This document shows, piece by piece, positions 1-64,000 of a stretch of 64,000 nt of DNA. The notes under the pieces are model-generated. The model was not told the origin of the DNA. It saw nothing but the letters and a program-made list of their open reading frames with translations, and did no database searches. Made by a program: the position numbers and the translations under genes. Source of the DNA: Zhongshania antarctica (GTDB taxonomy: Bacteria; Pseudomonadota; Gammaproteobacteria; Pseudomonadales; Spongiibacteraceae); NCBI RefSeq assembly GCF_014202945.1, contig NZ_JACHHW010000001.1, positions 372,001 through 436,000 on the forward strand. Direction: 5' to 3'. Positions within the stretch are counted from its first letter, which is position 1, and each line of letters opens with the position of its first letter.

Positions 1-82
1 AGCCTTGCCGGGCTAAATCACTGCATATCGCCAAGCCTATGCCACTGGCGGCGCCAGTCACTAACGCGACTCTCTTTCTCAT
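1..82 (-). CDS. Short-chain dehydrogenase/reductase, N-terminal fragment
   Basis: Only the first 27 codons lie inside the window. They read MRKRVALVTGAASGIGLAI, the classical beta-alpha-beta NAD(P)-binding start of the SDR family with its TGxxxGIG glycine motif. The start ATG is at 80-82 and has a GGTGAG ribosome-binding site inside the 3' end of the TetR gene, whose stop codon is 3 bp upstream. The two genes are therefore very probably co-transcribed, TetR first. An oxidoreductase of this family acts in the cytoplasm, but the fragment does not reveal the substrate. Confidence 0.8.
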   Translation of the reverse strand, partial: MRKRVALVTGAASGIGLAICSDLARQG

Positions 83-85
83 TGC

Positions 86-751
86 TCACCTGTTTTTAAT
101 TATTGTTTCTTTCCCGCACACCGCCCTAAATCCCGCCGCCATGAACGGAATCATGCGTTGATACGCTGCCTCAAAGTCGGAAGACTGGCACTTACCCCCA
201 GACAAGCGATCAATACGCCCAGTTTGTGCCAAAGTTAACGCAAGGGCACCAGACACATAGTGGTAACACCAGTGCAGATCCGCTTCCCGCGCCTTGGGAA
301 AAATTACTTTTAAGGCCTCAATAAACTCGCCGACATGCTTGTCAAAATTGTCCTTCATCAAGGTTTTGCTCCATACCGGCGAGGTCATTACATACGCTAA
401 TAAGGCCATGTAATTTTTCCAACCAGGATCACCACTCTCTTGCGCAAATTTCAGTGGCAATAAAAAAGCCTCGATAATTTGCTCCAAGGTTTGCGGTTGA
501 CCACTGGCAGCTTGCAGGCTATTGCGCAGCACTTCGCGACGGGTATTGCCTAATAATTCTGCCCGGCGATGAAACACCGCATAAAACAAATCAAGTTTTT
601 TGCCAAAGTGATAACTGGCCAGCGCAACATCAACATTGGCGCCCGTCGAAATCTGGCGCATCGTTACGCCGTCAAAGCCATGCAGAGCAAACAGCTCTTC
701 CGCGACATCCAGAATGCGCTCACTTTTTAGACCGCTGTCTTTTTTATTCAT
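86..751 (-). CDS. TetR/AcrR family transcriptional repressor
   Basis: This 221-residue protein has an N-terminal TetR helix-turn-helix at about residues 11-57, including GFDGVTMRQIS and the recognition-helix signature ASYHFGKK. An all-helical ligand-binding domain follows. TetR proteins bind short palindromes as dimers and release DNA on binding a small ligand. The gene is divergent from a sodium:solute symporter, and the 159-bp gap holds one TTCAAC-N4-GTTGAA palindrome. Two more copies lie before the TonB receptor at 2479. The inference is that this repressor controls the symporter, the receptor, itself and the downstream SDR. The inducer is unknown but is probably what the symporter and receptor import. 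Confidence 0.9.
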   Translation of the reverse strand: MNKKDSGLKSERILDVAEELFALHGFDGVTMRQISTGANVDVALASYHFGKKLDLFYAVFHRRAELLGNTRREVLRNSLQAASGQPQTLEQIIEAFLLPLKFAQESGDPGWKNYMALLAYVMTSPVWSKTLMKDNFDKHVGEFIEALKVIFPKAREADLHWCYHYVSGALALTLAQTGRIDRLSGGKCQSSDFEAAYQRMIPFMAAGFRAVCGKETIIKNR

Positions 752-852
752 TGTTACACCCCAAGCACCAGCGAAAAATCGGTCTATGTGAAACGACGTG
801 TCTTACGCCACCGGCCTGTAAATAAATCTGTTTTAAAAGCCGCGCTTGTTTT

Positions 853-868
853 TTCAACAAGCGTTGAA
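853..868. promoter_or_regulatory. Candidate TetR operator 1 (TTCAAC-N4-GTTGAA)
   Basis: The site is a perfect 6+6 inverted repeat with spacer AAGC. It lies 42 bp before the symporter ATG and about 100 bp before the tetR start, in their shared divergent region. The same half-sites with the same spacing recur twice before the TonB receptor at 2479. Size and symmetry fit a TetR-dimer operator. Assignment to the neighbouring TetR is inferred from proximity and recurrence. Confidence 0.65.
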
Positions 869-910
869 TATAGTGGCTCACGAATAATTAAAATACAAGG
901 CGGATATTAC

Positions 911-2347
911 ATGAATTCGGCAGAAGTCTTTAAATATGTGCTGACTGGCGCGTACGTGATACTTGTTTATGGACTCTCTTGGATAGGGATGCGCCGCACC
1001 AAAGACATCAGTGGTTTCGCCATTGGCAATAAAGACATGAGCCCCTACCTCATCGGCATAACGCTCGCGGCATCCATCGCGTCAACGGCGACCTTTGTCA
1101 TTAACCCGGGCTTTGTCTATGCCCACGGCTTGTCTGCCTATCTCCACTACGGCGTTGCAGGCTCAGCGGGGATACTTACCGCGTTTATCGTTTTGTCCCG
1201 AGGCTTTTTGCGCTTGGGCGAGGAAAGCAAGGCGCTGACAATTCCCCAATGGATATACCATCGCTATCACCATCGCGGCTTTAGCCTGTTTTTTGCCTTT
1301 ATCAATTTATTATCGATCAGCTTTGTGGTGTTGATTTTAGTTGGCTGCAGCCTACTCATGACAGGTATTTTCCCAATAGAACAAAAGTCCGCCTTAATCG
1401 TGGTACTGGTCTTTGTATTCTCTTATGTATTAATGGGCGGCACCTACGCCCATGCCTACACCAACACCCTGCAAGGCATCATGATGATCATCGTGACCTT
1501 GTTATTATTTATTCAAGGCTTCCACTATTTCAACGGCGATATTTTAGGCGCATTGCGCGACATCAGCCCCGGCTATGGCGCCGCCTTCAACCCCGAAAGC
1601 AATCTTTATTACGATTTTTTCTCGGTGTTTGGCGGCGGCTTTATTGTTACCTTTGCGCTAATGCTCCAGCCCCATATTTTAACTAAGGTGCTGTATTTGC
1701 GCAGCGAAGCCGACATTGGTAAATTTATTGGCACCACCGTTATTGTCGGCACACTCTTTACTTTAATTTTAATGGTCGGCTTTTACGCCCGCCTTGCCGG
1801 CCTAGAGATCCCCACCCAAGACACCGTCGTAAGAGAATACTTGCTACATGAATTCAGCGGCAGTCCCCTCGGCGAAATCACCCTAGTGTTTATTTTTATT
1901 ACCCTGCTCGCGGCCGGCATGAGCACCTTAGACGGTATTCTCGTGTCACTATCAGCAATGGTGGTTAATGACATTGTCACGCCGCTGAGTAAGAGCCAAA
2001 ACAACGGACTCGCCTGGTCGCGCTGGACGCTAATCGCGGTGGGTATCATCGGCCTGCTACTGGCCTGGAATCCGCCGCCACTGATCGGTTTATTCGCGCA
2101 AAAGGGCGTGTACGGCCTTGCCGCTGCGTCATTGGTACCAATGCTATTCGGAGTACTGATACGCAAAAAGCTACCCTTGCCACTGATTGCCAGCGCCTCG
2201 TTTATCGCGCTGTTAAGTCACTTCTACTTCAACTTATTTGGCGGTGTCGCCAACCCTGCGGTGTCGGCCAGCTATGCCATTATTGGCTCGTGCACATACA
2301 CCCTCGCAGGGCTCGGCATACTCCACTTATTCCAAAGCAAAAAATAA
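911..2347 (+). CDS. Sodium:solute symporter family transporter (SSS)
   Basis: This is an inner-membrane protein of about 478 residues with roughly a dozen hydrophobic helices. The family couples inward sodium flow to uptake of a small organic solute. The stretch AAGMSTLDGILVSLSA matches the conserved SSS helix containing a sodium-coordinating Ser/Thr. The frame is open upstream to a GTG at 788. The ATG at 911 is preferred because AAGGCGG precedes it at good distance, the first helix starts properly from it, and an upstream start would put the palindrome at 853-868 inside the gene. The substrate cannot be read from the sequence. The TonB receptor downstream shares the same operators, so the two may form an outer- plus inner-membrane uptake route. 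Confidence 0.9.
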   Translation: MNSAEVFKYVLTGAYVILVYGLSWIGMRRTKDISGFAIGNKDMSPYLIGITLAASIASTATFVINPGFVYAHGLSAYLHYGVAGSAGILTAFIVLSRGFLRLGEESKALTIPQWIYHRYHHRGFSLFFAFINLLSISFVVLILVGCSLLMTGIFPIEQKSALIVVLVFVFSYVLMGGTYAHAYTNTLQGIMMIIVTLLLFIQGFHYFNGDILGALRDISPGYGAAFNPESNLYYDFFSVFGGGFIVTFALMLQPHILTKVLYLRSEADIGKFIGTTVIVGTLFTLILMVGFYARLAGLEIPTQDTVVREYLLHEFSGSPLGEITLVFIFITLLAAGMSTLDGILVSLSAMVVNDIVTPLSKSQNNGLAWSRWTLIAVGIIGLLLAWNPPPLIGLFAQKGVYGLAAASLVPMLFGVLIRKKLPLPLIASASFIALLSHFYFNLFGGVANPAVSASYAIIGSCTYTLAGLGILHLFQSKK

Positions 2348-2370
2348 TTTCACTTTAGCTATATTGACTT

Positions 2371-2386
2371 TTCAACGGATGTTGAA
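2371..2386. promoter_or_regulatory. Candidate TetR operator 2 (TTCAAC-N4-GTTGAA)
   Basis: This is a perfect inverted repeat with spacer GGAT, between the symporter stop and the TonB receptor start. It has the same half-sites and spacing as the site at 853-868. Its centre is 32 bp from that of operator 3, close to three helical turns, so two dimers could bind the same DNA face. Confidence 0.65.
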
Positions 2387-2402
2387 TAACCTCGATTACA
2401 AA

Positions 2403-2418
2403 TTCAACAATTGTTGAG
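2403..2418. promoter_or_regulatory. Candidate TetR operator 3 (TTCAAC-N4-GTTGAG)
   Basis: This copy has one changed base in the right half. Its symmetry reaches 20 bp at 2401-2420 with a single mismatched pair. The right half overlaps a possible -35 element (TTGTTG at 2411-2416, with TACACC at 2435-2440 as a weak -10), so a bound repressor would block the receptor promoter. The TonB receptor ATG is at 2479. Confidence 0.6.
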
Positions 2419-2478
2419 TTAAAACCGAGTAATCTACACCGCACTAACACATAATCATAAACCTAACGCAGGTGCCCC

Positions 2479-4785
2479 ATGATAAATATAAGAAATGATA
2501 AAAAGCGGATAGCCATGTTAATCGCAATAAGCAGCGCGGCGGCCACATACCACAACCCAGCGTGGTCACAGCAAGGCGCAGCAATCGTGTTAGAAGAAGT
2601 ACTGGTTACCGCGCAAAAACGCGAACAAAATCTGCAGGAAGTACCGGTCTCTATTACCGCGTTTACTGCCACAGAACTGGCAAGCAAGGGCATTACCACC
2701 ATTACCGAATTGGAAAAAAGTGTGCCCAACACGCAGTTCCGTGCGAGTCGCGCCACCAACTCTACTCTCACTGCCTATATTCGCGGCGTTGGTCAGCAAG
2801 ACCCACTCTGGGGGTTTGAACCCGGTGTTGGTGTGTATGTTGATGATGTTTACTACGCGAGGCCGCAAGCAGCTGTTATGGATGTATTCGACGTAGAGCG
2901 CATCGAAGTTTTGCGTGGCCCCCAGGGTACGCTCTACGGTAAAAACACGGTGGGCGGCGCAATAAAATACATTACCCGCCGAATGACTGGCGAAGCCGAG
3001 GGCACAGTTACCCTTGCCACCGGCGCCTACGACCAACAAGACATGAACATTTCAGCGCAACTACCCATTATTGATAATGAGCTGTATATCGGCGCCGCCA
3101 TCGCCAGAATGGAACGCGACGGCTACGGCAGCGTAGACACCGGCTACAATATTAATACTGGCAACTACAGCGCCAGTGAAGAGAACTACAATAAAGATAT
3201 TTTAGTTGCGCGAGTCAGCGTGGAATACAGCCCCACCGATGAGCTGTTTATTCGTGTAGCTGGCGACCGTACCGACGACAATTCTAATCAGCCCTGCGGC
3301 TCGCAATCTAACGCTAGCACCCTAACCCACCCGGCCAACGGACAGTCTTTTGCGCGATCGAGCAATCCGTTTGACGGCGCCTGCGGCACAACGCATCTGT
3401 CGAATGTCGAAAACAGCGGCTTCTCACTCACAGCACAATACCAGCTAACCGAAAACACCAGCTTAAAATATATATTCGCCAAGCGGGAAGGTGAAACCCA
3501 GCAGTTCATCGACTTTGACGGCACCCCCCTCGACGCCTTTGATGTACCCGCCAAATACACCGACGACCAAAAGTCCCATGAGCTGCAAGTCAACTACAGC
3601 ATTGACCGCATCGCCGTGGTTGCTGGCTTGTACTACTTTAGCGGCAACTCAGCGGGCGCATTTGATGTGGTGTTAAACGGTTTGGGCGGCACCCCCTATA
3701 TGGATGGCGAGCATTATGATCTGGCGATTGGCGGCGACGTCGACACCGAAAGCAGCTCCGCCTACTTCAATATTAGCTACGACATTCTCGACGATTTAAC
3801 CCTCACCACAGGCCTGCGTTTAACCAAGGACGACAAAAACTCCAACATTAGACGCTATGCTTATAACACCACTAATTCATCACCCTATACCCAGACTCAA
3901 GGCACCAACTTCACCTATGGCGACGCCAGTAATGACACTCTGCTCTCGGTGGCCACCGACATTAGCGACAAAGACGCCGATAAAGATTGGAGCGAACTCA
4001 GCCCCTCCGTCAAACTCGACTGGCGCATGACTGACGACGTAATGCTCTATATTAGCTACGCCGAGGGCTTTAAATCTGGCGGCTTTGATATGCGCGGCAA
4101 CGCCGCCACCAATCCCAATGTCGCCCAGGGCTACGACCCTGAGACCGTTGAAACCCTTGAAGCGGGCATAAAATCACAGCTGTGGAATGACCGCCTACGC
4201 CTCAACTTCACCGTGTTTAGCATGGACTACACCGACATGCAGCTGACGGTACAAACCGCCCAGCCCGCACCGGTGTTCTTCTCCTCTGACGTGGTTAACG
4301 CTGGTACGGCAGAAATACAGGGTGCTGAATTGGAAGCCTTATTCCAAGTCACCAGCAATATCAGCACCTCACTCTCAGTTGGCCACATGAACGCCGAGCT
4401 GACCGAGGTTATTTCCGGTGGTACGGACGTCTCCGACAGCTGGGAAATGCTCAACGCGCCCGATTGGACCGGCCAGTTCGCAATCAATTATGAGCGCGAC
4501 CTCGGTGACGCTGGCAGCATTGCCCTGAACACTGCCGCCTCTTACCGTGACGCCTCCAGAAACTTTAATAATGTGGTGTGCAGCTGCGACCAAGATAAGT
4601 CCTACACCTTGCTCGATGCAGGCGCCAACTGGTATTCCGCAGACGAACACTGGACGGTTGGCCTGCACGCAAAAAATATTGAGAACAAGACATACAAAAC
4701 CGGCGGTTACAATCTTGGCTCTGGTGAACTCGCCTTTTACGGCGCGCCAAGAACCTGGACCGCCAGCGTGGCCTACGCCTTTTAA
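2479..4785 (+). CDS. TonB-dependent outer-membrane receptor
   Basis: The 768-residue protein has an N-terminal signal peptide ending near AWS-QQ (about residue 31), a TonB box in EEVLVTAQKREQ, a plug domain with VERIEVLRGPQGTLYGKN, and a 22-strand-type barrel ending in aromatic SVAYAF. These receptors take up scarce or large substrates across the outer membrane using TonB/ExbBD energy. The RBS GCAGGTG precedes the ATG. The style, with EEVLVTA and a GPQGTLYGKNTVGG plug, is common in receptors of marine and sphingomonad bacteria that are often linked to catabolic genes rather than iron uptake. Two TetR-type palindromes precede it, so it probably belongs to the same regulon as the symporter at 911. 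Confidence 0.92.
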   Translation: MINIRNDKKRIAMLIAISSAAATYHNPAWSQQGAAIVLEEVLVTAQKREQNLQEVPVSITAFTATELASKGITTITELEKSVPNTQFRASRATNSTLTAYIRGVGQQDPLWGFEPGVGVYVDDVYYARPQAAVMDVFDVERIEVLRGPQGTLYGKNTVGGAIKYITRRMTGEAEGTVTLATGAYDQQDMNISAQLPIIDNELYIGAAIARMERDGYGSVDTGYNINTGNYSASEENYNKDILVARVSVEYSPTDELFIRVAGDRTDDNSNQPCGSQSNASTLTHPANGQSFARSSNPFDGACGTTHLSNVENSGFSLTAQYQLTENTSLKYIFAKREGETQQFIDFDGTPLDAFDVPAKYTDDQKSHELQVNYSIDRIAVVAGLYYFSGNSAGAFDVVLNGLGGTPYMDGEHYDLAIGGDVDTESSSAYFNISYDILDDLTLTTGLRLTKDDKNSNIRRYAYNTTNSSPYTQTQGTNFTYGDASNDTLLSVATDISDKDADKDWSELSPSVKLDWRMTDDVMLYISYAEGFKSGGFDMRGNAATNPNVAQGYDPETVETLEAGIKSQLWNDRLRLNFTVFSMDYTDMQLTVQTAQPAPVFFSSDVVNAGTAEIQGAELEALFQVTSNISTSLSVGHMNAELTEVISGGTDVSDSWEMLNAPDWTGQFAINYERDLGDAGSIALNTAASYRDASRNFNNVVCSCDQDKSYTLLDAGANWYSADEHWTVGLHAKNIENKTYKTGGYNLGSGELAFYGAPRTWTASVAYAF

Positions 4786-4798
4786 AGCAAGGTTAAAA

Positions 4799-4826
4799 GG
4801 GTCATGGCAAGTACTTACCATGACCC
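4799..4826. terminator. Hairpin after the TonB receptor, possible terminator
   Basis: A perfect 9-bp stem, GGGTCATGG pairing with CCATGACCC, encloses a 10-nt loop 13 bp after the receptor stop. A short T run at 4838-4842 is too far from the stem for a textbook intrinsic terminator. It may attenuate read-through into the hydrolase at 4880 or protect the receptor mRNA 3' end. Confidence 0.45.
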
Positions 4827-4879
4827 TCATGCCCACCTTTTTAATACCCACCGATTCACCTTCTTTCGAGCCATAGCCA

Positions 4880-5755
4880 ATGCAAAATTACAGCGACTAC
4901 TGGTATCAAAGCAGCGACGGCTTACGCCTTTATGCTCGCCAATACGGTAAAAGCAACGCTGAACACACCATCATCTGTATTCCGGGACTCACCCGCAATT
5001 CCGCCGACTTCACCCCGCTGTGCGAGCACCTAGCGATGCGCTATCGCATTCTTGCGGTTGATCTGCGCGGACGAGGCAATTCCGATTACGACAGCAATCC
5101 CCAAAATTATCACCCCGCCACGTACGCCCGCGATATGATTTGCTTACTCGACGATCTTAAGCTGAACTCGGCCATATTTATTGGCACATCCCTTGGCGGT
5201 CTGGTTTCGATTGTATTAGCCGCCACGGCGCCAGAACACGTTGTGGCCGCCACCCTCAACGACATCGGCCCCGAGGCCGATCAAGCGGGCTTAGATCGCA
5301 TTAAATCCTATGTCAGCAACCCGAACTCCGCCAGCAACTGGGCAGAGGCCGCAGCGAATACCAAATCGACGCTTGGCCACGCCTACCCAAACTTTAGCGA
5401 CGACGACTGGCAACAATTTACAAAGAATATTTACCGCGAGAACGCCCAGGGTCAACCGGAGCTGAGTTACGATCCGAATATTGCCCTGCTCTTACAACAG
5501 CAAAATGACGTTCCCCCAACGAATTTATGGCCGCTATTTAGGCTTATTCGCGACACCCCCCTATTATTAATTCGCGGCGCATTATCCGATATTTTAAGCC
5601 CGGACTGTGTCGCCAAAATGCAAGATCAGCAAGTAGACATGCAGTTTATTGAAGTACCAAACTGCGGACATGCGCCACTGCTCAGTGAGCCAAGCGCGCT
5701 TGGGGCTATTGATCGCTTCCTAAATAAAATCAAAGCAAAAGATCAACACAGTTGA
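4880..5755 (+). CDS. Alpha/beta-hydrolase fold enzyme
   Basis: A 291-residue cytoplasmic alpha/beta hydrolase with a complete triad: nucleophile elbow GTSLGG (Ser104), Asp237 in LSDILSP, and His264 in NCGHAPL. DLRGRGNSDYD is the usual motif after strand 4. The family hydrolyses esters, lactones, enol-lactones or C-C bonds, and the substrate is not evident here. It follows the TonB receptor on the same strand. Its stop codon lies inside the LiuR-type operator for the next gene, so the gene boundary is shared with the liu promoter. It could belong to the TetR-controlled uptake unit or be an ancillary carboxylic-ester hydrolase. Confidence 0.85.
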   Translation: MQNYSDYWYQSSDGLRLYARQYGKSNAEHTIICIPGLTRNSADFTPLCEHLAMRYRILAVDLRGRGNSDYDSNPQNYHPATYARDMICLLDDLKLNSAIFIGTSLGGLVSIVLAATAPEHVVAATLNDIGPEADQAGLDRIKSYVSNPNSASNWAEAAANTKSTLGHAYPNFSDDDWQQFTKNIYRENAQGQPELSYDPNIALLLQQQNDVPPTNLWPLFRLIRDTPLLLIRGALSDILSPDCVAKMQDQQVDMQFIEVPNCGHAPLLSEPSALGAIDRFLNKIKAKDQHS

Positions 5756-5780
5756 CGTTAACGTAAACTAGAAGTAAAGT
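5752..5780 (+). promoter_or_regulatory. LiuR-type operator and promoter of the liu operon
   Basis: A 16-bp near-palindrome at 5752-5767, TTGACGTT-AACGTAAA with one mismatched pair and a perfect ACGTTAACGT core, overlaps a sigma70-like promoter: TTGACG at 5752-5757, then a 17-bp spacer to TAAAGT at 5775-5780. MerR-family LiuR is known to regulate branched-chain degradation genes in proteobacteria through palindromes of this kind. The site lies 33 bp before the liuR start, fitting autoregulation and control of the whole operon. It also overlaps the stop codon of the preceding hydrolase gene. Confidence 0.7.
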
Positions 5781-5812
5781 TGGCAAATCGCAACCACAAA
5801 GCCAACTAATTT

Positions 5813-6214
5813 ATGCCCCAGCAGACTTTTAGCATTTCTGATTTGGCCTCAGACTTCGACGTAAGCACTCGCACCATTCGCTTCTATGAAGAAAAAGGCC
5901 TAATCAATCCTGAGCGACGGGGTCAAACCCGAATTTATAGCGCCGCAGACCGGATTAAGCTCAAGCTAATTATTCGGGGCAAGCGCATGGGCTTATCGCT
6001 GGAAGACAGCAAAGACATTATTGAAATGTACCAGCCCGAGCACGACAACAGCCCCCAGCTCATCAAACTCATCAATAAGATTCGAGAACGCCAAGTTCTA
6101 CTTAAAGAGCAATTGCGCGACGTCGAAGCCATGCTCGCCGAATTGGACGACGCCGAAGAGCGCTGCGTTCAAGCGCTCGCAGAAATGCAAAACACACAAA
6201 GTAAAACTGGCTAA
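5813..6214 (+). CDS. liuR: MerR-family regulator of leucine/isovalerate catabolism (LiuR)
   Basis: The 133-residue protein has a MerR-type winged helix at residues 7-75 (DVSTRTIRFYEEKGLI, then RIYSAADR) and a C-terminal dimerisation coiled coil at about 78-125. It lacks the cysteines of metal-sensing MerR proteins. MerR proteins of this size placed directly before an isovaleryl-CoA dehydrogenase gene are LiuR, which responds to branched-chain intermediates. The gene heads liuA-liuB-liuD-liuE on the same strand and has the operator described at 5752-5767. Confidence is high for the family and good for LiuR, from context. Confidence 0.88.
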   Translation: MPQQTFSISDLASDFDVSTRTIRFYEEKGLINPERRGQTRIYSAADRIKLKLIIRGKRMGLSLEDSKDIIEMYQPEHDNSPQLIKLINKIRERQVLLKEQLRDVEAMLAELDDAEERCVQALAEMQNTQSKTG

Positions 6215-6256
6215 GTCAGCTATACATAAAATACTCAATTATAGGGCACCCTACTT

Positions 6257-7426
6257 ATGAGCAACTCCTACCCCACATTGAATTTTGGCCTTGGCGAAGA
6301 AATCGACATGTTGCGCGACGCCACCTACCAATTTGCCCAGGCGGAAATAGCGCCCCGCGCCGAGAGCATCGACAAAGACAATGCCTTCCCCATGGACTTA
6401 TGGCGCAAAATGGGCGATATGGGATTGCTCGGCATCACCGTTAGCGAAGAATTCGGCGGCAGCGATATGGGCTATTTGGCCCATGTTATTGCCATGGAAG
6501 AAATCAGCCGCGCCTCAGCGTCGGTGGGTCTTTCCTACGGTGCGCATTCCAACCTCTGCGTAAACCAGATTTTCAAAAACGGCACCCAAGCTCAAAAAGA
6601 AAAATACCTGCCCAAGCTCTGCTCTGGTGAACACGTCGGCGCGCTGGCCATGTCTGAGCCCAATGCCGGTTCCGATGTCGTGAGCATGAAACTCAAAGCC
6701 GAAAAACAAGGCGACCACTATGTGCTTAACGGCAACAAGATGTGGATCACCAACGGCCCCGATGCTAATACCTATGTGATCTACGCCAAGACCGATATCA
6801 ACGCCGGCCCACGAGGTATGACCGCATTTATAGTAGAGCGCGACTACCCCGGTTTTAGCCGCTCACCAAAGCTCGACAAACTCGGCATGCGCGGTTCCAA
6901 CACCTGCGAACTCGTGTTTGAAGACTGCAAAGTGCCCGCCGAGAATATCCTCGGCAAAGAAGGTGAAGGCGTCAAAGTATTAATGAGCGGCCTCGACTTT
7001 GAGCGCACCGTTTTGTCCGGCGGCCCCACCGGCATTATGCAAGCCTGTATGGACGTGGTCGTACCCTATCTTCACGACCGCAAACAATTTGGCCAAAGCA
7101 TTGGTGAATTCCAGCTTATGCAGGGCAAGCTCGCCGATATGTATACCGAACTCAATGCCAGCCGCGCCTATTTATACGCCGTCGCTCGGGCCTGTGATCG
7201 CGGCGAAGCCAGCCGTAAAGACGCCGCTGGCGTTATTCTTTACGCCGCAGAAAAAGCCACGCAAATGGCCCTGCAAGCCATCCAAACCTTAGGTGGCAAC
7301 GGCTACACCAATGAATTTCCCACAGGCAGATTACTGCGCGACGCCAAACTATATGAAATTGGCGCAGGCACCTCAGAAATTCGCCGCATGCTCATTGGCC
7401 GCGAATTATTTAAAGAAACCGTTTAA
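6257..7426 (+). CDS. liuA: Isovaleryl-CoA dehydrogenase
   Basis: A 389-residue FAD-dependent acyl-CoA dehydrogenase oxidising isovaleryl-CoA to 3-methylcrotonyl-CoA in leucine breakdown and passing electrons to ETF. The signature [11 protein letters not shown] and the flavin motif MWITNG are present. The diagnostic feature is the base position: Glu249 in [13 protein letters not shown] matches the helix-G catalytic glutamate of isovaleryl-CoA dehydrogenases. The C-terminal motif reads [12 protein letters not shown], with Gly where medium- and short-chain enzymes carry their base. It starts 42 bp after liuR with weak SD-like AGGGCACCC before the ATG, and the MCC beta gene follows. Confidence 0.95.
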
Positions 7427-7477
7427 ATAAATTACGCACCACTAACAAACGCCCAGCGAACAAAAGGCACAAGGGAA

Positions 7478-9085
7478 ATGACCGTACTCAAATCCAAAAT
7501 CAATAGCCGCGACCCCAGCTTTGCTGAAAACGCGGCACATATGCAAGCCCAGGTCGACGACTTACAAAAGATCATTGCCGCGACCACCTTAGGCGGCGGC
7601 GAAAAGTCCCAGCGCCGTCATACCGAGCGCGGCAAGCTGCTGCCTCGCGAGCGCATCAACGTTTTGCTGGACGTCGGCACCCCCTTTTTAGAACTGTCGC
7701 AATTAGCAGCATATGAGGTCTATAAAGAAGAACTCGCCGCGGGGGGCATCATCACCGGTATCGGCAGAATCTGCGGCCAAGAATGCATGGTGATTGCCAA
7801 TGACGCTACCGTAAAAGGTGGCAGTTATTTTCCGCTAACCGTAAAAAAACACCTGCGCGCCCAAACCATTGCCCAAGAGAATCACCTGCCCTGTATTTAT
7901 TTGGTGGACTCCGGCGGCGCAAATTTGCCCCGCCAAGACGAGGTCTTTCCTGACCGCGAACACTTTGGTCGCTTCTTTTTCAATCAGGCCAACATGTCGG
8001 CCATGGGTATTCCCCAAATTGCCGTGGTCATGGGCAGCTGCACCGCCGGTGGCGCGTATATTCCGGCCATGGCTGACGAATCGATTATTGTGCGCGAACA
8101 AGGCACCATCTTTTTAGCCGGGCCGCCGCTGGTAAAAGCCGCAACAGGTGAAGTCGTGAGCGCCGAAGATCTTGGCGGCGCCGATGTCCATTGCCGCACC
8201 TCTGGCGTTGCCGACCACTACGCCCAAAACGATCATCACGCCCTGCAATTAGCGCGCAACGCCGTAAAGCGTTTAAACCGTCGTAAACCACAGTCTTTAG
8301 ACGTGGCCCCCAGCCAAGAGCCAGCCTACCCTGCTGACGAAATCTACGGCATCATTCCCAAAGACAGCCGCAAGCCCTACGACGTGCGCGAAATTATTGC
8401 CCGCGTCGTTGACGGCTCAGACTTTGATGAATTTAAAGCCCTCTACGGCACCACCTTAATTTGCGGCTTTGCCCGCATTTTTGGTTATCCCGTCGGCATC
8501 GTCGCCAATAACGGTATTTTGTTTTCTGAATCGGCCCAAAAAGGCACGCACTTTATTGAGCTGTGCGCCCAGCGCAAAATTCCGCTGATCTTTTTACAAA
8601 ACATCACCGGCTTTATGGTGGGTCAGCAATACGAAGCCGGCGGTATTGCCAAGCACGGCGCAAAAATGGTGATGGCCGTGGCCTGCGCTAAAGTCCCCAA
8701 ACTCACGGTATTGATCGGCGGTTCTTTTGGCGCCGGCAACTACGGCATGTGTGGCCGCGCCTACGACCCGCGCTTTATGTTTATGTGGCCCAATGCCCGT
8801 ATTTCCGTTATGGGCGGCGAGCAAGCGGCTGGGGTAATGGCGCAAATAAAACGCGACCAATACGAGCGTGAAAATCAAGACTGGCCAGCAGAAGAAGAAA
8901 AAGCTTTTAAACAGCCGATCCTCGACACGTATGAGAAGCAAGGTCACCCCTATTACGCCTCGGCGCGGCTGTGGGACGACGGCGTGATCGACCCCGCCGA
9001 CACCCGCATGGTATTGGGTTTGAGCTTGTCGGCCAGTTTGAACAAGCCAATTGAAGACAGCAAATTTGGCGTATTCAGAATGTAA
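7478..9085 (+). CDS. liuB: Methylcrotonyl-CoA carboxylase, carboxyltransferase (beta) subunit
   Basis: The 535-residue protein is the carboxyltransferase half of 3-methylcrotonyl-CoA carboxylase. It transfers CO2 from carboxybiotin to 3-methylcrotonyl-CoA to give 3-methylglutaconyl-CoA. Two crotonase-like halves are present: the N-terminal half with [11 protein letters not shown] and [13 protein letters not shown], and the C-terminal half with [11 protein letters not shown] and [20 protein letters not shown]. Length and motifs match MCC beta. AAGGGAA precedes the ATG. The alpha subunit follows after 66 bp with no liuC hydratase gene between them, which differs from the common liuABCDE order. 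Geranyl-CoA carboxylase (AtuC) is a homologue, but the surrounding liu genes favour MCC. Confidence 0.95.
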
Positions 9086-9151
9086 ATTCAATGCCTCGCC
9101 AAAAAGCGACACAACCGTATATTCCGTATTCCAAACAGTGGAAACGCAAAC

Positions 9152-11161
9152 ATGTTCGATAAAATTTTAATTGCTAACCGTGGCGAAATTGCCTGCCGTG
9201 TTATTAAAACTGCCCGCCGTATGGGTGTGCGCACCGTGGCCGTATACAGCGACGCCGATCGCAATGCCCTGCACGTGAGCATGGCCGACGAAGCCATTCA
9301 CATTGGTGGCTCCGCAGCACGGGACTCCTACTTAGATATTGAGAAAGTCATCGCCGCCGCAAAGAAATCTGGCGCCCAAGCCATTCACCCTGGCTACGGG
9401 TTTTTATCAGAAAACGCCGCCTTTTGCCGTCGCTGCGCCGCCGAGAATATTGTTTTCATTGGGCCGCCTACGCCAGCGATTGAAGCCATGGGCTCGAAAT
9501 CCGCCGCCAAACAAATCATGGAAAAAGCCGGTGTGCCACTGGTGCCCGGTTACCACGGCGACGATCAAGACCCTGAGATAATTCGCAAAGCCGCCAACGA
9601 TATGGGCTACCCCGTATTGCTCAAGGCAACCGCGGGCGGCGGCGGTAAAGGTATGCGCCAAGTATGGAGCGCAGAAGAGTTTGACTCTGCCCTAGCGGCT
9701 GCCAAGCGCGAAGCCATGAACGGTTTTGGCGACGACACCATGCTAGTGGAGAAATACCTCACCCAGCCTCGCCATATTGAAATTCAAGTGTTCTGCGACA
9801 GCCACGGCAATGCGGTGTATTTATTCGAGCGCGACTGTTCTATTCAACGCCGCCACCAAAAAGTGGTGGAAGAAGCGCCCGCACCGGGCATGACCGAAAC
9901 CCTTCGCGCGGAAATGGGGCAAGCCGCCGTGCGCGCCGCCCAGGCCATTGACTATATTGGCGCCGGCACCGTTGAGTTTCTCCTCGACGTTGATGGCAGC
10001 TTCTACTTTATGGAAATGAATACCCGCCTACAGGTGGAACACCCAGTCACCGAAATGATCACCGGCCTCGATCTGGTTGAGTGGCAGCTGCACGTTGCTG
10101 CTGGCGGCACCCTGCCCCTTAAGCAAAACGAATTGCAAATCAATGGCCACGCCATTGAAGTGCGTATTTACGCCGAAGACCCAGACAATGAATTTTTACC
10201 GCAAACGGGTAAGCTACACTTTTTAGAAACCCCCGCAGAATCCGAGCATGTGCGCATCGATACAGGCGTTATTGAAGGTGATGAGGTCAGCGTTTTTTAT
10301 GACCCCATGATCGCCAAACTTATTGTCTGGGACAGCAATCGCCAGCAAGCCCTGCGCCGGCTAAGTACTGCATTAAAAGACTATCGACTAAACGGGGTCA
10401 CCACCAATATCGATTTTCTCTACACCCTAATTAGCCACCCCGCATTTTGCAGCGCCGATTTCGACACGGGCTTTATTGGTAAACACGAAGCCAGCTTGTT
10501 CAGCAAAACCGCCAGCCAGCTAGGCGACAACCTGCCCCTAGCGGCGCTCTATTTAATAATGCGCCAAAAACAAATCATTGCCGAGCGCGCCAGCCATAGT
10601 GTGGACGCCAATTCGCCGTGGAATAACGCCCACAGCTGGCGCCTGAATCAGCCGGCCCAACATCAATTTGATCTGCAATTTGGCGAGCAAGTCATCGCCA
10701 TTAGCGCCACCGCACAGTCATCCAACTCTAACGCCAGCTTTGTGATTCGCAGTGGCGACGCCGAATTCACGGTCAGCGGTGAATTGCAGGGGCGTGTGCT
10801 GCTGGCCGATATTAACGGCCACCGGCAGAGCGTCAGCGTGTCTGAACACGATGGCGGCTACAGCATGTACAGCACTGAGCGCGCCGTGCACTTCAATATA
10901 AAACGTCCGGACTTAGGCGACGACAACGGCGACGCGACCGAGAATCAATTAGTCGCCCCCATGAACGGCACCGTAGTCAGCCATTTGGCTACGGTCGGCA
11001 GCGCTGTGAAAAAAGGCGATCCGCTACTGATTATGGAAGCTATGAAAATGGAGCACACCATTCGCGCCCCAAGCGACGGCACGGTAAAAGCTTTTTATTA
11101 CCAGCCCGGCGAATTGGTCAGCGGTGGCGCCGAATTACTGCAGCTAGAGGCCGCTGAATGA
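9152..11161 (+). CDS. liuD: Methylcrotonyl-CoA carboxylase, biotin-containing (alpha) subunit
   Basis: The 669-residue protein holds a biotin carboxylase at about residues 1-446, beginning [18 protein letters not shown], with the ATP-grasp loop GGGGKGM near residue 165 and the active-site stretch [15 protein letters not shown] linker follows, then a C-terminal biotin carrier domain in which EAMKMEH places the biotinylated lysine at Lys632. It charges biotin with bicarbonate using ATP and pairs with LiuB. The last codons overlap the liuE start, indicating translational coupling. Confidence 0.95.
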
Positions 11162-12063
11162 TGAATGCCAATATCCCCAGCAGCGTCCGTATTGTCGAGG
11201 TTGGCCCCCGCGATGGCCTGCAAAACGAAAAGCAGCCTATTGATATCGCCACCCGTGTGCAGCTAATCAATATGCTCACTGCCGCCGGTCTCAACACCAT
11301 TGAGGCTGGCAGTTTTGTGAACCCAGCGTGGGTACCGCAAATGGCCGGTAGCGAGGAGGTATTCAAGCAAATTGATCGCCTTCCCGGTGTTCGGTATGTG
11401 GCACTGGTACCAAATAGTAAAGGCTTTGAGCGCGCCACTAGCGCTAACGCCAATGAAGTCGCAATTTTCGCTGCAGCCTCAGAAGGCTTTAGCCAAAAGA
11501 ATATTAATTGCAGTATTGATGAGAGCATTGACCGCTTTCTGCCAATCATGAAGGCAGCCAAAGCGATGGACATTCCGGTGCGCGGATACGTGTCTTGCGT
11601 ACTCAGCTGTCCTTACGAAGGTGAAATAGACCCACAAAAAGTCGCTCAGGTTACCGCGCGTTTATTTGCGCTGGGCTGCTACGAAGTTTCCTTGGGTGAC
11701 ACCGTTGGCACCGGCACCCCCGCGTCGGTCAATCGCATGTTAGATGCCGTGCTAAAGATCGCCCCCGCCGAAAGGCTGGCAGTCCACTTTCACGACACCT
11801 ACGGCCAGGCCTTAGCCAATATTTACGCCTCACTGCAAAGGGGCATAGCGGTCATCGACAGCTCAATTGCAGGCTTGGGTGGCTGCCCCTATGCCAAAGG
11901 CGCAGCAGGCAATGTCGCGACCGAAGACCTCGTCTATATGCTCAATGGCCTGGGTATTCACCACGGTGTGAATCTCAACAAACTCATCGCGGCGGGTCAG
12001 TTCATTAGTGAAAAACTAAATCGACAAAGTGGTTCAAAAGTCGCCCTCGCCGCTAGCCGATAA
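11158..12063 (+). CDS. liuE: Hydroxymethylglutaryl-CoA lyase
   Basis: This 301-residue TIM-barrel enzyme cleaves 3-hydroxy-3-methylglutaryl-CoA to acetoacetate and acetyl-CoA, the last step of leucine breakdown. [11 protein letters not shown] holds the metal- and substrate-binding Asp, HFHDTYGQA supplies metal-ligand histidines, and the signature [14 protein letters not shown] carries catalytic Cys243. Two adjacent ATG codons (11158 and 11161) overlap the liuD stop, and GAGG lies 7 bp before the first. The 3-methylglutaconyl-CoA hydratase that should supply its substrate is missing from the cluster. Confidence 0.95.
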
Positions 12064-12106
12064 ATAAGAATGGTGCCGAAAGCGAGTAGGTTTTGCCTGC
12101 ACGCAT

Positions 12107-12128
12107 CGCCCTAGCGGCCGCTAGGGCG
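12107..12128. repeat. 22-bp perfect palindrome after liuE
   Basis: CGCCCTAGCGG is followed immediately by its exact reverse complement, with no central spacer, 43 bp after the liuE stop. As RNA it would form a very stable GC-rich hairpin with a minimal loop. No T run follows, so it is not a standard intrinsic terminator. It could block 3' exonucleases on the liu mRNA or be a protein-binding site. Confidence 0.6.
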
Positions 12129-12311
12129 GGAATTCCGTCAAACATTGTTCGTCATAACATAACCTTCCCAGCCCATTAATATAATCAAACTAAGGCTTGC
12201 ACCTTGGCCTCCCGCTTGCCAAATCTCCCACAGCGTTTAGGTTTAAAGGGCTTTCCCGCCACACTCTCGCCACACGGCTAAATTAAATAATCGCCATTTA
12301 ACGCTCAACTA

Positions 12312-12341
12312 TTGCACAATAAATACACCTTAGTGTAATAA
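12312..12341 (+). promoter_or_regulatory. Candidate promoter and operator of the second TonB receptor
   Basis: TTGCAC at 12312-12317 is followed by TGTAAT at 12334-12339 (16-bp spacer) or TAATAA at 12336-12341 (18-bp spacer). An inverted repeat, TACAC-CTTA-GTGTA at 12324-12337, lies between and overlaps the -10. Such a position suits a repressor site. The receptor starts about 65 bp downstream. Confidence 0.45.
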
Positions 12342-12405
12342 TAGCCTAGCGTTTAAAAATAACAAAAGGCTGTTGCGCCACAGCCGCCAGAGAGGTATTA
12401 CCACC

Positions 12406-14991
12406 GTGATTAGCCGACAAGCATTACCCGGCAAGGGTTTCATCACACTGTTAGTGCTGAGCGCGCTGAACTGCAGCGACCTCCACGCCGCCAGTGGTAC
12501 GCTTGAAGAAGTACTCGTTACCGCCCGAAAGCGCAGCGAAAGCATGCAAGACATTCCAATTGCCGTAAGTGCAATTAGCGCTGAAGACCTCCGAGACCGG
12601 GGTATTAGCAACACCAGCGAGCTCACAAAATCCGTTCCCAGCTTGGAAATTCGCAAAGGCCAAGCGAATCAGATCTATATACGCGGTATTGGCGAACGCA
12701 CCGGCTTCGCGCGTGTAGACCCCACTGTTGGCGTCTATCTTGACGACTTGTTCCTACCCCGCTCCGACGGCCAGTTACTCGACACGGTCGATATCCGCAG
12801 CATACAAGTACTGCGCGGCCCCCAAGGCACCCTATTCGGCAAGAACACCACGGGCGGCGCGATGGTTGTCAGTCTCCTCAAGCCCGATGACAGCGACGAT
12901 GCCTACGTCGAATTAGGCCTCGGTAACTACGCAATGAATCGCCTAAAAGCGGGCATTAACATCCCAATTAATGATCATTTTTATACCCGGGCGGCTATCA
13001 ATATCACCAAAGACGACGGTTATCTCGAAGACATTGGGCCCAGCGGGAACACACCGAGCAACGACCGTCAGTCGCTGTTACTGCAAACCCGCTGGGAACC
13101 CAGCGAAAGTTTTACCCTCGACACCCAGGCGTTTCTTGGCAAGACCCGCGAGATGATGACCGGCACCACCTGTACGCTCCCCAATGAGAACGCGCTCTAC
13201 TACAAAGGCCTTTGGGTAGCACACAGCGGTGACACCGATCCGTCTAACCCGCGCGCGTTCAAGGAAAACTGCGAGTCTAACTCCCGCGCTCGCCTTGGTG
13301 ACCTGAAGACCAACCTCGGAGACGCTCCTCGGCTAACCAAAGATCTAGACACCCTGTTACTGGCCGCAACCGCCGAATGGCAGTTATCTGAGTCGCTCAA
13401 TCTTAAAACCGTGTTGGGCCTGAGGGGCGAAAAAGAGGGGCCCATCCACGCCAGCGACCCAGACGGTGGCCCTGCGCTGTGGAGTAGCTACATGAATACT
13501 GAAGATAGCGACCGGCGCTCTTACAGCTTTGAAATTCAGCTGAATGGCGATGCCATGGGGCAGCGTTTACGCTACACCGCAGGTTTGTTCGCCATGCAAG
13601 AAAGCAATACCGAGAATTTCTCAATATCCAATGCCTTTCGCGGCATAGACAGCCAAACCCTCGCCGAAATCGGCGCCAGCACTAATCCGACGCAACCGCT
13701 ACCCGGCGGAACGGTTCCACTTGTTGGCTTTATCGGCGCGCCCTTAGTGGTATCTGATTTTGATCTGGAAAACAGCACTGGCGCAATATTCGCCCAAGTG
13801 TCTTTCGATATTACGGAGCTACTCGAAATCACCCTCGGTTATCGCGTCACCGCTGAGCGCCGTCACTCCGAGCTCAGCACCACTGAAGCTGATATGGACG
13901 CTATTGGCCAGCAGTTAACGACTGGCGGCCTGTTTGGCGCGGCGAGCAATATTGCGGTCTTTGGCCCTGGCGCATCAGGCTTTTATCCCTACTTGGGGCC
14001 ATTGCGCTGGCTCGATGACCCCGTCGGCCTTGCCAACCAAATTTTTACCGACGCTGATGGCGACGCATTGATCGACTACCCGCTAGACCCCGATTCCAAA
14101 CGCACGGAAATGCGTGAAGAGACGTTTAGCCAAAGCACGCCAATGCTGTCATTAGCCTACAACCTACCCGACAATTGGCTAGACAGTAGCCCCCTGAACA
14201 GTGCCATGGTGTACGCAACCTGGAGCCGCGGTTTCAAATCTGGCTTTTTCGAGCCTCGGGGCGTTGACGGCTTACAGCGCGTAGACCCAGAAGTGGTGAC
14301 CAACCACGAGCTCGGTTTCAAGATCGACGCCTTTGACCGCAGTGTTCGTTTAAATGGCGCGGTGTACGCTATGGACTTTGAAGATCAGCAGCTCATCGCC
14401 GTTGGCGCCGACTCGGCCCAAAACGTGGTAGTGGTATTTGGCAACGCTGGCCAATCTGAAATTCGCGGCGGCGAGTTAGAACTACTTTGGTTACCGAGTG
14501 TTCAGCTACAGATTAACGCCAGCCTAAGCCTCAATAATTATCGCTACACGGACTTCAGCGAACTGGACTTACAGGGTGCTATTCTCGGCAGACAAGACAT
14601 CGTCGACCGCCGCAACGAAACCTTCCCGGTATCGCCAGACAAATCGGCTGCGGTTGGTGTGCAATACAGCTGGTCTGGGGACTACGGCTCACTTATCTCA
14701 CGACTCGATCTTAGCTATAAAAGCGAGATTTTCTATGGCTTCGATCCCGCGTCTTACGCCGCCTTTAAACGCGACGCAAAATCCGCTGGCCAACCCGCCT
14801 ATCAACTGCTCGATGCTCGTCTTAGTTGGCAAAACCCAGAAGGTGATCTGAGTGTCTCGGCATGGGTTAAAAACCTTAGCGACGAGCGCTACCGAATCGG
14901 TGTAGTTGCCGTGGCAGACTCGTCTGGTGTTTACAACGAAGGTTGGGGCGAACCTCGTATGTTTGGCATTGATCTGCGCCAAGAGTTTTAA
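12406..14991 (+). CDS. TonB-dependent outer-membrane receptor
   Basis: The protein of about 861 residues has a signal peptide (hydrophobic core FITLLVLSALNC, cleavage near LHAA), TonB box EEVLVTARKRSES, a plug with LRGPQGTLFGKNTTGGAM, and a long barrel ending FGIDLRQEF. The frame extends to a TTG at 12373. The GTG at 12406 is preferred because AGAGAGG precedes it and it places a normal signal peptide at the N-terminus. The plug resembles the receptor at 2479, but the proteins differ strongly in length and barrel. No TetR palindrome precedes it; a different inverted repeat sits in its promoter. The substrate is unknown, and the neighbouring liu operon hints at a catabolic nutrient only by proximity. 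Confidence 0.9.
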   Translation: MISRQALPGKGFITLLVLSALNCSDLHAASGTLEEVLVTARKRSESMQDIPIAVSAISAEDLRDRGISNTSELTKSVPSLEIRKGQANQIYIRGIGERTGFARVDPTVGVYLDDLFLPRSDGQLLDTVDIRSIQVLRGPQGTLFGKNTTGGAMVVSLLKPDDSDDAYVELGLGNYAMNRLKAGINIPINDHFYTRAAINITKDDGYLEDIGPSGNTPSNDRQSLLLQTRWEPSESFTLDTQAFLGKTREMMTGTTCTLPNENALYYKGLWVAHSGDTDPSNPRAFKENCESNSRARLGDLKTNLGDAPRLTKDLDTLLLAATAEWQLSESLNLKTVLGLRGEKEGPIHASDPDGGPALWSSYMNTEDSDRRSYSFEIQLNGDAMGQRLRYTAGLFAMQESNTENFSISNAFRGIDSQTLAEIGASTNPTQPLPGGTVPLVGFIGAPLVVSDFDLENSTGAIFAQVSFDITELLEITLGYRVTAERRHSELSTTEADMDAIGQQLTTGGLFGAASNIAVFGPGASGFYPYLGPLRWLDDPVGLANQIFTDADGDALIDYPLDPDSKRTEMREETFSQSTPMLSLAYNLPDNWLDSSPLNSAMVYATWSRGFKSGFFEPRGVDGLQRVDPEVVTNHELGFKIDAFDRSVRLNGAVYAMDFEDQQLIAVGADSAQNVVVVFGNAGQSEIRGGELELLWLPSVQLQINASLSLNNYRYTDFSELDLQGAILGRQDIVDRRNETFPVSPDKSAAVGVQYSWSGDYGSLISRLDLSYKSEIFYGFDPASYAAFKRDAKSAGQPAYQLLDARLSWQNPEGDLSVSAWVKNLSDERYRIGVVAVADSSGVYNEGWGEPRMFGIDLRQEF

Positions 14992-15000
14992 AAAAATAGC

Positions 15001-15034
15001 GTAAGTAGGTCGCCTCCTGTGGCGATCTACTTAC
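15001..15034. terminator. Strong bidirectional-type terminator between convergent genes
   Basis: A 14-bp stem with one G-U pair (15001-15014 with 15021-15034) closes a 6-nt loop, TCCTGT. On the minus strand the stem is followed by GCTA and a run of seven T, a good intrinsic terminator for the GFA gene ending at 15073. On the plus strand the stem lies 9 bp after the TonB receptor stop but lacks the T run. Confidence 0.75.
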
Positions 15035-15072
15035 TGCAGCAGCAAAATCAATAGCGTAAATCGACTACAATA

Positions 15073-15474
15073 TTAGTTCGGAAATCCCGCAAAGCACTGA
15101 ATCGCTTCTAGCGCATTATCCCAATTTGCCTTGCTCGCCGTAAAAAGGTGAGCTTGGGGCATAAGCGCGACATCACCGTCTAAACTACCCGCAGGAACAA
15201 CAACCACGTCCTTGCCACTTAAAATATAGGGCAGCGCCGAACCACAAATCGAACAGAAGCTGCGCTGATGCCGGGTATTTGGCAATCCAAAAACGGATAC
15301 GCTGTCTTTACCTTGTAACCATAGTAACTCTCCCCCACGGCCAAATAAATTAGCCCCATGAGCGGAGCCAGAACCTTTACGACAATACTCGCAATGGCAG
15401 AGAAAGAATTTTTGGAAGTCGCCAATAAATTCAAAAGCGACTTCACCACAGAGACAAGAACCTCGGCTTTTCAT
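15073..15474 (-). CDS. GFA/CENP-V domain zinc-binding protein
   Basis: This protein of about 133 residues has the cysteine pattern of the GFA family: GSCLCGEV, then CHCEYCRK, then CSICGS, which bind two zinc ions. The family is named after glutathione-dependent formaldehyde-activating enzyme, though most members have no proven activity. The frame is open to a TTG at 15507. The ATG at 15474 is preferred because family members usually begin a few residues before the CLCG motif. It is convergent with the TonB receptor and has no obvious functional partner nearby. Confidence 0.85.
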   Translation of the reverse strand: MKSRGSCLCGEVAFEFIGDFQKFFLCHCEYCRKGSGSAHGANLFGRGGELLWLQGKDSVSVFGLPNTRHQRSFCSICGSALPYILSGKDVVVVPAGSLDGDVALMPQAHLFTASKANWDNALEAIQCFAGFPN

Positions 15475-15571
15475 AATTAAGTACGCTCTTGTTAGAGGAG
15501 TATTCAATCAAAATTAAACCATCACCTTATTGCAATACCCCACTTTTACGCAAAACAAGGACCTCAATAAG

Positions 15572-16027
15572 TTAGGCCGGATAAAATACAACCACCGGAA
15601 TTTCACGATCAGTTGCTGCTTTATAGCTGGCATAGGGCGCAAAATACGCTTCCATCAAATTCCACAGCCTTGCTCGCTCTTCACCTGCGGCGACCTTCGC
15701 AATGGCTTTAAACTCGTCATTGGCCACTTTCACGGTAATATCTTGATTCGCTTGCAGGTTTAAAAACCACGCGGGATGCGCTGGCGCACCGCCCTTGGAA
15801 GCGATTACACAAAAACCGCCATCTCCGCTTGGCCGGTAAATTAGCGGAATAATTAAGGTCTTACCGGACTTCCGGCCAGTGGTCGTCAGCAACAAGGTAG
15901 TTAACATCCCCTCGCCGCCACCCAAGCTCGCGTCCCAGAGATGAGCCGCTTCGCCATCGTTAAGATAGGCATTCACATGATCGCTCATCCACGACGGCAA
16001 ATAATCCGGCAGTTTAATATCGCTCAT
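15572..16027 (-). CDS. Nitroreductase/deazaflavin-dependent oxidoreductase family (DUF385)
   Basis: This 151-residue protein has the split-barrel signature of the DUF385 family: LLTTTGRKSGKTLIIPLIY, then ASKGGAPAHPAWFLNL, and a conserved C-terminal REIPVVV. Actinobacterial members use cofactor F420 to reduce quinones and nitroaromatics. No F420 biosynthesis gene is seen in this window and most gammaproteobacteria lack F420, so the cofactor here is uncertain and may be a flavin or absent. It is a monocistronic-looking gene on the minus strand with no functional partner nearby. Confidence 0.85.
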   Translation of the reverse strand: MSDIKLPDYLPSWMSDHVNAYLNDGEAAHLWDASLGGGEGMLTTLLLTTTGRKSGKTLIIPLIYRPSGDGGFCVIASKGGAPAHPAWFLNLQANQDITVKVANDEFKAIAKVAAGEERARLWNLMEAYFAPYASYKAATDREIPVVVFYPA

Positions 16028-16192
16028 TGTTATACACCTCGATTTGTTGATACCTCGTTCAGCTAATTTAATAGCTGAAAATTTGCCGGCACGGCGAATA
16101 CGCTGTTAGCAATATAGACTAGACCGCTTGCCGGTATTTTCCATCGACAAGCGGCCTGCAAAATACGACATGGCTTGCTAAGCCCGCCAGAA

Positions 16193-16864
16193 TTAAGCCA
16201 GCTGCCTAACGAGCGCCTCGCCAACCGCATGAGCACTTGCTGGGTTCTGTCCCGTGATCACTCGATCTGCTTCGATAACAAACACGCCCCAGGGCTGAAC
16301 TTTGCTGTAAAGTGCTGCGCTGCGTGCCAGCGACTCTTCCAATAGAAAGGGAACATCAGCAATTGTTCCGTAATCGATTTCTTCTTCGCGCGTAAACCCC
16401 GTTACCGATTTGCTGGCTAACAATTTTTCACCCGTGCTTAATATAATTGGCAGCAAGGCCGCAGGGCCATGACATACCGCCGCCAATACACCGCCGCTCT
16501 CGTAATGTTTAGCGCTGAGCTTTGCGAAGTCTTCGTTGGTGGCTAAATCCGACAGCAAGCCAAATCCACCGGGATAAAACACGGCAGCGTAGTCCGCAAT
16601 ATTTACCTGCGAGACCGGTAGTGTGTTGTTGATCCGATTTTGAAACTCTTCGTTGTTTAGAATCGCCTCGTTAACGCTGTCGCCCTCAATATCGGTACCG
16701 TATAACGGCGCCTTACCACCTTTAATCGATGCGATATCGTAGTCTAGCCCCGCCGCCAAAAATACCTGTAGCGCATGCGTAAGCTCAGGTGAATACGTGC
16801 CATTGGCTTGATCTGTTTCACCTAATGTTGCGTGGTTTGTCACTGGAATCAATATTTTCTTCAT
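16193..16864 (-). CDS. DJ-1/PfpI superfamily protein, Hsp31-like
   Basis: A 223-residue class I amidotransferase-like protein. The nucleophile elbow AAVCHGPAAL puts the reactive cysteine at Cys131 with His132 next to it, and Glu27 in YSPELT matches the conserved glutamate that holds the cysteine as thiolate. This subgroup includes glyoxalase III/Hsp31-like proteins acting on methylglyoxal or damaged proteins; the exact role is not fixed by sequence. AGGAG precedes the ATG. It is divergent from a LysR regulator with a shared 132-bp region holding a dyad, so control by that regulator is likely. Confidence 0.88.
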   Translation of the reverse strand: MKKILIPVTNHATLGETDQANGTYSPELTHALQVFLAAGLDYDIASIKGGKAPLYGTDIEGDSVNEAILNNEEFQNRINNTLPVSQVNIADYAAVFYPGGFGLLSDLATNEDFAKLSAKHYESGGVLAAVCHGPAALLPIILSTGEKLLASKSVTGFTREEEIDYGTIADVPFLLEESLARSAALYSKVQPWGVFVIEADRVITGQNPASAHAVGEALVRQLA

Positions 16865-16954
16865 TGCAATTCTCCTGCCTTAAATGTGTTGAGCTGGCGT
16901 ATTTACACCATGAAGCTATCTTATTAGACTGCGCTTTCAGCAACAATATGGTAA

Positions 16955-16977
16955 TTTGACAAAGCACTATTGCCAAA
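16955..16977. promoter_or_regulatory. Candidate LysR-type binding site
   Basis: An interrupted dyad, TTTGACAA, then 7 bp, then TTGCCAAA (one mismatched pair), lies between the divergent DJ-1/PfpI and LysR genes, about 20 bp before the LysR ATG. LysR regulators typically bind interrupted dyads of this spacing and repress their own gene while controlling the divergent one. Confidence 0.5.
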
Positions 16978-16996
16978 CAGCAACAACGAGTCAGAT

Positions 16997-17878
16997 ATGA
17001 ATAATTTTGACGGTATTATCGAATTTGTCGAAGTAGCAGAAAGCCAAGGCTTCTCTGCGGCGGCAAAGCAGATGAACTGCAGCACCAGCCATGTGAGCAG
17101 GCAGGTTTCCCGTCTTGAAGCGCGGCTCGGCAGCGCACTGCTCGCGCGCACGACCCGCAGCGTAAGTCTCACCGAAGCCGGTCAGGCCTATTACCGCCAG
17201 TGCCGCGACCTAGTCGACGGATTGCAACAAGCCAATGAACAAATCAACGCTCAGCAAGTTCAGCTCAATGGCACTCTGCGAGTCAGCGCGGCCGGCCCCT
17301 TTGCCGAGCGCTATGTTGTGCCAGCGCTGATCGAGTTTGCCCAACAGCACCCAGAGCTGACCGTCGACATTGACTTTAATAGCCACAAAATTAATCTCAT
17401 TGAAGACGGCATAGACTTCGCCATTCGCTACGGGAAATTAGAGGATTCTGGCTTAGTGGCACGGCGCTTACTCCCCCGCCCCTTGATGGCCGTAGCCAGT
17501 CCCCAATACCTAAAACAACACGGCACCCCTACTCATCCCAATCAACTTAAGGCGCATAACTGCATTGTGTCCAACAACAACCACTGGCAATTTGAGCACG
17601 ATGGCACCGCGCTTTACGTAAAAGTGAACGGTCGCTGGAAAAGCAATAATGCCCACGCAGTCGTAAACGCCTGCGAGCAACACCTCGGTATCGCCTACAT
17701 GCCAAAGATCAATTTTTTGCAGTCGATTAATTCGGGCACATTGAGCCCAGTACTAGAACCCTATTGGAGCAAAGGCGCCGGCAGCTGGATCGTCTACCAA
17801 AATCGTCGGTTTCTGCCCATGCGGGCCCGACTGGCCATCGATCATTTGATAAATTATTTTAAGGATTGGGAGGAATAG
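16997..17878 (+). CDS. LysR-family transcriptional regulator
   Basis: This protein of about 293 residues has an N-terminal winged helix-turn-helix (FVEVAESQGFSAAAKQMN, then SHVSRQVSRLEARLG) and a C-terminal periplasmic-binding-protein-like effector domain from about residue 90. The frame opens at a TTG at 16970, but ATG 16997 gives the standard LysR N-terminus MNNFDGIIEFVEV. It is divergent from the DJ-1/PfpI gene, whose expression it probably governs. The sequence resembles the large group of LysR regulators controlling neighbouring oxidoreductase or stress genes. Confidence 0.9.
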   Translation: MNNFDGIIEFVEVAESQGFSAAAKQMNCSTSHVSRQVSRLEARLGSALLARTTRSVSLTEAGQAYYRQCRDLVDGLQQANEQINAQQVQLNGTLRVSAAGPFAERYVVPALIEFAQQHPELTVDIDFNSHKINLIEDGIDFAIRYGKLEDSGLVARRLLPRPLMAVASPQYLKQHGTPTHPNQLKAHNCIVSNNNHWQFEHDGTALYVKVNGRWKSNNAHAVVNACEQHLGIAYMPKINFLQSINSGTLSPVLEPYWSKGAGSWIVYQNRRFLPMRARLAIDHLINYFKDWEE

Positions 17879-17962
17879 ACAATTGCTTCGATACAGTAAG
17901 GTATTAAGCTGATCGAGGCTTTGCATACCACGCCAATGACCTTGATACACCCCTGCTTGCGC

Positions 17963-18850
17963 TCACAATACACTTGCCAACGCTGTCTCTAAATATTCAT
18001 ATTTAAATTTAAAACCCAGTTGTTCAAGCTTAACGGGCCGCACCTGCTTGCCAGCCAGTATCAACTCCCGCCCCATCTCGCCCATTAAAACGTTTATGAC
18101 AAAGGACGGCATCGGCAAGATGGTGGGCCGCTTTAAACATTTCCCCAAAGTGGTAGTGAAATCCTTGTTCGTCACCGGATTCGGCGCGGTACAATTGACC
18201 GGGCCCTGAATGTGGCTATTGGCTATGCAGTGGTCAATGATCCCGATGAGGTCTTGCAAATGTATCCACGGCATCCACTGCACTCCAGAGCCAATTCGTC
18301 CGCCAAAGCCCAAGCTAAAGGGCGGTATCATCTTTTGCAATGCCCCACCCTTGCCACCTAAAACAATACCGATGCGCAGCAAGCACGTGCGAATACCGAG
18401 AGCCTCGGCCGCTAGAGCGCTGGCCTCCCATTGGGCACAAAGGCGGCTGGCGAAACTGTCATCACCACCACAGCTTTCATCTATCACCTCGTCGGTGAGG
18501 CCAGTGCCGTAATAGCCTATGGCGGAAGCACTTATAAATACGGCGGGCCTTGTCTTGGCATGGGTTAAATAGGTGATAATTTCGTCTGTCACCGCTACCC
18601 GGCTGTCTACAAGCTTTTGCTTTTGTGAGTCTGACCATCGTTTATCCGCAATCGGCTCGCCAGCAAGATTGATGACGACATCAAAGCTGACATCCGGGCT
18701 AATCTCGCTCAGGTGCTCAACGCCCGTCATATTGTCGTTAATCAGTTCTGGGCGGCGAGTTTTAATGACAATGTAATGACCTTGCTGGCGTAGATGAGCA
18801 CATAATGCGCTGCCAATAAAGCCGGTACCGCCAGTAATAAGAAAATTCAT
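17963..18850 (-). CDS. TIGR01777-type NAD-dependent epimerase/dehydratase, YfcH-like
   Basis: This extended SDR-fold protein of about 295 residues starts MNFLITGGTGFIGSALCAHL, with the Rossmann GGTGFIG motif. Further family marks are INLAGEPIADKRWS, SASAIGYYG with the catalytic Tyr region, and a C-terminal GKQVRPVKLEQLGF typical of DUF1731. The function of this widespread family is unknown. The frame extends 16 codons upstream, but the ATG at 18850 has AAGGT ahead and opens directly with the nucleotide-binding strand. It is convergent with the LysR gene. Confidence 0.9.
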   Translation of the reverse strand: MNFLITGGTGFIGSALCAHLRQQGHYIVIKTRRPELINDNMTGVEHLSEISPDVSFDVVINLAGEPIADKRWSDSQKQKLVDSRVAVTDEIITYLTHAKTRPAVFISASAIGYYGTGLTDEVIDESCGGDDSFASRLCAQWEASALAAEALGIRTCLLRIGIVLGGKGGALQKMIPPFSLGFGGRIGSGVQWMPWIHLQDLIGIIDHCIANSHIQGPVNCTAPNPVTNKDFTTTLGKCLKRPTILPMPSFVINVLMGEMGRELILAGKQVRPVKLEQLGFKFKYEYLETALASVL

Positions 18851-19137
18851 AGACAAGACCTTGGCTGTGTATTTGACGCTATATTTAGCATACGCCATTC
18901 ATCAGCAAATAGATTAGGTCATTTTCCGGGAGAGCGCGTGCCAATAACGGCTTTCGTGCGTGGCAGCTGGTCAATGAGTTAAGCACCTATTGGCGATCAA
19001 GTACCAACATAGAAATCACATCTTAAAGTGCAGGAACATGAACGCGAAAACCCAAGCGTAGCACTCACGCTTTGCGAGGCACGCTTAGTACACTCCCCCC
19101 AGAGCAAAACTTGCCGTGGAGGGAGGGATAGCGCCTC

Positions 19138-20409
19138 TTAAGCCTTATCCAGCGCCTGGCTAACGTCAGCAATAATATCGTCGATGTGTTCAATACCCAC
19201 TGAAATTCGAATCAAATCAGTACTGACACCCGCAGAAGCAAGTTCCTTTTCATTCAACTGTCTGTGGGTTGTCGAGGCCGGGTGACACGCCAGCGACTTT
19301 GCGTCGCCAATATTCACTAGGCGTAAAATCATCTGTAGCGAATCAATAAACCGCGTGCAGGCTTCAATTCCCCCCGTAACACCAAAACTTAAAATACCAG
19401 AGGCTTTGCCGTTAGTGATTTTCTGACAGCTTGCGTAATAAGGGCTATCGGGCAACGCAGCATAATTAACCCACTCAACCTTCTCATGTTGTTGCAGGAA
19501 TACGGCAAGCTTCTCAGCATTTTCGCAATGACGTTCCATACGCAGACCCAATGTTTCTAAGCCCTGTAAAAGCTGAAAGGCATTCATTGGTGAGAGTGCT
19601 GCGCCAGTATTCCGCAGGGGCACAACACGACAGCGTCCTATATAGGCAGCTGCGCCCAAGGCTTCGGTGTATACAACACCGTGATAAGACGGGTCGGGTT
19701 CGTTTAAAATCGGAAAACGCTTTTTATTTGCCACCCAGTCAAACTTACCCGAATCAACTATCGCGCCGCCGATCGAGGTGCCGTGGCCGCCGATGTATTT
19801 GGTGAGTGAGTGCACCACAATATCTGCCCCCAACTCAAATGGTCGGCATAAATAAGGGGTAGCAACGGTGTTATCAACAATCAATGGCACGCCATGTTTA
19901 TGCGCTATTTCAGCTAGACGAACAATATCAACAACATTGCCCGCTGGGTTACCTATAGATTCGCAAAAAATGGCCTTGGTCTTGTCGTCAATGGCATTTT
20001 CGAAGCCCGCATAATCGTCGTGCGAGATCATTCTCGCCTCAACACCCTGACGCGGCAATGAGTGTGCAAAGAAGTTGTAAGTGCCGCCGTACAATTGGCT
20101 GGTACTCACAATATTATCGCCAACTTCACATATGCACTGAATCGCGTAAGTGATCGCCGCCATACCCGAGGCAACACAAAGCGCACCAACGCCGCCTTCC
20201 ATTGCCGCGATACGCTGCTCCAACACGTCCGTTGTGGGGTTCATAATACGGGTGTAAATATTACCCGGCACTTTGAGGTCAAATAAATCGGCACCGTGCT
20301 GGGTGTCATCAAAGGTATAAGAGGTTGTTTGGTAAATTGGCACGGCTGCGGCTTTTGTTGTTGCTTCCGACGTGTAACCTTGGTGCAGGGCGATTGATTC
20401 TAGTTTCAT
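19138..20409 (-). CDS. metY: O-acetylhomoserine sulfhydrylase/aminocarboxypropyltransferase
   Basis: This 423-residue PLP enzyme forms homocysteine from O-acetylhomoserine and sulfide, giving a direct-sulfhydrylation route to methionine. SLTKYIGGHGTSIGG supplies the PLP lysine, Lys204. The motifs YTRIMNPTTDVLEQRIAAMEGG and YGGTYNFF are typical of MetY rather than MetB or MetC, as is the length. A strong AAGGAG lies before the ATG. A sigma70-like promoter lies at 20459-20486. The gene appears monocistronic. Confidence 0.92.
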   Translation of the reverse strand: MKLESIALHQGYTSEATTKAAAVPIYQTTSYTFDDTQHGADLFDLKVPGNIYTRIMNPTTDVLEQRIAAMEGGVGALCVASGMAAITYAIQCICEVGDNIVSTSQLYGGTYNFFAHSLPRQGVEARMISHDDYAGFENAIDDKTKAIFCESIGNPAGNVVDIVRLAEIAHKHGVPLIVDNTVATPYLCRPFELGADIVVHSLTKYIGGHGTSIGGAIVDSGKFDWVANKKRFPILNEPDPSYHGVVYTEALGAAAYIGRCRVVPLRNTGAALSPMNAFQLLQGLETLGLRMERHCENAEKLAVFLQQHEKVEWVNYAALPDSPYYASCQKITNGKASGILSFGVTGGIEACTRFIDSLQMILRLVNIGDAKSLACHPASTTHRQLNEKELASAGVSTDLIRISVGIEHIDDIIADVSQALDKA

Positions 20410-20458
20410 ATTATTTCTCTCCTTAGGAATAACTTTTATTAAATGACAAAAGTACTGC

Positions 20459-20486
20459 AGTATAGCGATTGTTTAATCATGGTCAG
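20459..20486 (-). promoter_or_regulatory. Candidate promoter of metY
   Basis: Read on the minus strand, CTGACC, a 16-bp spacer and TATACT lie 50-77 bp before the metY ATG. The -10 is close to consensus. No riboswitch fits in the short leader that follows. Confidence 0.5.
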
Positions 20487-20530
20487 ATTTTGTCCCTGGC
20501 ATTGCTAAGTAATACAAAATTCGCCCGCGA

Positions 20531-20989
20531 CTATACCTTTGGCGTCTTGTTCAGCACCATAAACACACCCAAAGCCATTAATACTAGGCCGACGCCTCGT
20601 TGAGCACCGAACGCATATTTTTGAACACCGAGAAGACCAAAGTGATCGATAATAGTCATTGCGATGAGCTGCCCAAGCAACACAAAGGAAATCGCATTAG
20701 ATACGCCAAAGCGCGGTGCAACCCACGTTATACTCAAAATATAGAATACGACAAAAAAGCCACCAAAATACAAGTACCGGGGAGTATCTGTACCAAACAA
20801 ATTGGCCGGTAGGCCTACAGTTGCAAGCAGGTAGGCTGTTGCTAAGATCAAGCCTATAAAAAACAGTATGGCTGCCGCGTGGGCTGGGCTCTGTAGCCTT
20901 TCGCCCAGACCACCGTTGAGCGCAGCCATAACGGGAATACCCAATCCAGCGACCAGCATTACTGATGAATAAATCAGGGTGTTACTCAT
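20531..20989 (-). CDS. DMT-superfamily membrane protein of the YdcZ/DUF606 family
   Basis: This 152-residue, very hydrophobic protein has about five membrane helices. The opening PVMAALNGGLGERLQSPAHAA matches the conserved first half of DUF606 proteins, which are half-size relatives of drug/metabolite transporters and often act as pairs. The substrate is unknown. It lies downstream of the unknown membrane protein ending at 21067 and 121 bp before metY on the same strand. Confidence 0.8.
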   Translation of the reverse strand: MSNTLIYSSVMLVAGLGIPVMAALNGGLGERLQSPAHAAAILFFIGLILATAYLLATVGLPANLFGTDTPRYLYFGGFFVVFYILSITWVAPRFGVSNAISFVLLGQLIAMTIIDHFGLLGVQKYAFGAQRGVGLVLMALGVFMVLNKTPKV

Positions 20990-21066
20990 ATATTTACCGC
21001 AGTAGATAATATTTCATACTAAATTCCCAGCCCCTAGGCCGAACTTACTTTAAGCATATTTCACGA

Positions 21067-21510
21067 CTAGATAAGCGCCACTATCACACCGTAAAACAGA
21101 ACAAGAAAACCAAGCACTTCTGCTGCGATAAGCATCCACATGTGTACCGAAATAAGTTTTGACGATATGCTAGCTTTACCAACGTGAAAAGGTGGCTTTA
21201 GTTGATTATCAGTATCTTGCAAAAGCCCATGGATAAAGTAAGTAAATATAGCGCTGGCAAAATAAAGCAAAACCGCGCTTACCGCGACGGTCTCTACCAT
21301 GCTAGGCAGCTGACTTATTTCAACAAATTTAGCAAGTAAGATAGCGGCAAACGCATACAGCAATGACGAGCGATGACATATATCGACATAGGGATGCGCT
21401 TGGCCATTTTCAGAAGCCATAATTTGCTGGTATTTCCAGATACCGGACAACAAACCAACAAGGAAAAATACCCCCGCAGAGATCACTGCCACGCTTTCTG
21501 CTGTTTCCAT
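21067..21510 (-). CDS. Integral membrane protein of unknown function
   Basis: I do not recognise this protein of about 147 residues. It shows four hydrophobic stretches: near residues 5-23, 45-65, 70-92 and 122-146. Between the first two is the polar segment IWKYQQIMASENGQAHPYVD, with a histidine and several aromatics. The frame is open to a TTG at 21576. ATG 21510 is preferred because GAGAG precedes it and the first helix follows cleanly. Four-helix proteins of this size often carry haem or quinone or act in small-molecule export, but nothing here proves that. Confidence 0.6.
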   Translation of the reverse strand: METAESVAVISAGVFFLVGLLSGIWKYQQIMASENGQAHPYVDICHRSSLLYAFAAILLAKFVEISQLPSMVETVAVSAVLLYFASAIFTYFIHGLLQDTDNQLKPPFHVGKASISSKLISVHMWMLIAAEVLGFLVLFYGVIVALI

Positions 21511-21814
21511 GAATTTTACTCTCGACATCATTGCTAAAGACAAAAAAACGACTACACACATTATGTGGCAAAGCACAATTTAAACTAAATTCAGCAACGA
21601 TTACTGCCATTAATAGCTGCGCGGTACTGTAACAGATCTTGTTATTTAACGGTAAAAAGCAGCTGCAACTTTGCAGTTTTTAAAATTCGCAAAAACCCAC
21701 AACGTTCTGGTTTGGTAACTAGTAATGATGCGTAACACAATATCTTTGAGAGCAGCATATTGCTGGCCCTAAGTTAGCCATCCTTGGCTAGGCCATGTAC
21801 TTTGAATGCGGGAT
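21511..21814. other. 304-bp intergenic region with two small hairpins
   Basis: No gene is visible. It holds a 6-bp hairpin at 21775-21790 (TAGCCA-TCCT-TGGCTA) 25 bp after the acyl-CoA dehydrogenase stop, and a second at 21663-21676 (CTGCAA/TTGCAG) flanked by A and T runs. The rest shows nothing recognisable. Confidence 0.5.
21663..21681. terminator. Possible bidirectional terminator
   Basis: CTGCAACTTTGCAG forms a short stem. It is followed on the plus strand by TTTTT at 21677-21681. On the minus strand, CTGC and TTTTT follow. The stem is short, so efficiency is doubtful. It would end transcripts from the acyl-CoA dehydrogenase/GST operon. Confidence 0.4.
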
Positions 21815-22972
21815 TTATTTCTTGCGGCTAGGTAATATCCCCATGGTCTTACAAATAATACTGAGCATCACTTCGTCGGCGCCACCACCGATTGAGGTGA
21901 GCCGGCTATCTCGGTAGGCACGGGCAACGGGGTTGTCCCACATATAGCCCATGCCGCCCCAGTACTGCATGCAGCTGTCGCTGACTTCGCGCAGCAAGCG
22001 ACCAACCTTTAGTTTGGCCATAGATGCTTTGCGGGTAACATCTTCGCCGTCGATATAGCCTTCTACGGCGTTGTAGACTAAGGCGCGCAGGGCTTCAACT
22101 TCGGTTTGTAGCTCCGCCATGCGGAAGTGCACTACTTGATTGTCGAGTACTGACTGACCGAAGATCTGGCGATCGCGAGTATATTCAATGGTTTTGTTTA
22201 TGCAGTCTTCCATGCCCTTTAAGCCACCAGCCGCGGCAAATAAACGCTCTTCTTGAAATTGCAGCATTTGATAGATAAAGCCGTGCCCCTCTTCACCAAT
22301 CAGGTTTTTTTGTGGCACTCGCACATCGTCAAAGAAAACTTGAGCGGTATCTGAAGACCGCATACCCAGCTTATTCAGGCGTTCAGAAAATGACACACCG
22401 GGGGTATTGGTGGGCACAATAATCAGCGATTTATTGAGGTGCGGTTTATCGTCACTAGTATTGGCAAGCAAGCACAAATAGTCGGCTTGGGTGGAGTTGG
22501 TAATCCACATTTTAGTACCGTTAATAACGTAATCATCACCGTCTTTTTTGGCCGTAGTTTTAATTGCCGCTACATCGGAACCGGCGTGGGGCTCACTCAC
22601 AGCAATAGAAAATACCGCATCACCAGCAATAGCGGGAACTAAAAACTCACGGCGCAGTTCGTCGCTGCCAAAGCGCGCCAAGGCGGGTGTTGCCATATCG
22701 GTTTGCACACCAATGCCCATCGACACACCGCCGCTGGCGATGCGGCCCAGCTCCTCGGAGAACACGATTTGGTAGCTGTAATCTAAGCCCATGCCGCCAT
22801 ACTCGACGGGTTTAGCTATGCCCAGTAAGCCGAGATTTCCCATTTTTTTAAACAATTCATGGGCCGGAAAAATACCTTCGGCCTCCCACTGATCTGCATA
22901 GGGGTTAATTTCGGTATCAATAAAGCGGGCGATGGTTTCGCGTATGGCATTGTGTTCTTCGGTAAATTTCAT
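21815..22972 (-). CDS. Acyl-CoA dehydrogenase
   Basis: This 385-residue FAD enzyme oxidises an acyl-CoA to the 2-enoyl-CoA. The signature AVSEPHAGSDVAAI and flavin loop MWITNSTQ are present. The probable base is the helix-G glutamate in LQFQEERLFAAAGG, since the C-terminal motif reads SIGGGADEVML and lacks the YEG-type glutamate. That arrangement resembles long-chain and isovaleryl-type enzymes. It is the last gene of a minus-strand run led by an AraC regulator, with a GST gene and a second acyl-CoA dehydrogenase between. The substrate is unknown. Confidence 0.9.
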   Translation of the reverse strand: MKFTEEHNAIRETIARFIDTEINPYADQWEAEGIFPAHELFKKMGNLGLLGIAKPVEYGGMGLDYSYQIVFSEELGRIASGGVSMGIGVQTDMATPALARFGSDELRREFLVPAIAGDAVFSIAVSEPHAGSDVAAIKTTAKKDGDDYVINGTKMWITNSTQADYLCLLANTSDDKPHLNKSLIIVPTNTPGVSFSERLNKLGMRSSDTAQVFFDDVRVPQKNLIGEEGHGFIYQMLQFQEERLFAAAGGLKGMEDCINKTIEYTRDRQIFGQSVLDNQVVHFRMAELQTEVEALRALVYNAVEGYIDGEDVTRKASMAKLKVGRLLREVSDSCMQYWGGMGYMWDNPVARAYRDSRLTSIGGGADEVMLSIICKTMGILPSRKK

Positions 22973-23003
22973 GATGACTCCATATTATTTATATTTGCAG
23001 CGC

Positions 23004-23705
23004 TTAGCCGAATAAATTGGGTACATTCGCAAACGGATACGGTGTTGGCGAAAACAAGGACGTCTCTTTGCCAATGGCCTCAGTTTTTTGAAAAGCGGCT
23101 CTCGCCGTCATACGTTGAAAATAATCTAGCACTTGAGGTTCATAAAACTGCGACAGACCTAAACCATCACCGAGGTATAAGGCATAGGCCACGGCAATAT
23201 CGGCCACCGTAAAGCGCTCAGCGCAGAGAAACTCCCGCCCTGCTATATGGTTATTCAAGCGTTTGAGCCGCGCTAAAAACCATTTGTAATAATCCTCTAC
23301 CACTTGGGGCTGACGGCGTTCCGGCGGCTCTAATTGCGAATAGCGCAAAACCAAGGTTTGCGGAAAGGTGAGCGTGGCATCGCTGTGAAACAGCCAATTA
23401 AGGTAGTCGCCGTATTCCGGGTGGTCTACTTTCAAGCCAAAGTCATAACGCTGGTAGCGCTCTACCAAATACAGACCAATCGCCGAGGACTCCGTCATGT
23501 GGGTATCGCCATCGACAAAATACGGGACCGTGCCCAGTGCATTGACGTCGAGGTAGTCGCGCTGAAACATCCGCGGCGGGAACGGCAGCACTTCTAGCTC
23601 ATGCTCAATTCCCATTTCCTCTAGCGCCCATAGTGCGCGAAGGGACCGTGAGGTGTAGCAATGCCATAATTTTGGTTTAGTTTTAGGGCTCAATATTGCT
23701 GCCAT
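23004..23705 (-). CDS. Glutathione S-transferase family protein
   Basis: The 233-residue protein has a thioredoxin-like N-terminal domain (HCYTSRSLRALWALEEMG, then DGDTHMTESSAIGLYL, which binds the gamma-glutamyl part of glutathione) and an all-helical C-terminal domain with FTVADIAVAYALYLG. It sits between two acyl-CoA dehydrogenase genes, separated by 11 bp from the upstream one and 31 bp from the downstream one, so it is surely co-transcribed. In catabolic operons such GSTs serve as isomerases, dehalogenases or ring-opening helpers; which applies here is unknown. Confidence 0.9.
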   Translation of the reverse strand: MAAILSPKTKPKLWHCYTSRSLRALWALEEMGIEHELEVLPFPPRMFQRDYLDVNALGTVPYFVDGDTHMTESSAIGLYLVERYQRYDFGLKVDHPEYGDYLNWLFHSDATLTFPQTLVLRYSQLEPPERRQPQVVEDYYKWFLARLKRLNNHIAGREFLCAERFTVADIAVAYALYLGDGLGLSQFYEPQVLDYFQRMTARAAFQKTEAIGKETSLFSPTPYPFANVPNLFG

Positions 23706-23716
23706 GATTGGTGTCC

Positions 23717-24892
23717 TTAAAGCTTATATTGGCGCGCGGCAAGATCGCGCATAATTTCTTCGGAGCCGCCACCAATGGCGTTAACCCGCACTTCACGATA
23801 AAAGCGCTCTACGCGATTGCCCCGCAAATAACTGGCGCCACCAAGTATCTGACTCGCCTCCCGCGCGCAGTACTCCATGGTTTCGCTGGCTTGAACTTTG
23901 GCCATAGCTAAATCGCCAGGGTCGCAGCGGCCCTCAATGGCGGCCTGAGTGAGGTATTGCAAGTAGGCTTGAGTGGCATTGATTTTTTGCTTCATGCTCG
24001 CGATCTTGTGGCGAATCACTTGGTGGTCGGCCAAACGTTTACCAAAGGTTTTACGCTGCTGCGCCCACTCTACGGCGTCTTCTAAACAGGCGCGCGCAGC
24101 CGCTTCCATGGTCACCGCCAAACTTAAGCGCTCTGGATTGAAATTGGTCATAATAACCCAAAAGCCCTGGCCCTCTTCGCCCAGTAAATTCTCGGCAGGT
24201 ACTCGCACATTATCAAAATAAATGGTGCCGGTGTCGGCGCACCACCAACCCTGTTTTCGATTTAGCGGCGTTCTTGCCACTCCCGGTAAGTCGGTTGGGA
24301 TTAATAACATCGACACACCTCGGCCACCCTCCCCGCCAGTGCGCACCGCAGTAGACACCCAGTCGGCGCCCATCACCCCAGAGATAAAGGTTTTACTGCC
24401 ATTAACAATATAGTGGTCGCCGTCACGAACAGCCGTAGTGGTGATACTGGCCACATCTGAGCCACCAGACGGCTCAGTGATACCCAGCGATATACGCTTT
24501 TCTCCGGCCAGAACCGGCGGCGCGACCATTTGCTTTAATGCCTCACTGCCGTAATTCATTACTGGCGGCAGGCCAATACCGTGAATAAGTAAATTACTGA
24601 TAAGCCCACCCGCAGAACCGGCGCGGGTAAATTCTTCATTTGTGATGTTGACGTGCCATTGGTCAATACCCTCTGAAATACCACCATAGACTTCAGGGTA
24701 ACCCAGTTGCAACACACCAATGTCGGCAGCTTTTTGCCAGAGGCTGTCGGGCACTTTGCCCGCCTCTTCCCAGTCATCAAGAAATGGTACGACTTCCTTT
24801 TCTAACCATTTGCGCAGCTGAGTACGCCACTCTTCATGTTCGGGGCGTAAATAGGGGTTATACAGACGCGCGCTATCAAAATTTAATGACAT
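23717..24892 (-). CDS. Acyl-CoA dehydrogenase
   Basis: This FAD-dependent acyl-CoA dehydrogenase of about 391 residues carries GITEPSGGSDVASI and NGSKTFISG in the middle domain. The likely base is the helix-G glutamate in FNPERLSLA. The C-terminal motif NAIGGGSEEIMRDLAARQ resembles its neighbour at 21815, although the two are clearly diverged. The frame opens at a GTG at 24901, and ATG 24892 is preferred with GTGAG upstream. It is the first structural gene after the AraC regulator. Two such enzymes in one operon could form a heteromer or act on successive intermediates. Confidence 0.9.
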   Translation of the reverse strand: MSLNFDSARLYNPYLRPEHEEWRTQLRKWLEKEVVPFLDDWEEAGKVPDSLWQKAADIGVLQLGYPEVYGGISEGIDQWHVNITNEEFTRAGSAGGLISNLLIHGIGLPPVMNYGSEALKQMVAPPVLAGEKRISLGITEPSGGSDVASITTTAVRDGDHYIVNGSKTFISGVMGADWVSTAVRTGGEGGRGVSMLLIPTDLPGVARTPLNRKQGWWCADTGTIYFDNVRVPAENLLGEEGQGFWVIMTNFNPERLSLAVTMEAAARACLEDAVEWAQQRKTFGKRLADHQVIRHKIASMKQKINATQAYLQYLTQAAIEGRCDPGDLAMAKVQASETMEYCAREASQILGGASYLRGNRVERFYREVRVNAIGGGSEEIMRDLAARQYKL

Positions 24893-25012
24893 TGTGTTCA
24901 CTCACTTTAGCTTGTTATTTAAAACGCCAAGTTAGTCTAGCGGCTCTGCAGAATTAGGCTTGGGCAAAGGTGCCAGCAGAGTCGGGAATGAGTGCCAATG
25001 AGAGGCGCGAGG

Positions 25013-26050
25013 CTATTTTTTGCGATAATCTCGCGGCGACTGGCCGTGCCAGCTACGAAATGCGCCAGAGAAGGAGCTCTGATCCATATAGCCCAATAAA
25101 AAGGCGATATCAGTGATACTCAGGCGCTCATCACTAAGGTATTGAATCGCAAGCTCGGCGCGCAATTCCTGTAATACCTGTAAGAACTGGGTGCCCTGCT
25201 CAGCTAAGCGGCGCTGTAAGGTACGCCGCGAGATATTAAGAGCTTCAGCTGCCTTGTCGATGTTCATATCGCCACTGGGCAGCAAACGCAGCAGCGTTTT
25301 GCGCACGGCAACAATAAAGTCATTGCTGTCGCTATTGTCTTCAAACAAATAGCGAATCGGCTGAGCCAGGGCTTGAACCCAATTTGCATCCAATTTTATC
25401 AGGGCATAATCAAGACAGGCCCGATCTAAATACACGCAACTGGTTGGCTGATCAAAGCGTAAACAGTCACCAAACTGCTGTTTTAACAAATTCAGGTCGG
25501 CGGGCTCGGCGTAGCTGAAATGCGCAGCCCGTATCGGTATTGGCCGCACGCACACGGAATTCACAATCGCCGCCGCAACCGACAGGGATGAATCACTCAG
25601 GTAGCGCTGAATGGCGCTCTCTGGCGCCAAAGGCTGCCAATCTAAACGAATAAATTCGCCCTCTCTGCGTACCTTAACCTCACCAATATCGCCCACAATT
25701 CGCAAGACACTGGGCATGACATTGAGGTATTCACGAAAGGTTGTACAGGCGGAACAGGCGTAGAGCTGGAGGTTCAAGCGGTTGACGTAGTCGATGCGAC
25801 CAATATATAGACCAATATCTGGGCTTGCGACTTTCTGGGCTACCAGTTCATAAAGACGGAAAAGATCGCCCACAGGGTAACGACGATCGCTGTCTTCTAG
25901 CTCACTTAGGGTGACGCCCATCTCACTGAACAATGCCGTAATATCAGCGCCCAAAGCTTCCGCCGCCTGAAACAAGGCTTTAAAGGCCGAGCTATTTACT
26001 GCTCGCTCCGACGCTGCTGGCAAATCTGACACTGGCATTATTATGGACAC
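25013..26050 (-). CDS. AraC-family transcriptional regulator
   Basis: The 345-residue protein has an N-terminal effector domain of the OruR/Arabinose-binding type (about 20-210, with GLYIGRIDYVNRLNLQLYACS) and a C-terminal double helix-turn-helix: IDKAAEALNISRRTLQRRLAEQG, then ITDIAFLLGYMDQSSFSGAF with the AraC signature. Regulators of this layout often activate adjacent catabolic genes. It precedes the dehydrogenase/GST operon on the same strand by about 120 bp and is the likely activator. Confidence 0.92.
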   Translation of the reverse strand: MSIIMPVSDLPAASERAVNSSAFKALFQAAEALGADITALFSEMGVTLSELEDSDRRYPVGDLFRLYELVAQKVASPDIGLYIGRIDYVNRLNLQLYACSACTTFREYLNVMPSVLRIVGDIGEVKVRREGEFIRLDWQPLAPESAIQRYLSDSSLSVAAAIVNSVCVRPIPIRAAHFSYAEPADLNLLKQQFGDCLRFDQPTSCVYLDRACLDYALIKLDANWVQALAQPIRYLFEDNSDSNDFIVAVRKTLLRLLPSGDMNIDKAAEALNISRRTLQRRLAEQGTQFLQVLQELRAELAIQYLSDERLSITDIAFLLGYMDQSSFSGAFRSWHGQSPRDYRKK

Positions 26051-26172
26051 TGCACAAAAATCTAAGTGTATGCGAGGCGCTCGCTACTGGGTAGCCTTAA
26101 TTCTGCTCCTTCGCAAACCTGGCCGCTAAGCGCAGACTTCGCCGTAAACATAGACCTGAACAGACACTCGGC

Positions 26173-26178
26173 TATAAT
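26173..26178 (+). promoter_or_regulatory. Candidate -10 element of the outer-membrane protein gene
   Basis: A consensus TATAAT lies 43 bp before the TTG start at 26221, in the divergent region shared with the AraC gene. The -35 is weak (TAGACC at 26151-26156 with a 16-bp spacer), suggesting that an activator may be required. Confidence 0.4.
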
Positions 26179-26220
26179 GTTTGTCTTGCTAAAATTCGCA
26201 CTGTTTACTCTGGAGGCTCC

Positions 26221-26967
26221 TTGCGCTGTTCATCACAAACCAACACTCATCGCTCGCTATCGCCGGTCATAAAAGCGCTTAGCGTAGCTCTAATCATGCT
26301 TGCTGCGACCGGTAATTTACAGGCAGAAGTCAGCGTATCGACGCACATCTCCACTATTGGGCCAGGCATTGAATTGGGCTATAAACTTAGCCCAGCTTTT
26401 GGTGTGCGGGCTGGCTGGCAGCAATTTGCGACTGACTTTGACTTTAAGCCAGAGGACGAAAACGGTGTGCCTGGCGATGAATTAACGTATGAAGGCGATT
26501 TAGACCTGAAAAATGGCAGCCTTATGGCGGATTGGTACCCATACCAAGGTCGGTTTCGACTCACTGCGGGTTTATTACTCAATAATAGTGGCACCAAGCT
26601 CACCACCAATTGTAAAACCAACACCGCTGGCACAGTGCCTGTCGCGAATAGCTGCGAGGTTGGCGGCAGCAGCGTATCCGGCAGTGATATTGGAGAGGTC
26701 GACATTACCATCGACTTTGAGGAGAGGATTGCGCCTTATATCGGCTTAGGCTGGGCATTTCAGCAAGGTAAGAGCTGGTTTATTAGTGCCGACTTGGGCG
26801 TGGCATTTTTAGGCAAGGCTAACGCCGACATACAGACCACCGGCTCGTGTAATAACACTGAATCCTGCCGTTCCCAGCTTGACGACGAGGAGCGGGAGAT
26901 TGAGGAGGACATGGAGTCTCTGAAGTTCTTCCCAGTTGCCAAACTGGGCTTTGGCTATCGTTTTTAA
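26221..26967 (+). CDS. Outer-membrane beta-barrel protein of unknown function
   Basis: This 248-residue protein has an N-terminal signal peptide (ALSVALIMLAATG, cleavage near LQA-EV) and alternating beta-strands ending in the aromatic barrel terminus KLGFGYRF. STIGPGIELGYKLSPAFGVRAGW resembles small OmpW/OmpA-like barrels. The start is a TTG backed by an unusually strong TGGAGG at 26211-26216; no ATG precedes the signal peptide. Four cysteines in two loops could form disulfides, and a strongly acidic loop (DDEEREIEEDMES) precedes the last strand. Function is unknown. Transport of a hydrophobic compound is possible given the catabolic neighbours. Confidence 0.75.
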   Translation: MRCSSQTNTHRSLSPVIKALSVALIMLAATGNLQAEVSVSTHISTIGPGIELGYKLSPAFGVRAGWQQFATDFDFKPEDENGVPGDELTYEGDLDLKNGSLMADWYPYQGRFRLTAGLLLNNSGTKLTTNCKTNTAGTVPVANSCEVGGSSVSGSDIGEVDITIDFEERIAPYIGLGWAFQQGKSWFISADLGVAFLGKANADIQTTGSCNNTESCRSQLDDEEREIEEDMESLKFFPVAKLGFGYRF

Positions 26968-27030
26968 CGCACTCAACTAGCCGAAAGGCGACATAAATAA
27001 AGAGTTGAGCGCGACAGAGGGAGGCCGAGC

Positions 27031-28182
27031 ATGAGTACATTTGAGTTCCACACTACCAAGTCGATTGTTGTAGAGCGGGGCGCGGCGGCCAATATCGCGT
27101 CTCGGGTGCGCGACTTACACTGTGAGTCGGTATTGATTGTTACCGACCCAGGTGTACTGGCCGCGCAGTTACTCGACGCTGCACTAACGGATTTTACGCA
27201 ACATAATATTAAGGTCAGCGTATTTTCAGATGTGGTCGCCGACCCGCCAGAATCAGTCATTTTTGCCGGCATCGCCGCCGCGAAGGCCGCCAACGCCGAC
27301 TGTGTTATTGGTTTTGGCGGCGGAAGCTCCATGGACGTTGCCAAGTTAATCGCCCTGCTTGTCTACGGCAGCCAATCGCTTGCGGATATTTATGGTGTCA
27401 ACCAAGCCAAAGGGCCCCGCCTACCGTTAATACTGGTGCCAACCACCGCGGGTACAGGATCAGAAGTCACCGCCATTGCCATTGTTACCACCGGCGCAAA
27501 TGAAAAAAAAGGCGTGGTGTCACCCTTGTTGTTACCTGATGTTGCCCTGCTCGACGCAAGGCTAACACTCGGCTTGCCCCCCGCAGTCACAGCCGCAACC
27601 GGTATCGATGCCATGGTGCATGCCATAGAAGCCTATACCAGCAAACGCCTTAAAAACCCCATTTCAGACGCCTTGGCCAAAGATGCCCTGCGCTTGCTCG
27701 CCGCCAATATTCATACCGCCTGCGAACACGGCAATAATATTCAAGCGCGGGAAAATATGCTGCTCGGCGCCTGTTTGGCGGGCATGGCCTTCGCCAACGC
27801 CCCTGTGGGCGGTGTGCACGCCCTAGCCTACCCAGTGGGTGCCCGCTTCCACGTTCCCCACGGTCTGTCTAATTCATTAATGCTAGGGCCGGTATTGCGC
27901 TTTAATAGGAGCGAGGCTGAAGCCCTGTACGCAGAACTCGCCGAGGTGGTCTACCCCGCCGCCAGCGGCAGCGGCTTTCGCCGGGCAAGTATGCTGATTG
28001 AATATTTGCAAACCCTGCCCGCTGAGCTGGGAATTGCCACGCGCCTTAGCGACGTCGGCATTAGCGAACAAGATGTCGACAATTTGGCTGAAGACGCCAT
28101 GAAGCAAACACGGCTGCTCATTAACAACCCTAGGGAAATAAGTTTGGCCGATGCAAAAGCCCTATACAAGGAGGCCTTATGA
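27031..28182 (+). CDS. Iron-containing alcohol dehydrogenase
   Basis: This 383-residue group III NAD(P)-dependent alcohol dehydrogenase has GFGGGSSMDVAK for nucleotide binding, PTTAGTGSEVT, and metal-ligand histidines in VHAIEAY, GGVHALAYPVG and HVPHGLSN. The family interconverts alcohols and aldehydes or ketones, sometimes 4-hydroxybutyrate or lactaldehyde. GGGAGG precedes the ATG. The last four bases overlap the start of a thioesterase gene (ATGA), indicating translational coupling. The operon pairs alcohol oxidation with acyl-CoA hydrolysis, suggesting handling of hydroxy-acyl intermediates. Confidence 0.92.
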   Translation: MSTFEFHTTKSIVVERGAAANIASRVRDLHCESVLIVTDPGVLAAQLLDAALTDFTQHNIKVSVFSDVVADPPESVIFAGIAAAKAANADCVIGFGGGSSMDVAKLIALLVYGSQSLADIYGVNQAKGPRLPLILVPTTAGTGSEVTAIAIVTTGANEKKGVVSPLLLPDVALLDARLTLGLPPAVTAATGIDAMVHAIEAYTSKRLKNPISDALAKDALRLLAANIHTACEHGNNIQARENMLLGACLAGMAFANAPVGGVHALAYPVGARFHVPHGLSNSLMLGPVLRFNRSEAEALYAELAEVVYPAASGSGFRRASMLIEYLQTLPAELGIATRLSDVGISEQDVDNLAEDAMKQTRLLINNPREISLADAKALYKEAL

Positions 28183-28619
28183 GCGAGAAAGCCCCCGTGC
28201 CCACACGTGACGACTACCCCCATTTTTGTGAAATTCAAACCCGCTGGCACGACAACGACGTGTACCAACACGTAAACAACGTGATTTATTATTCCTTTTT
28301 CGATACCGCCGTCAATGAGCATTTAATTAACAGCGGCGTCCTCGATATTGCAACTAGCCCTGCGATTGGTCTAGTAATTGAAACTCAGTGCCAATACTTT
28401 TCTTCGGTGAGTTTTCCTGACAAAGTGAGTGTCGGTCTAAAGGTGGTCCATTTAGGTAATAGCAGTGTGCGCTATGAAACCGCGCTATTTCGCAATAACG
28501 ACACAGACGCGGCGGCCCTCGGTCGCTTTGTCCATGTTTATGTCGACCGTCAAAGCAATCGGCCCGTGCCCATACCGGACCCAGTCCGCAAGGTATTAAA
28601 AAGCATTACCGTCAATTAA
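28179..28619 (+). CDS. Acyl-CoA thioesterase, 4HBT hotdog family
   Basis: This 146-residue single hotdog domain has the family motif HDNDVYQHVNNVIYY, with acidic residues at Asp25 and Asp27 in the catalytic loop. It hydrolyses an acyl-CoA to free acid and CoA; the chain length preferred is not evident. It overlaps the alcohol dehydrogenase gene by 4 bp and is followed after 20 bp by a TesB-type thioesterase. Two unrelated-type thioesterases in a row is a notable pairing. Confidence 0.9.
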   Translation: MSEKAPVPTRDDYPHFCEIQTRWHDNDVYQHVNNVIYYSFFDTAVNEHLINSGVLDIATSPAIGLVIETQCQYFSSVSFPDKVSVGLKVVHLGNSSVRYETALFRNNDTDAAALGRFVHVYVDRQSNRPVPIPDPVRKVLKSITVN

Positions 28620-28639
28620 GACGACAAGGAGAGCTATTC

Positions 28640-29497
28640 ATGTCAGACCCACTGCAGCAAGTCATCGCGCTACTCGGCCTAGAAAAAATTAACGAAAACC
28701 TGTACAGAGGACAGTCCGAAGCCACCGACTGGGGTCGGGTATACGGCGGCCAAGTTATTGCGCAAGCACTTTCCGCCGCGGCGCAACAGGTCGACCCCAA
28801 GCGCCACATTCACTCCTTCCACTCCTATTTTTTGCGGCCGGGGGACCCCGAACACCCCATTATTTTTGAGGTGGAAAGCAATCTCGACGCCGGCACCATC
28901 TCCAACCGTCGCGTTAAAGCGGTGCAGCGTGGCCAAACCATCTTTTTTATGACCAGCTCATTTCAGCTCAATATCGACAGCTTTGATCACCAATCAGAAA
29001 TGCCTGACGTGCCGCCACCAGAAAACCTACCAAAGGAAATGGAGTTATCTGCGGAGGCGATACGCTTGACACCCGAAGAGTGGCTGCCCAAATTTAATGC
29101 CGTTCGCGCCATCGATTTTCGTGCAGTCGGTCATGACGACCCTAACATGCCAAGCAATCATAAGCGCATGTGGATGAAACCAAACGGCCCGCTACCCAAC
29201 GATCCCTGCGTACACAATTACCTATTAGCCTACGCATCAGACTTTTGTTTTTTATCTACCGCGAGCCACCCTCACAATGTGTCGTTTATGACCGAGGATA
29301 TGCGCATGGCTACCATCGACCACAGCATGTGGTATCACCGTCCATTTGATTTTAACGACTGGCTGCTCTACGACATGGACAGCCCCAGCGCCTCTAACGG
29401 CCGAGGATTTGTGCGCGGCAAGATTTATGATCGCGCCGGAAGATTAGTGGCCAGCAGCACCCAAGAGGGCATCATGCGTATGAAGCGGGGGAGCTAA
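28640..29497 (+). CDS. tesB: Acyl-CoA thioesterase II
   Basis: This 285-residue double-hotdog enzyme hydrolyses medium- to long-chain acyl-CoA. The first hotdog holds GRVYGGQVIAQAL and HSFHSYFLRPGDP, and the second holds ATIDHSMWYHRPFDFNDWLLY and a glycine-rich ASNGRGFVRG, as in TesB. AAGGAG precedes the ATG. It is the last gene of the alcohol dehydrogenase/thioesterase operon; an inverted repeat follows it. Confidence 0.93.
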   Translation: MSDPLQQVIALLGLEKINENLYRGQSEATDWGRVYGGQVIAQALSAAAQQVDPKRHIHSFHSYFLRPGDPEHPIIFEVESNLDAGTISNRRVKAVQRGQTIFFMTSSFQLNIDSFDHQSEMPDVPPPENLPKEMELSAEAIRLTPEEWLPKFNAVRAIDFRAVGHDDPNMPSNHKRMWMKPNGPLPNDPCVHNYLLAYASDFCFLSTASHPHNVSFMTEDMRMATIDHSMWYHRPFDFNDWLLYDMDSPSASNGRGFVRGKIYDRAGRLVASSTQEGIMRMKRGS

Positions 29498-29552
29498 AAA
29501 ACCCCACAGCAATCCAAACGACAGCTGTTAGTGGCTTACAATTATTGATAGC

Positions 29553-29586
29553 GGCGACCTAAACTGTTTACAAAAAGAAGGTCGCC
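29553..29586. terminator. Inverted repeat between convergent genes
   Basis: GGCGACCT at 29553-29560 pairs perfectly with AGGTCGCC at 29579-29586 across an 18-nt A-rich loop. It lies between tesB and the PPOX gene. The loop is long and no T run follows, so it is only a possible terminator. Confidence 0.4.
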
Positions 29587-29637
29587 CCGCTATTTAGTCA
29601 AGCCGCTCTATCGCGGCAACGGCGCAGCATCTGCAAC

Positions 29638-30639
29638 TCAATACATATTCTTTTTATAGTCCAAGGCCAAACCTTTCTCCATCGCGCCAGGCAAAGACAC
29701 TGCTGCACGGGCGATTTTTGCTTGTATGGAGTTTTCTTTACTTTGTTTTATGTGCGACTTGAATATTTCTGAAGGAATCAGATCTTTAGGCGCCATTTGC
29801 GACGGCCACAGCGCAGATTCGGTAAGCGCTATGCTCGGTTTTATTTGCATTGCGCTAGGATTTATTTTTGTAACAATCAATGGCTCCTTGCCTTGGACTG
29901 TAAATCGCTGCAAGAGACCTTCGTCAGTACAAAGCGCCGCCGTGCCTCGCAGCACCAGTATGTCTTTACACCCTGGCACCATCGCTATAATGCTAACTTT
30001 TGGCTGCTCAATAATATTGCGAAAGCTGTCAATTCTGCGATTACCGGGCCTATCCGCCAAATAAATGATGCCCTCTTCCTCTTGTATTAGGAAGTTTTCC
30101 GGGTCGCCCTTAGGACTGACATCCGCTTGCCCGCTACTATTGATAGTGGCCAGCGCTAAAAATGTAGCCTGCTGTATATATTCCGATACCGCGTCGTTTG
30201 ATCGTTCAAATGAGCGAGGTGCCCAAAAATTTGAGCGACGGAAGGCCTTGGCGCAATGCAAATAGCACTCGTCTACGCGCAAAGTCAGCAGGTCGTCAGC
30301 AACATTAGCGACCGTGCCATTAACCCGCAAGGTTTCATCCATACCGCTTACGATAAACAATGCACCAAAAGACAAACCGTTCTCGACAATACTCCCCGTA
30401 TCTAAAGCGCTTAAAGGAATGAGTAAATGCCTAGCATCAAGCACAGATACAAAGCCCTCGCCGCCGCCAGCGGCTGAGAGCTGAATATGCCCATCGTTAC
30501 CAAATCCGAAAAACCCGAAGCGGGTATATGACAGCCAGCGCCGAGCATGCTCGTCAATATGATCGATAACTTTTAAGTCACGAGGCGCAGGGAGTTTTCC
30601 CACTCTTTTCTGTACTTGTTCAAGGCTAGTCAACTTCAA
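29638..30639 (-). CDS. PPOX-type FMN flavoprotein with two split-barrel domains
   Basis: The C-terminal half of this 333-residue protein (about 150-290) is a pyridoxamine-phosphate-oxidase-like split barrel: FLALATINSSGQADVSPKGDP, then IYLADRPGNRRIDSFRN, both involved in flavin binding in the family. The N-terminal half (about 30-145) resembles a second barrel, with the end motif LRVDECYLHCAKAFRRSNFW typical of the same family. Its first strands lack a clear flavin-phosphate motif. The activity is unknown. It stands alone between tesB (convergent) and DoxX. Confidence 0.8.
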   Translation of the reverse strand: MKLTSLEQVQKRVGKLPAPRDLKVIDHIDEHARRWLSYTRFGFFGFGNDGHIQLSAAGGGEGFVSVLDARHLLIPLSALDTGSIVENGLSFGALFIVSGMDETLRVNGTVANVADDLLTLRVDECYLHCAKAFRRSNFWAPRSFERSNDAVSEYIQQATFLALATINSSGQADVSPKGDPENFLIQEEEGIIYLADRPGNRRIDSFRNIIEQPKVSIIAMVPGCKDILVLRGTAALCTDEGLLQRFTVQGKEPLIVTKINPSAMQIKPSIALTESALWPSQMAPKDLIPSEIFKSHIKQSKENSIQAKIARAAVSLPGAMEKGLALDYKKNMY

Positions 30640-30805
30640 AAGTATTTACTCTCTGAAAATCTTGAGCATAATCCCGCCGTAAAGTGCGCAAGGTACGAGC
30701 GTCGCATTTGACGTGCTTGTTACTTTTTTGCCACACTCTTAACTCGCCAAGCTGCAAGCCACGTTAGAGACATGTAGTGAAAAAAATGACGCTGAATCCC
30801 TTAAT

Positions 30806-31219
30806 TTATAGCGATTTGTCACTTTTCCACCATCCATCCAGAGATAGTCGACGTAGCGAAGCATAACCCGCAACAACCAGTAATCCTGCCATGATTCCCA
30901 GATTTTTGACGAAATTCTGCATCTCACGAGCGACCATATCATCGCTCATACTCCAAAAATTGTGCAGCATGAAATTGACAAGCAGCACGTAAACTACAAA
31001 GCCATAGGCGACAATTTTAACGTGCCGACCGGACATCAATAAAATCCCGCCAATCACGCTCACTGCCCCTGCAAACCACAAAAATTTGGGTGCGAACGCA
31101 ATATCATGCGACTGCATGTAGGCTTCCATTTTTTCTGATTCAGTAAACTTGCGTAATCCCGGCACGAAAAAATAGAGACCGAGGAGGAATCGTCCAAGAG
31201 TTATGCTGAATTTATCCAT
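30806..31219 (-). CDS. DoxX-family membrane protein
   Basis: This 137-residue protein has four membrane helices. FSITLGRFLLGLYFFVPGLRKF is the characteristic DoxX opening, followed by AGAVSVIGGILLM and a last helix LGIMAGLLVVAGYASL. DoxX proteins are named after a thiosulfate:quinone oxidoreductase subunit, but most bacterial members are uncharacterised redox-linked membrane proteins. It lies 166 bp before the PPOX flavoprotein on the same strand; joint function is possible but unproven. Confidence 0.85.
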   Translation of the reverse strand: MDKFSITLGRFLLGLYFFVPGLRKFTESEKMEAYMQSHDIAFAPKFLWFAGAVSVIGGILLMSGRHVKIVAYGFVVYVLLVNFMLHNFWSMSDDMVAREMQNFVKNLGIMAGLLVVAGYASLRRLSLDGWWKSDKSL

Positions 31220-31594
31220 TTGTTACTACTCTTCGTTAAGGGGCTTATGGGGTCAGACATTCTACAGTTGGGTAACACCGGTAGCACGCGCGTTTTTATT
31301 GTGGCGCCAGAGGCGCAACGACAATATCGTGGCTGCGCCTACCATTGTTAAACATTAGTTGCTCTGTTGAAATGCCTTTTTAATTTTTACTTGACCACTA
31401 CAGAAAGAGCGTACTGAGTTCGGCAGGCAGCCTACAATGCCGATAAGGAATTACGTCAACTCACGCTTTTGATGCTAGATAATAGACTCCGCAGTAAGCT
31501 GCGAAATCCAAAAGTTTCTTACAGTAAGCACCTAAAAGGTAATGACTAAATCTACGCGGGGCTGAAACCCACCTTGCGCAACAATGGGCTTTGC
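31220..31594. other. 375-bp intergenic region
   Basis: No gene is seen. A nested hairpin lies at 31311-31340: AGGCGCA/TGCGCCT outer arms with ACGA/TCGT inner arms. It could mark the end of the acyl-CoA cluster transcript, though no T run adjoins it. The rest shows nothing I recognise. Confidence 0.5.
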
Positions 31595-32362
31595 CTATTT
31601 TCTAAACTGTTTAAAGTCAGGTTTGCGCTTTTCCATAATGGCCATTACCGCTTCAATATTTTCTGGGCTGCCCGCCAATCGCGCCATACCTTCGGTTTCG
31701 CCGCCCATGGCGGAGTGAATGGCTGCGCGGTGAACATTGCGCATTAACTTTTTAGTTTCCACTAGGGAGTTGACCGGCCACTGGGCAATTTCGCGGGCTT
31801 TGCCCATTGCCTTGGCAAGGACCTCGTCATCACTAAACTGAGCCGTGGCAATACCTAAGCTGACTGCACGTTCTGCGTTTATCCACTCAGAGGTATACAT
31901 TAGTTCTGCGGCTTTACGGGCGCCAATAATCGCCTGTAATTGATAGCTACTGCCCCACTCTGGCACCAAACCCAATGCGGTAAAAGGGAAGCGTAAACGC
32001 AGACTCTCACCGACATAGATCACATCGGTATGCAGCAATAAGGTAGCGCCGCCACCAACGGCAACACCACAGGCGGCACTGATAACAGGTTTATCGAAAT
32101 CTACCAGCGCTTTTGCCGATATCGCAAAGGGATGTTCGCCATCTGACTCTGAAAAATCATTGAGATCTACCCCAGAGGAAAAGTCGTTACCTGCGCCAGT
32201 GATGACCACACAGGCAACTGCGGGATTCTCACCGGCGGCAATTAAAGCATCTCGAAACGCCAGCCACTGTTCATTACTAAAGGCGTTTTTTCTCTTGGGC
32301 CGGTTGAGGGTTAACAGCAATACGCCATCGTCGTCGAGTTGTTGTAGTACGGTGTCGCTCAT
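31595..32362 (-). CDS. Enoyl-CoA hydratase/isomerase (crotonase family)
   Basis: This 255-residue crotonase has SSGVDLNDF and AACGVAVGGGATLLL for the CoA oxyanion hole, and GLVPEWGSSYQL, whose Glu matches a catalytic glutamate of hydratases and isomerases. Expected chemistry is hydration or double-bond migration on an enoyl-CoA. It is the last gene of the minus-strand cluster reaching to 40.35 kb. A 7-bp repeat array sits between it and the nitroreductase gene upstream. It is one candidate for the hydratase missing from the liu cluster, but it lies with genes for another pathway. Confidence 0.9.
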   Translation of the reverse strand: MSDTVLQQLDDDGVLLLTLNRPKRKNAFSNEQWLAFRDALIAAGENPAVACVVITGAGNDFSSGVDLNDFSESDGEHPFAISAKALVDFDKPVISAACGVAVGGGATLLLHTDVIYVGESLRLRFPFTALGLVPEWGSSYQLQAIIGARKAAELMYTSEWINAERAVSLGIATAQFSDDEVLAKAMGKAREIAQWPVNSLVETKKLMRNVHRAAIHSAMGGETEGMARLAGSPENIEAVMAIMEKRKPDFKQFRK

Positions 32363-32433
32363 TTAGGGCCTCAATTTTGGTCTTTTTAATATTAAATGGC
32401 GTCGTGCTTTTACAACGCACAGACTTTGAATTT

Positions 32434-32464
32434 TACGTCAGACGTCTGACGTCGGACGTCCGAC
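32434..32464. repeat. GACGTCN heptamer array 1
   Basis: Four tandem 7-bp units end in A, T, G and C respectively (the first with G replaced by T), then GAC. The array starts 10 bp after the nitroreductase stop on the minus strand. The same unit recurs at 34327 and 40975. Confidence 0.8.
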
Positions 32465-32474
32465 AAAGGCAGCC

Positions 32475-33149
32475 TTAATCATAAAATCGCACGCAGTCCG
32501 CCAACGCCGCCCGTTCAGTTCGACAGCTATTCACCGAGTCGCTGGTGTCTTCATAGCCAAATGAAAGGCCAAACAGAAGCTTATTACTGGGGTCGATGCC
32601 GAGCTCCTCGCGCACTATGTCGCAGTTAAAACTCAAGGCAGTTTGCGGACAGCTGGCTAGGCCATGAGCAGTAAGACTAAGCATGAGGGTTTGAGCATAC
32701 ATGCCCAAGTCGGCGGCCTCACGCAGGCCGAAACCCTCAGGCAAGAAGAGAAAAGCGACGTGGGGCGCACCAAAGAAGGTAAAATTATTGGCAAACTGTT
32801 CGCTACGGGCCGCTTTATCATCGCGACGAATACCCATTGCGCCATACAATGTTGCGGCGGCGGCGTATTGCCGCTCTTTATAAACACCGGCGTATTTGCC
32901 GTCGTAGGGAAAGTCCATTGTCCAGGCGCCGCTGTTAAAGGCGTGTGGGATTTTATTGCGCAACCGTTCTATGGATTCACCACTTGCTACAGCGACCTGC
33001 CAAGGCTGGGTGTTGCAGTTGGAGGGCGCCTGTTGCGCGGAGGTGAATGCTGCCTCTAATATTGCGCGGTCTACTGGCGCGGGCAAAAAACTGCGCACCG
33101 AGCGACGCTGCTGTACAACTGCTGAAAATATTGCTGCTGATTCGGACAT
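32475..33149 (-). CDS. Nitroreductase-family flavoprotein
   Basis: This 224-residue FMN-dependent oxidoreductase opens VVQQRRSVRSFLPAP, with the conserved arginines that bind FMN phosphate, then QQAPSNCNTQPWQVAVA and a C-terminal GLSFGYEDT. The family reduces nitro compounds, enones or quinones with NAD(P)H. Its start is 1 bp after the racemase stop, so it is co-transcribed with acyl-CoA genes and may reduce a ring or enone intermediate. Confidence 0.9.
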   Translation of the reverse strand: MSESAAIFSAVVQQRRSVRSFLPAPVDRAILEAAFTSAQQAPSNCNTQPWQVAVASGESIERLRNKIPHAFNSGAWTMDFPYDGKYAGVYKERQYAAAATLYGAMGIRRDDKAARSEQFANNFTFFGAPHVAFLFLPEGFGLREAADLGMYAQTLMLSLTAHGLASCPQTALSFNCDIVREELGIDPSNKLLFGLSFGYEDTSDSVNSCRTERAALADCVRFYD

Positions 33150-33150
33150 T

Positions 33151-34302
33151 TTAATCTGCCTGTTTTACGGCGCCGTTCGCCATTAGCTCTGCAATTACCG
33201 ATGCATCGAAGCCGAGCTGCTGTAACAGTGCGCGGGAGTCTTGCCCCTCTGCGATGGGGCCGTGTTTGAGTTCACCCGGCGTACGCGAAAACCGTGGCGC
33301 GGGTGCCGATTGTAAAACGCCATCGCGGCGCACTAAGTTTTGACGGTGCTGATTATGGGCGTGGGTCTCCGCTTCGTCTAGATCTAAGACCGGTGCAAAA
33401 CAGGCGTCGCTACCTGCAAAAACATCACACCACTGCTCGCGGGTTTTCTCTAGAAAACGCGCTGCCATCGCCGCTCTGCGCTCTGGCCACGCCGCTTTAT
33501 TCATTTGGTTCAAATAGTCGGTGGCGCCAAAATCAAGCTCGAGCTTGTCTAGGAGCTGCGCATAGAAATGCGGCTCTACCGCGCCGACTGACACCGAGCG
33601 GCCATCTTTGCAGAGGTAGTTTCGGTAGTACGGCGCGCCGCCATCCAGTAAATTTTGCTCGCGTTGGTTTTCCCAAAAGCCAATGCCTTTCAGACCGTGA
33701 ATGGTGCTGAGCAATGAAATTGCGCCGTCACAAATGGCTGCATCAACAACTTGGCCACGCCCAGATTGATGACGTTCTAATAAAGCCGACAATATTCCCA
33801 GCAATAAGAACATGGAGCCGCCGCCCAGGTCACCAATGACGTTAAGGGGCACCGGCGGCGCCTCATTGGCATTGCCAAAGCTGTCGAGCATTCCGGTTAT
33901 AGCAATGTAATTAAGGTCGTGGGCGGCGGTTTTGGCCAGTGGCCCGTCTTGTCCCCAGCCGGTCATGCGCGCATAGACCAGGCGCGGATTGCGCTGAGCG
34001 CAAACGTCGGGGCCGAGCCCGAGCTTTTCCATGACACCGGGACGGAAACATTCAATAAGCACGTCGGCGTTTTCTAAAAGCTGCAATACAACATCGACCG
34101 CACCAGGCTTTTTGAGATCAAGGGCAATGGATTGCCGCCCGCGCGCCGTTACATCGCCGGGGTTCGCGCCCATACCGCCACCGCTGGCGCGGTCAATACG
34201 AATAACCTCGGCGCCCAGATCAGCCAATAACATACAGGCGTAGGGTGCAGGACCAATGCCTGCCATTTCAATAATGCGGATACCGCTTAGGGGGCCGGAC
34301 AT
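33151..34302 (-). CDS. Alpha-methylacyl-CoA racemase (CaiB/BaiF family)
   Basis: This 383-residue class III CoA-transferase-fold protein opens LSGIRIIEMAGIGPAPYACMLLADLGAEV... in the manner of racemases. The racemase catalytic pair is visible: His128 in AAHDLNYIA and Asp158 in IGDLGGGSMF, matching His126 and Asp156 of the mycobacterial enzyme. It inverts the alpha-methyl centre of 2-methylacyl-CoAs so that S-specific beta-oxidation can proceed, a step needed for steroid and isoprenoid side chains. A heptamer array lies 24 bp before its start. Formyl-CoA-type transferases are homologues but lack this His/Asp pairing. Confidence 0.88.
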   Translation of the reverse strand: MSGPLSGIRIIEMAGIGPAPYACMLLADLGAEVIRIDRASGGGMGANPGDVTARGRQSIALDLKKPGAVDVVLQLLENADVLIECFRPGVMEKLGLGPDVCAQRNPRLVYARMTGWGQDGPLAKTAAHDLNYIAITGMLDSFGNANEAPPVPLNVIGDLGGGSMFLLLGILSALLERHQSGRGQVVDAAICDGAISLLSTIHGLKGIGFWENQREQNLLDGGAPYYRNYLCKDGRSVSVGAVEPHFYAQLLDKLELDFGATDYLNQMNKAAWPERRAAMAARFLEKTREQWCDVFAGSDACFAPVLDLDEAETHAHNQHRQNLVRRDGVLQSAPAPRFSRTPGELKHGPIAEGQDSRALLQQLGFDASVIAELMANGAVKQAD

Positions 34303-34326
34303 AGGAAAGAACCTTCGGTTGAGCCG

Positions 34327-34365
34327 GACGTCGGGCGTCGGACTTCAGACATCCGACGCCAGACC
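34327..34365. repeat. GACGTCN heptamer array 2 (degenerate)
   Basis: Five 7-bp units in phase (GACGTCG, GGCGTCG, GACTTCA, GACATCC, GACGCCA) are followed by GACC. The array begins 5 bp after the crotonase stop on the minus strand and ends 24 bp before the racemase ATG. The units have diverged more than at 32434, implying an older array. Confidence 0.75.
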
Positions 34366-34370
34366 AAGCC

Positions 34371-35192
34371 TTATTCGCCCTTAAATACCGCGGGACGCTT
34401 CTCTTTGAAAGCGCGCATACCTTCTTTGGCATCTTTAGACGCGAATACTGGACCCGCCAGTTCATCGGATTTCTGCATGGCTTCGTCTTCGCTTAGGTGC
34501 TCGGTGTGCTCACGCAGAGAGCGCACCACTGCCTTCACGGCCAAGGGGCCGTTAGCGCAAATTTTAGCGGCAAATTTCTTGGCTTCATTAAGGGTTTCAC
34601 CCTTGGGCACCACGCGGTTGATTAAGCCAAACTCCAATGCCTGTTGAGCGCTGACACGGTCGCCGGTTAGCAGTATTTCTGCGGCAATGCAGTAGGGAAT
34701 TTGCTTGCGCAGGCGAATAGTCGAGCCCGACATTGGGTAAAGCCCGCGTGCCACTTCGGTAACGCCAAAGATGGCATCTTCGGCAGCGACGCGAATATCG
34801 GTGCCTTGCAGTATCTCGGTGCCACCGGCCAGCGCATAGCCTTCTACCGCCAGAATAATGGGCTTGCAGGGGCGATTTTCCCGCAATAACGCCTGCCAAT
34901 GCACATTGGGCACCGTGGCCATAATAGTCATGAACTCTTCCGCGGTGGCTTGGTCGCCATCGGGACCAACTTTTAAATCCATACCGGCACTGAAGGTATC
35001 GCCCTTGGCCGTGATAATAGCACAATAAAGATTATCGTCTTCGTCGAGTAGACGCCAGGCTTTGTACATACCGAGCAGCATTTCTGAGCTAAACGCATTT
35101 TTCGCTTCAGGCCGATTTAAGGTAACAATTAAAACATTGCCCTCTTGTTCGACGAGGCAGTGCTTGGTGCTGATGTTTAATTCTGTTGGCAT
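34371..35192 (-). CDS. Enoyl-CoA hydratase/isomerase (crotonase family)
   Basis: This 273-residue crotonase has FSAGMDLKVG and EGYALAGGTEILQGTD for the oxyanion hole and GVTEVARGLYPMSGS, where a glutamate occupies one catalytic position. It ends AFKEKRPAVFKGE, a common crotonase C-terminus. It differs clearly from the crotonase at 31595. It lies between the acyl-CoA ligase and racemase genes. A GGGAGAC repeat region precedes it and a GACGTCN array follows it. Confidence 0.9.
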   Translation of the reverse strand: MPTELNISTKHCLVEQEGNVLIVTLNRPEAKNAFSSEMLLGMYKAWRLLDEDDNLYCAIITAKGDTFSAGMDLKVGPDGDQATAEEFMTIMATVPNVHWQALLRENRPCKPIILAVEGYALAGGTEILQGTDIRVAAEDAIFGVTEVARGLYPMSGSTIRLRKQIPYCIAAEILLTGDRVSAQQALEFGLINRVVPKGETLNEAKKFAAKICANGPLAVKAVVRSLREHTEHLSEDEAMQKSDELAGPVFASKDAKEGMRAFKEKRPAVFKGE

Positions 35193-35226
35193 ATTCGCTC
35201 CGTTTTCTTATTGCTCGATGCTGAAC

Positions 35227-35307
35227 GGGAGATGGGAGACGCAAAACCCGACGGATCTGTGGTTTTTTCTTAGCTTAGCGTATACCGTCTCCCTTCAAGC
35301 GTCTCCC
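35227..35307. repeat. Inverted GGGAGAC heptamers
   Basis: GGGAGAT and GGGAGAC stand in tandem at 35227-35240. Two copies of the reverse complement GTCTCCC lie at 35287-35293 and 35301-35307, exactly two units (14 bp) apart. The whole fills the gap between the crotonase start and the ligase stop, beginning 2 bp after that stop on the minus strand. GGGAGAC recurs at 40962 beside the third GACGTCN array. Confidence 0.7.
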
Positions 35308-35309
35308 GC

Positions 35310-36941
35310 CTAGGCCACTGCGCCCTTGCCACTTTCTGCAAAAGCCTTGGCCGTCTTGTAATCTGGCTTGCCGCTTGGCGCACGTGGCAGCTCTTCAATA
35401 AGGTGAATTTCGCGGGGGACTTTATAGCCCGCAATATGTTTACGGCAGTGTTCTTGCACATTATTCAGGTCGAGTTTTATACCTTTACGCGCCTGAATAA
35501 CGGCGCTAACACGACTACCCCATCGGTCATCAGCAACACCGACCACAAGTGCATCAAAAATACCTTCATGGGCTTTGAGCGCGACTTCAACTTCTTCGGG
35601 GAAGATTTTCTCGCCGCCACTATTGATGCAGTTAGAGCCACGGCCAAATACGGTTATTGAGCCATCGTCCTCGAGCTTGGCGGCGTCGCCAGTCAGTAAC
35701 CAACGCTTGCCATCAACCTCCAAGAAGGTTTTTGCCGTTTTAACGGGGTCATTGTAGTAACCCATAGGGATATAACCCGCGCGAGCAAAAATACCGGTTT
35801 CACCCATTTCAGCATGGCGTGGGGCCTTGCCCTCTTCCTCGACAATGACATCCATATAATCTGTGCGGCTGACATTCCCCAAACCAGAAGCAGTTTTTTT
35901 GCTGCCGTTGTCCATACCCATTTGGCCGCCCTCAGAGGAACCAAAGGCATTGGTGATAAAGACATTGGGGAAAAACTTTTTAAAGGCGTCTTGTTTTGCT
36001 TCAGAAAAAATTGCACCACCAGAGCCAACATTGAATACATTGGATAAATCCCAGCGATCTGGGTTTGCGGCCAAGCTATCCAGCAGAGGAATAGCCATGG
36101 CGTCGCCGACAATCTGTACCGCATGCACTTTCTCATCGGCAACAATTTGCCAAACTTTATCGCCGTCAAAGGATCGGTTGTGATTCAGAACCAAGGTATT
36201 GCCAGCGAGCAATTGAATACAGGCATACCACCAAGAGGCGCCGTGCATCAATGGCGCCAGGGCGATCCCGCGCAAGGGATTTTCCATCACTCGCTCGCGA
36301 ATATCCTCAGGCTTTTCGCATGCCCCCAGTGGCGAGAAGTGGCCACCGCCGCCCATCGCTGCAAAGAATACGTTTTTATGCGGCCACATTACGCCCTTGG
36401 GCATACCTGTGGTGCCACCGGTATAGAGAATAAAGTAATCCTCATCAGCGCGTTCGGCAAAATCACGGGCCTTACTTTGGCTTTCGCTAGCGTTGTGATA
36501 ATCAACTGCACCAATTAGCGACAGATCTTCATTGGTTTCGTCGGCCACCGAAACAAAGATTTTCAGTTTTTTAGCCGCATCGCGAACTTCAGCAATGGCG
36601 GGGATAAATTCGCGATGATGGATACAGGCCACCATGTCGGCATTATCAAAAATATAGAGCAACTCATCTTTTACATAGCGATAATTTACGTTAATGGGTA
36701 CCGCACGAATTTTAAAACAGGCGAGCATCGCTTCCAGATACTCACTGCAGTTGTACATATACAAACCGACATGATCACCAGCTTTTACACCCTGCGCCGC
36801 AAGATAATGCGCCATTTGGTTGGCGCCCGCATCTAAGTCTGCAAAGCTGCTGCGCCGATCGCCACAAACCAAGGCTTCGCGCTCAGGTACTTTGTCAGCT
36901 ACGGCTTCGAATAAATCGGCAAGATTAAAGTGCATTCCCAT
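35310..36941 (-). CDS. Acyl-CoA synthetase (AMP-forming)
   Basis: This adenylate-forming ligase of about 543 residues activates a carboxylic acid to its CoA thioester. The P-loop LYTGGTTGMPKG is at about residues 172-183, FGSSEGG and WLLTGDAAKLEDDGSITVFGR follow, and the catalytic lysine lies in APSGKPDYKTAK near the end. The frame extends to 37028, but ATG 36941 has AAGGA 7 bp upstream and gives the family's usual N-terminus MHFNLADLFEAVAD. In this cluster it would charge the carboxylated side chain that the racemase and thiolase-fold enzymes then process. Confidence 0.92.
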   Translation of the reverse strand: MGMHFNLADLFEAVADKVPEREALVCGDRRSSFADLDAGANQMAHYLAAQGVKAGDHVGLYMYNCSEYLEAMLACFKIRAVPINVNYRYVKDELLYIFDNADMVACIHHREFIPAIAEVRDAAKKLKIFVSVADETNEDLSLIGAVDYHNASESQSKARDFAERADEDYFILYTGGTTGMPKGVMWPHKNVFFAAMGGGGHFSPLGACEKPEDIRERVMENPLRGIALAPLMHGASWWYACIQLLAGNTLVLNHNRSFDGDKVWQIVADEKVHAVQIVGDAMAIPLLDSLAANPDRWDLSNVFNVGSGGAIFSEAKQDAFKKFFPNVFITNAFGSSEGGQMGMDNGSKKTASGLGNVSRTDYMDVIVEEEGKAPRHAEMGETGIFARAGYIPMGYYNDPVKTAKTFLEVDGKRWLLTGDAAKLEDDGSITVFGRGSNCINSGGEKIFPEEVEVALKAHEGIFDALVVGVADDRWGSRVSAVIQARKGIKLDLNNVQEHCRKHIAGYKVPREIHLIEELPRAPSGKPDYKTAKAFAESGKGAVA

Positions 36942-37011
36942 AAGGCAGTCCTTTCTTATTTTCAAGGCGATACATCGTCGCGCCCTGCAGTTTTGCGTGA
37001 TTGCTATTGCT

Positions 37012-37048
37012 ACCGTTAACCACATCATTACTGACGAAAGTTAACGGT
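37012..37048. promoter_or_regulatory. Spaced 9-bp inverted repeat before the acyl-CoA ligase
   Basis: ACCGTTAAC and GTTAACGGT are perfect complements separated by 19 bp, 71-107 bp before the ligase ATG on the minus strand. Position and symmetry suit a regulator dimer or dimer pair bracketing the promoter. Each arm contains GTTAAC, also present in the LiuR-type box and before the DUF35 gene. Confidence 0.5.
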
Positions 37049-37150
37049 CACTAGGCTATTGTTCGATAAAGACCAATGTAGCAATCACTGCTAGTGCTGA
37101 CCATCCTCCCAAGGGACGAGGCCAGCAACCAGCAGTGCCAATAGTAACAA

Positions 37151-38314
37151 TTAAGGCTTGTCGGCACTCACTACCCACATTGAGAAGAACTGGGCACCAC
37201 CGCCATAGGCATGACCTAATGCCGTTTTTGCGCCCTCTACCTGGTGGCCATGAGCTTCACCGCGCACTTGCTGAGCCGCTTCAGCAAAGCGAATCATACC
37301 GGAAGCGCCGATCGGATTTGATGACAAGACCCCACCAGAGCAATTCCACGGTATATCACCGCCTTCAATCAAGGAGGTTGCATTATTCATGGTTAATTCC
37401 CAGCCCTTGCCAACATCCGCAAAACCAAGGTTTTCAAGCCACATAGGTTCGTACCAGGAAAACGGCACATAGACCTCAGCGCAGTCCAGATCTTTGCGGG
37501 GATTGTGTATACCAGCTTGGGCATACACATCTTTGGCGCAGTCGATACCAGCCTGAGGGTTAACCTGTTCGCGACCAGCATACATGGTCGGCTCAGAACG
37601 CATAGCGGTACCGCGAATCCAAGCGGGTTTGCGCGGCGATTTTGTGGCCAAATCTTCATTGGCGATAATCATTGCACAAGCACCGTCAGAGGAAGGACAG
37701 GCTTCCAAAAAGCGCAGCGGCTCCCAGAGCATAGGACTGTCTTCCACTTCTTTCATGGTGATATTGGGCAGCTGCAAATGTGCCAAGGGGTTTCTGGCAC
37801 CGTGTAGACGGTCCTTCACTGCGACTTTAATACCGGCGTCATAGGGCGCGTCGGAGCGGCGCATATACTCGCGAATAATTGGCGCGAAATAACCACCGGC
37901 ACCGGCATTCAAGTGCGGCGAAAACGGCTGCGGGTTAGACAATGCCCACATGGCATTAGACTCTGACTGCTTTTCAAACGACACAGTTAATATGCGTTTA
38001 AACACGCCGCTCTGCACATAAGAAGCCGCCACAATGGCGGTAGAGCCGCCCACCGAACCCGCTGTGTGCACACGCAGCATAGGCTTACCGTTACACCCTA
38101 AGGCGTCGGTGAGGTAAAGCTCAGGCATGATAATGCCTTCAAACATATCCGGCGCTTTGCCTAGAATAACGGCATCGATGTCATCCCAGGTCAGATCAGC
38201 ATCTTCAAGTGCGGCGATAGCCGCCTCGCGCACTAAGCCTGCAATCGAAACGTCTTTACGTTTGGTTTTATATTTGGTTTGGCCTACGCCAACAACCGCT
38301 GCTAACTGGGCCAT
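37151..38314 (-). CDS. Thiolase-fold protein lacking the nucleophilic cysteine
   Basis: This protein of about 387 residues is of the SCP-x/lipid-transfer thiolase group. In canonical thiolases the nucleophile lies in an N-x-C-x-x-G-type motif; here the aligned stretch is HTAGSVGGSTA, with Ser87 where Cys is expected. The C-terminal part has NCSGGVLSSNPIGASG and ALGHAYGGGAQ. Such Cys-less members include the steroid side-chain aldolases (Ltp2-like) that cleave by retro-aldol chemistry with a DUF35 partner. The start ATG at 38314, with GGAGG 7 bp upstream, overlaps the upstream stop by 1 bp. Confidence is high for the fold, moderate for aldolase function. Confidence 0.85.
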   Translation of the reverse strand: MAQLAAVVGVGQTKYKTKRKDVSIAGLVREAAIAALEDADLTWDDIDAVILGKAPDMFEGIIMPELYLTDALGCNGKPMLRVHTAGSVGGSTAIVAASYVQSGVFKRILTVSFEKQSESNAMWALSNPQPFSPHLNAGAGGYFAPIIREYMRRSDAPYDAGIKVAVKDRLHGARNPLAHLQLPNITMKEVEDSPMLWEPLRFLEACPSSDGACAMIIANEDLATKSPRKPAWIRGTAMRSEPTMYAGREQVNPQAGIDCAKDVYAQAGIHNPRKDLDCAEVYVPFSWYEPMWLENLGFADVGKGWELTMNNATSLIEGGDIPWNCSGGVLSSNPIGASGMIRFAEAAQQVRGEAHGHQVEGAKTALGHAYGGGAQFFSMWVVSADKP

Positions 38315-39372
38315 TATTTCGCCTCCAATACGGTAACCAGATTTTGTTGTAGGCACGGGCCCGAGGTGGCGTGGGCAACGCCGCGCTTGGCTTCGCCGCG
38401 AATAATACGCATGGCCACTTCGCCAACGCGAGACAAGCCAGACGCCATCATCACATTGCCCGCCAACACCCCGCCTGAAGGGTTGATCACGGTGTCGTCG
38501 CTCAGACCCAAGGCCTGCTTGAGGATAATTTCCTGGTGACTAAAGGGTGCGTACAACTCAGCAACATCCACTGGCCCACTTGCCACACCAGCCGCTTTAC
38601 CGGCAATTTCGGTCGACACTGAGCGGCTCAAATCCCGCGAGCCGATATGGTGAGTCTCAATACGGTGATCGATGCCTTTAATGACGGCATAGGGCTTACC
38701 CCACTCTTCGGCTTTTTCTACTGTGCAAATAATCATTGCGCAGGCACCGTCGGAAATTGGGCAGCAGTCATGACGACGCAATGGCGACATATACATTGGC
38801 TCGTCTAATAGACTCGCGGCGTCACCGTCACTTTTAAGCTGGGCATAGGGATTACTCAAAGCGTTATTACGCGAGCGGGCAACCACTTCGGCCATGTCTA
38901 ACTCGGTGATCGCGCCGGAGTCCAACATGGTGCGCGCCTGCATCGCGGCAAAGGCGATGGAATCGACCCACAGAGGTGCTAGGTAGTAGGGGTCGAGCTG
39001 CTGGGACAAAACAATGGGTAGTTCACCCGGCGATGACTTGCCAAAGCCGTAGAGCAGTGCGGATTCCGCGTGGCCCATTTGAATTTTCAACCACGCTTCG
39101 TACAGCGCCCATGCCGCGTCCATTTCGACGTGGGATTCTTTAATTGGCGGCACCGCGCCAAGGGCGTCTACGCCGGCGACAAAGGCAAATGCCGCGCCCT
39201 GCTGGTAATCACAGCTACCAGAGCAGGTAAAGTCGACGTCTTGTGCATTCGTGATACCGGCCTGCTTATAGACTTCTTGCAGCACTGGCATAATCAGTTC
39301 TACTTCGTTTTGCGCACCAGCGTCGCGCTGGCAATTGGATTGCGCAAAGGCAACTATCGCAACATCACGCAT
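38314..39372 (-). CDS. Second thiolase-fold protein lacking the nucleophilic cysteine
   Basis: This shorter (352-residue) thiolase-like protein pairs with the one at 37151. The nucleophile region reads ESHVEMDAAWALYEAW, with no cysteine at the expected place, and the C-terminal half has NPSGGVLAGNVMMASG and HATSGPC. It opens MRDVAIVAFAQSNC. The gene starts 1 bp after the DUF35 stop and overlaps the next thiolase gene by 1 bp, so the three are translated as a set. It may be the partner subunit of a hetero-oligomeric lyase or a structural, non-catalytic member. Confidence 0.82.
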   Translation of the reverse strand: MRDVAIVAFAQSNCQRDAGAQNEVELIMPVLQEVYKQAGITNAQDVDFTCSGSCDYQQGAAFAFVAGVDALGAVPPIKESHVEMDAAWALYEAWLKIQMGHAESALLYGFGKSSPGELPIVLSQQLDPYYLAPLWVDSIAFAAMQARTMLDSGAITELDMAEVVARSRNNALSNPYAQLKSDGDAASLLDEPMYMSPLRRHDCCPISDGACAMIICTVEKAEEWGKPYAVIKGIDHRIETHHIGSRDLSRSVSTEIAGKAAGVASGPVDVAELYAPFSHQEIILKQALGLSDDTVINPSGGVLAGNVMMASGLSRVGEVAMRIIRGEAKRGVAHATSGPCLQQNLVTVLEAK

Positions 39373-39373
39373 C

Positions 39374-40351
39374 TTATTTGCCCTCGTCGATTAATTTTCC
39401 GATTTCGCTAAACGCCATATCCGGCTCGTCGATCGGTTTGAAATATCTGATGTTTTCCATGGCGTAGCCCCATTCTTCCTCGGGTTTCCACACGGCTTCA
39501 ACCCGCATACCAATACGCACATCTTCGTTCTTACATTCACTGAGCAAATGCAAGAAGCTTAAATTCGCGCCGTCTAATACTAGGTTAGCAATTACATACG
39601 GAGGCTTGATCGGGTTGCCTGGAATTGGAATATAGACAATGGTGAAGGACTCCACTGTGGCTTTATTGCCCAGCACGACCTCTTCTACCGTTGGCACGCC
39701 ACAGGCGGCACAGGAGCCACGCGGTGGAATATACACATTGCGGCAATTGGGGCAGCGCTGACCTACCAGTTGCCCTTTTTTAATGGAGTGTAAATACTGC
39801 GCCGTGGCCTTGCCCGCCGTAAAATTGTAGGTAAGGTAAATTGGCGCTTCCATACCAGTAATGGTGTCAGTTGCGTCATTGGGTTTTAAATCACCCAATA
39901 AGGCCATGGCATCAGGCACAAAGCCGTTGACATCGCCCATTAAACCCTTGGTTTCTTCGGCCCAGCGCACTTTAACGCGCATGCCCGTGCTCATTGCCAC
40001 TTCCTCACCGGCGTCAACCCAGTGCAGCATGGGCGTGTCGGCACCATCGAGCTGGATCATTGCCCAAGCAAAAGGCTTATCACTAGGGTGAGCTTTGCGA
40101 GGATGACTAACCCAGCACCAAGTTTTGACCACACCACTGTCGGGAAGATCGACAAATTCAGTCAATGCTGCAGCACTGACTGGATCGAACTCCACTGGTG
40201 GCATGAGTACCTTGCCATCGCTGGCTTTAATACCCACCATTTTGCGATTACGCAATGAGGTCAGGAACTGACCGACAATAGGCCCTGTCGAACGGGTATA
40301 CGTGTACCCGAGGGTAAAGGCCTGGCTAAGCACTTCAGCCGATGCAGCCAT
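39374..40351 (-). CDS. Double DUF35 (zinc-ribbon/OB-fold) protein
   Basis: This 325-residue protein has two DUF35-type units. The second (about 170-315) has a full zinc ribbon, CPNCRN then CAACG, followed by an OB-fold. The first (about 25-155) has the OB-fold but no cysteine pairs where the ribbon should be. DUF35 proteins bind thiolase-fold enzymes and help their acyl-CoA chemistry, as with Ltp2 in steroid side-chain cleavage and archaeal thiolase/HMG-CoA synthase. Placement directly before two thiolase-fold genes supports a three-protein complex, possibly one DUF35 unit per partner. Confidence 0.85.
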   Translation of the reverse strand: MAASAEVLSQAFTLGYTYTRSTGPIVGQFLTSLRNRKMVGIKASDGKVLMPPVEFDPVSAAALTEFVDLPDSGVVKTWCWVSHPRKAHPSDKPFAWAMIQLDGADTPMLHWVDAGEEVAMSTGMRVKVRWAEETKGLMGDVNGFVPDAMALLGDLKPNDATDTITGMEAPIYLTYNFTAGKATAQYLHSIKKGQLVGQRCPNCRNVYIPPRGSCAACGVPTVEEVVLGNKATVESFTIVYIPIPGNPIKPPYVIANLVLDGANLSFLHLLSECKNEDVRIGMRVEAVWKPEEEWGYAMENIRYFKPIDEPDMAFSEIGKLIDEGK

Positions 40352-40400
40352 CTGATTTCTCCTTCACGATTAAATACGGTAAATTCCAACGCGCGCCTGA

Positions 40401-40427
40401 ATTGTTAACAAAAACGATTGTTACAAC
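40401..40427. promoter_or_regulatory. Direct repeat in the DUF35/ybaN divergent region
   Basis: ATTGTTAACAA at 40401-40411 and ATTGTTACAAC at 40417-40427 are imperfect direct repeats 16 bp apart; the first contains palindrome TTGTTAACAA. They lie about 50 bp before the DUF35 start. The shared GTTAAC core also appears in the repeat at 37012-37048. Confidence 0.4.
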
Positions 40428-40551
40428 AGCGTCGTCCAGAATGAGATATTCTGTAAGGAGTATCTCTGGGCCGCCAAAATCAGACAATGTCGCTGCTGAT
40501 CAAGTCGCTGACAAAAACGATCATGCCCAGCCGCTTCATATAGGACCAACA

Positions 40552-40953
40552 ATGCCGCCAAAAGCCCCATACCAACACCGCAACCCCATTGTTCGCTATG
40601 CGCTGTTCACTTTAGGCTGGATTTCCTTTGTATTAGGTATGATTGGCTTGCTACTGCCGGTGATACCGACATCACCTTTTTTATTGCTCAGCGCCGCCTG
40701 CTTTTTACGCAGTTCACCGCGTTTCTATATTTGGCTGACCGAGCATCGCTGGTGGGGCCGCTATATTCTTTACTTTTTGGACGGACAAGGCATTCCACGA
40801 CGCATTAAAGTGCTCATACTCAGCATGCTGTGGATTATGATTTTGAGCAGCGCTTTTTTAATCGTTAAGATTATGTGGGTTTCAGTGACGATGATTATTA
40901 TTGCGGGGGCGGTTTCTATTTATATTATTAAGCTGCCGGAGCCCCAGGAGTGA
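40552..40953 (+). CDS. ybaN: DUF454 inner-membrane protein, YbaN-like
   Basis: This small membrane protein (about 133 residues from this start) has the DUF454 signature GMIGLLLPVIPTSPFLLLSAACFLRSSPRF and a second hydrophobic segment after KVLILSMLWIMIL. The function of YbaN proteins is unknown. The frame extends back to 40342, but that extension is polar and unlike the family. ATG 40552 has AGGA 5 bp upstream. It is convergent with the truncated haemoglobin gene, and the gap is filled by GGGAGAC and GACGTCN repeats. Confidence 0.85.
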   Translation: MPPKAPYQHRNPIVRYALFTLGWISFVLGMIGLLLPVIPTSPFLLLSAACFLRSSPRFYIWLTEHRWWGRYILYFLDGQGIPRRIKVLILSMLWIMILSSAFLIVKIMWVSVTMIIIAGAVSIYIIKLPEPQE

Positions 40954-40961
40954 CGGTGGAC

Positions 40962-41016
40962 GGGAGACGCTAAAAGCGTCGGACGTCAGACCTCAGACCT
41001 CAGACCCCCGACGTCC
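40962..41016. repeat. GGGAGAC unit, hairpin and GACGTCN heptamer array 3
   Basis: GGGAGAC at 40962-40968 starts 8 bp after the ybaN stop. It overlaps a hairpin (GACGCT-AAA-AGCGTC, 40966-40980). Six in-phase heptamers follow at 40975-41016: AGCGTCG, GACGTCA, GACCTCA twice, GACCCCC and GACGTCC. Everything from 40986 on lies inside the truncated-haemoglobin reading frame. Confidence 0.8.
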
Positions 41017-41405
41017 AAAGCCTTAGCCATATTCGCCGCAATGCTACTGGCAACCCGCTTCGCGCGCTCGGTCTTTTCACCGTTAAAGCCCTCATCAGCA
41101 GTCACGATAAAATAGTGCAGCCACTGCGCGAAATCACTTGCCCGCAAGGCCTGTTTACCGTGTATCTGCCGATGAATATTCATCGTATGGCGCTGGTATT
41201 CATTATCGCCTAATAACAGTTTTTGCCAGTACGCTTGAATACGGGGAAAATGTTCACTGATATCGATATTCGCCACATCAATAAAAATAGGGGCTAATCT
41301 CGGGTCGGCAAGCAGACGCGCATAGAAAGCATCGACAAAGGCCGCAATATGTTCAGGGCTATCGAGATCAGGCTTGGGAGTACCAACAGAGGAATCAGAC
41401 ATCAT
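40986..41405 (-). CDS. Group III truncated haemoglobin
   Basis: This 139-residue 2-over-2 globin matches group III: FVDAFYARLLADPRLAPIF, then HFPRIQAYWQKLLLG, and the proximal histidine region HRQIHGKQALRASDFAQWLHYF. Members bind O2, CO or NO and may act in nitrosative stress or redox signalling. The last nine residues or so (DVGGLRSEV) and the stop codon are encoded by the heptamer array at 40975-41016, so the C-terminal tail is repeat-derived. It follows der, with a hairpin between. Confidence 0.9.
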   Translation of the reverse strand: MMSDSSVGTPKPDLDSPEHIAAFVDAFYARLLADPRLAPIFIDVANIDISEHFPRIQAYWQKLLLGDNEYQRHTMNIHRQIHGKQALRASDFAQWLHYFIVTADEGFNGEKTERAKRVASSIAANMAKALDVGGLRSEV

Positions 41406-41418
41406 AATTTAATATACA

Positions 41419-41450
41419 TAGAGGCTTAAGGTTCACAGCTTAAGCCTCTA
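41419..41450. terminator. Terminator hairpin downstream of der
   Basis: A perfect 12-bp stem (TAGAGGCTTAAG with CTTAAGCCTCTA) closes an 8-nt loop between the der stop and the truncated-haemoglobin start. The flanks are A+T rich, but there is no long T run. It is the likely end of the long ndk-to-der transcript. Confidence 0.6.
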
Positions 41451-41476
41451 ATTCAATTGACCATTAGCCAAATACC

Positions 41477-42886
41477 TTATTTTTTCTTCTTACTCGACTT
41501 TTTCTCGGTAAATTTCTTCAAGCGTTGCTTGTGCTCCACTTGTCGCTTTGTCAGCACATTTTTTTTGCCTTCAAAGGGGTTTTCCGAGGTTTTATACTCA
41601 ATTTTGATCGGCGTACCCATCATCTTCAACTCGCGACGGAATACCTTTTCCAAGTAGCGAGTGTAACTACCAGGCACTTTTTCAGTCTGGTTGCCGTGAA
41701 TAACAATGATCGGCGGGTTCTGACCACCGGGATGGGCATAACGCAGTTTAATACGGCGCCCATTGATCATTGGTGGCGAATGGCCGTGCACTGCGCCTTC
41801 CAAAATTGTGGTGAGCATCCGGGTTTGTAATTGCCGAGTAGCCGATTCATAGGCCTTCTCAACCGACTCATACAAATGACCAACACCCGTACCATGCAGT
41901 GCCGAAATGAAGTGAATCTCGGCAAAATCAATAAACTGCAAACGACGATCTAATTCGCTTTTTATATGATTTTTCTGATCGGCGGTGAGGCCGTCCCACT
42001 TATTGATGGCAACCACCACCGCACGCCCAGAATCCACCACCTGGCCGAGTAAGTGTAAATCTTGATCAACGATACTCTCACGACCGTCCATCACCAGAAT
42101 GACAACGTGCGCGTCATCTATCGCCTTCAGCGTTTTAACAATTGAGAATTTTTCTACCGCTTCGGAAATATGCTTACGCTTGCGAATACCTGCCGTGTCA
42201 ATCAGGGTGTAGTCTTCGCCTTCGCGCTCATAGTTAATATACACACTGTCGCGGGTCGTGCCCGGCTGGTCGTAAACCACCACGCGGTCTTCACCCAGCA
42301 TGCGGTTAACCAAGGTAGATTTACCCACATTTGGCCGACCGACTATCGCGATTTTTTTACCTGTGGCCAATGAGGCCTGTTTGTCTTCAGCCTCTTGAGG
42401 AAACTTGGCGAGCACGTCGTCCATTAAGGCCCGCACGCCTTTGCCCTGGGTAGCCGTTAGGGGGTAGATGTGCTCCGCGCCAGTTTTGTAAAACTCAGCC
42501 TTGGCCACTTCGGCATCTACGCCGTCGACCTTATTCGCAACAAAGAACACCGGCTTGGAGCAGCTGCGCAGGTGCTTGATTAAACCTTCGTCGGCCGGCA
42601 TTAAACCAGCGCGAGAATCTAGCATTAGCAATACCGCATCGGCTTCATCAATGGCCTGCATAGACTGCTGGGCCATAGGTCCATCTATGCCCTCTTCGTC
42701 GCCGTTAATACCGCCAGTGTCGATCACAATATAGCGACGACTGCCATGGCTGGCCTCACCGTATTTGCGGTCACGAGTGAGACCGGGAAAATTTGCCACC
42801 AATGCATCGCGGCTTTTTGTTAGCCGGTTAAACAGAGTTGATTTGCCAACATTGGGTCGGCCTACCAAGGCGATTACTGGAACCAT
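41477..42886 (-). CDS. der: Ribosome-assembly GTPase Der (EngA)
   Basis: This 469-residue protein has two GTPase domains in tandem, each with GRPNVGKST (starting near residues 7 and 182), and a C-terminal KH-like domain, the unique Der layout. It is essential for 50S subunit maturation. The tail is lysine-rich ([13 protein letters not shown]), as often seen in gammaproteobacteria. It lies 53 bp after bamB, in the conserved yfgM-bamB-der order. Confidence 0.97.
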
Positions 42887-42939
42887 AATATTTTACAACT
42901 CTGCTCGGCGCTAAGCCGGTATAAAACTAATCAAAAGAA

Positions 42940-44091
42940 TCAAAGGTCTTGCAGTTTATAAGCAGCAAGCTCACCGCTATTTCCGTAAACGTACAATAAT
43001 TTACCGTCAGCGATCATTGGCGCACGCAGACCGTCGCTATCAACCCGGGTACGCGCAATTAAATGGCCATCGACCTGAGCTAACATATGTAAATAGCCTT
43101 CGAAGTCACCTACGCCAATCGCACCTTCAAAGGCCACGGGCTCGGTTAACTCGCGACGAGCCAACACCGTTTGAGTCCAGCGTGCACCCTGGCCATTGCC
43201 ATCGAGGGCGTTCACACTGCCGTCGGCTGCAACGACATAAATATTACCTAAGGCACTTGCCGCGCCAACATAGCTTGAGGTTTCTTTGCCCCAAAGTGGT
43301 CGACCACTGCCAATATCGATTGCCATAATCTGACCCTGGTAGCCTGTGGCAATCACTGTTTGGCCGTCTTCCAATACTAATAAGCGACCGTCGACATCAA
43401 CTAAACGTTCAATTTCGGTGCTGCCCTGAGGAACAGATATCCGCTGCTCCCAGCGCACTGCGCCATTTTCTATATCAAAAGCAACGACGCGACCGTTGGC
43501 AAAGCCAACCATAACCACGCTGCGCACAATTTTAGGGGTGCTGGTACCGCGCAAAGTAAGGCGCGGGACTTGTGAAATGTAGTTCCAAAGGGGCTTACCG
43601 TCACTAATACTAAAACCGTGAACTTCACCGCTGTATGTTTGAGCAACGACAACGTCGCCGTCGCTTTGCGGTGCACTTAGCACTTCACTATTAACCGGTG
43701 TCGTCCAAATTATTTGGCCTGTCAGACGATCCAACGCCACCACTTCACCGTCAGAGGTGCCGACGAACAGCATAGTGCCTGACACACCGATGCCGCCCGA
43801 GATACGTAAATCGTGAGATTTTTTCCAGATTTTTTTGCCAGTCACTTTATTTAGCGCAGCAATCTTACCGTTGGACGAGGCAATAAAGATTTCCTCTCCA
43901 TCAATAACTGGGGTAATCCGGTGGTATGCCTCAGCCTGACCGTCGCCTAGCGAATAAGACCAAGCTTCTTTCAGCTTTTTCTCGGCCTGAAAGTCGGTAA
44001 GTCTAGCGGGCTCACGACTGGTTGGGTCCGAGGCACAGGCAACGACCATCAGCGTAGTGAGTACAAGGCCGAGTTTACGAATAAAAACCAT
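42940..44091 (-). CDS. bamB: Outer-membrane protein assembly lipoprotein BamB
   Basis: The 383-residue protein opens with a lipoprotein signal and lipobox MVVACAS (Cys19 lipidated; Ala at +2 sends it to the outer membrane). An eight-bladed PQQ-type beta-propeller follows, with repeats such as GKIAALNKVTGKKIW and GEVVALDRLTGQIIW. It helps BamA insert outer-membrane proteins. Its ATG overlaps the yfgM stop by one base. Confidence 0.96.
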   Translation of the reverse strand: MVFIRKLGLVLTTLMVVACASDPTSREPARLTDFQAEKKLKEAWSYSLGDGQAEAYHRITPVIDGEEIFIASSNGKIAALNKVTGKKIWKKSHDLRISGGIGVSGTMLFVGTSDGEVVALDRLTGQIIWTTPVNSEVLSAPQSDGDVVVAQTYSGEVHGFSISDGKPLWNYISQVPRLTLRGTSTPKIVRSVVMVGFANGRVVAFDIENGAVRWEQRISVPQGSTEIERLVDVDGRLLVLEDGQTVIATGYQGQIMAIDIGSGRPLWGKETSSYVGAASALGNIYVVAADGSVNALDGNGQGARWTQTVLARRELTEPVAFEGAIGVGDFEGYLHMLAQVDGHLIARTRVDSDGLRAPMIADGKLLYVYGNSGELAAYKLQDL

Positions 44092-44768
44092 TAGTTAGTT
44101 CCTTTTTCAGTAGTAACGGCAACGCTTAAGTCGCTGATTTTTAAATCTAGCAAGGCGTTATTGCTCGGTACTTCCTGCTCACGCGCCAACGTTTTCGCGT
44201 GCTGATAGGCACTTAAGGCGCCCGGCTTGTCGCCCTGAGAAAACAAGATATCACCGCGTAACTCAGCGGCTTGAGCGGCGTAACCGCTGCCAGCAACATC
44301 CTCTAACAAAGCCAAAGCTGCGGCATGATCGTCCAATGCAAAACGCACTTGCGCTAAACGCATTTGCGCCTGCGCTCTTAATACCGGCTCTGGCCCTTTA
44401 TCTAGCACCCACTCCAACTCGCTGGCCGCAAGGTCATACTCGCCATCTTGTACCGCGTATTTTGCTTTATACAAAGCAGCAAACTGGCCATAGCTCAAAT
44501 TACCGTACTGATCTTTTAAGGTATTAGCTAAATGCTCAGCCGTATTACGACTAGTGCCGTCACGCTGTACTGCAGCATCGGCGACCATTAAATTATCGAA
44601 AATAGCGGAGGCTTCTGCGCCCTGATCTTTTACATGGCCCTGCCAGCCCTTCCATCCAAAAACGATGGCCAATGCTAGGGCTATGCCGAAAACCGTCGAT
44701 TTACCGTTTTCCTGCCACCATCTTTTAATGGCTTCGACTTGTTCTTCTTCTGTACGAAACGTTTCCAC
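44091..44768 (-). CDS. yfgM: YfgM-type periplasmic TPR protein of the Sec translocon
   Basis: This 225-residue inner-membrane protein has a short cytoplasmic N-terminus (EEEQVEAIKRWWQENGK, typical of the family), one membrane helix (about 22-40) and a periplasmic TPR-like helical domain. YfgM associates with SecYEG and PpiD, passing secreted proteins to periplasmic chaperones. It is placed between hisS and bamB as in most gammaproteobacteria. Confidence 0.93.
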   Translation of the reverse strand: METFRTEEEQVEAIKRWWQENGKSTVFGIALALAIVFGWKGWQGHVKDQGAEASAIFDNLMVADAAVQRDGTSRNTAEHLANTLKDQYGNLSYGQFAALYKAKYAVQDGEYDLAASELEWVLDKGPEPVLRAQAQMRLAQVRFALDDHAAALALLEDVAGSGYAAQAAELRGDILFSQGDKPGALSAYQHAKTLAREQEVPSNNALLDLKISDLSVAVTTEKGTN

Positions 44769-44811
44769 TTAACTTCCTCTCCGACGTAGGCAGTGCCTTA
44801 AAAATAGTATG

Positions 44812-46098
44812 TTAAAACTTAGTAAAAAAATGTTTGCCAATATAATCAGGCAATTCGGCCAAGGCTACCAACTGTTGTTCACTTTGACTATCGCGTAGCG
44901 ACTTTACCGCAGCGTGCCCCTGGGCCAGCTCATCTTCACCCAGTACAATCGCCAGCGCCGCACCGCTTTTATCCGCTTTTTTAAACTGACTTTTAAAGCT
45001 TCCGCCACCGCAATTAATTAATACTCGCGCGGTTGGTAGCGCAGTACGTATCGCTTCTGCAAGCGTTAAGGCCGCAATTTCAGCACCGTCACCAACTGAA
45101 ACAATAAACACATCGGCCAGAGCTGGTATGGCTGGCGCTACCGCGAGGGTTTCTAGCAATAAGCACAGGCGTTCAATACCCATAGCAAAGCCCACAGCCG
45201 GCGTTGGCTTGCCGCCCAACTGTTCAACCAAACCGTCGTACCGGCCACCAGCACATACAGTGCCTTGCGCGCCGAGCTTGTCGGTGGTCCATTCAAACAC
45301 TGTCAGGCCGTAATAATCCAGCCCACGGACCAATTGGGGGTTGAGCTTATAGGGAATTCCCGCAGCGTCAAGGCGCGCGCATAAACCGACAAAATGTGCG
45401 CGCGACACCTCGTCGAGATAATCTGCGAGCACTGGCGCTCCAAGCAATATTTCGCGGGTTTTCGGATCTTTGGTGTCGAGTATACGCAGCGGGTTGCTGC
45501 CAAGGCGACGCAGGCTATCTTCGTCTAAATCAGCTTTAAAGCCGGACAAGTAGTCGACGAGAGCCTGACGGTAATTAGCGCGCGATTCTGCATTGCCAAT
45601 ACTGTTCAGTTCTAAGGTCAATGCATCACTAATACCAAGTTCTCGCCACAAACGGGCACTAAGCAGAATCAACTCAGCGTCAATATCTGGCCCGGTCATG
45701 CCAAAAGTCTCTACGCCAACCTGGTGAAACTGGCGCAAACGGCCCTTTTGCGGGCGCTCATGTCGAAACATTGGGCCGGTATACCAAAGCCGTTGTATCT
45801 GATTGTGCAGCAGGCCATTCTGATCGCAGGCACGCACGCAGCTGGCAGTACCTTCAGGGCGCAGGGTTAAGCTGTCACCATTGCGGTCTTCAAAAGTGTA
45901 CATTTCCTTTTCGACGATATCGGTCACTTCACCAATAGAGCGTTTAAAAAGCTCGGTATGCTCTACGATAGGGAAACGAATCTCACTATAGCCGTAGCGG
46001 CTAAGCACATCGCGAATGCGGCCTTCCAGGTACTGCCACAAGGGTGTTTCTGTGGGCAGAATATCGTTCATACCCCTAATTGATTGTATACGTGCCAA
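44812..46098 (-). CDS. hisS: Histidyl-tRNA synthetase
   Basis: This 428-residue class II synthetase charges tRNA-His. Motif 2 ([21 protein letters not shown]), the histidine-binding [15 protein letters not shown] and motif 3 (GFAMGIERL) are all present, followed by a C-terminal anticodon-binding domain. The length is near that of E. coli HisS. It follows ispG by about 50 bp. Confidence 0.97.
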
Positions 46099-46151
46099 AA
46101 CTGATTCCTGTTTGCCGCTGCTGCAGCACTGCTAAATAAATGCGAAAAGCC

Positions 46152-47264
46152 TCAGCTGCGCGCTATGAGGTCTTTTTCCTGTTCGGCTTTAACGGCAATT
46201 TTTTCCCGAATCAATTTTTCGAGATGATCCACCAAGCCTTCGTTCTTCACTTTGTGGTCAGGCTTACCCGCCACATAGACTAAATTATTAGGCGTGCCGC
46301 CAGTCAAACCGATCTCGGCTTCTTTCGCCTCACCTGGGCCGTTGACGATACAGCCAATGACCGCCACATCAAGGGGGATGGTCACGTCATCAAGGCGCGC
46401 TTCCAGCTCATTCATGGTGCTAATAACATCAAAGTTCTGCCGCGAGCAGCTTGGGCACGCGATAAAGTTGATGCCTTTAGTACGTAGCTTGAGGCTCTTC
46501 AGTATTTCGTAACCAACTTTCACTTCTTCTACTGGGTCGGCAGCCAGCGATACACGAATGGTGTCACCGATTCCGTCCATCAACAGTAAACCCAAGCCCA
46601 CCGCCGATTTAACTGTACCACCGCGCAAGCCGCCTGCCTCGGTAATGCCTAAGTGCAAGGGCTGATCAATTTGAGTCGCAATTTGACGGTAGGCCGCAAC
46701 AGCCATAAACACGTCAGAGGCTTTAACGCTGAGTTTAAAATTTTGAAAGTCTAACTTATCGAGAATATCGATATGGCGCATGGCGGATTCCACCAAAGCC
46801 TCTGGCGTCGGCTCACCGTATTTACGCTGTAATTCTTTTTCTAAAGAACCGGCATTCACACCGATGCGAATCGGAATATTGTGGTATTTGGCGGCATCAA
46901 TAACTGCGCGTACTCGGTCTTCACGACCAATATTACCCGGATTAATCCGCAGGCAATCAACACCGTATTCGGCAACCTTAATCGCAATTTTATGATCAAA
47001 ATGGATATCGGCCACCAAGGGCACCGACACTTGCTTGCGTATTTCGCGAAACGCTTCAGCGGCTTCCATACTGGGCACAGAGACCCGCACGATATCGGCA
47101 CAGGCGGCTTCTAAACGCTTAATTTGCGCTACAGTCGCGGCTACATCACAGGTTTCGGTGTTGGTCATACTCTGCACCGATATCGGCGCATCGCCACCCA
47201 CGGCGACATTACCGATATGAATCTGCCGAGAGACTCGACGCTTTATCGGAGAGGCCATTTTCAT
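46152..47264 (-). CDS. ispG: 4-hydroxy-3-methylbut-2-enyl diphosphate synthase
   Basis: This 370-residue Fe-S enzyme makes HMBPP in the MEP isoprenoid pathway. The N-terminal TIM barrel begins near [23 protein letters not shown]. The cluster ligands lie in [13 protein letters not shown] and [11 protein letters not shown]. Its ATG overlaps the rodZ stop by 4 bp (ATGA), so it is translationally coupled. The isc operon upstream on the same strand assembles clusters of this type. Confidence 0.97.
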
Positions 47265-48052
47265 AATTCACCTACCTGCACACGCACTGCGTTACTATTT
47301 ACCAAAGATTTCAACTCAATTTTCTGACCGTTATACTCACTAATAACAGCTGGCCAATACGCTAAACTGATCGTGACTGGCCCCTGCACATCAAAGCGCA
47401 GTTTTTCGCCCTTTTCCTGCACGCCACTCACCACAATATCATTATGAAAATCACGTAGTTCTATCCAAACGGCCTCGACAAACTCAAACTTCAATTCAGC
47501 GGCCTGAGCAGCGCCACTGTGCTGAGAAGTGGGCGCCTCGACGCTGAGACCGTCACCGTCAGACCCCAATAGTACTTCACCCAAAGACGGTTCAACCTTA
47601 ATTACGCTTAGGGGCGCAAAGCGCTCAGCCAAGATATTGACCGATAACTCCGGCGCGGGTTTACCACCCAGCACCCATATGGCGATGCACCACAAAAACA
47701 GTGACATCAACAACGCTGATATCAGCGGCGCATTCCCCGGTGCCTTAGCAATACCTTGTGGACGAGTGGGCGTATGGTCTTTGTTGTCTTCTTCGCGCCG
47801 ACAAACTCGGTCGCAATCTTTTAGTAGAGGCTCTTCATCGAGGCCCAGATAGCGCGCATAACTTTTAATATAACCGCGCGCAAATAGCGGTGAGTTAAAC
47901 CGCGAGTAATCATTGTTCTCTAACGCTTCCACATAACTATTAAGTAGATTTAAGGCTTCGGCTACTTCGAGCACAGACTTACCGGCGCTCGTCCGCGCAT
48001 CATGTAAAACTGAACCCGGTGGCCCCGGGTAGTAATCATCATTTCCCGGCAT
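47261..48052 (-). CDS. rodZ: Cell-shape protein RodZ
   Basis: The 263-residue protein has a cytoplasmic helix-turn-helix domain (about 15-80, [34 protein letters not shown]-type stretch beginning near residue 36), a single membrane helix (about 110-130, [17 protein letters not shown]) and a periplasmic DUF4115 domain. It links MreB to the wall synthesis machinery in rod cells. It is shorter than E. coli RodZ, with a short periplasmic linker. It lies between pilW and ispG, the conserved place. Confidence 0.94.
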
Positions 48053-48062
48053 TTAAAATTCC

Positions 48063-48875
48063 TTAACGGCTAGCACTGTTACCCTGCTGTATATACGCTT
48101 TATACAACAGGTACTCTTCAGACTTAGGGTATAAATTCTTGAGTGCCAGTGCAAAACTCGCATGGGTATTTTTGTCATCAAATTTATCGGCGAGACGAAT
48201 CCCTAACCACAGCGCACTGGCTGATTGATTGACGTTTTTGGTGCGAAACGCGTCGTAATAACGCTGGGCTTCGGCAAACCGGCCCATGCGAAAATACACT
48301 TCGGCCAAAGACATCAGCACATTGGCGTCGTCGCCCTGCATCAAAAATGCGCGTTTAAACGCTTCTTCAGCTTTTGGCAGTTCGTTCAATTGTAAATAAC
48401 AGCGACCGAGATTCACAAAAGCCTCAACCCGCTTTTCGTAGAGTAATTCCTGCACCACCACTTCGAGCTGGCTCGCCGCCTCGGCATAGCGACCCCGCGC
48501 ATACAAAAAAGCCGCATAATTATTGCGAACCCGAGACACTTTCGGCGCCGTTGCAATTGAGCGCTGATAGTATTTTTCAGCCATCTCCAACTCGCCGGTA
48601 TTCTGAAATACCAGCGCTAAGGCTTCCAATGTTTCCGGGTTGTTTTTGTCTTTTTCTTCTACATACTGCAAATGCCGCTTGGCCTGATTCCAGTTGCCCT
48701 GGGAAATATAATTCCGTGCCAGTTGAAGAGATGTATCAAAGGCCTTTTGTTCATCTTTTTTAGAGGCGAAGCCCCCGTTTTTGGTAGTTACACAACCATG
48801 TATCGATGCTGCAGCCACCACGACAAACAAGACCCGGGCTAATACGGTGATGCCTTTTATTCTTAACCACGACAT
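48063..48875 (-). CDS. pilW: Type IV pilus biogenesis lipoprotein PilW/PilF
   Basis: This 270-residue lipoprotein has the lipobox SIHGC (Cys28) followed by about six TPR motifs, for example NWNQAKRHLQYVEEKDKNNPE and GRYAEAASQLEVVVQ. It is the pilotin that places the PilQ secretin in the outer membrane, implying that the cell makes type IV pili. Pseudomonas calls it PilF and Neisseria PilW. It is located between rlmN and rodZ as usual. Confidence 0.92.
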   Translation of the reverse strand: MSWLRIKGITVLARVLFVVVAAASIHGCVTTKNGGFASKKDEQKAFDTSLQLARNYISQGNWNQAKRHLQYVEEKDKNNPETLEALALVFQNTGELEMAEKYYQRSIATAPKVSRVRNNYAAFLYARGRYAEAASQLEVVVQELLYEKRVEAFVNLGRCYLQLNELPKAEEAFKRAFLMQGDDANVLMSLAEVYFRMGRFAEAQRYYDAFRTKNVNQSASALWLGIRLADKFDDKNTHASFALALKNLYPKSEEYLLYKAYIQQGNSASR

Positions 48876-48896
48876 GCAGTACGCTCCCTTAAAAAT

Positions 48897-50057
48897 TTAA
48901 ACTAGACGAATTGGCTGCGCTAGCTCTGCCTTTTGGCGATGACGCTCACTGCGTTTGGTGCGGTCTTGAACCTGACCGGCTAATTGGCCACAAGCGGCGT
49001 CAATATCATCACCGCGCGGGGTACGCACGGTCGTTACATAACCCGCCTCCGTCATCACCAACCAAAACCGGTTTACGGCGTTATTACTCGGCCGTTTGTA
49101 GTTTGACAAAGAAAACGGATTAAAGGGAATTAAATTAACTTTGCACGGCAAGTCTCGCAACACCTCAGCCAACTCTTTGGCGTGCTCAACACCATCGTTA
49201 ACACCTGCAATCAAGGTGTATTCAATGGTCACAACACGGTGAGTATCATCTTGCTTGGCAATATAGCGTTTACTGGCTGCCAGCAATTCGGCAATGGGGT
49301 ATTTTTTGTTGATGGGCACTAACTGACTGCGCAATTCGTCATTTGGCGCGTGTAGTGAAATCGCCAGCGACACCGTCGACACATCACCGAGCTTGTCCAG
49401 CATGGGCACAACCCCTGAGGTGCTCAAGGTAACGCGGCGTTTCGACAAGCCGTAGCCGAAGTCGTCGAGCATCAGGCTCATCGCCTCGACCACGTTATCG
49501 AAATTAAGCAGTGGTTCGCCCATACCCATCATGACCACATTGGTCACAATACGCTTATTGCCATTATTAAAGCCGTCATAGGATTTAATCGCCAACCATA
49601 CTTGGCCGATAATTTCGGAGGCAGTAAGGTCGCGCATAAAGCCCTGTTTACCGGTTGCGCAAAAACTGCAATCCAGACTACAACCCACCTGAGAGGACAC
49701 ACATAGGGTGCCGCGCTGACCGTCGGGGATTAATACGGTTTCAACCAGATTATTACCACCTACGGCGACCGCCCATTTGCGGGTGCCATCGATGGAGTCG
49801 AGCTGTTTTACTACGGTCGGAGGACGAATCTCGGCAAGCTCCTGGAGCTTGGCCCGCAAGGGTTTGCCGAGATTGGTCATTTCATCGAAATTGTCGATCC
49901 CCGAGTGGTGTATCCACTTGAGGATCTGCTGGGCACGAAATGGCTTTTCACCAATAGAGCTGAGGTAAGCCTCCATATTCTTGCGCGACATGCCGAGTAA
50001 ATTCACTCGGGGCTGTGCTACAAGCTCGGTGGTTTCGGTTTGATTTTCTGTTGCCAT
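48897..50057 (-). CDS. rlmN: 23S rRNA/tRNA adenine-C2 methyltransferase RlmN
   Basis: This radical-SAM enzyme of about 386 residues methylates A2503 of 23S rRNA and A37 of some tRNAs. The cluster motif is CSLDCSFC (Cys126, Cys130, Cys133), with the methyl-carrying cysteine pair represented by Cys119 (TLCVSS) and the one in DAACGQL. The frame opens at a TTG at 50072, but ATG 50057 has AGGG 7 bp upstream. The gene sits between ndk and pilW in the usual order. Confidence 0.96.
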
Positions 50058-50087
50058 TATCGTGCCCTGCAATGAGTGTGAACCTAC

Positions 50088-50516
50088 TTAAACGCGGTCA
50101 CACAGCTCACTGGTAGCGAAAAAGAACGCAATTTCCCGCGCTGCAGATTCTTCTGAATCAGATCCGTGTACCGCATTGGCATCAATAGATTCAGCAAAAT
50201 CAGCGCGAATAGTGCCCGCAGCAGCTTCTTTAGGATTGGTTGCACCCATCAGGTCGCGATTTTTCAGTACTGCGCCTTCGCCTTCAAGAACCTGCACAGT
50301 CACAGGACCAGAAGTCATGAAATCAATCAGTGCTGGGAAGAAAGGACGACCTTTGTGCTCAGCATAGAAGCCTTCAGCTTGATCGCGGCTTAAACGCAGC
50401 ATTTTAGCTGCAACAATACGTAAGCCGGCTTTTTCAAAACGGCTGTAAATTTCACCAATAACATTTTTGCTAACAGCATCAGGCTTGGCTATGGAAAGGG
50501 TGCGTTGAACGCCCAT
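50088..50516 (-). CDS. ndk: Nucleoside diphosphate kinase
   Basis: The 142-residue enzyme moves the gamma-phosphate of ATP to NDPs through phospho-His117 in [12 protein letters not shown]. The ATP-site residues in [15 protein letters not shown] are also present. The 185-bp gap from iscX has a consensus-like TATAAT (plus-strand 50581-50586) but a poor -35, so ndk may have its own promoter in addition to isc read-through. GGAGAAAG precedes the ATG. Confidence 0.97.
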
Positions 50517-50701
50517 CGGTCTTTCTCCAAAAAGTAGAACAATAACAACGGGTAATTTACCCGGCGCGAAAAATCGTCGAATTATACGCGTATTAGAGTC
50601 AAATAGGTACGCGAGTGAGGCTCAGACAGCGGGATATAGCATGGGTTTCGGTCCAGAATGGTTTTTCTACCAGAATTAACCCTACGCTCTCGCCTTGAAA
50701 C

Positions 50702-50902
50702 TTAATCTTGCTCGTCGAGCCACGCAGTTTGAATCGCTTCAAGCACTTTTTCACCGCTGCGTTTTGGGTCATCATCAAAATCGTCGAGCTCAATCACCCA
50801 CTGCCGCAAATCGACGAAATTAACGTAAGTTGGGTCAATATCGGGGAATTTCTCCGCCAATTCGATGCCAATATCCAACACATCTGTCCACTTTAAGCCC
50901 AT
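50702..50902 (-). CDS. iscX: Fe-S assembly protein IscX
   Basis: This 66-residue acidic protein reads MGLKWTDVLDIGIELAEKFPDIDP... and ends WLDEQD, a clear IscX. It binds IscS and iron and tunes cluster synthesis. The frame extends seven codons upstream, but the ATG at 50902 has GAGAGG 7 bp ahead and matches IscX N-termini. It is the last isc gene, 36 bp after fdx. Confidence 0.95.
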   Translation of the reverse strand: MGLKWTDVLDIGIELAEKFPDIDPTYVNFVDLRQWVIELDDFDDDPKRSGEKVLEAIQTAWLDEQD

Positions 50903-50938
50903 AGCCAGCCTCTCTTTAAGCACACGCCCTGTGGGCCA

Positions 50939-51277
50939 TTAATGTTGTTCAGACACCATATTAATCGTGTAGCGAGGAATCTCGACCACCAAGTCGCGAT
51001 CGGTCACCACTGCCTGGCAGCTGAGACGCGAATCCGGCTCTAAACCCCAAGCTTTATCTAACATATCTTCTTCAAGCTCGTCGGCCTCATTCAGCGAGTC
51101 TATACCCTCGCGAACAATGACATGACAGGTCGTGCAGGCACAGGATTTCTCACAGGCATGCTCGATATGTATGCCATTGGCGAGCATAACATCGCAAATG
51201 GTTTCGCCACTGGTGGCTTCGATTACGTCGCCCTCAGGGCACAGTGCTTCGTTTGGCAATACTATGATGCGTGGCAT
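50939..51277 (-). CDS. fdx: Isc-type [2Fe-2S] ferredoxin
   Basis: The 112-residue adrenodoxin-type ferredoxin supplies electrons for Fe-S assembly. The cluster ligands are Cys42, Cys48, Cys51 and Cys87, at the same positions as in E. coli Fdx. The open frame runs on to 51628 through the 3' end of hscA, but that extension is only an out-of-frame reading of hscA. The ATG at 51277 has AAGGA 7 bp upstream and follows the hscA stop by 10 bp. Confidence 0.97.
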   Translation of the reverse strand: MPRIIVLPNEALCPEGDVIEATSGETICDVMLANGIHIEHACEKSCACTTCHVIVREGIDSLNEADELEEDMLDKAWGLEPDSRLSCQAVVTDRDLVVEIPRYTINMVSEQH

Positions 51278-51287
51278 CGTGACATCC

Positions 51288-53147
51288 TTACAATTCGTCC
51301 ACTCGCCGGCCGGCGAGTGCTTGGTTAATACTGGCGTCCATGCGCCGCTCGGCAAACAACTCGCTGGCCTTGCCGACGATTTCAATATGCTTGGCAATAC
51401 TGGCCACAGTGCCCTGCTCACGCTCGTGGTGCAGAACCTCCATTTTAGCCAATAAATCCTGCTGCTCCACCTCGCTAAGCATGGCTTCTCCGTCTTGCAA
51501 CAGCGCCGCTGACAAGGCTTGCAATAAGGAGTCCGCTTCAATTTGCTGCTCACGCAGCGCGCGGGCATCTTTGTCGTCTGCCGCCGCTTCCCAGGAAGAC
51601 TTGAGCATGTCGGCAATATCGGTGTCATTCAAACCATAAGCAGGCTTCACCGCAATATGGCTTTCGACCCCAGTACTCTCTTCGGTGGCGAACACCTGTA
51701 ACAAACCGTCGGCATCAACCTGAAACTTTACTTTGATCCGGGCCGCGCCCGCCACCATAGGTGGAATACCCTGCAACTCAAAGCGCGCCAGCGAGCGGCA
51801 ATCTTCAACCAGTTCGCGCTCACCTTGAACCACATGAATGGCCATGGCGGTTTGACCGTCTTTAAAAGTGGTAAATTCCTGCGCCATCGCCACGGGAATT
51901 GTGGTGTTACGGTGAATCACCTTCTCCGTCAGGCCGCCCATGGTCTCGATACCCAAGGATAACGGGATCACATCGAGCAACAACATTTCGTCGCCACTGC
52001 GATTACCCACCAACTGGTCCGCCTGCAAAGCCGCACCCAAAGCAACAACCCGGTCAGGGTCTAAATCGACTAAGGGCTCGCGACCAAACCACTGCGCTAC
52101 CCGCTCGCGCACGCGGGGCACCCGCGTGGAGCCGCCTACCATCACCACATTGGCGACGTCTTCGCTGCGCAATTTCGCATCGCGCAGGGCGCGCTTGCAG
52201 GCGCGAATCGCGGTGTCAATCAAGGGATCAACCAAGCTATTAAACTGCTCACGACTCAGGCATTGGCTCAATTCGCCTAACACCACATCAACAACGTCCG
52301 CCTCACTTAAGGCTTCCTTAGCCTGGCGTGCAGCAGTCAATAAGCTGCGCTGCTGAAACATGTCGAGATTTTCTAAACCTGTTGCAGCAACAAACCAATC
52401 GGCAATTGCATGATCAAAATCATCGCCGCCCAAGGCCGAATCGCCACCGGTAGACAGCACTTCAAACACACCTTTGGTGAGCTGCAACACCGAAATATCG
52501 AAGGTTCCGCCACCCAAATCAAATACCGCAATCGCCATTTCATCTTGCTGATCAAGGCCGTAAGCCACTGCCGCGGCAGTGGGCTCATTGAGCAGCCGCA
52601 ACACATGAATTCCGGCAATTTTAGCAGCGTCTTTAGTGGCTTGACGCTGAGCGTCATCAAAGTAAGCGGGCACGGTAATAACAGCACCCGTCAGTTCGCC
52701 ACCGAGCGTCTCTTCCGCCCGAGCGGCGAGACTCCTTAAAATTTCTGCCGACACTTGCACCGGCGATATATCACCAGCACGAGTGCGAATTTTGACCATA
52801 TCTTGACCCTGATCCAACAGGTCATAGGGCAGCATTTTTGCCCCGGAAGCTGCCGTGCAATCAGCAAAGGAGCGCCCCATAAAGCGCTTTACGGACATCA
52901 AGGTATTGCGAGGGTCGGCACTTGCGCCTGCCAAGGCGGCCGCGCCCACTAGGGTTTCACCGGTCTCAGCGTAATACACAGCCGACGGCAATAGATGCTC
53001 GCCACCGAGGTCTGCCAAGGTATCTGCGTGGGCATTGCGGACACTGGCAACCAGCGAATTGGTGGTTCCCAGATCAATTCCCACCGCAAGCTTACGCTGG
53101 TGCGGCTCAGGCGTTTGCCCAGGTTCTGATATTTGCATCAAGGCCAT
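51288..53147 (-). CDS. hscA: Hsp70-type chaperone HscA
   Basis: This 619-residue DnaK relative is specialised in handing clusters from IscU to target proteins. The ATPase domain starts [15 protein letters not shown], with [13 protein letters not shown] and [14 protein letters not shown]. The substrate domain follows from about residue 385 and binds the LPPVK motif of IscU. It is placed after hscB with a 39-bp gap. Confidence 0.97.
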
Positions 53148-53186
53148 AAGTGGTTTCTGAACTCCCGGCGATTTTCACGCCTCTTA

Positions 53187-53726
53187 TCAGTAGTCGAGCA
53201 ACTCGCTCTCTTTCAGTTCAGCTTCGCTGCGCAGTTTTTCTAAAAACTGGAGCTTGGCATAAGCCGCCAAAGCCAAATCGAATTGCTGTTGATTATACGA
53301 TTGCGAAAAAGCCTCTTTCTGGCTCTTCGCCGCCTGATCAAGATCGCGATAAAATACATCTAGCGCCTGTTCAGGATCACTTGCATCTTGCAATTCTGAC
53401 AGCTCTTCGCGCAGCTGCATTTGCTGCATCAAAAACTCTGGATCCTGAAAGGTAGTCGAGGACATATCACTATTCACCCCCGCCAATTTCAGCAAATAGG
53501 CAGCCCGCCGCGTGGGCGACACCAAGGTTTCGTAAGCTTCATTGATAAACGAGGATTGCTGCACCGCCAAACGCAAATCGCGCTCGGAGCCATTGGCAAA
53601 ACGATCGGGATGCGCCTCGCGCTGCAGTGCGCGATAGCTGCTGGTCAGGGCCGATATGTCAAGCTCATAGGCCTGAGGCACCGCCAACAGCGCAAAGTAA
53701 TTTTCTTGGGGATTAAATACAGACAT
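53187..53726 (-). CDS. hscB: J-domain co-chaperone HscB
   Basis: The 179-residue protein has an N-terminal J domain with HPD at residues 39-41 (REAHPDRF) and a C-terminal three-helix domain (about 90-175) that binds IscU. It stimulates the HscA ATPase. The gene order iscA-hscB-hscA is standard. Confidence 0.96.
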   Translation of the reverse strand: MSVFNPQENYFALLAVPQAYELDISALTSSYRALQREAHPDRFANGSERDLRLAVQQSSFINEAYETLVSPTRRAAYLLKLAGVNSDMSSTTFQDPEFLMQQMQLREELSELQDASDPEQALDVFYRDLDQAAKSQKEAFSQSYNQQQFDLALAAYAKLQFLEKLRSEAELKESELLDY

Positions 53727-53750
53727 AGGTATTGGCCAGCCAGCAGGCCG

Positions 53751-54074
53751 CTAGACGGTAAAGCTCTCACCGCAGCCACACTCAGCCGACACATTGGGAT
53801 TGTTAAATTTCAGGCCTTCATTGAGACCTTCTTTAACAAAGTCCAACTCGGTGCCGTCTAAATAAACCATACTTTTAGGGTCGATATACACCGCAGCGCC
53901 GTCTTTTTCAAAGACCTGATCTTCGGCTTGGGGCTCGTCGACAAACTCCAATACGTAGGCCATACCGGAGCAGCCGGAAGTCCGCACACCAATGCGAATC
54001 CCCAAACCCCGGCCACGGCCGAGCATTTGCTTTTTAATGTGACTAGCTGCTGCACTGCTTACTGAAACTGGCAT
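53751..54074 (-). CDS. iscA: A-type Fe-S carrier IscA
   Basis: This 107-residue carrier has the three conserved cysteines Cys35 (TSGCSGMAY), Cys99 and Cys101 (ECGCGESF). It accepts or delivers Fe-S clusters to apoproteins. It is located between iscU and hscB. Confidence 0.97.
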
Positions 54075-54109
54075 GCACTCTCCCCTAATATTTAATGCAA
54101 GCGATCAAA

Positions 54110-54496
54110 TCAGGATACGGTTCGTTTCTGACGGTAGTCAGCAACCGCAGCCTTAATCGCATCTTCGGCCAAGACTGAACAGTGAATTTTCACTGGTGGC
54201 AACGCCAACTCTTGAGCGATTTCGGTGTTTTTAATTTGCGCAGCTTCATCAAGGGTCTTGCCCTTAACCCACTCAGTGAGCAGTGAACTAGACGCAATTG
54301 CCGAGCCGCAACCGTAGGTTTTGAACTTGGCATCTTCAATGATGCCCTGCTCATTTACCTTGATTTGCAGACGCATTACGTCACCGCAAGCCGGCGCGCC
54401 GACCATACCGGTGCCGATTTCATCCGCGCTGTCGTCAAACTTACCGACGTTACGTGGATTCTCGTAATGATCGAGTACTTTTTCGCTATAGGCCAT
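54110..54496 (-). CDS. iscU: Fe-S scaffold protein IscU
   Basis: The 128-residue scaffold has cysteines Cys37, Cys63 and Cys106 with Asp39 and His105, and the HscA-recognition motif LPPVK at residues 99-103. These are the E. coli IscU positions. Clusters are built here from IscS sulfur before transfer by HscA/HscB. Confidence 0.98.
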   Translation of the reverse strand: MAYSEKVLDHYENPRNVGKFDDSADEIGTGMVGAPACGDVMRLQIKVNEQGIIEDAKFKTYGCGSAIASSSLLTEWVKGKTLDEAAQIKNTEIAQELALPPVKIHCSVLAEDAIKAAVADYRQKRTVS

Positions 54497-54522
54497 GATC
54501 TCGTCCTCTCAATCTGAGCAGC

Positions 54523-55737
54523 TTAGTGAGCTGCCCATACAATACTGTCTAAATCGACGCCGTCTTGGTACATATCCCACAAAGGCGACAATTCCCGTAA
54601 TTTTTCAACTGCAGCGCGTACCTGCTTAATGGCGTAAGCCACCTCTTCTGCCGTGGTAAAGCGGCCAAAAGAAAAACGCAGTGAGCTGTGCGCCAACTCG
54701 TCATTCAAACCCAGCGCACGCAGCACATAAGACGGCTCCAAGCTTGCTGAGGTACAGGCTGAGCCCGATGACACCGCCAAATCTTTCAGCGACATAATCA
54801 GCGATTCACCTTCAACAAAAGCCAAGCTTACGTTGAGGTTACCCGGTAAACGCTGCTCAAAGTCACCGTTTACAAACACCTGCTCCATGTCTTTCAGGCC
54901 GCCCCAAAACTGATTACGCAACGCTAAAGCATGCTCAGCATCTTGGGCCATTTCTAAGCGACCGAGCTCACAAGCCGCACCCATACCCACAATTTGGTGG
55001 GTCGGCAAGGTACCAGAACGCATACCGCGCTCGTGACCACCACCGTGCATTTGCGCCTCTAGGCGAATACGCGGTTTGCGGCTCACATACAATGCACCAA
55101 TCCCCTTAGGACCATACATTTTATGGGCAGACATCGACAGCAAGTCGATCTTCATGGTCGCCATATCAATAACAACCTTACCCGCTGTCTGCGCCGCATC
55201 AACATGAAACACTACGCCATTGGCACGACATACTTCGCCAATCGCTGCGACATCGTTAATGGTGCCAATTTCGTTATTGGCGTGCATCACGCTGACCAAC
55301 ACAGTGTCATCTCGCAGAGCGGCCGAAATCGCTTCAGCGGTAATCAAGCCCTTATCAGTCGGGTCTAGATACGTCACTTCAAAACCTTCGCGCTCTAATT
55401 GGCGACAGGTATCAAGCACGGCTTTGTGCTCAATTTTAGAGGTAATAATGTGCTTACCTTTTTTGCTGTAAAAATGCGCAGCACCCTTGATCGCAAGGTT
55501 GTTTGACTCGGTAGCACCGGAGGTCCAAACAATCTCACGCGGATCAGCATTAAGCAGGTCAGCCACTTGGCGACGCGCATTCTCAACGGCTTCTTCCGCC
55601 TTCCAACCAAACATATGCGAGCGTGACGCCGGGTTACCAAAGGTACCGGTCGTGGTCAAACAAGCCATCATCTGCTCAGCCACACGAGGATCAACCGGTG
55701 TGGTTGCAGAGTAATCTAAATAAATTGGCAATTGCAT
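54523..55737 (-). CDS. iscS: Cysteine desulfurase IscS
   Basis: From the ATG at 55737 the protein is 404 residues, the exact E. coli length, with PLP lysine Lys206 ([10 protein letters not shown]) and persulfide cysteine Cys328 ([12 protein letters not shown]). An in-frame TTG lies four codons upstream, but GGAG precedes the chosen ATG at good distance. It supplies sulfur for Fe-S clusters and for tRNA thiolation. It is 48 bp after iscR. Confidence 0.98.
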
Positions 55738-55785
55738 ACACTTCTCCAAAATCTCGGTGTGACTACCTCAGCACCGAGCTAATAA

Positions 55786-56262
55786 CTAATCTACCGCAGT
55801 CAGAATAATTGACTGCGCATTGCGCGCCTTTTGTAACTGACGCGCCGAAACCGATTGCACATCGCGCCGCTCAACCAAACTCGCCAAGCTGATATCACTT
55901 AAAAAATGGTGGATCTGATCACTTAAATCGGTCCACAAATTATGGGTTAAGCAGGTATGCCCATCTTGGCAATCACTGCTGCCAGCACAACCGGTGGCGT
56001 CCACCCGTTCGTCGACCGCATCAATAATATCGGCAACGAAAATCTCTTCACTCGGGCGACTCAGGCGATAACCACCACCTGGACCACGACTGCTGGAAAC
56101 CAGCTCTTTGCGGCGCAATTTGGCAAACAACTGTTCCAGATAAGACAGGGAAATGTCCTGCCGACTAGACACATCAGCCAAACTTATGGGACCTCGGTCG
56201 CCGTACAGCGCCAAATCCAGCATCGCTGTAACGGCATAGCGTCCTTTTGTCGTCAATCGCAT
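55786..56262 (-). CDS. iscR: Fe-S-sensing regulator IscR
   Basis: This 158-residue Rrf2-family regulator has an N-terminal winged helix ([19 protein letters not shown]) and [2Fe-2S] ligands Cys92, Cys98, Cys104 with His107, identical in number to E. coli. Holo-IscR represses its own operon when clusters are plentiful. A matching type-1 box overlaps its promoter at 56290-56322. Confidence 0.97.
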
Positions 56263-56289
56263 AGCTATACCCGTTTAATCTACGGTGCA

Positions 56290-56322
56290 ATTATGCAATA
56301 ACCTAGCAAAATGGTCAACTAT
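56290..56322 (-). promoter_or_regulatory. isc promoter with IscR type-1 box
   Basis: Read on the minus strand, TTGACC (plus 56313-56318) and CATAAT (56290-56295) are separated by 17 bp. A 25-bp box at 56298-56322 begins ATAGTTGACC and ends TAGGTTAT, matching the type-1 IscR consensus and covering the -35 and spacer. This is the autorepression arrangement known from E. coli. Confidence 0.8.
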
Positions 56323-56373
56323 ATAGCCGAGGAATTTAGTAGGGTTTAAAACGCGTGGGAGCGGCGATTATAA

Positions 56374-57204
56374 TCACTCTGCCCCATCAACACCACTATT
56401 AGGCGCCGCAGTACCGCCCGCCTCTGACGACTCATCTGCTTTGGCTTTACGCACCCAATACTGAGTAGACGTTAAAATACCGCGCAAAATATTCACTTCC
56501 ATTTCATCGAGTCGTGTACGCTGATAGAGACGACGCAGGCGGGTCATTAGTTTTTTAGGTGCTTCCGGGCGCAAAAAATTAATATCCCGCAAGGTTTCCT
56601 CAAGATGAACCAAGTAGCGTTCTAAGTCTTGAGCGCCGGCCACAGGCACGTCCCAGTCGGCCATATCATTATTATTAAGCTCACCACTGAGGTGCTGCAT
56701 GCGCACTTCGTAGGCCAAAACCTGCACCGCCATAGCTATATTAAGGGAGCTGTATTCTGGGTTAGCCGGAATATGCACGTGCAAGTTACAGCGCTGCAGC
56801 TCTTCATTGGTTAAGCCCCGGTCTTCACGACCAAACACGAGCGCAATTTTATGCCCAGCGGCCGCCTCGGCGTAGCCCCGCTCCATACAGTGCCTAGGGT
56901 CGAGTAGCGGCCACGGCACGGTGCGCTCTCTGGCACTGGTGCCTATTACCAACTGACAATCGGCAATCGCCTCATCCAAGGTCTCGCACACCACCGCCGA
57001 ATTAAGTACATCGTCGGCACTCGCCGCCCGCCAGGTCGCTTCATCGTGGGGGTATTTACGAGGTTCAACTAAATACAGCTGACTCAGGCACATATTTTTC
57101 ATGGCGCGAGCAACTGCACCAATATTGCCAGGGTGAGAGGTATTCACCAGCACAATGCGGATATTGTCTAGAGGGTTTACAGCGGATTGGTCTACAGTAG
57201 TCAT
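56374..57204 (-). CDS. trmJ: tRNA (Cm32/Um32) methyltransferase TrmJ
   Basis: The N-terminal SPOUT domain (about 1-170) of this 276-residue protein has VLVNTSHPGNIGAVARAMKNM and the knot motif LVFGREDRGLTNEEL, then SLNIAMAVQVLAYE. A C-terminal helical extension contains MTRLRRLYQRTRLDEMEVNILRG. It methylates the 2'-O of nucleotide 32 in tRNAs. It lies directly before iscR on the same strand; cysE, often between them elsewhere, is absent. Confidence 0.95.
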   Translation of the reverse strand: MTTVDQSAVNPLDNIRIVLVNTSHPGNIGAVARAMKNMCLSQLYLVEPRKYPHDEATWRAASADDVLNSAVVCETLDEAIADCQLVIGTSARERTVPWPLLDPRHCMERGYAEAAAGHKIALVFGREDRGLTNEELQRCNLHVHIPANPEYSSLNIAMAVQVLAYEVRMQHLSGELNNNDMADWDVPVAGAQDLERYLVHLEETLRDINFLRPEAPKKLMTRLRRLYQRTRLDEMEVNILRGILTSTQYWVRKAKADESSEAGGTAAPNSGVDGAE

Positions 57205-57251
57205 GGCTGGCGCTCTTTTTACGAGCTGCGCATTCTAGCAGACCCGAGCGA

Positions 57252-58589
57252 CTAGGTCAGCGCCTCCGGCATCCAGTGTATATTCCAACCCGTTTCGTCC
57301 GCCTCGGCGCCAAACCCCTCACAAACAGCCAAGTCAGCCACCGCAGCCAAGATCTCACCGCAAAAGATCAGCGGCAGCTGCTCACGCTGCCACGGCGGCA
57401 ACCCCCACTCTTGCAGAAGCTTTTTGAGTGGCCGGTGATGGGCGTGGCCCGCCAAACGGCAGCGTTCGCCGCCGCGGCGAAACCGTATCGACACCGGACC
57501 ACGAGGCATAAAAGGTCCGCCAGGCGTCGCCAATAAGCGACCTACTCCGGGAATAAGCAGCTCGCTGTGTAAGTTCCACGCCAATTCGCTCGGCAGCGAG
57601 CTTGGCGCCTCAACCACACCTAGCTCACAAAACAACTGCTGATTATAGGCGCGCAACAACACACCAGCAGCCAAACGAAATTGCGGCTGACGGTCGCCAC
57701 CCGCGTAAAGGAATTGTTCAACTATCGTCCCCAGCTGGGCCGACGACAGCGCTAGGTCACTGCGATTAATAATGAATTGCCGAAGGATCGCGCGCTGGCG
57801 AATTTCTGGTAGCGCCGCCAATTTATGCAAGTTCAGCGAACCATCTTCTGCGCACAAACTGGCTAGATCTTGGCTAATATAGCCATGCAATAGCTGGGCA
57901 GTTTCCGCCTGCAAAGCCGCCGCTCTGCCAAAGCTTTGACGGTAATCCGGCCAGTGCCGCGTAAGCTGCGGCAAGACTTGCTGGCGCAGAAAATTACGGC
58001 GGTAATGCGTGTCAAGGTTGCTGGGGTCGTCGACCCAGGATAAGTCCTGAGCCACCGCATAGGCTTCAAGCTCGGCACGTGAAGTTGACAGCAGGGGCCG
58101 ATACAGTTCACCCGCTCCCAGCGCGCGCCTAACGGGCATTGCAGCTAAACCTGTCACCCCCGCACCGCGAAGTAAGCGCAGCAATAAGGTTTCGGCTTGA
58201 TCATCAAGGTGATGCGCCAATAACAACAAATCCCCGTCACCTAACGTCGCTTCGAACGCTTGGTAACGGGCGACCCGCGCCAAGTCCTCCACACCGCGCC
58301 GACGCCCCTCAACATTCACAACTTTTAGGGTAAACGGAATATTATAAGCGACGCATTGCTGCTCACATTGGTCGGCCCAGGCCGTCGACGCTGCCTGCAG
58401 CTGGTGATCAACGTGAATAGCACGAATTTCTGGGAAGGAGGTATCGCTGGAGTGCGCCTGCTCGCGCAAACGCCAAACTAAATGCAGTAAAACCTGAGAA
58501 TCTAAGCCGCCACTAAAAGCCAGCCACCAAACTCGCCGAGTTAAATACGGCGCGAGTGATTTTGTGATGAGGGGCAGCAGTTCTGCCAT
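57252..58589 (-). CDS. tilS: tRNA-Ile lysidine synthetase
   Basis: This protein of about 445 residues has the PP-loop motif AFSGGLDSQVLLHL for ATP, then RNFLRQQVLPQL and the C-terminal TilS domain with GGERCRLAGHAHHRPLKKLLQE. It makes lysidine at C34 of tRNA-Ile(CAU), so the tRNA reads AUA. The frame opens at a GTG run at 58616; ATG 58589 with GGAG 6 bp ahead is preferred. It follows accA by about 40 bp. Confidence 0.95.
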   Translation of the reverse strand: MAELLPLITKSLAPYLTRRVWWLAFSGGLDSQVLLHLVWRLREQAHSSDTSFPEIRAIHVDHQLQAASTAWADQCEQQCVAYNIPFTLKVVNVEGRRRGVEDLARVARYQAFEATLGDGDLLLLAHHLDDQAETLLLRLLRGAGVTGLAAMPVRRALGAGELYRPLLSTSRAELEAYAVAQDLSWVDDPSNLDTHYRRNFLRQQVLPQLTRHWPDYRQSFGRAAALQAETAQLLHGYISQDLASLCAEDGSLNLHKLAALPEIRQRAILRQFIINRSDLALSSAQLGTIVEQFLYAGGDRQPQFRLAAGVLLRAYNQQLFCELGVVEAPSSLPSELAWNLHSELLIPGVGRLLATPGGPFMPRGPVSIRFRRGGERCRLAGHAHHRPLKKLLQEWGLPPWQREQLPLIFCGEILAAVADLAVCEGFGAEADETGWNIHWMPEALT

Positions 58590-58629
58590 TGCCGACTCCG
58601 CGCCCCTCACCACCACTTCGACGCCTTAA

Positions 58630-59580
58630 TCAGCTGGTGCCGTAGGACATCAGGCGGTCATAGCGAATCTCTAACAGCTCTTTTTCAGGCAGGGCCTGCA
58701 GACGCTTGATCTGGGTTAGAAGATGCTCGCGAACCCGCTCGGCACTGCTGTCGATATCGCGGTGCGCACCGCCTTGAGGCTCAGGAATAGTCGCATCAAC
58801 AATACCCAATTCTTCAAGAATCGTTGAGGTCAGACCCATTGCCTCAGCGGCATCGGGTGCAAACTCGGTGCTTTTCCAAATAATATTGGCGCAGCCTTCT
58901 GGGGAAATAACAAAATAGGTCGAGTATTGCAGCATGGCAATATGATCGCCCACCCCAATACCCAAGGCGCCACCAGAGCTGCCCTCACCAATAACAACAC
59001 ACACTATTGGGGTTTTTAATCGCGACATTACCGCCAAGTTTTGCGCGATGGCCTCACTGATACCACGCTCTTCACTGTCGATACCGGGGTAGGCCCCCGG
59101 AGTGTCAATCAAGGTTACAATCGGCAGCTTGTAGCGTTCCGCCAGCTGCATTAGACGCAGGGCTTTGCGATACCCCTCAGGCTTGGGCATACCAAAATTG
59201 CGTTTAACTTTCTCGGTAACGCCTCGGCCTTTTTCCTGGCCGATCACCATGACGGGCATACCGTTGATTTTTCCAATACCACCAACAATGGCAGCATCGT
59301 CACCAAAATGCCGATCACCGTGTAACTCGTCAAAATCAGTAAAAATTCGGCGAATATAATCCAGTGCATAAGGCCGCATGGGGTGCCGTGCTATTTTAAC
59401 GACATTCCAAGGCGTGAGATTGGAAAAAATCTTTTCCGTTAATTTGCTGCTTTTTTCCCGAAGTTTAGCGATTTCTTCACTAATATTCAGGTCATTATCG
59501 CTGCCAACTAACTGAAGCTCTTCAATCTTGGCTTCCAGCTCCGCAATGGGTTGTTCAAAATCAAGATAATTGGGGTTCAT
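58630..59580 (-). CDS. accA: Acetyl-CoA carboxylase carboxyltransferase, alpha subunit
   Basis: This 316-residue subunit is nearly the E. coli length. It opens [22 protein letters not shown] and carries [17 protein letters not shown] and [15 protein letters not shown] of the carboxyltransferase core. With AccD it forms malonyl-CoA for fatty acid synthesis. Its location after dnaE is the conserved gammaproteobacterial order. Confidence 0.97.
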
Positions 59581-59663
59581 CGCTCACTTATTCACTTGTT
59601 GTCGTCAGTGAAGCCTATGCTATCCAAATGGTAAATAGGCTCATTTAATAGGGTGATTATACG

Positions 59664-62600
59664 TCAATCATAATTGATGACCACGTTATTTGCGCCACAC
59701 TCCTCACCTAAGCGCAGTAATAACTCATCATTTGGCAGGATTCGCCAATTGTCACCAAGACGAATTTTGCCACTACCCTCAGGTCGCTGATAATTTATCA
59801 CGACTGGGCAGCGGCCGCCCTTGGCAACACTTAGCGCGCCTTTTAAACGCGCAATGGCATCATCGTTGACCGCTTCCACGCTCACCGACAGCTGCAGCTC
59901 TCGGGCGTGCTGGTCCCGCGCCTCGGCAATGCTGCGCACCGCCTTCACCCGCATTTTTTTGCCGCCGCTGTACTCGTCGTTGCTACACACGCCCTCAACC
60001 ACGATCACGGTGTCTTTTATGAGCTTTTCCCGACACTCATCGTAGGCATCGCTGAATAAAGCCACCTCGATTCGTGCACTGCGGTCATCCAATAACACAA
60101 AGGCCATGGTATCGCCGCGTTTGTTCTTCATGGTGCGGGTACTCATCACCAATCCAGCAATGGTCTGGGGATGCTTCTCGGGGTTAAGATCGACTATTTT
60201 CCTTGGCACAAAACGACGCAATTCCGCTTCGTAATCATCAATAGGGTGCCCGGTAACATAAAGACCTAGGGTTTCTTTTTCGCCGAGCAAGCGCTCTTTG
60301 GTTGTCCAGCGCCTGACATTTTTAAAACTCGCATAGACATCACCGCCTTCGTCTTCAACGGCGAGGCTACCGCCAAACAAGTCCATCATCCCGCTTTCGA
60401 CGTTGCTTGCCGCCTGCTCCGCAGCTTGCACGGCATCGGGCATGGCCGCCATAAGTACCGCGCGATCTTCACCGAGATCATCAAAGGCACCTGAGCGAAT
60501 AAGCGCCTCTATAGCGCGCTTATTCACTTTGCGCGGGTCGGTGCGTTCACAAAATTCAAAGAGGTTTTTAAAAGGCCCACCACTATTGCGAGCGGCAATG
60601 ATATTTTCTACCGGGCCTTCGCCCAAGCCTTTAATAGCACCAAGCCCATAAACAATTTGGCCGCGATCATTCACCGTGAACATATACTCGCCTTCGTTTA
60701 CCGAAGGCAGCTTGTAGTCCAGTTTCATTTCCCGACATTCTTCAATGAAGATAACAATCTTGTCGGTATTGTCTAATTCCGAACTCATTACCGCCGCCAT
60801 AAAGGGTGCGGGATAATGGGTTTTCAACCAGGCAGTTTGGTAGGAAACCAAAGCGTAGGCAGCGGAGTGAGATTTATTAAAACCGTAGCCCGCGAACTTT
60901 TCCATTAAGTCGAAAATATTCGACGCCAGCTCTTCGGAGAAGCCCTTTTCGACTGCACCTGTCTGAAACAAGCTGCGCTGCTTATCCATTTCTGCAGCAT
61001 TTTTCTTACCCATCGCGCGGCGCAATAAGTCGGCACCACCTAGACTAACACCACCCATCACCTGAGCGATCTGCATAACCTGTTCCTGATACAGGATAAT
61101 GCCGTAAGTCGGTTCGAGCACGGGCTTCAAGCATTCGTGCTGATACTGAGGGTGCGGATAGGCCAGCTCGGCGCGGCCATGTTTACGATTAATGAAGTCA
61201 TCAACCATGCCCGACTGCAATGGGCCAGGACGGAACAAGGCCACCAAAGCGATAATATCTTCAAAGCAGTCTGGCAGGAGCCGCTTGATCAAATCCTTCA
61301 TGCCGCGGGATTCCAACTGGAATACCGCCGTGGTTTCTGCACGCTTCAGCATGTCGAAGGTCGGTCGATCCTGTAGCGGAATCGACATAATATCGAGAGG
61401 ATCTTCACCCAGCTTGGCACGCTGAGCGTTCACAATTTTTAATGCCCAGTGAATGATGGTGAGGGTACGCAGCCCCAAGAAGTCAAACTTAACCAGGCCA
61501 GCTTCTTCAACATCGCTCTTATCAAACTGCGTAACCAAACCGCCGCCCGCGTCGTCACAATAAAGCGGCGCAAAATCAGTAAGCTTAGACGGCGCAATAA
61601 CCACACCCCCTGCATGCTTACCCACCCCCCGCACAACACCTTCGAGCTGAGTGGCCATATCCCAAATTTCTTGGGCTTGTTCATCTGCGGCTAAAAACTC
61701 TCTAAGAATCTCTTCCTGCTCAAAGGCTTTCTCTAAGGTGATACCCACCTCAAAAGGAATCATTTTTGACAGTTTATCAGCAAGGCCGTAAGCCTTGCCC
61801 TGCACTCGGGCAACGTCCCGCACCACCGCCTTAGCGGCCATGGTACCAAAGGTAATAATCTGGCTTACTGCATCGCGGCCATAATTGTCGGCCACATAAT
61901 TGATAACCCGATCCCGGCCCTCCATACAAAAGTCGACATCAAAGTCGGGCATGGATACCCGCTCTGGGTTCAAAAATCGCTCAAACAGGAGATCGTACTG
62001 AATGGGGTCAAGATCGGTAATTTTTAGCGCGTACGCAACTAGGGATCCGGCACCAGAACCCCGGCCGGGGCCAACCGGAATATCATGATCCTTAGCCCAC
62101 TGAATAAAATCCATAACGATCAAGAAATAGCCTGGAAACCCCATCTGCAATATAACGTTGAGTTCAAATTCCAGACGGTCGCGATATTCGCTTTGGTGAG
62201 CTTCAAATTCTGGCGAATTACGATCAAACAAAAAATCCAGACGCTGATCCAAGCCATCATGGCAGAGCTGGCGAAAGTAAGCCTCTTGCGTCAAGCCCTC
62301 TGGTATTGGGTATTCTGGCAGATAATACGTGCCTAGCTGAATAGTAAGATTACAGCGCTTGGCAATTTCAACGCTGTTTTGCAGAGCCTCAGGAATATCG
62401 GCAAACAGCTCTGCCATGTCTGCTGGGCTGCGCAAATACTGTTGGTCGCTGTAATTGCGTGGCCTACGCGGATCATCTAGAACCCGGCCATCGCGAATAC
62501 ACACCCGAGCATCGTGAGCTTCAAACTCACCGGCATCCAAAAACCGAACATCGTTGGTGGCGACCACAGGGCAGTTATTGCGCTCAGCTAAGTCTATAGC

Positions 62601-63152
62601 AGCATGAATATAATCATCTTCGTTTTGACGGCCGGTGCGCTGCAGTTCCAGATAAAAACGGTCGGGAAATACCGCCAACCAGCGCGACAAACTATGTTGG
62701 GCTATATCAGCCTTACCGGCGAGAAGTGCTTGTCCAACATCACCCTCGCGACCGCCAGACAAAGCAATTAAACCCTCGCTAGCCTGCTCAATCCAACTGC
62801 GGTACGCATAGGCCTTGCCTAAATACTGGCCATCTTGATACGCGCGAGAAATGAGTTCGGTAAGATTGCGGTAGCCTTTTTCATTTTGCGCCAGTAGGCA
62901 GATGACCGTAGTCTGATCAGGGTCATCGTCATCACGCATCAGTAAATCGCAGCCAAAGATGGGCTTAACCCCAGCTCCCATCGCCGCCTTTTGAAACTTA
63001 ATTAAAGCGTAAAAATTATTTAAATCCGTGAGTGCTACGGCGGGCATGCCCAATTGAGCAACTCGCTTGGTCAGCTCTTTAACCCGCACTAAGCCATCGA
63101 CCAGCGAGTACTCCGAGTGCACCCGTAAATGCACAAAGCTGTCATTCATCAT
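59664..63152 (-). CDS. dnaE: DNA polymerase III alpha subunit
   Basis: This 1162-residue protein is the replicative polymerase, close to the 1160 of E. coli. The N-terminal PHP domain begins [15 protein letters not shown]. The palm carries the catalytic aspartates in [13 protein letters not shown] and [10 protein letters not shown], with fingers motif [12 protein letters not shown] before them. A helix-hairpin-helix, an OB domain and a C-terminal tau-binding region follow. Its ATG overlaps the rnhB stop by 4 bp. Confidence 0.98.
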
Positions 63153-63760
63153 TGCTCCGACTCCAGCATGGCGCGCACCGGCGCGTAGCTACGCCGATGA
63201 ATTGGGGTCACGCCCAAACGCTGCAGGGCCTCCATATGCACTTTAGTAGGGTAGCCCTTATGACCAGCCATACCGTAACCGGGGTAAACGCCATCAAGCG
63301 CGATCATCTCGCGATCCCGCGTTACTTTTGCCAATATCGACGCCGCAGCAATGGCAGGTACACGGCTATCGCCCTTCACAACCGCCTCGGCCTTATAGGG
63401 CCATTTTGGCACTTTATTGCCGTCAACTAAGACATACTCCGGCTGAATCGACAAACCAGCGACCGCTCGGTGCATGGCCAGTAAGCTCGCCTGTAAAATA
63501 TTGATTTCATCTATTTCCGCCACTGATGCCCGCGCAATACAGAAGCTCAAGGCCTTTTCCTGAATTTCAGCAAAAAGCGCTTCGCGGCGCTTTTCCGTGA
63601 GCTTCTTAGAGTCATTCAAACCCGAGATCGGTCGCGCAGGATCGAGAATCACGGCGGCGGTGACGACGTCGCCACACAAAGGGCCTCGCCCCACCTCGTC
63701 CACACCGGCGGTTAATTCAGGCACATCAAATTCAGCAAACAAGTCATTAATCTGGGACAT
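63149..63760 (-). CDS. rnhB: Ribonuclease HII
   Basis: This 203-residue enzyme removes ribonucleotides from DNA-RNA hybrids. The active-site stretch [12 protein letters not shown] places Asp21 and Glu22, and [10 protein letters not shown] holds a further aspartate. GGAG lies 6 bp before the ATG, inside the 3' end of lpxB. It overlaps dnaE by 4 bp. Confidence 0.97.
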
Positions 63761-64000
63761 TACTCACTCCGGCGCAGGCCAAAACAACATCGGCGGCCCT
63801 TTCGCTGGCGGCTTGCGCCAGCTGGCGATGAATGCCTTGAAATTCATTAATCAAACTTTCACGATGATTGGCGTTGTTTAACTGTTCCAACAACAGTGGC
63901 CCCATAACTTCGGCTCGCACTTCGTCCTGCAGAACTTCAGGTACCAGCGCGCGTTGAGCCAATAGGTTTGGCAATGAAAAGAACGGCGTTTTAACCAAGC
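63747..64000 (-). CDS. lpxB: Lipid-A-disaccharide synthase, C-terminal part
   Basis: About 84 C-terminal codons are in the window; the gene continues beyond 64000. The segment [25 protein letters not shown] is typical of LpxB near its C-terminus. The enzyme joins two acylated glucosamines in lipid A synthesis at the inner membrane. Its end overlaps rnhB by 14 bp. The order lpxB-rnhB-dnaE-accA is conserved in gammaproteobacteria. Confidence 0.92.

Follow-up and report, generated by a model that had tools for sequence, protein, structure and literature searches.

The predominant sterols of plants, and of many algae, carry a C24-alkyl group. Bacterial removal of the C24 branch is known only genetically in the literature searched. 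Three papers, all citing Wilbrink 2012, describe Ltp3 and Ltp4 as aldol lyases for C24-branched sterols and present FadD19, Ltp3 and Ltp4 as essential, in actinobacteria, for C24-branched sterols only (PMC6678751, PMC6593523, PMC6273163). KstR binding sites have been located upstream of Rv3515c/Rv3516 and Rv3520c/Rv3521 (PMC1995591), and phytosterol induced ltp3, ltp4 and fadD19 each ~97-fold and echA19 69-fold (PMC6593523). Rv3521 is treated in the literature searched as a conserved hypothetical protein or as a guessed DNA binder like KstR (PMC9782250).

Other complexes also combine a thiolase fold with DUF35. The Ltp2-ChsH2 aldolase (PDB 6ok1) resembles Ltp3 in having a Cys-less thiolase fold with a DUF35 partner, Gly at the Cys position and Tyr at HDxF. 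However, it is a homodimer acting in the third side-chain cycle, its single DUF35 type is fused to a MaoC hydratase, and it carries YDHF and Tyr344 where Ltp3 has YVPF and Asn333. The Sal-Shy aldolase (PDB 9myr) is likewise a thiolase-fold retro-aldolase with a Tyr base and a DUF35 partner, but is a homodimer acting on bile-acid C5 side chains, with a catalytic Cys304 in YDCY where Ltp3 and Ltp4 have Pro. In the archaeal acetoacetyl-CoA thiolase/DUF35/HMG-CoA synthase complex (PDB 6esq), DUF35 joins two different thiolase-superfamily chains; this DUF35 is single, however, and the Cys is retained in the thiolase partner, which is a condensing enzyme. Benzoylsuccinyl-CoA thiolase BbsAB (PDB 7pxp) pairs a thiolase fold with a DUF35 zinc subunit, but has one thiolase-fold chain type and retains the Cys (SACSAG) and the HDAF and GHP motifs.

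Results

The window, a 64,000-nucleotide stretch of the Zhongshania antarctica genome, carries a three-gene block (37151-40351, minus strand) encoding a tandem DUF35 protein and two different thiolase-fold proteins. Checking of the ORFs confirmed the Cys-less thiolase-fold pair and tandem DUF35 protein reported in an earlier note on this DNA. The features of the locus are:

39374..40351, minus strand: tandem DUF35 protein (Rv3521-type), 325 aa; Pfam OB_ChsH2_C twice, zf-ChsH2 once
39701..39754, minus strand: zinc ribbon C200-x2-C203...C214-x2-C217 of the DUF35b unit (sequence motif)
38314..39372, minus strand: Ltp4 orthologue (PRK07937), thiolase fold without catalytic Cys, 352 aa
39118..39138, minus strand: E79-S-H81-V-E83-M-D85 loop at the thiolase Cys position of Ltp4, invariant in 77/77 sequences
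37151..38314, minus strand: Ltp3 orthologue (PRK08313), thiolase fold without catalytic Cys, 387 aa; candidate aldolase subunit
38039..38074, minus strand: R81-V-H83-T-A-G86-S-V-G-G-S-T loop at the Cys position of Ltp3, invariant in 67-68/68 sequences
37469..37471, minus strand: Tyr282 of Ltp3, aligned to Ltp2; found in 67/67 sequences with residues there
35310..36941, minus strand: FadD19-type acyl-CoA ligase (PRK07798; 679 bits, cut-off 543)
34371..35192, minus strand: EchA19-like crotonase, 50% identical to the Tsukamurella EchA19-position protein
33151..34302, minus strand: alpha-methylacyl-CoA racemase (MCR/AMACR type), 374 bits to Mtb MCR 1x74
32475..33149, minus strand: nitroreductase-like flavoprotein, weak NCBIfam matches, conserved with the operon
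31595..32362, minus strand: second crotonase, conserved with the operon

The tandem DUF35 and Ltp4 genes lie 1 bp apart and the Ltp4 and Ltp3 genes overlap by 1 bp. The Ltp3 gene starts at the ATG at 38314 (387 aa); an alternative GTG start (401 aa) runs into the upstream gene. The ligase scored 453 bits against the Nocardia ligase adjoining echA19, versus 126 bits against the second (FadD17-like) Nocardia ligase, and the crotonase at 34371-35192 scored 326 bits against NCBIfam EchA19, below the cut-off of 400. Alignment of the racemase with Mtb MCR showed both the active-site His and Asp to be kept, so the complete pair read earlier is real. The flavoprotein gene occurs in most gammaproteobacterial copies of the operon. 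No carboxylase gene was found in the operon.

By sequence, the three genes are orthologues of actinobacterial Rv3521-ltp4-ltp3. The tandem DUF35 protein, Ltp4 and Ltp3 were 47%, 53% and 62% identical, respectively, to the products of three consecutive genes (the first at the Rv3521 position) on a Tsukamurella cholesterol plasmid, which also bears kstR, an mce-like transporter and hsaEFG-, fadA5- and ipdAB-type genes. Ltp4 and Ltp3 passed the NCBIfam cut-offs of PRK07937 (500 bits, cut-off 419) and PRK08313 (657 bits, cut-off 514). In Nocardia farcinica the order is FadD19-type ligase/EchA19, second ligase, F420 oxidoreductase, tandem DUF35, Ltp4, Ltp3, P450, FadA5 and IpdAB, matching the published Mtb genes Rv3515c-Rv3523. 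The window locus has the same DUF35-DUF35, Ltp4, Ltp3 order with FadD19- and EchA19-type genes nearby, as in the Mycobacteriales set (Rhodococcus, Mycobacterium), where the same three proteins adjoin FadD19 and EchA19. In comparison to that set, the genes of the marine gammaproteobacterium share one compact operon with those for the ligase, hydratase and racemase, whereas the Nocardia cluster has the extra ligase and F420 oxidoreductase in between. Membership of existing NCBIfam subfamilies and a gene order shared with actinobacterial cholesterol clusters rule out the new lyase complex suggested earlier, as these are orthologues of the already described aldol lyases Ltp3 and Ltp4. The 17-hydroxy-steroid-CoA substrate also proposed belongs to Ltp2.

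We therefore consider it probable that the locus encodes a Zhongshania-type (gammaproteobacterial) form of the Rv3521-Ltp4-Ltp3 aldol lyase, acting in the breakdown of sterol side chains. Its operon also includes the genes for the FadD19-type ligase, the EchA19-like hydratase and the MCR-type racemase.

The catalytic residues of the thiolases were replaced in both proteins. Alignment with SCP2-thiolase, BbsB and archaeal thiolases placed Gly86 of Ltp3 and Glu83 of Ltp4 at the nucleophile position. HDxF, GHP and the CxG loop were replaced by YVPF, SNP and GHAYGGG in Ltp3 and by YAPF, GNV and AHATSG in Ltp4. These replacements recur in homologues, although His is still at the HDxF position in 34/77 Ltp4 sequences, and argue against mis-scored canonical or SCP2-type thiolases performing acyl transfer; the thiolase fold and some Pfam thiolase domain matches do little to rescue a reading to which we give next to no credence. 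Ltp4 itself scored below the Pfam thiolase cut-offs. The Ltp3 and Ltp4 groups each had a support of 100 in the tree, with Tsukamurella, Nocardia and Streptomyces members inside, and both proteins stood apart from SCP2-thiolase, BbsB, archaeal thiolases and Ltp2; the grouping with Cys-containing thiolases named in the earlier note as grounds for refutation was not observed. Since the loops are invariant in 68-77 relatives and the gene order is kept across phyla, neither loops nor gene block can be attributed to chance.

Ltp3 is the more likely aldolase subunit, as Gly86 replaces the Cys and Tyr282 aligns with the catalytic-base Tyr of Ltp2 (Y294) and Sal (Y302), equivalents that were mutagenised in PMC12329534. 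It also keeps H83 and H368. A search for both Ltp2 aldolase tyrosines was half successful: the first is matched by Y282 in Ltp3 and by Y or H at position 274 in Ltp4, but the second position is Asn (Asn333; Asn306 in Ltp4). An Ltp2-type enzyme was rejected, as YDHF and Tyr344 are absent from both proteins and the partner is DUF35-DUF35, not MaoC-DUF35. A Sal-type enzyme was also rejected; Tyr282 is present, but Pro284 of Ltp3 replaces the YDCY Cys. The alignment gave no equivalent of the Ltp2 acid (Tyr344) or the Sal acid (Cys304) in Ltp3 or Ltp4, and their mechanism is therefore not readable from sequence. An aldolase built on Cys-less thiolase folds, with DUF35 units as partners and a steroid side chain as substrate, is well supported, as the earlier note envisaged.

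Ltp4 reads as an undecayed protein, its invariant ESHVEMD loop being kept where the Cys is expected. The AlphaFold (AF2) model (pLDDT 87) had a full thiolase fold, closest to 6esq (Z 43.9), followed by Sal (36.5) and Ltp2 (36.1). Near-invariant positions made up 27/52 of the active-site loops versus 20% of the whole protein (p 9e-9). This conservation, which includes invariant His, Glu and Asp, weighs against a sub-case of the Rv3521-Ltp4-Ltp3 lyase in which Ltp4 and the zinc-less DUF35a are non-catalytic, dimer-completing halves and Ltp3 alone performs the chemistry. We regard passive halves as a real possibility, if somewhat short of an even one, given that none of the thiolase residues is retained in Ltp4, which is also 35 aa shorter than Ltp3, that DUF35a was zinc-less in 83/83 sequences, and that the ChsH2 DUF35 domain is reported to be immaterial to aldolase activity (PMC11321319).

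OB_ChsH2_C matched two stretches of the tandem protein, whose order is zinc-less DUF35a then DUF35b, and the single zf-ChsH2 ribbon (CPNC...CAAC) was present in the C-terminal unit only. Across homologues, 50/83 DUF35b units had the zinc-ribbon motif versus 0/83 DUF35a units. As the AF2 model, built from 9 sequences, was low-confidence (pLDDT 44), the two-domain assignment rests on Pfam and on split homologues: 66/80 named relatives, from several phyla, had two adjacent genes, DUF35a then DUF35b, in place of the tandem protein, and its halves matched these separate genes. The order DUF35a-DUF35b-Ltp4-Ltp3 was maintained in 66/66 split and all fused cases, wherever the contig extends. Fusion was patchy on the tree and a single origin was unsupported, with 6 changes, at least 5 on well-supported branches, although the exact counts are uncertain as the concatenated tree was a quick one. 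In most relatives the two DUF35 units are separate genes next to both thiolase-fold genes, which lends support to the idea of two units for two partners. This split/fused pattern points to a four-part, pseudo-symmetric heterotetramer of presumed stoichiometry, and the comparison points to Rv3521 as a fusion of two DUF35 subunits belonging to the Ltp3-Ltp4 lyase.

The Zhongshania genome possessed the homologue set of aerobic 9,10-seco steroid degraders (KshA, KstD, HsaA, HsaC, IpdAB), with EchA20- and ChsE4/E5-like genes, although the HsaA-, HsaC- and KstD-like proteins scored below NCBIfam equivalog cut-offs. Among 38 relatives, an HsaC-like match of at least 200 bits occurred in 22/22 with Ltp4 versus 3/16 without (Fisher p 1e-7, uncorrected for kinship). 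In a sample of 398 Pseudomonadota genomes, no copy was found besides the window's own. The Halieaceae isolate BC51 grows on cholesterol (PMC5790920); the Ltp3/Ltp4 module occurs in a genome labelled Halioglobus japonicus BC5_1, which probably comes from this isolate.

Only two zinc-ribbon DUF35 domains were present in the Zhongshania genome, which showed no ChsH2/Shy-type MaoC-DUF35 hydratase with a zinc ribbon, so the remaining side-chain degradation seems unlike the model pathways. That absence would also fit the same complex and retro-aldol chemistry acting here on a non-steroid branched acyl-CoA (isoprenoid or branched alkanoate), as would carriers outside an obvious steroid cluster (Streptomyces clavuligerus) and one species of the genus being named for aliphatic degradation. 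We consider this improbable given the FadD19-, EchA19- and MCR-type genes alongside, the steroid-ring genes in the genome and the co-occurrence of Ltp4 with HsaC-like genes.

Discussion

For the sterol side-chain aldol lyase favoured here, we infer stoichiometry, activity, residue roles and substrate in Zhongshania as follows. The ligase would activate the C26 acid of a C24-alkyl sterol, the racemase would set the C25 epimer, and dehydrogenation and hydration would give a tertiary 24-hydroxyacyl-CoA; because this cannot form a ketone by oxidation, thiolysis is not available to it. The Ltp3-Ltp4 complex would instead make a retro-aldol cut of C24-C25, releasing a short acyl-CoA, with H83 and H368 of Ltp3 as candidate acids. 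Ltp4 would be an obligate partner whose invariant residues E79/H81/E83/D85/H334 make up a separate site, and each thiolase-fold subunit may have one DUF35 unit in a pseudo-symmetric DUF35-Ltp-Ltp-DUF35 assembly, both units lying in one chain here. Counting against this scheme, the operon lacks a carboxylase gene, although carboxylation at C28 is proposed in the published route (PMC6678751).

More speculatively, and we think unlikely, this could be a four-component asymmetric enzyme with two different, facing non-thiolase active sites, each subunit being matched to a separate DUF35; of these, one would usually bind zinc and the other would not. Ltp3 would perform the retro-aldol step and Ltp4, through its invariant ESHVEMD/HATSG loops, would carry out a further, coupled reaction on that branched intermediate, e.g. 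hydration or decarboxylation.

Whilst Ltp3/Ltp4 were already known as aldol lyases, the two-gene DUF35a/DUF35b arrangement in relatives is new here. The comparison supplies invariant Ltp3/Ltp4 residues as mutation targets, and harmless marine bacteria with the module offer hosts for purifying and testing the Ltp3-Ltp4 complex. In marine Spongiibacteraceae and Halieaceae, the module may mark genomes able to use branched sterols. A marine bacterium has the same pair of Cys-less thiolase-like enzymes on which mycobacteria and other actinobacteria depend for cleaving the branched sterols of plants and algae.

The tandem DUF35 protein and its thiolase-fold partners are orthologues of Rv3521, Ltp4 and Ltp3

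The earlier note had described a gene set in which a tandem DUF35 protein is coupled to two different thiolase-fold proteins, neither carrying the nucleophilic cysteine. This description was correct, with glycine (Gly86) and glutamate (E83) occupying the cysteine positions. The genes are located as follows:

37151-40351, minus strand: tandem DUF35 gene (325 aa), 352-aa thiolase-fold gene and 387-aa thiolase-fold gene, contiguous

The tandem protein contained two OB_ChsH2_C domains and a single zinc ribbon (Pfam). The 387-aa and 352-aa proteins scored well above the cut-offs for the NCBIfam families PRK08313 and PRK07937, respectively. The 352-aa protein did not reach the Pfam thiolase cut-offs, but its predicted structure was a complete thiolase fold (pLDDT 87). 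The closest structural match to this model was 6esq, an archaeal thiolase (Z 43.9), and the model also resembled Sal (Z 36.5) and Ltp2 (Z 36.1).

The tandem DUF35 gene is the orthologue of Rv3521, the 352-aa gene that of Ltp4 and the 387-aa gene that of Ltp3, the Rv number being assigned from published gene order and names, as the Mtb proteins were absent from the collections searched. Three consecutive genes on a Tsukamurella plasmid, which also has kstR, mce-like transporter, hsaEFG-, fadA5- and ipdAB-type genes, encode proteins 47, 53 and 62% identical to the tandem DUF35 protein, Ltp4 and Ltp3 of the window. In Nocardia farcinica, the counterparts of the three genes are preceded by a FadD19-type ligase, EchA19, a second ligase and an F420 oxidoreductase, and followed by a P450, FadA5 and IpdAB. 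The window ligase matched the ligase in the FadD19 position (453 bits) and did not match the second, FadD17-like ligase (126 bits). The window also encodes a crotonase that resembles EchA19, and a racemase of the MCR type (374 bits). The racemase is consistent with C25 epimerisation of a C26-oyl-CoA, and epimerisation of this sort is established chemistry of the MCR-type family. Most copies of the operon in Spongiibacteraceae and Halieaceae are accompanied by a nitroreductase-like flavoprotein (32475-33149 in the window).

In actinobacteria, Ltp3 and Ltp4 have been described as a heteromeric aldol lyase that performs the C24-C25 cleavage of C24-branched sterols (PMC6678751). Phytosterol induces actinobacterial ltp3, ltp4, fadD19 and echA19 69- to 97-fold (PMC6593523), and the interval between Rv3520c and Rv3521 contains a KstR site (PMC1995591). 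The complex proposed as a candidate new one in the earlier note is of a known kind, and the retro-aldol chemistry that it had guessed agrees with the aldol lyase described for these orthologues.

A four-part module spans several phyla

Of the 80 named loci, 66 encoded the tandem protein as two adjacent genes, and these split-gene loci span Pseudomonadota, Actinomycetota, Myxococcota and Acidobacteriota. At every split locus, the first gene resembled the N-terminal unit of the window protein (66/66) and the second its C-terminal unit (66/66). A zinc ribbon occurred in none of the 83 DUF35 units of the first type (DUF35a) and in 50/83 of the second type (DUF35b). Ltp4 and then Ltp3 followed the DUF35 genes at every locus where the contig reaches far enough. 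The fused state was scattered on the concatenated tree, with six changes.

Since the Ltp2-ChsH2 complex consists of a thiolase-fold dimer bracketed by two DUF35 chains (PMC11321319), the simplest reading, by analogy, is that the assembly would be DUF35-Ltp-Ltp-DUF35, with two different halves.

Two further observations concern individual loci. In a Cellvibrionales clade (L054, L055, L056 and L060), the fused protein lacks the DUF35b zinc cysteines as well (KAPGG... PATG). The module was also found in a metagenome-assembled genome titled Klebsiella pneumoniae (L094), which groups with Pseudomonadales and whose title is probably wrong.

Active sites of Ltp3 and Ltp4

The active-site loops were much more conserved than the remainder of each protein (p 9e-9 for Ltp4; p 3e-9 for Ltp3). 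In Ltp3, Gly86 lies inside the invariant RVHTAGSVGGST, Y282-V-P-F replaces HDxF, Asn333 replaces the His of GHP, and H368 is found in the last loop. In Ltp4, E83 lies inside the invariant ESHVEMD, and the other sites are Y/H274-A-P-F, Asn or His306, and H334. Although Y282 of Ltp3 aligned with the Tyr that is catalytic in Ltp2 and Sal, the acids of these enzymes (Tyr344 and Cys304, respectively) had no equivalent, and the aldolase role of Ltp3 is therefore one that we infer. Candidate roles for Ltp4 are a passive partner or a second site. No published statement of the four-part architecture, of Rv3521 as a DUF35 lyase subunit or of the invariant non-thiolase loop of Ltp4 was found in the open-access papers searched; subscription papers could contain one.

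Steroid genes in the host and its relatives

KshA-, HsaC- and HsaA-like proteins are encoded 8-11 kb before the window in the same genome, which also encodes KstD-like, IpdABC, EchA20 and ChsE4/E5-like proteins. Within the window, the genes at 6257-12063 read, from their translations, as an ordinary cluster for leucine/isovaleryl-CoA degradation, with a dehydrogenase, carboxylase subunits and an HMG-CoA lyase.

A second DUF35 protein (152 aa) is encoded together with a PRK06059 'lipid-transfer protein' at another locus (L164:6034-7700; G000:C3:310034-311700). The PRK06059 protein retains the AACASG Cys and has YDLS, without GHP, and the pair is divergent from a ChsE4/ChsE5-like pair. It may stand in for Ltp2/Sal, because the host genome showed no MaoC-DUF35 hydratase with a zinc ribbon.

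The nearest loci to that of the window were from Zhongshania and Spongiibacter. An HsaC-like match of at least 200 bits occurred in all 22 relatives with Ltp4, compared to 3/16 without it (n = 38, kinship ignored). The module was also present in the genome named Halioglobus japonicus BC5_1, which we take, from the name alone, to be the same isolate as BC51, a sponge-derived Halieaceae isolate that grows on cholesterol (PMC5790920).
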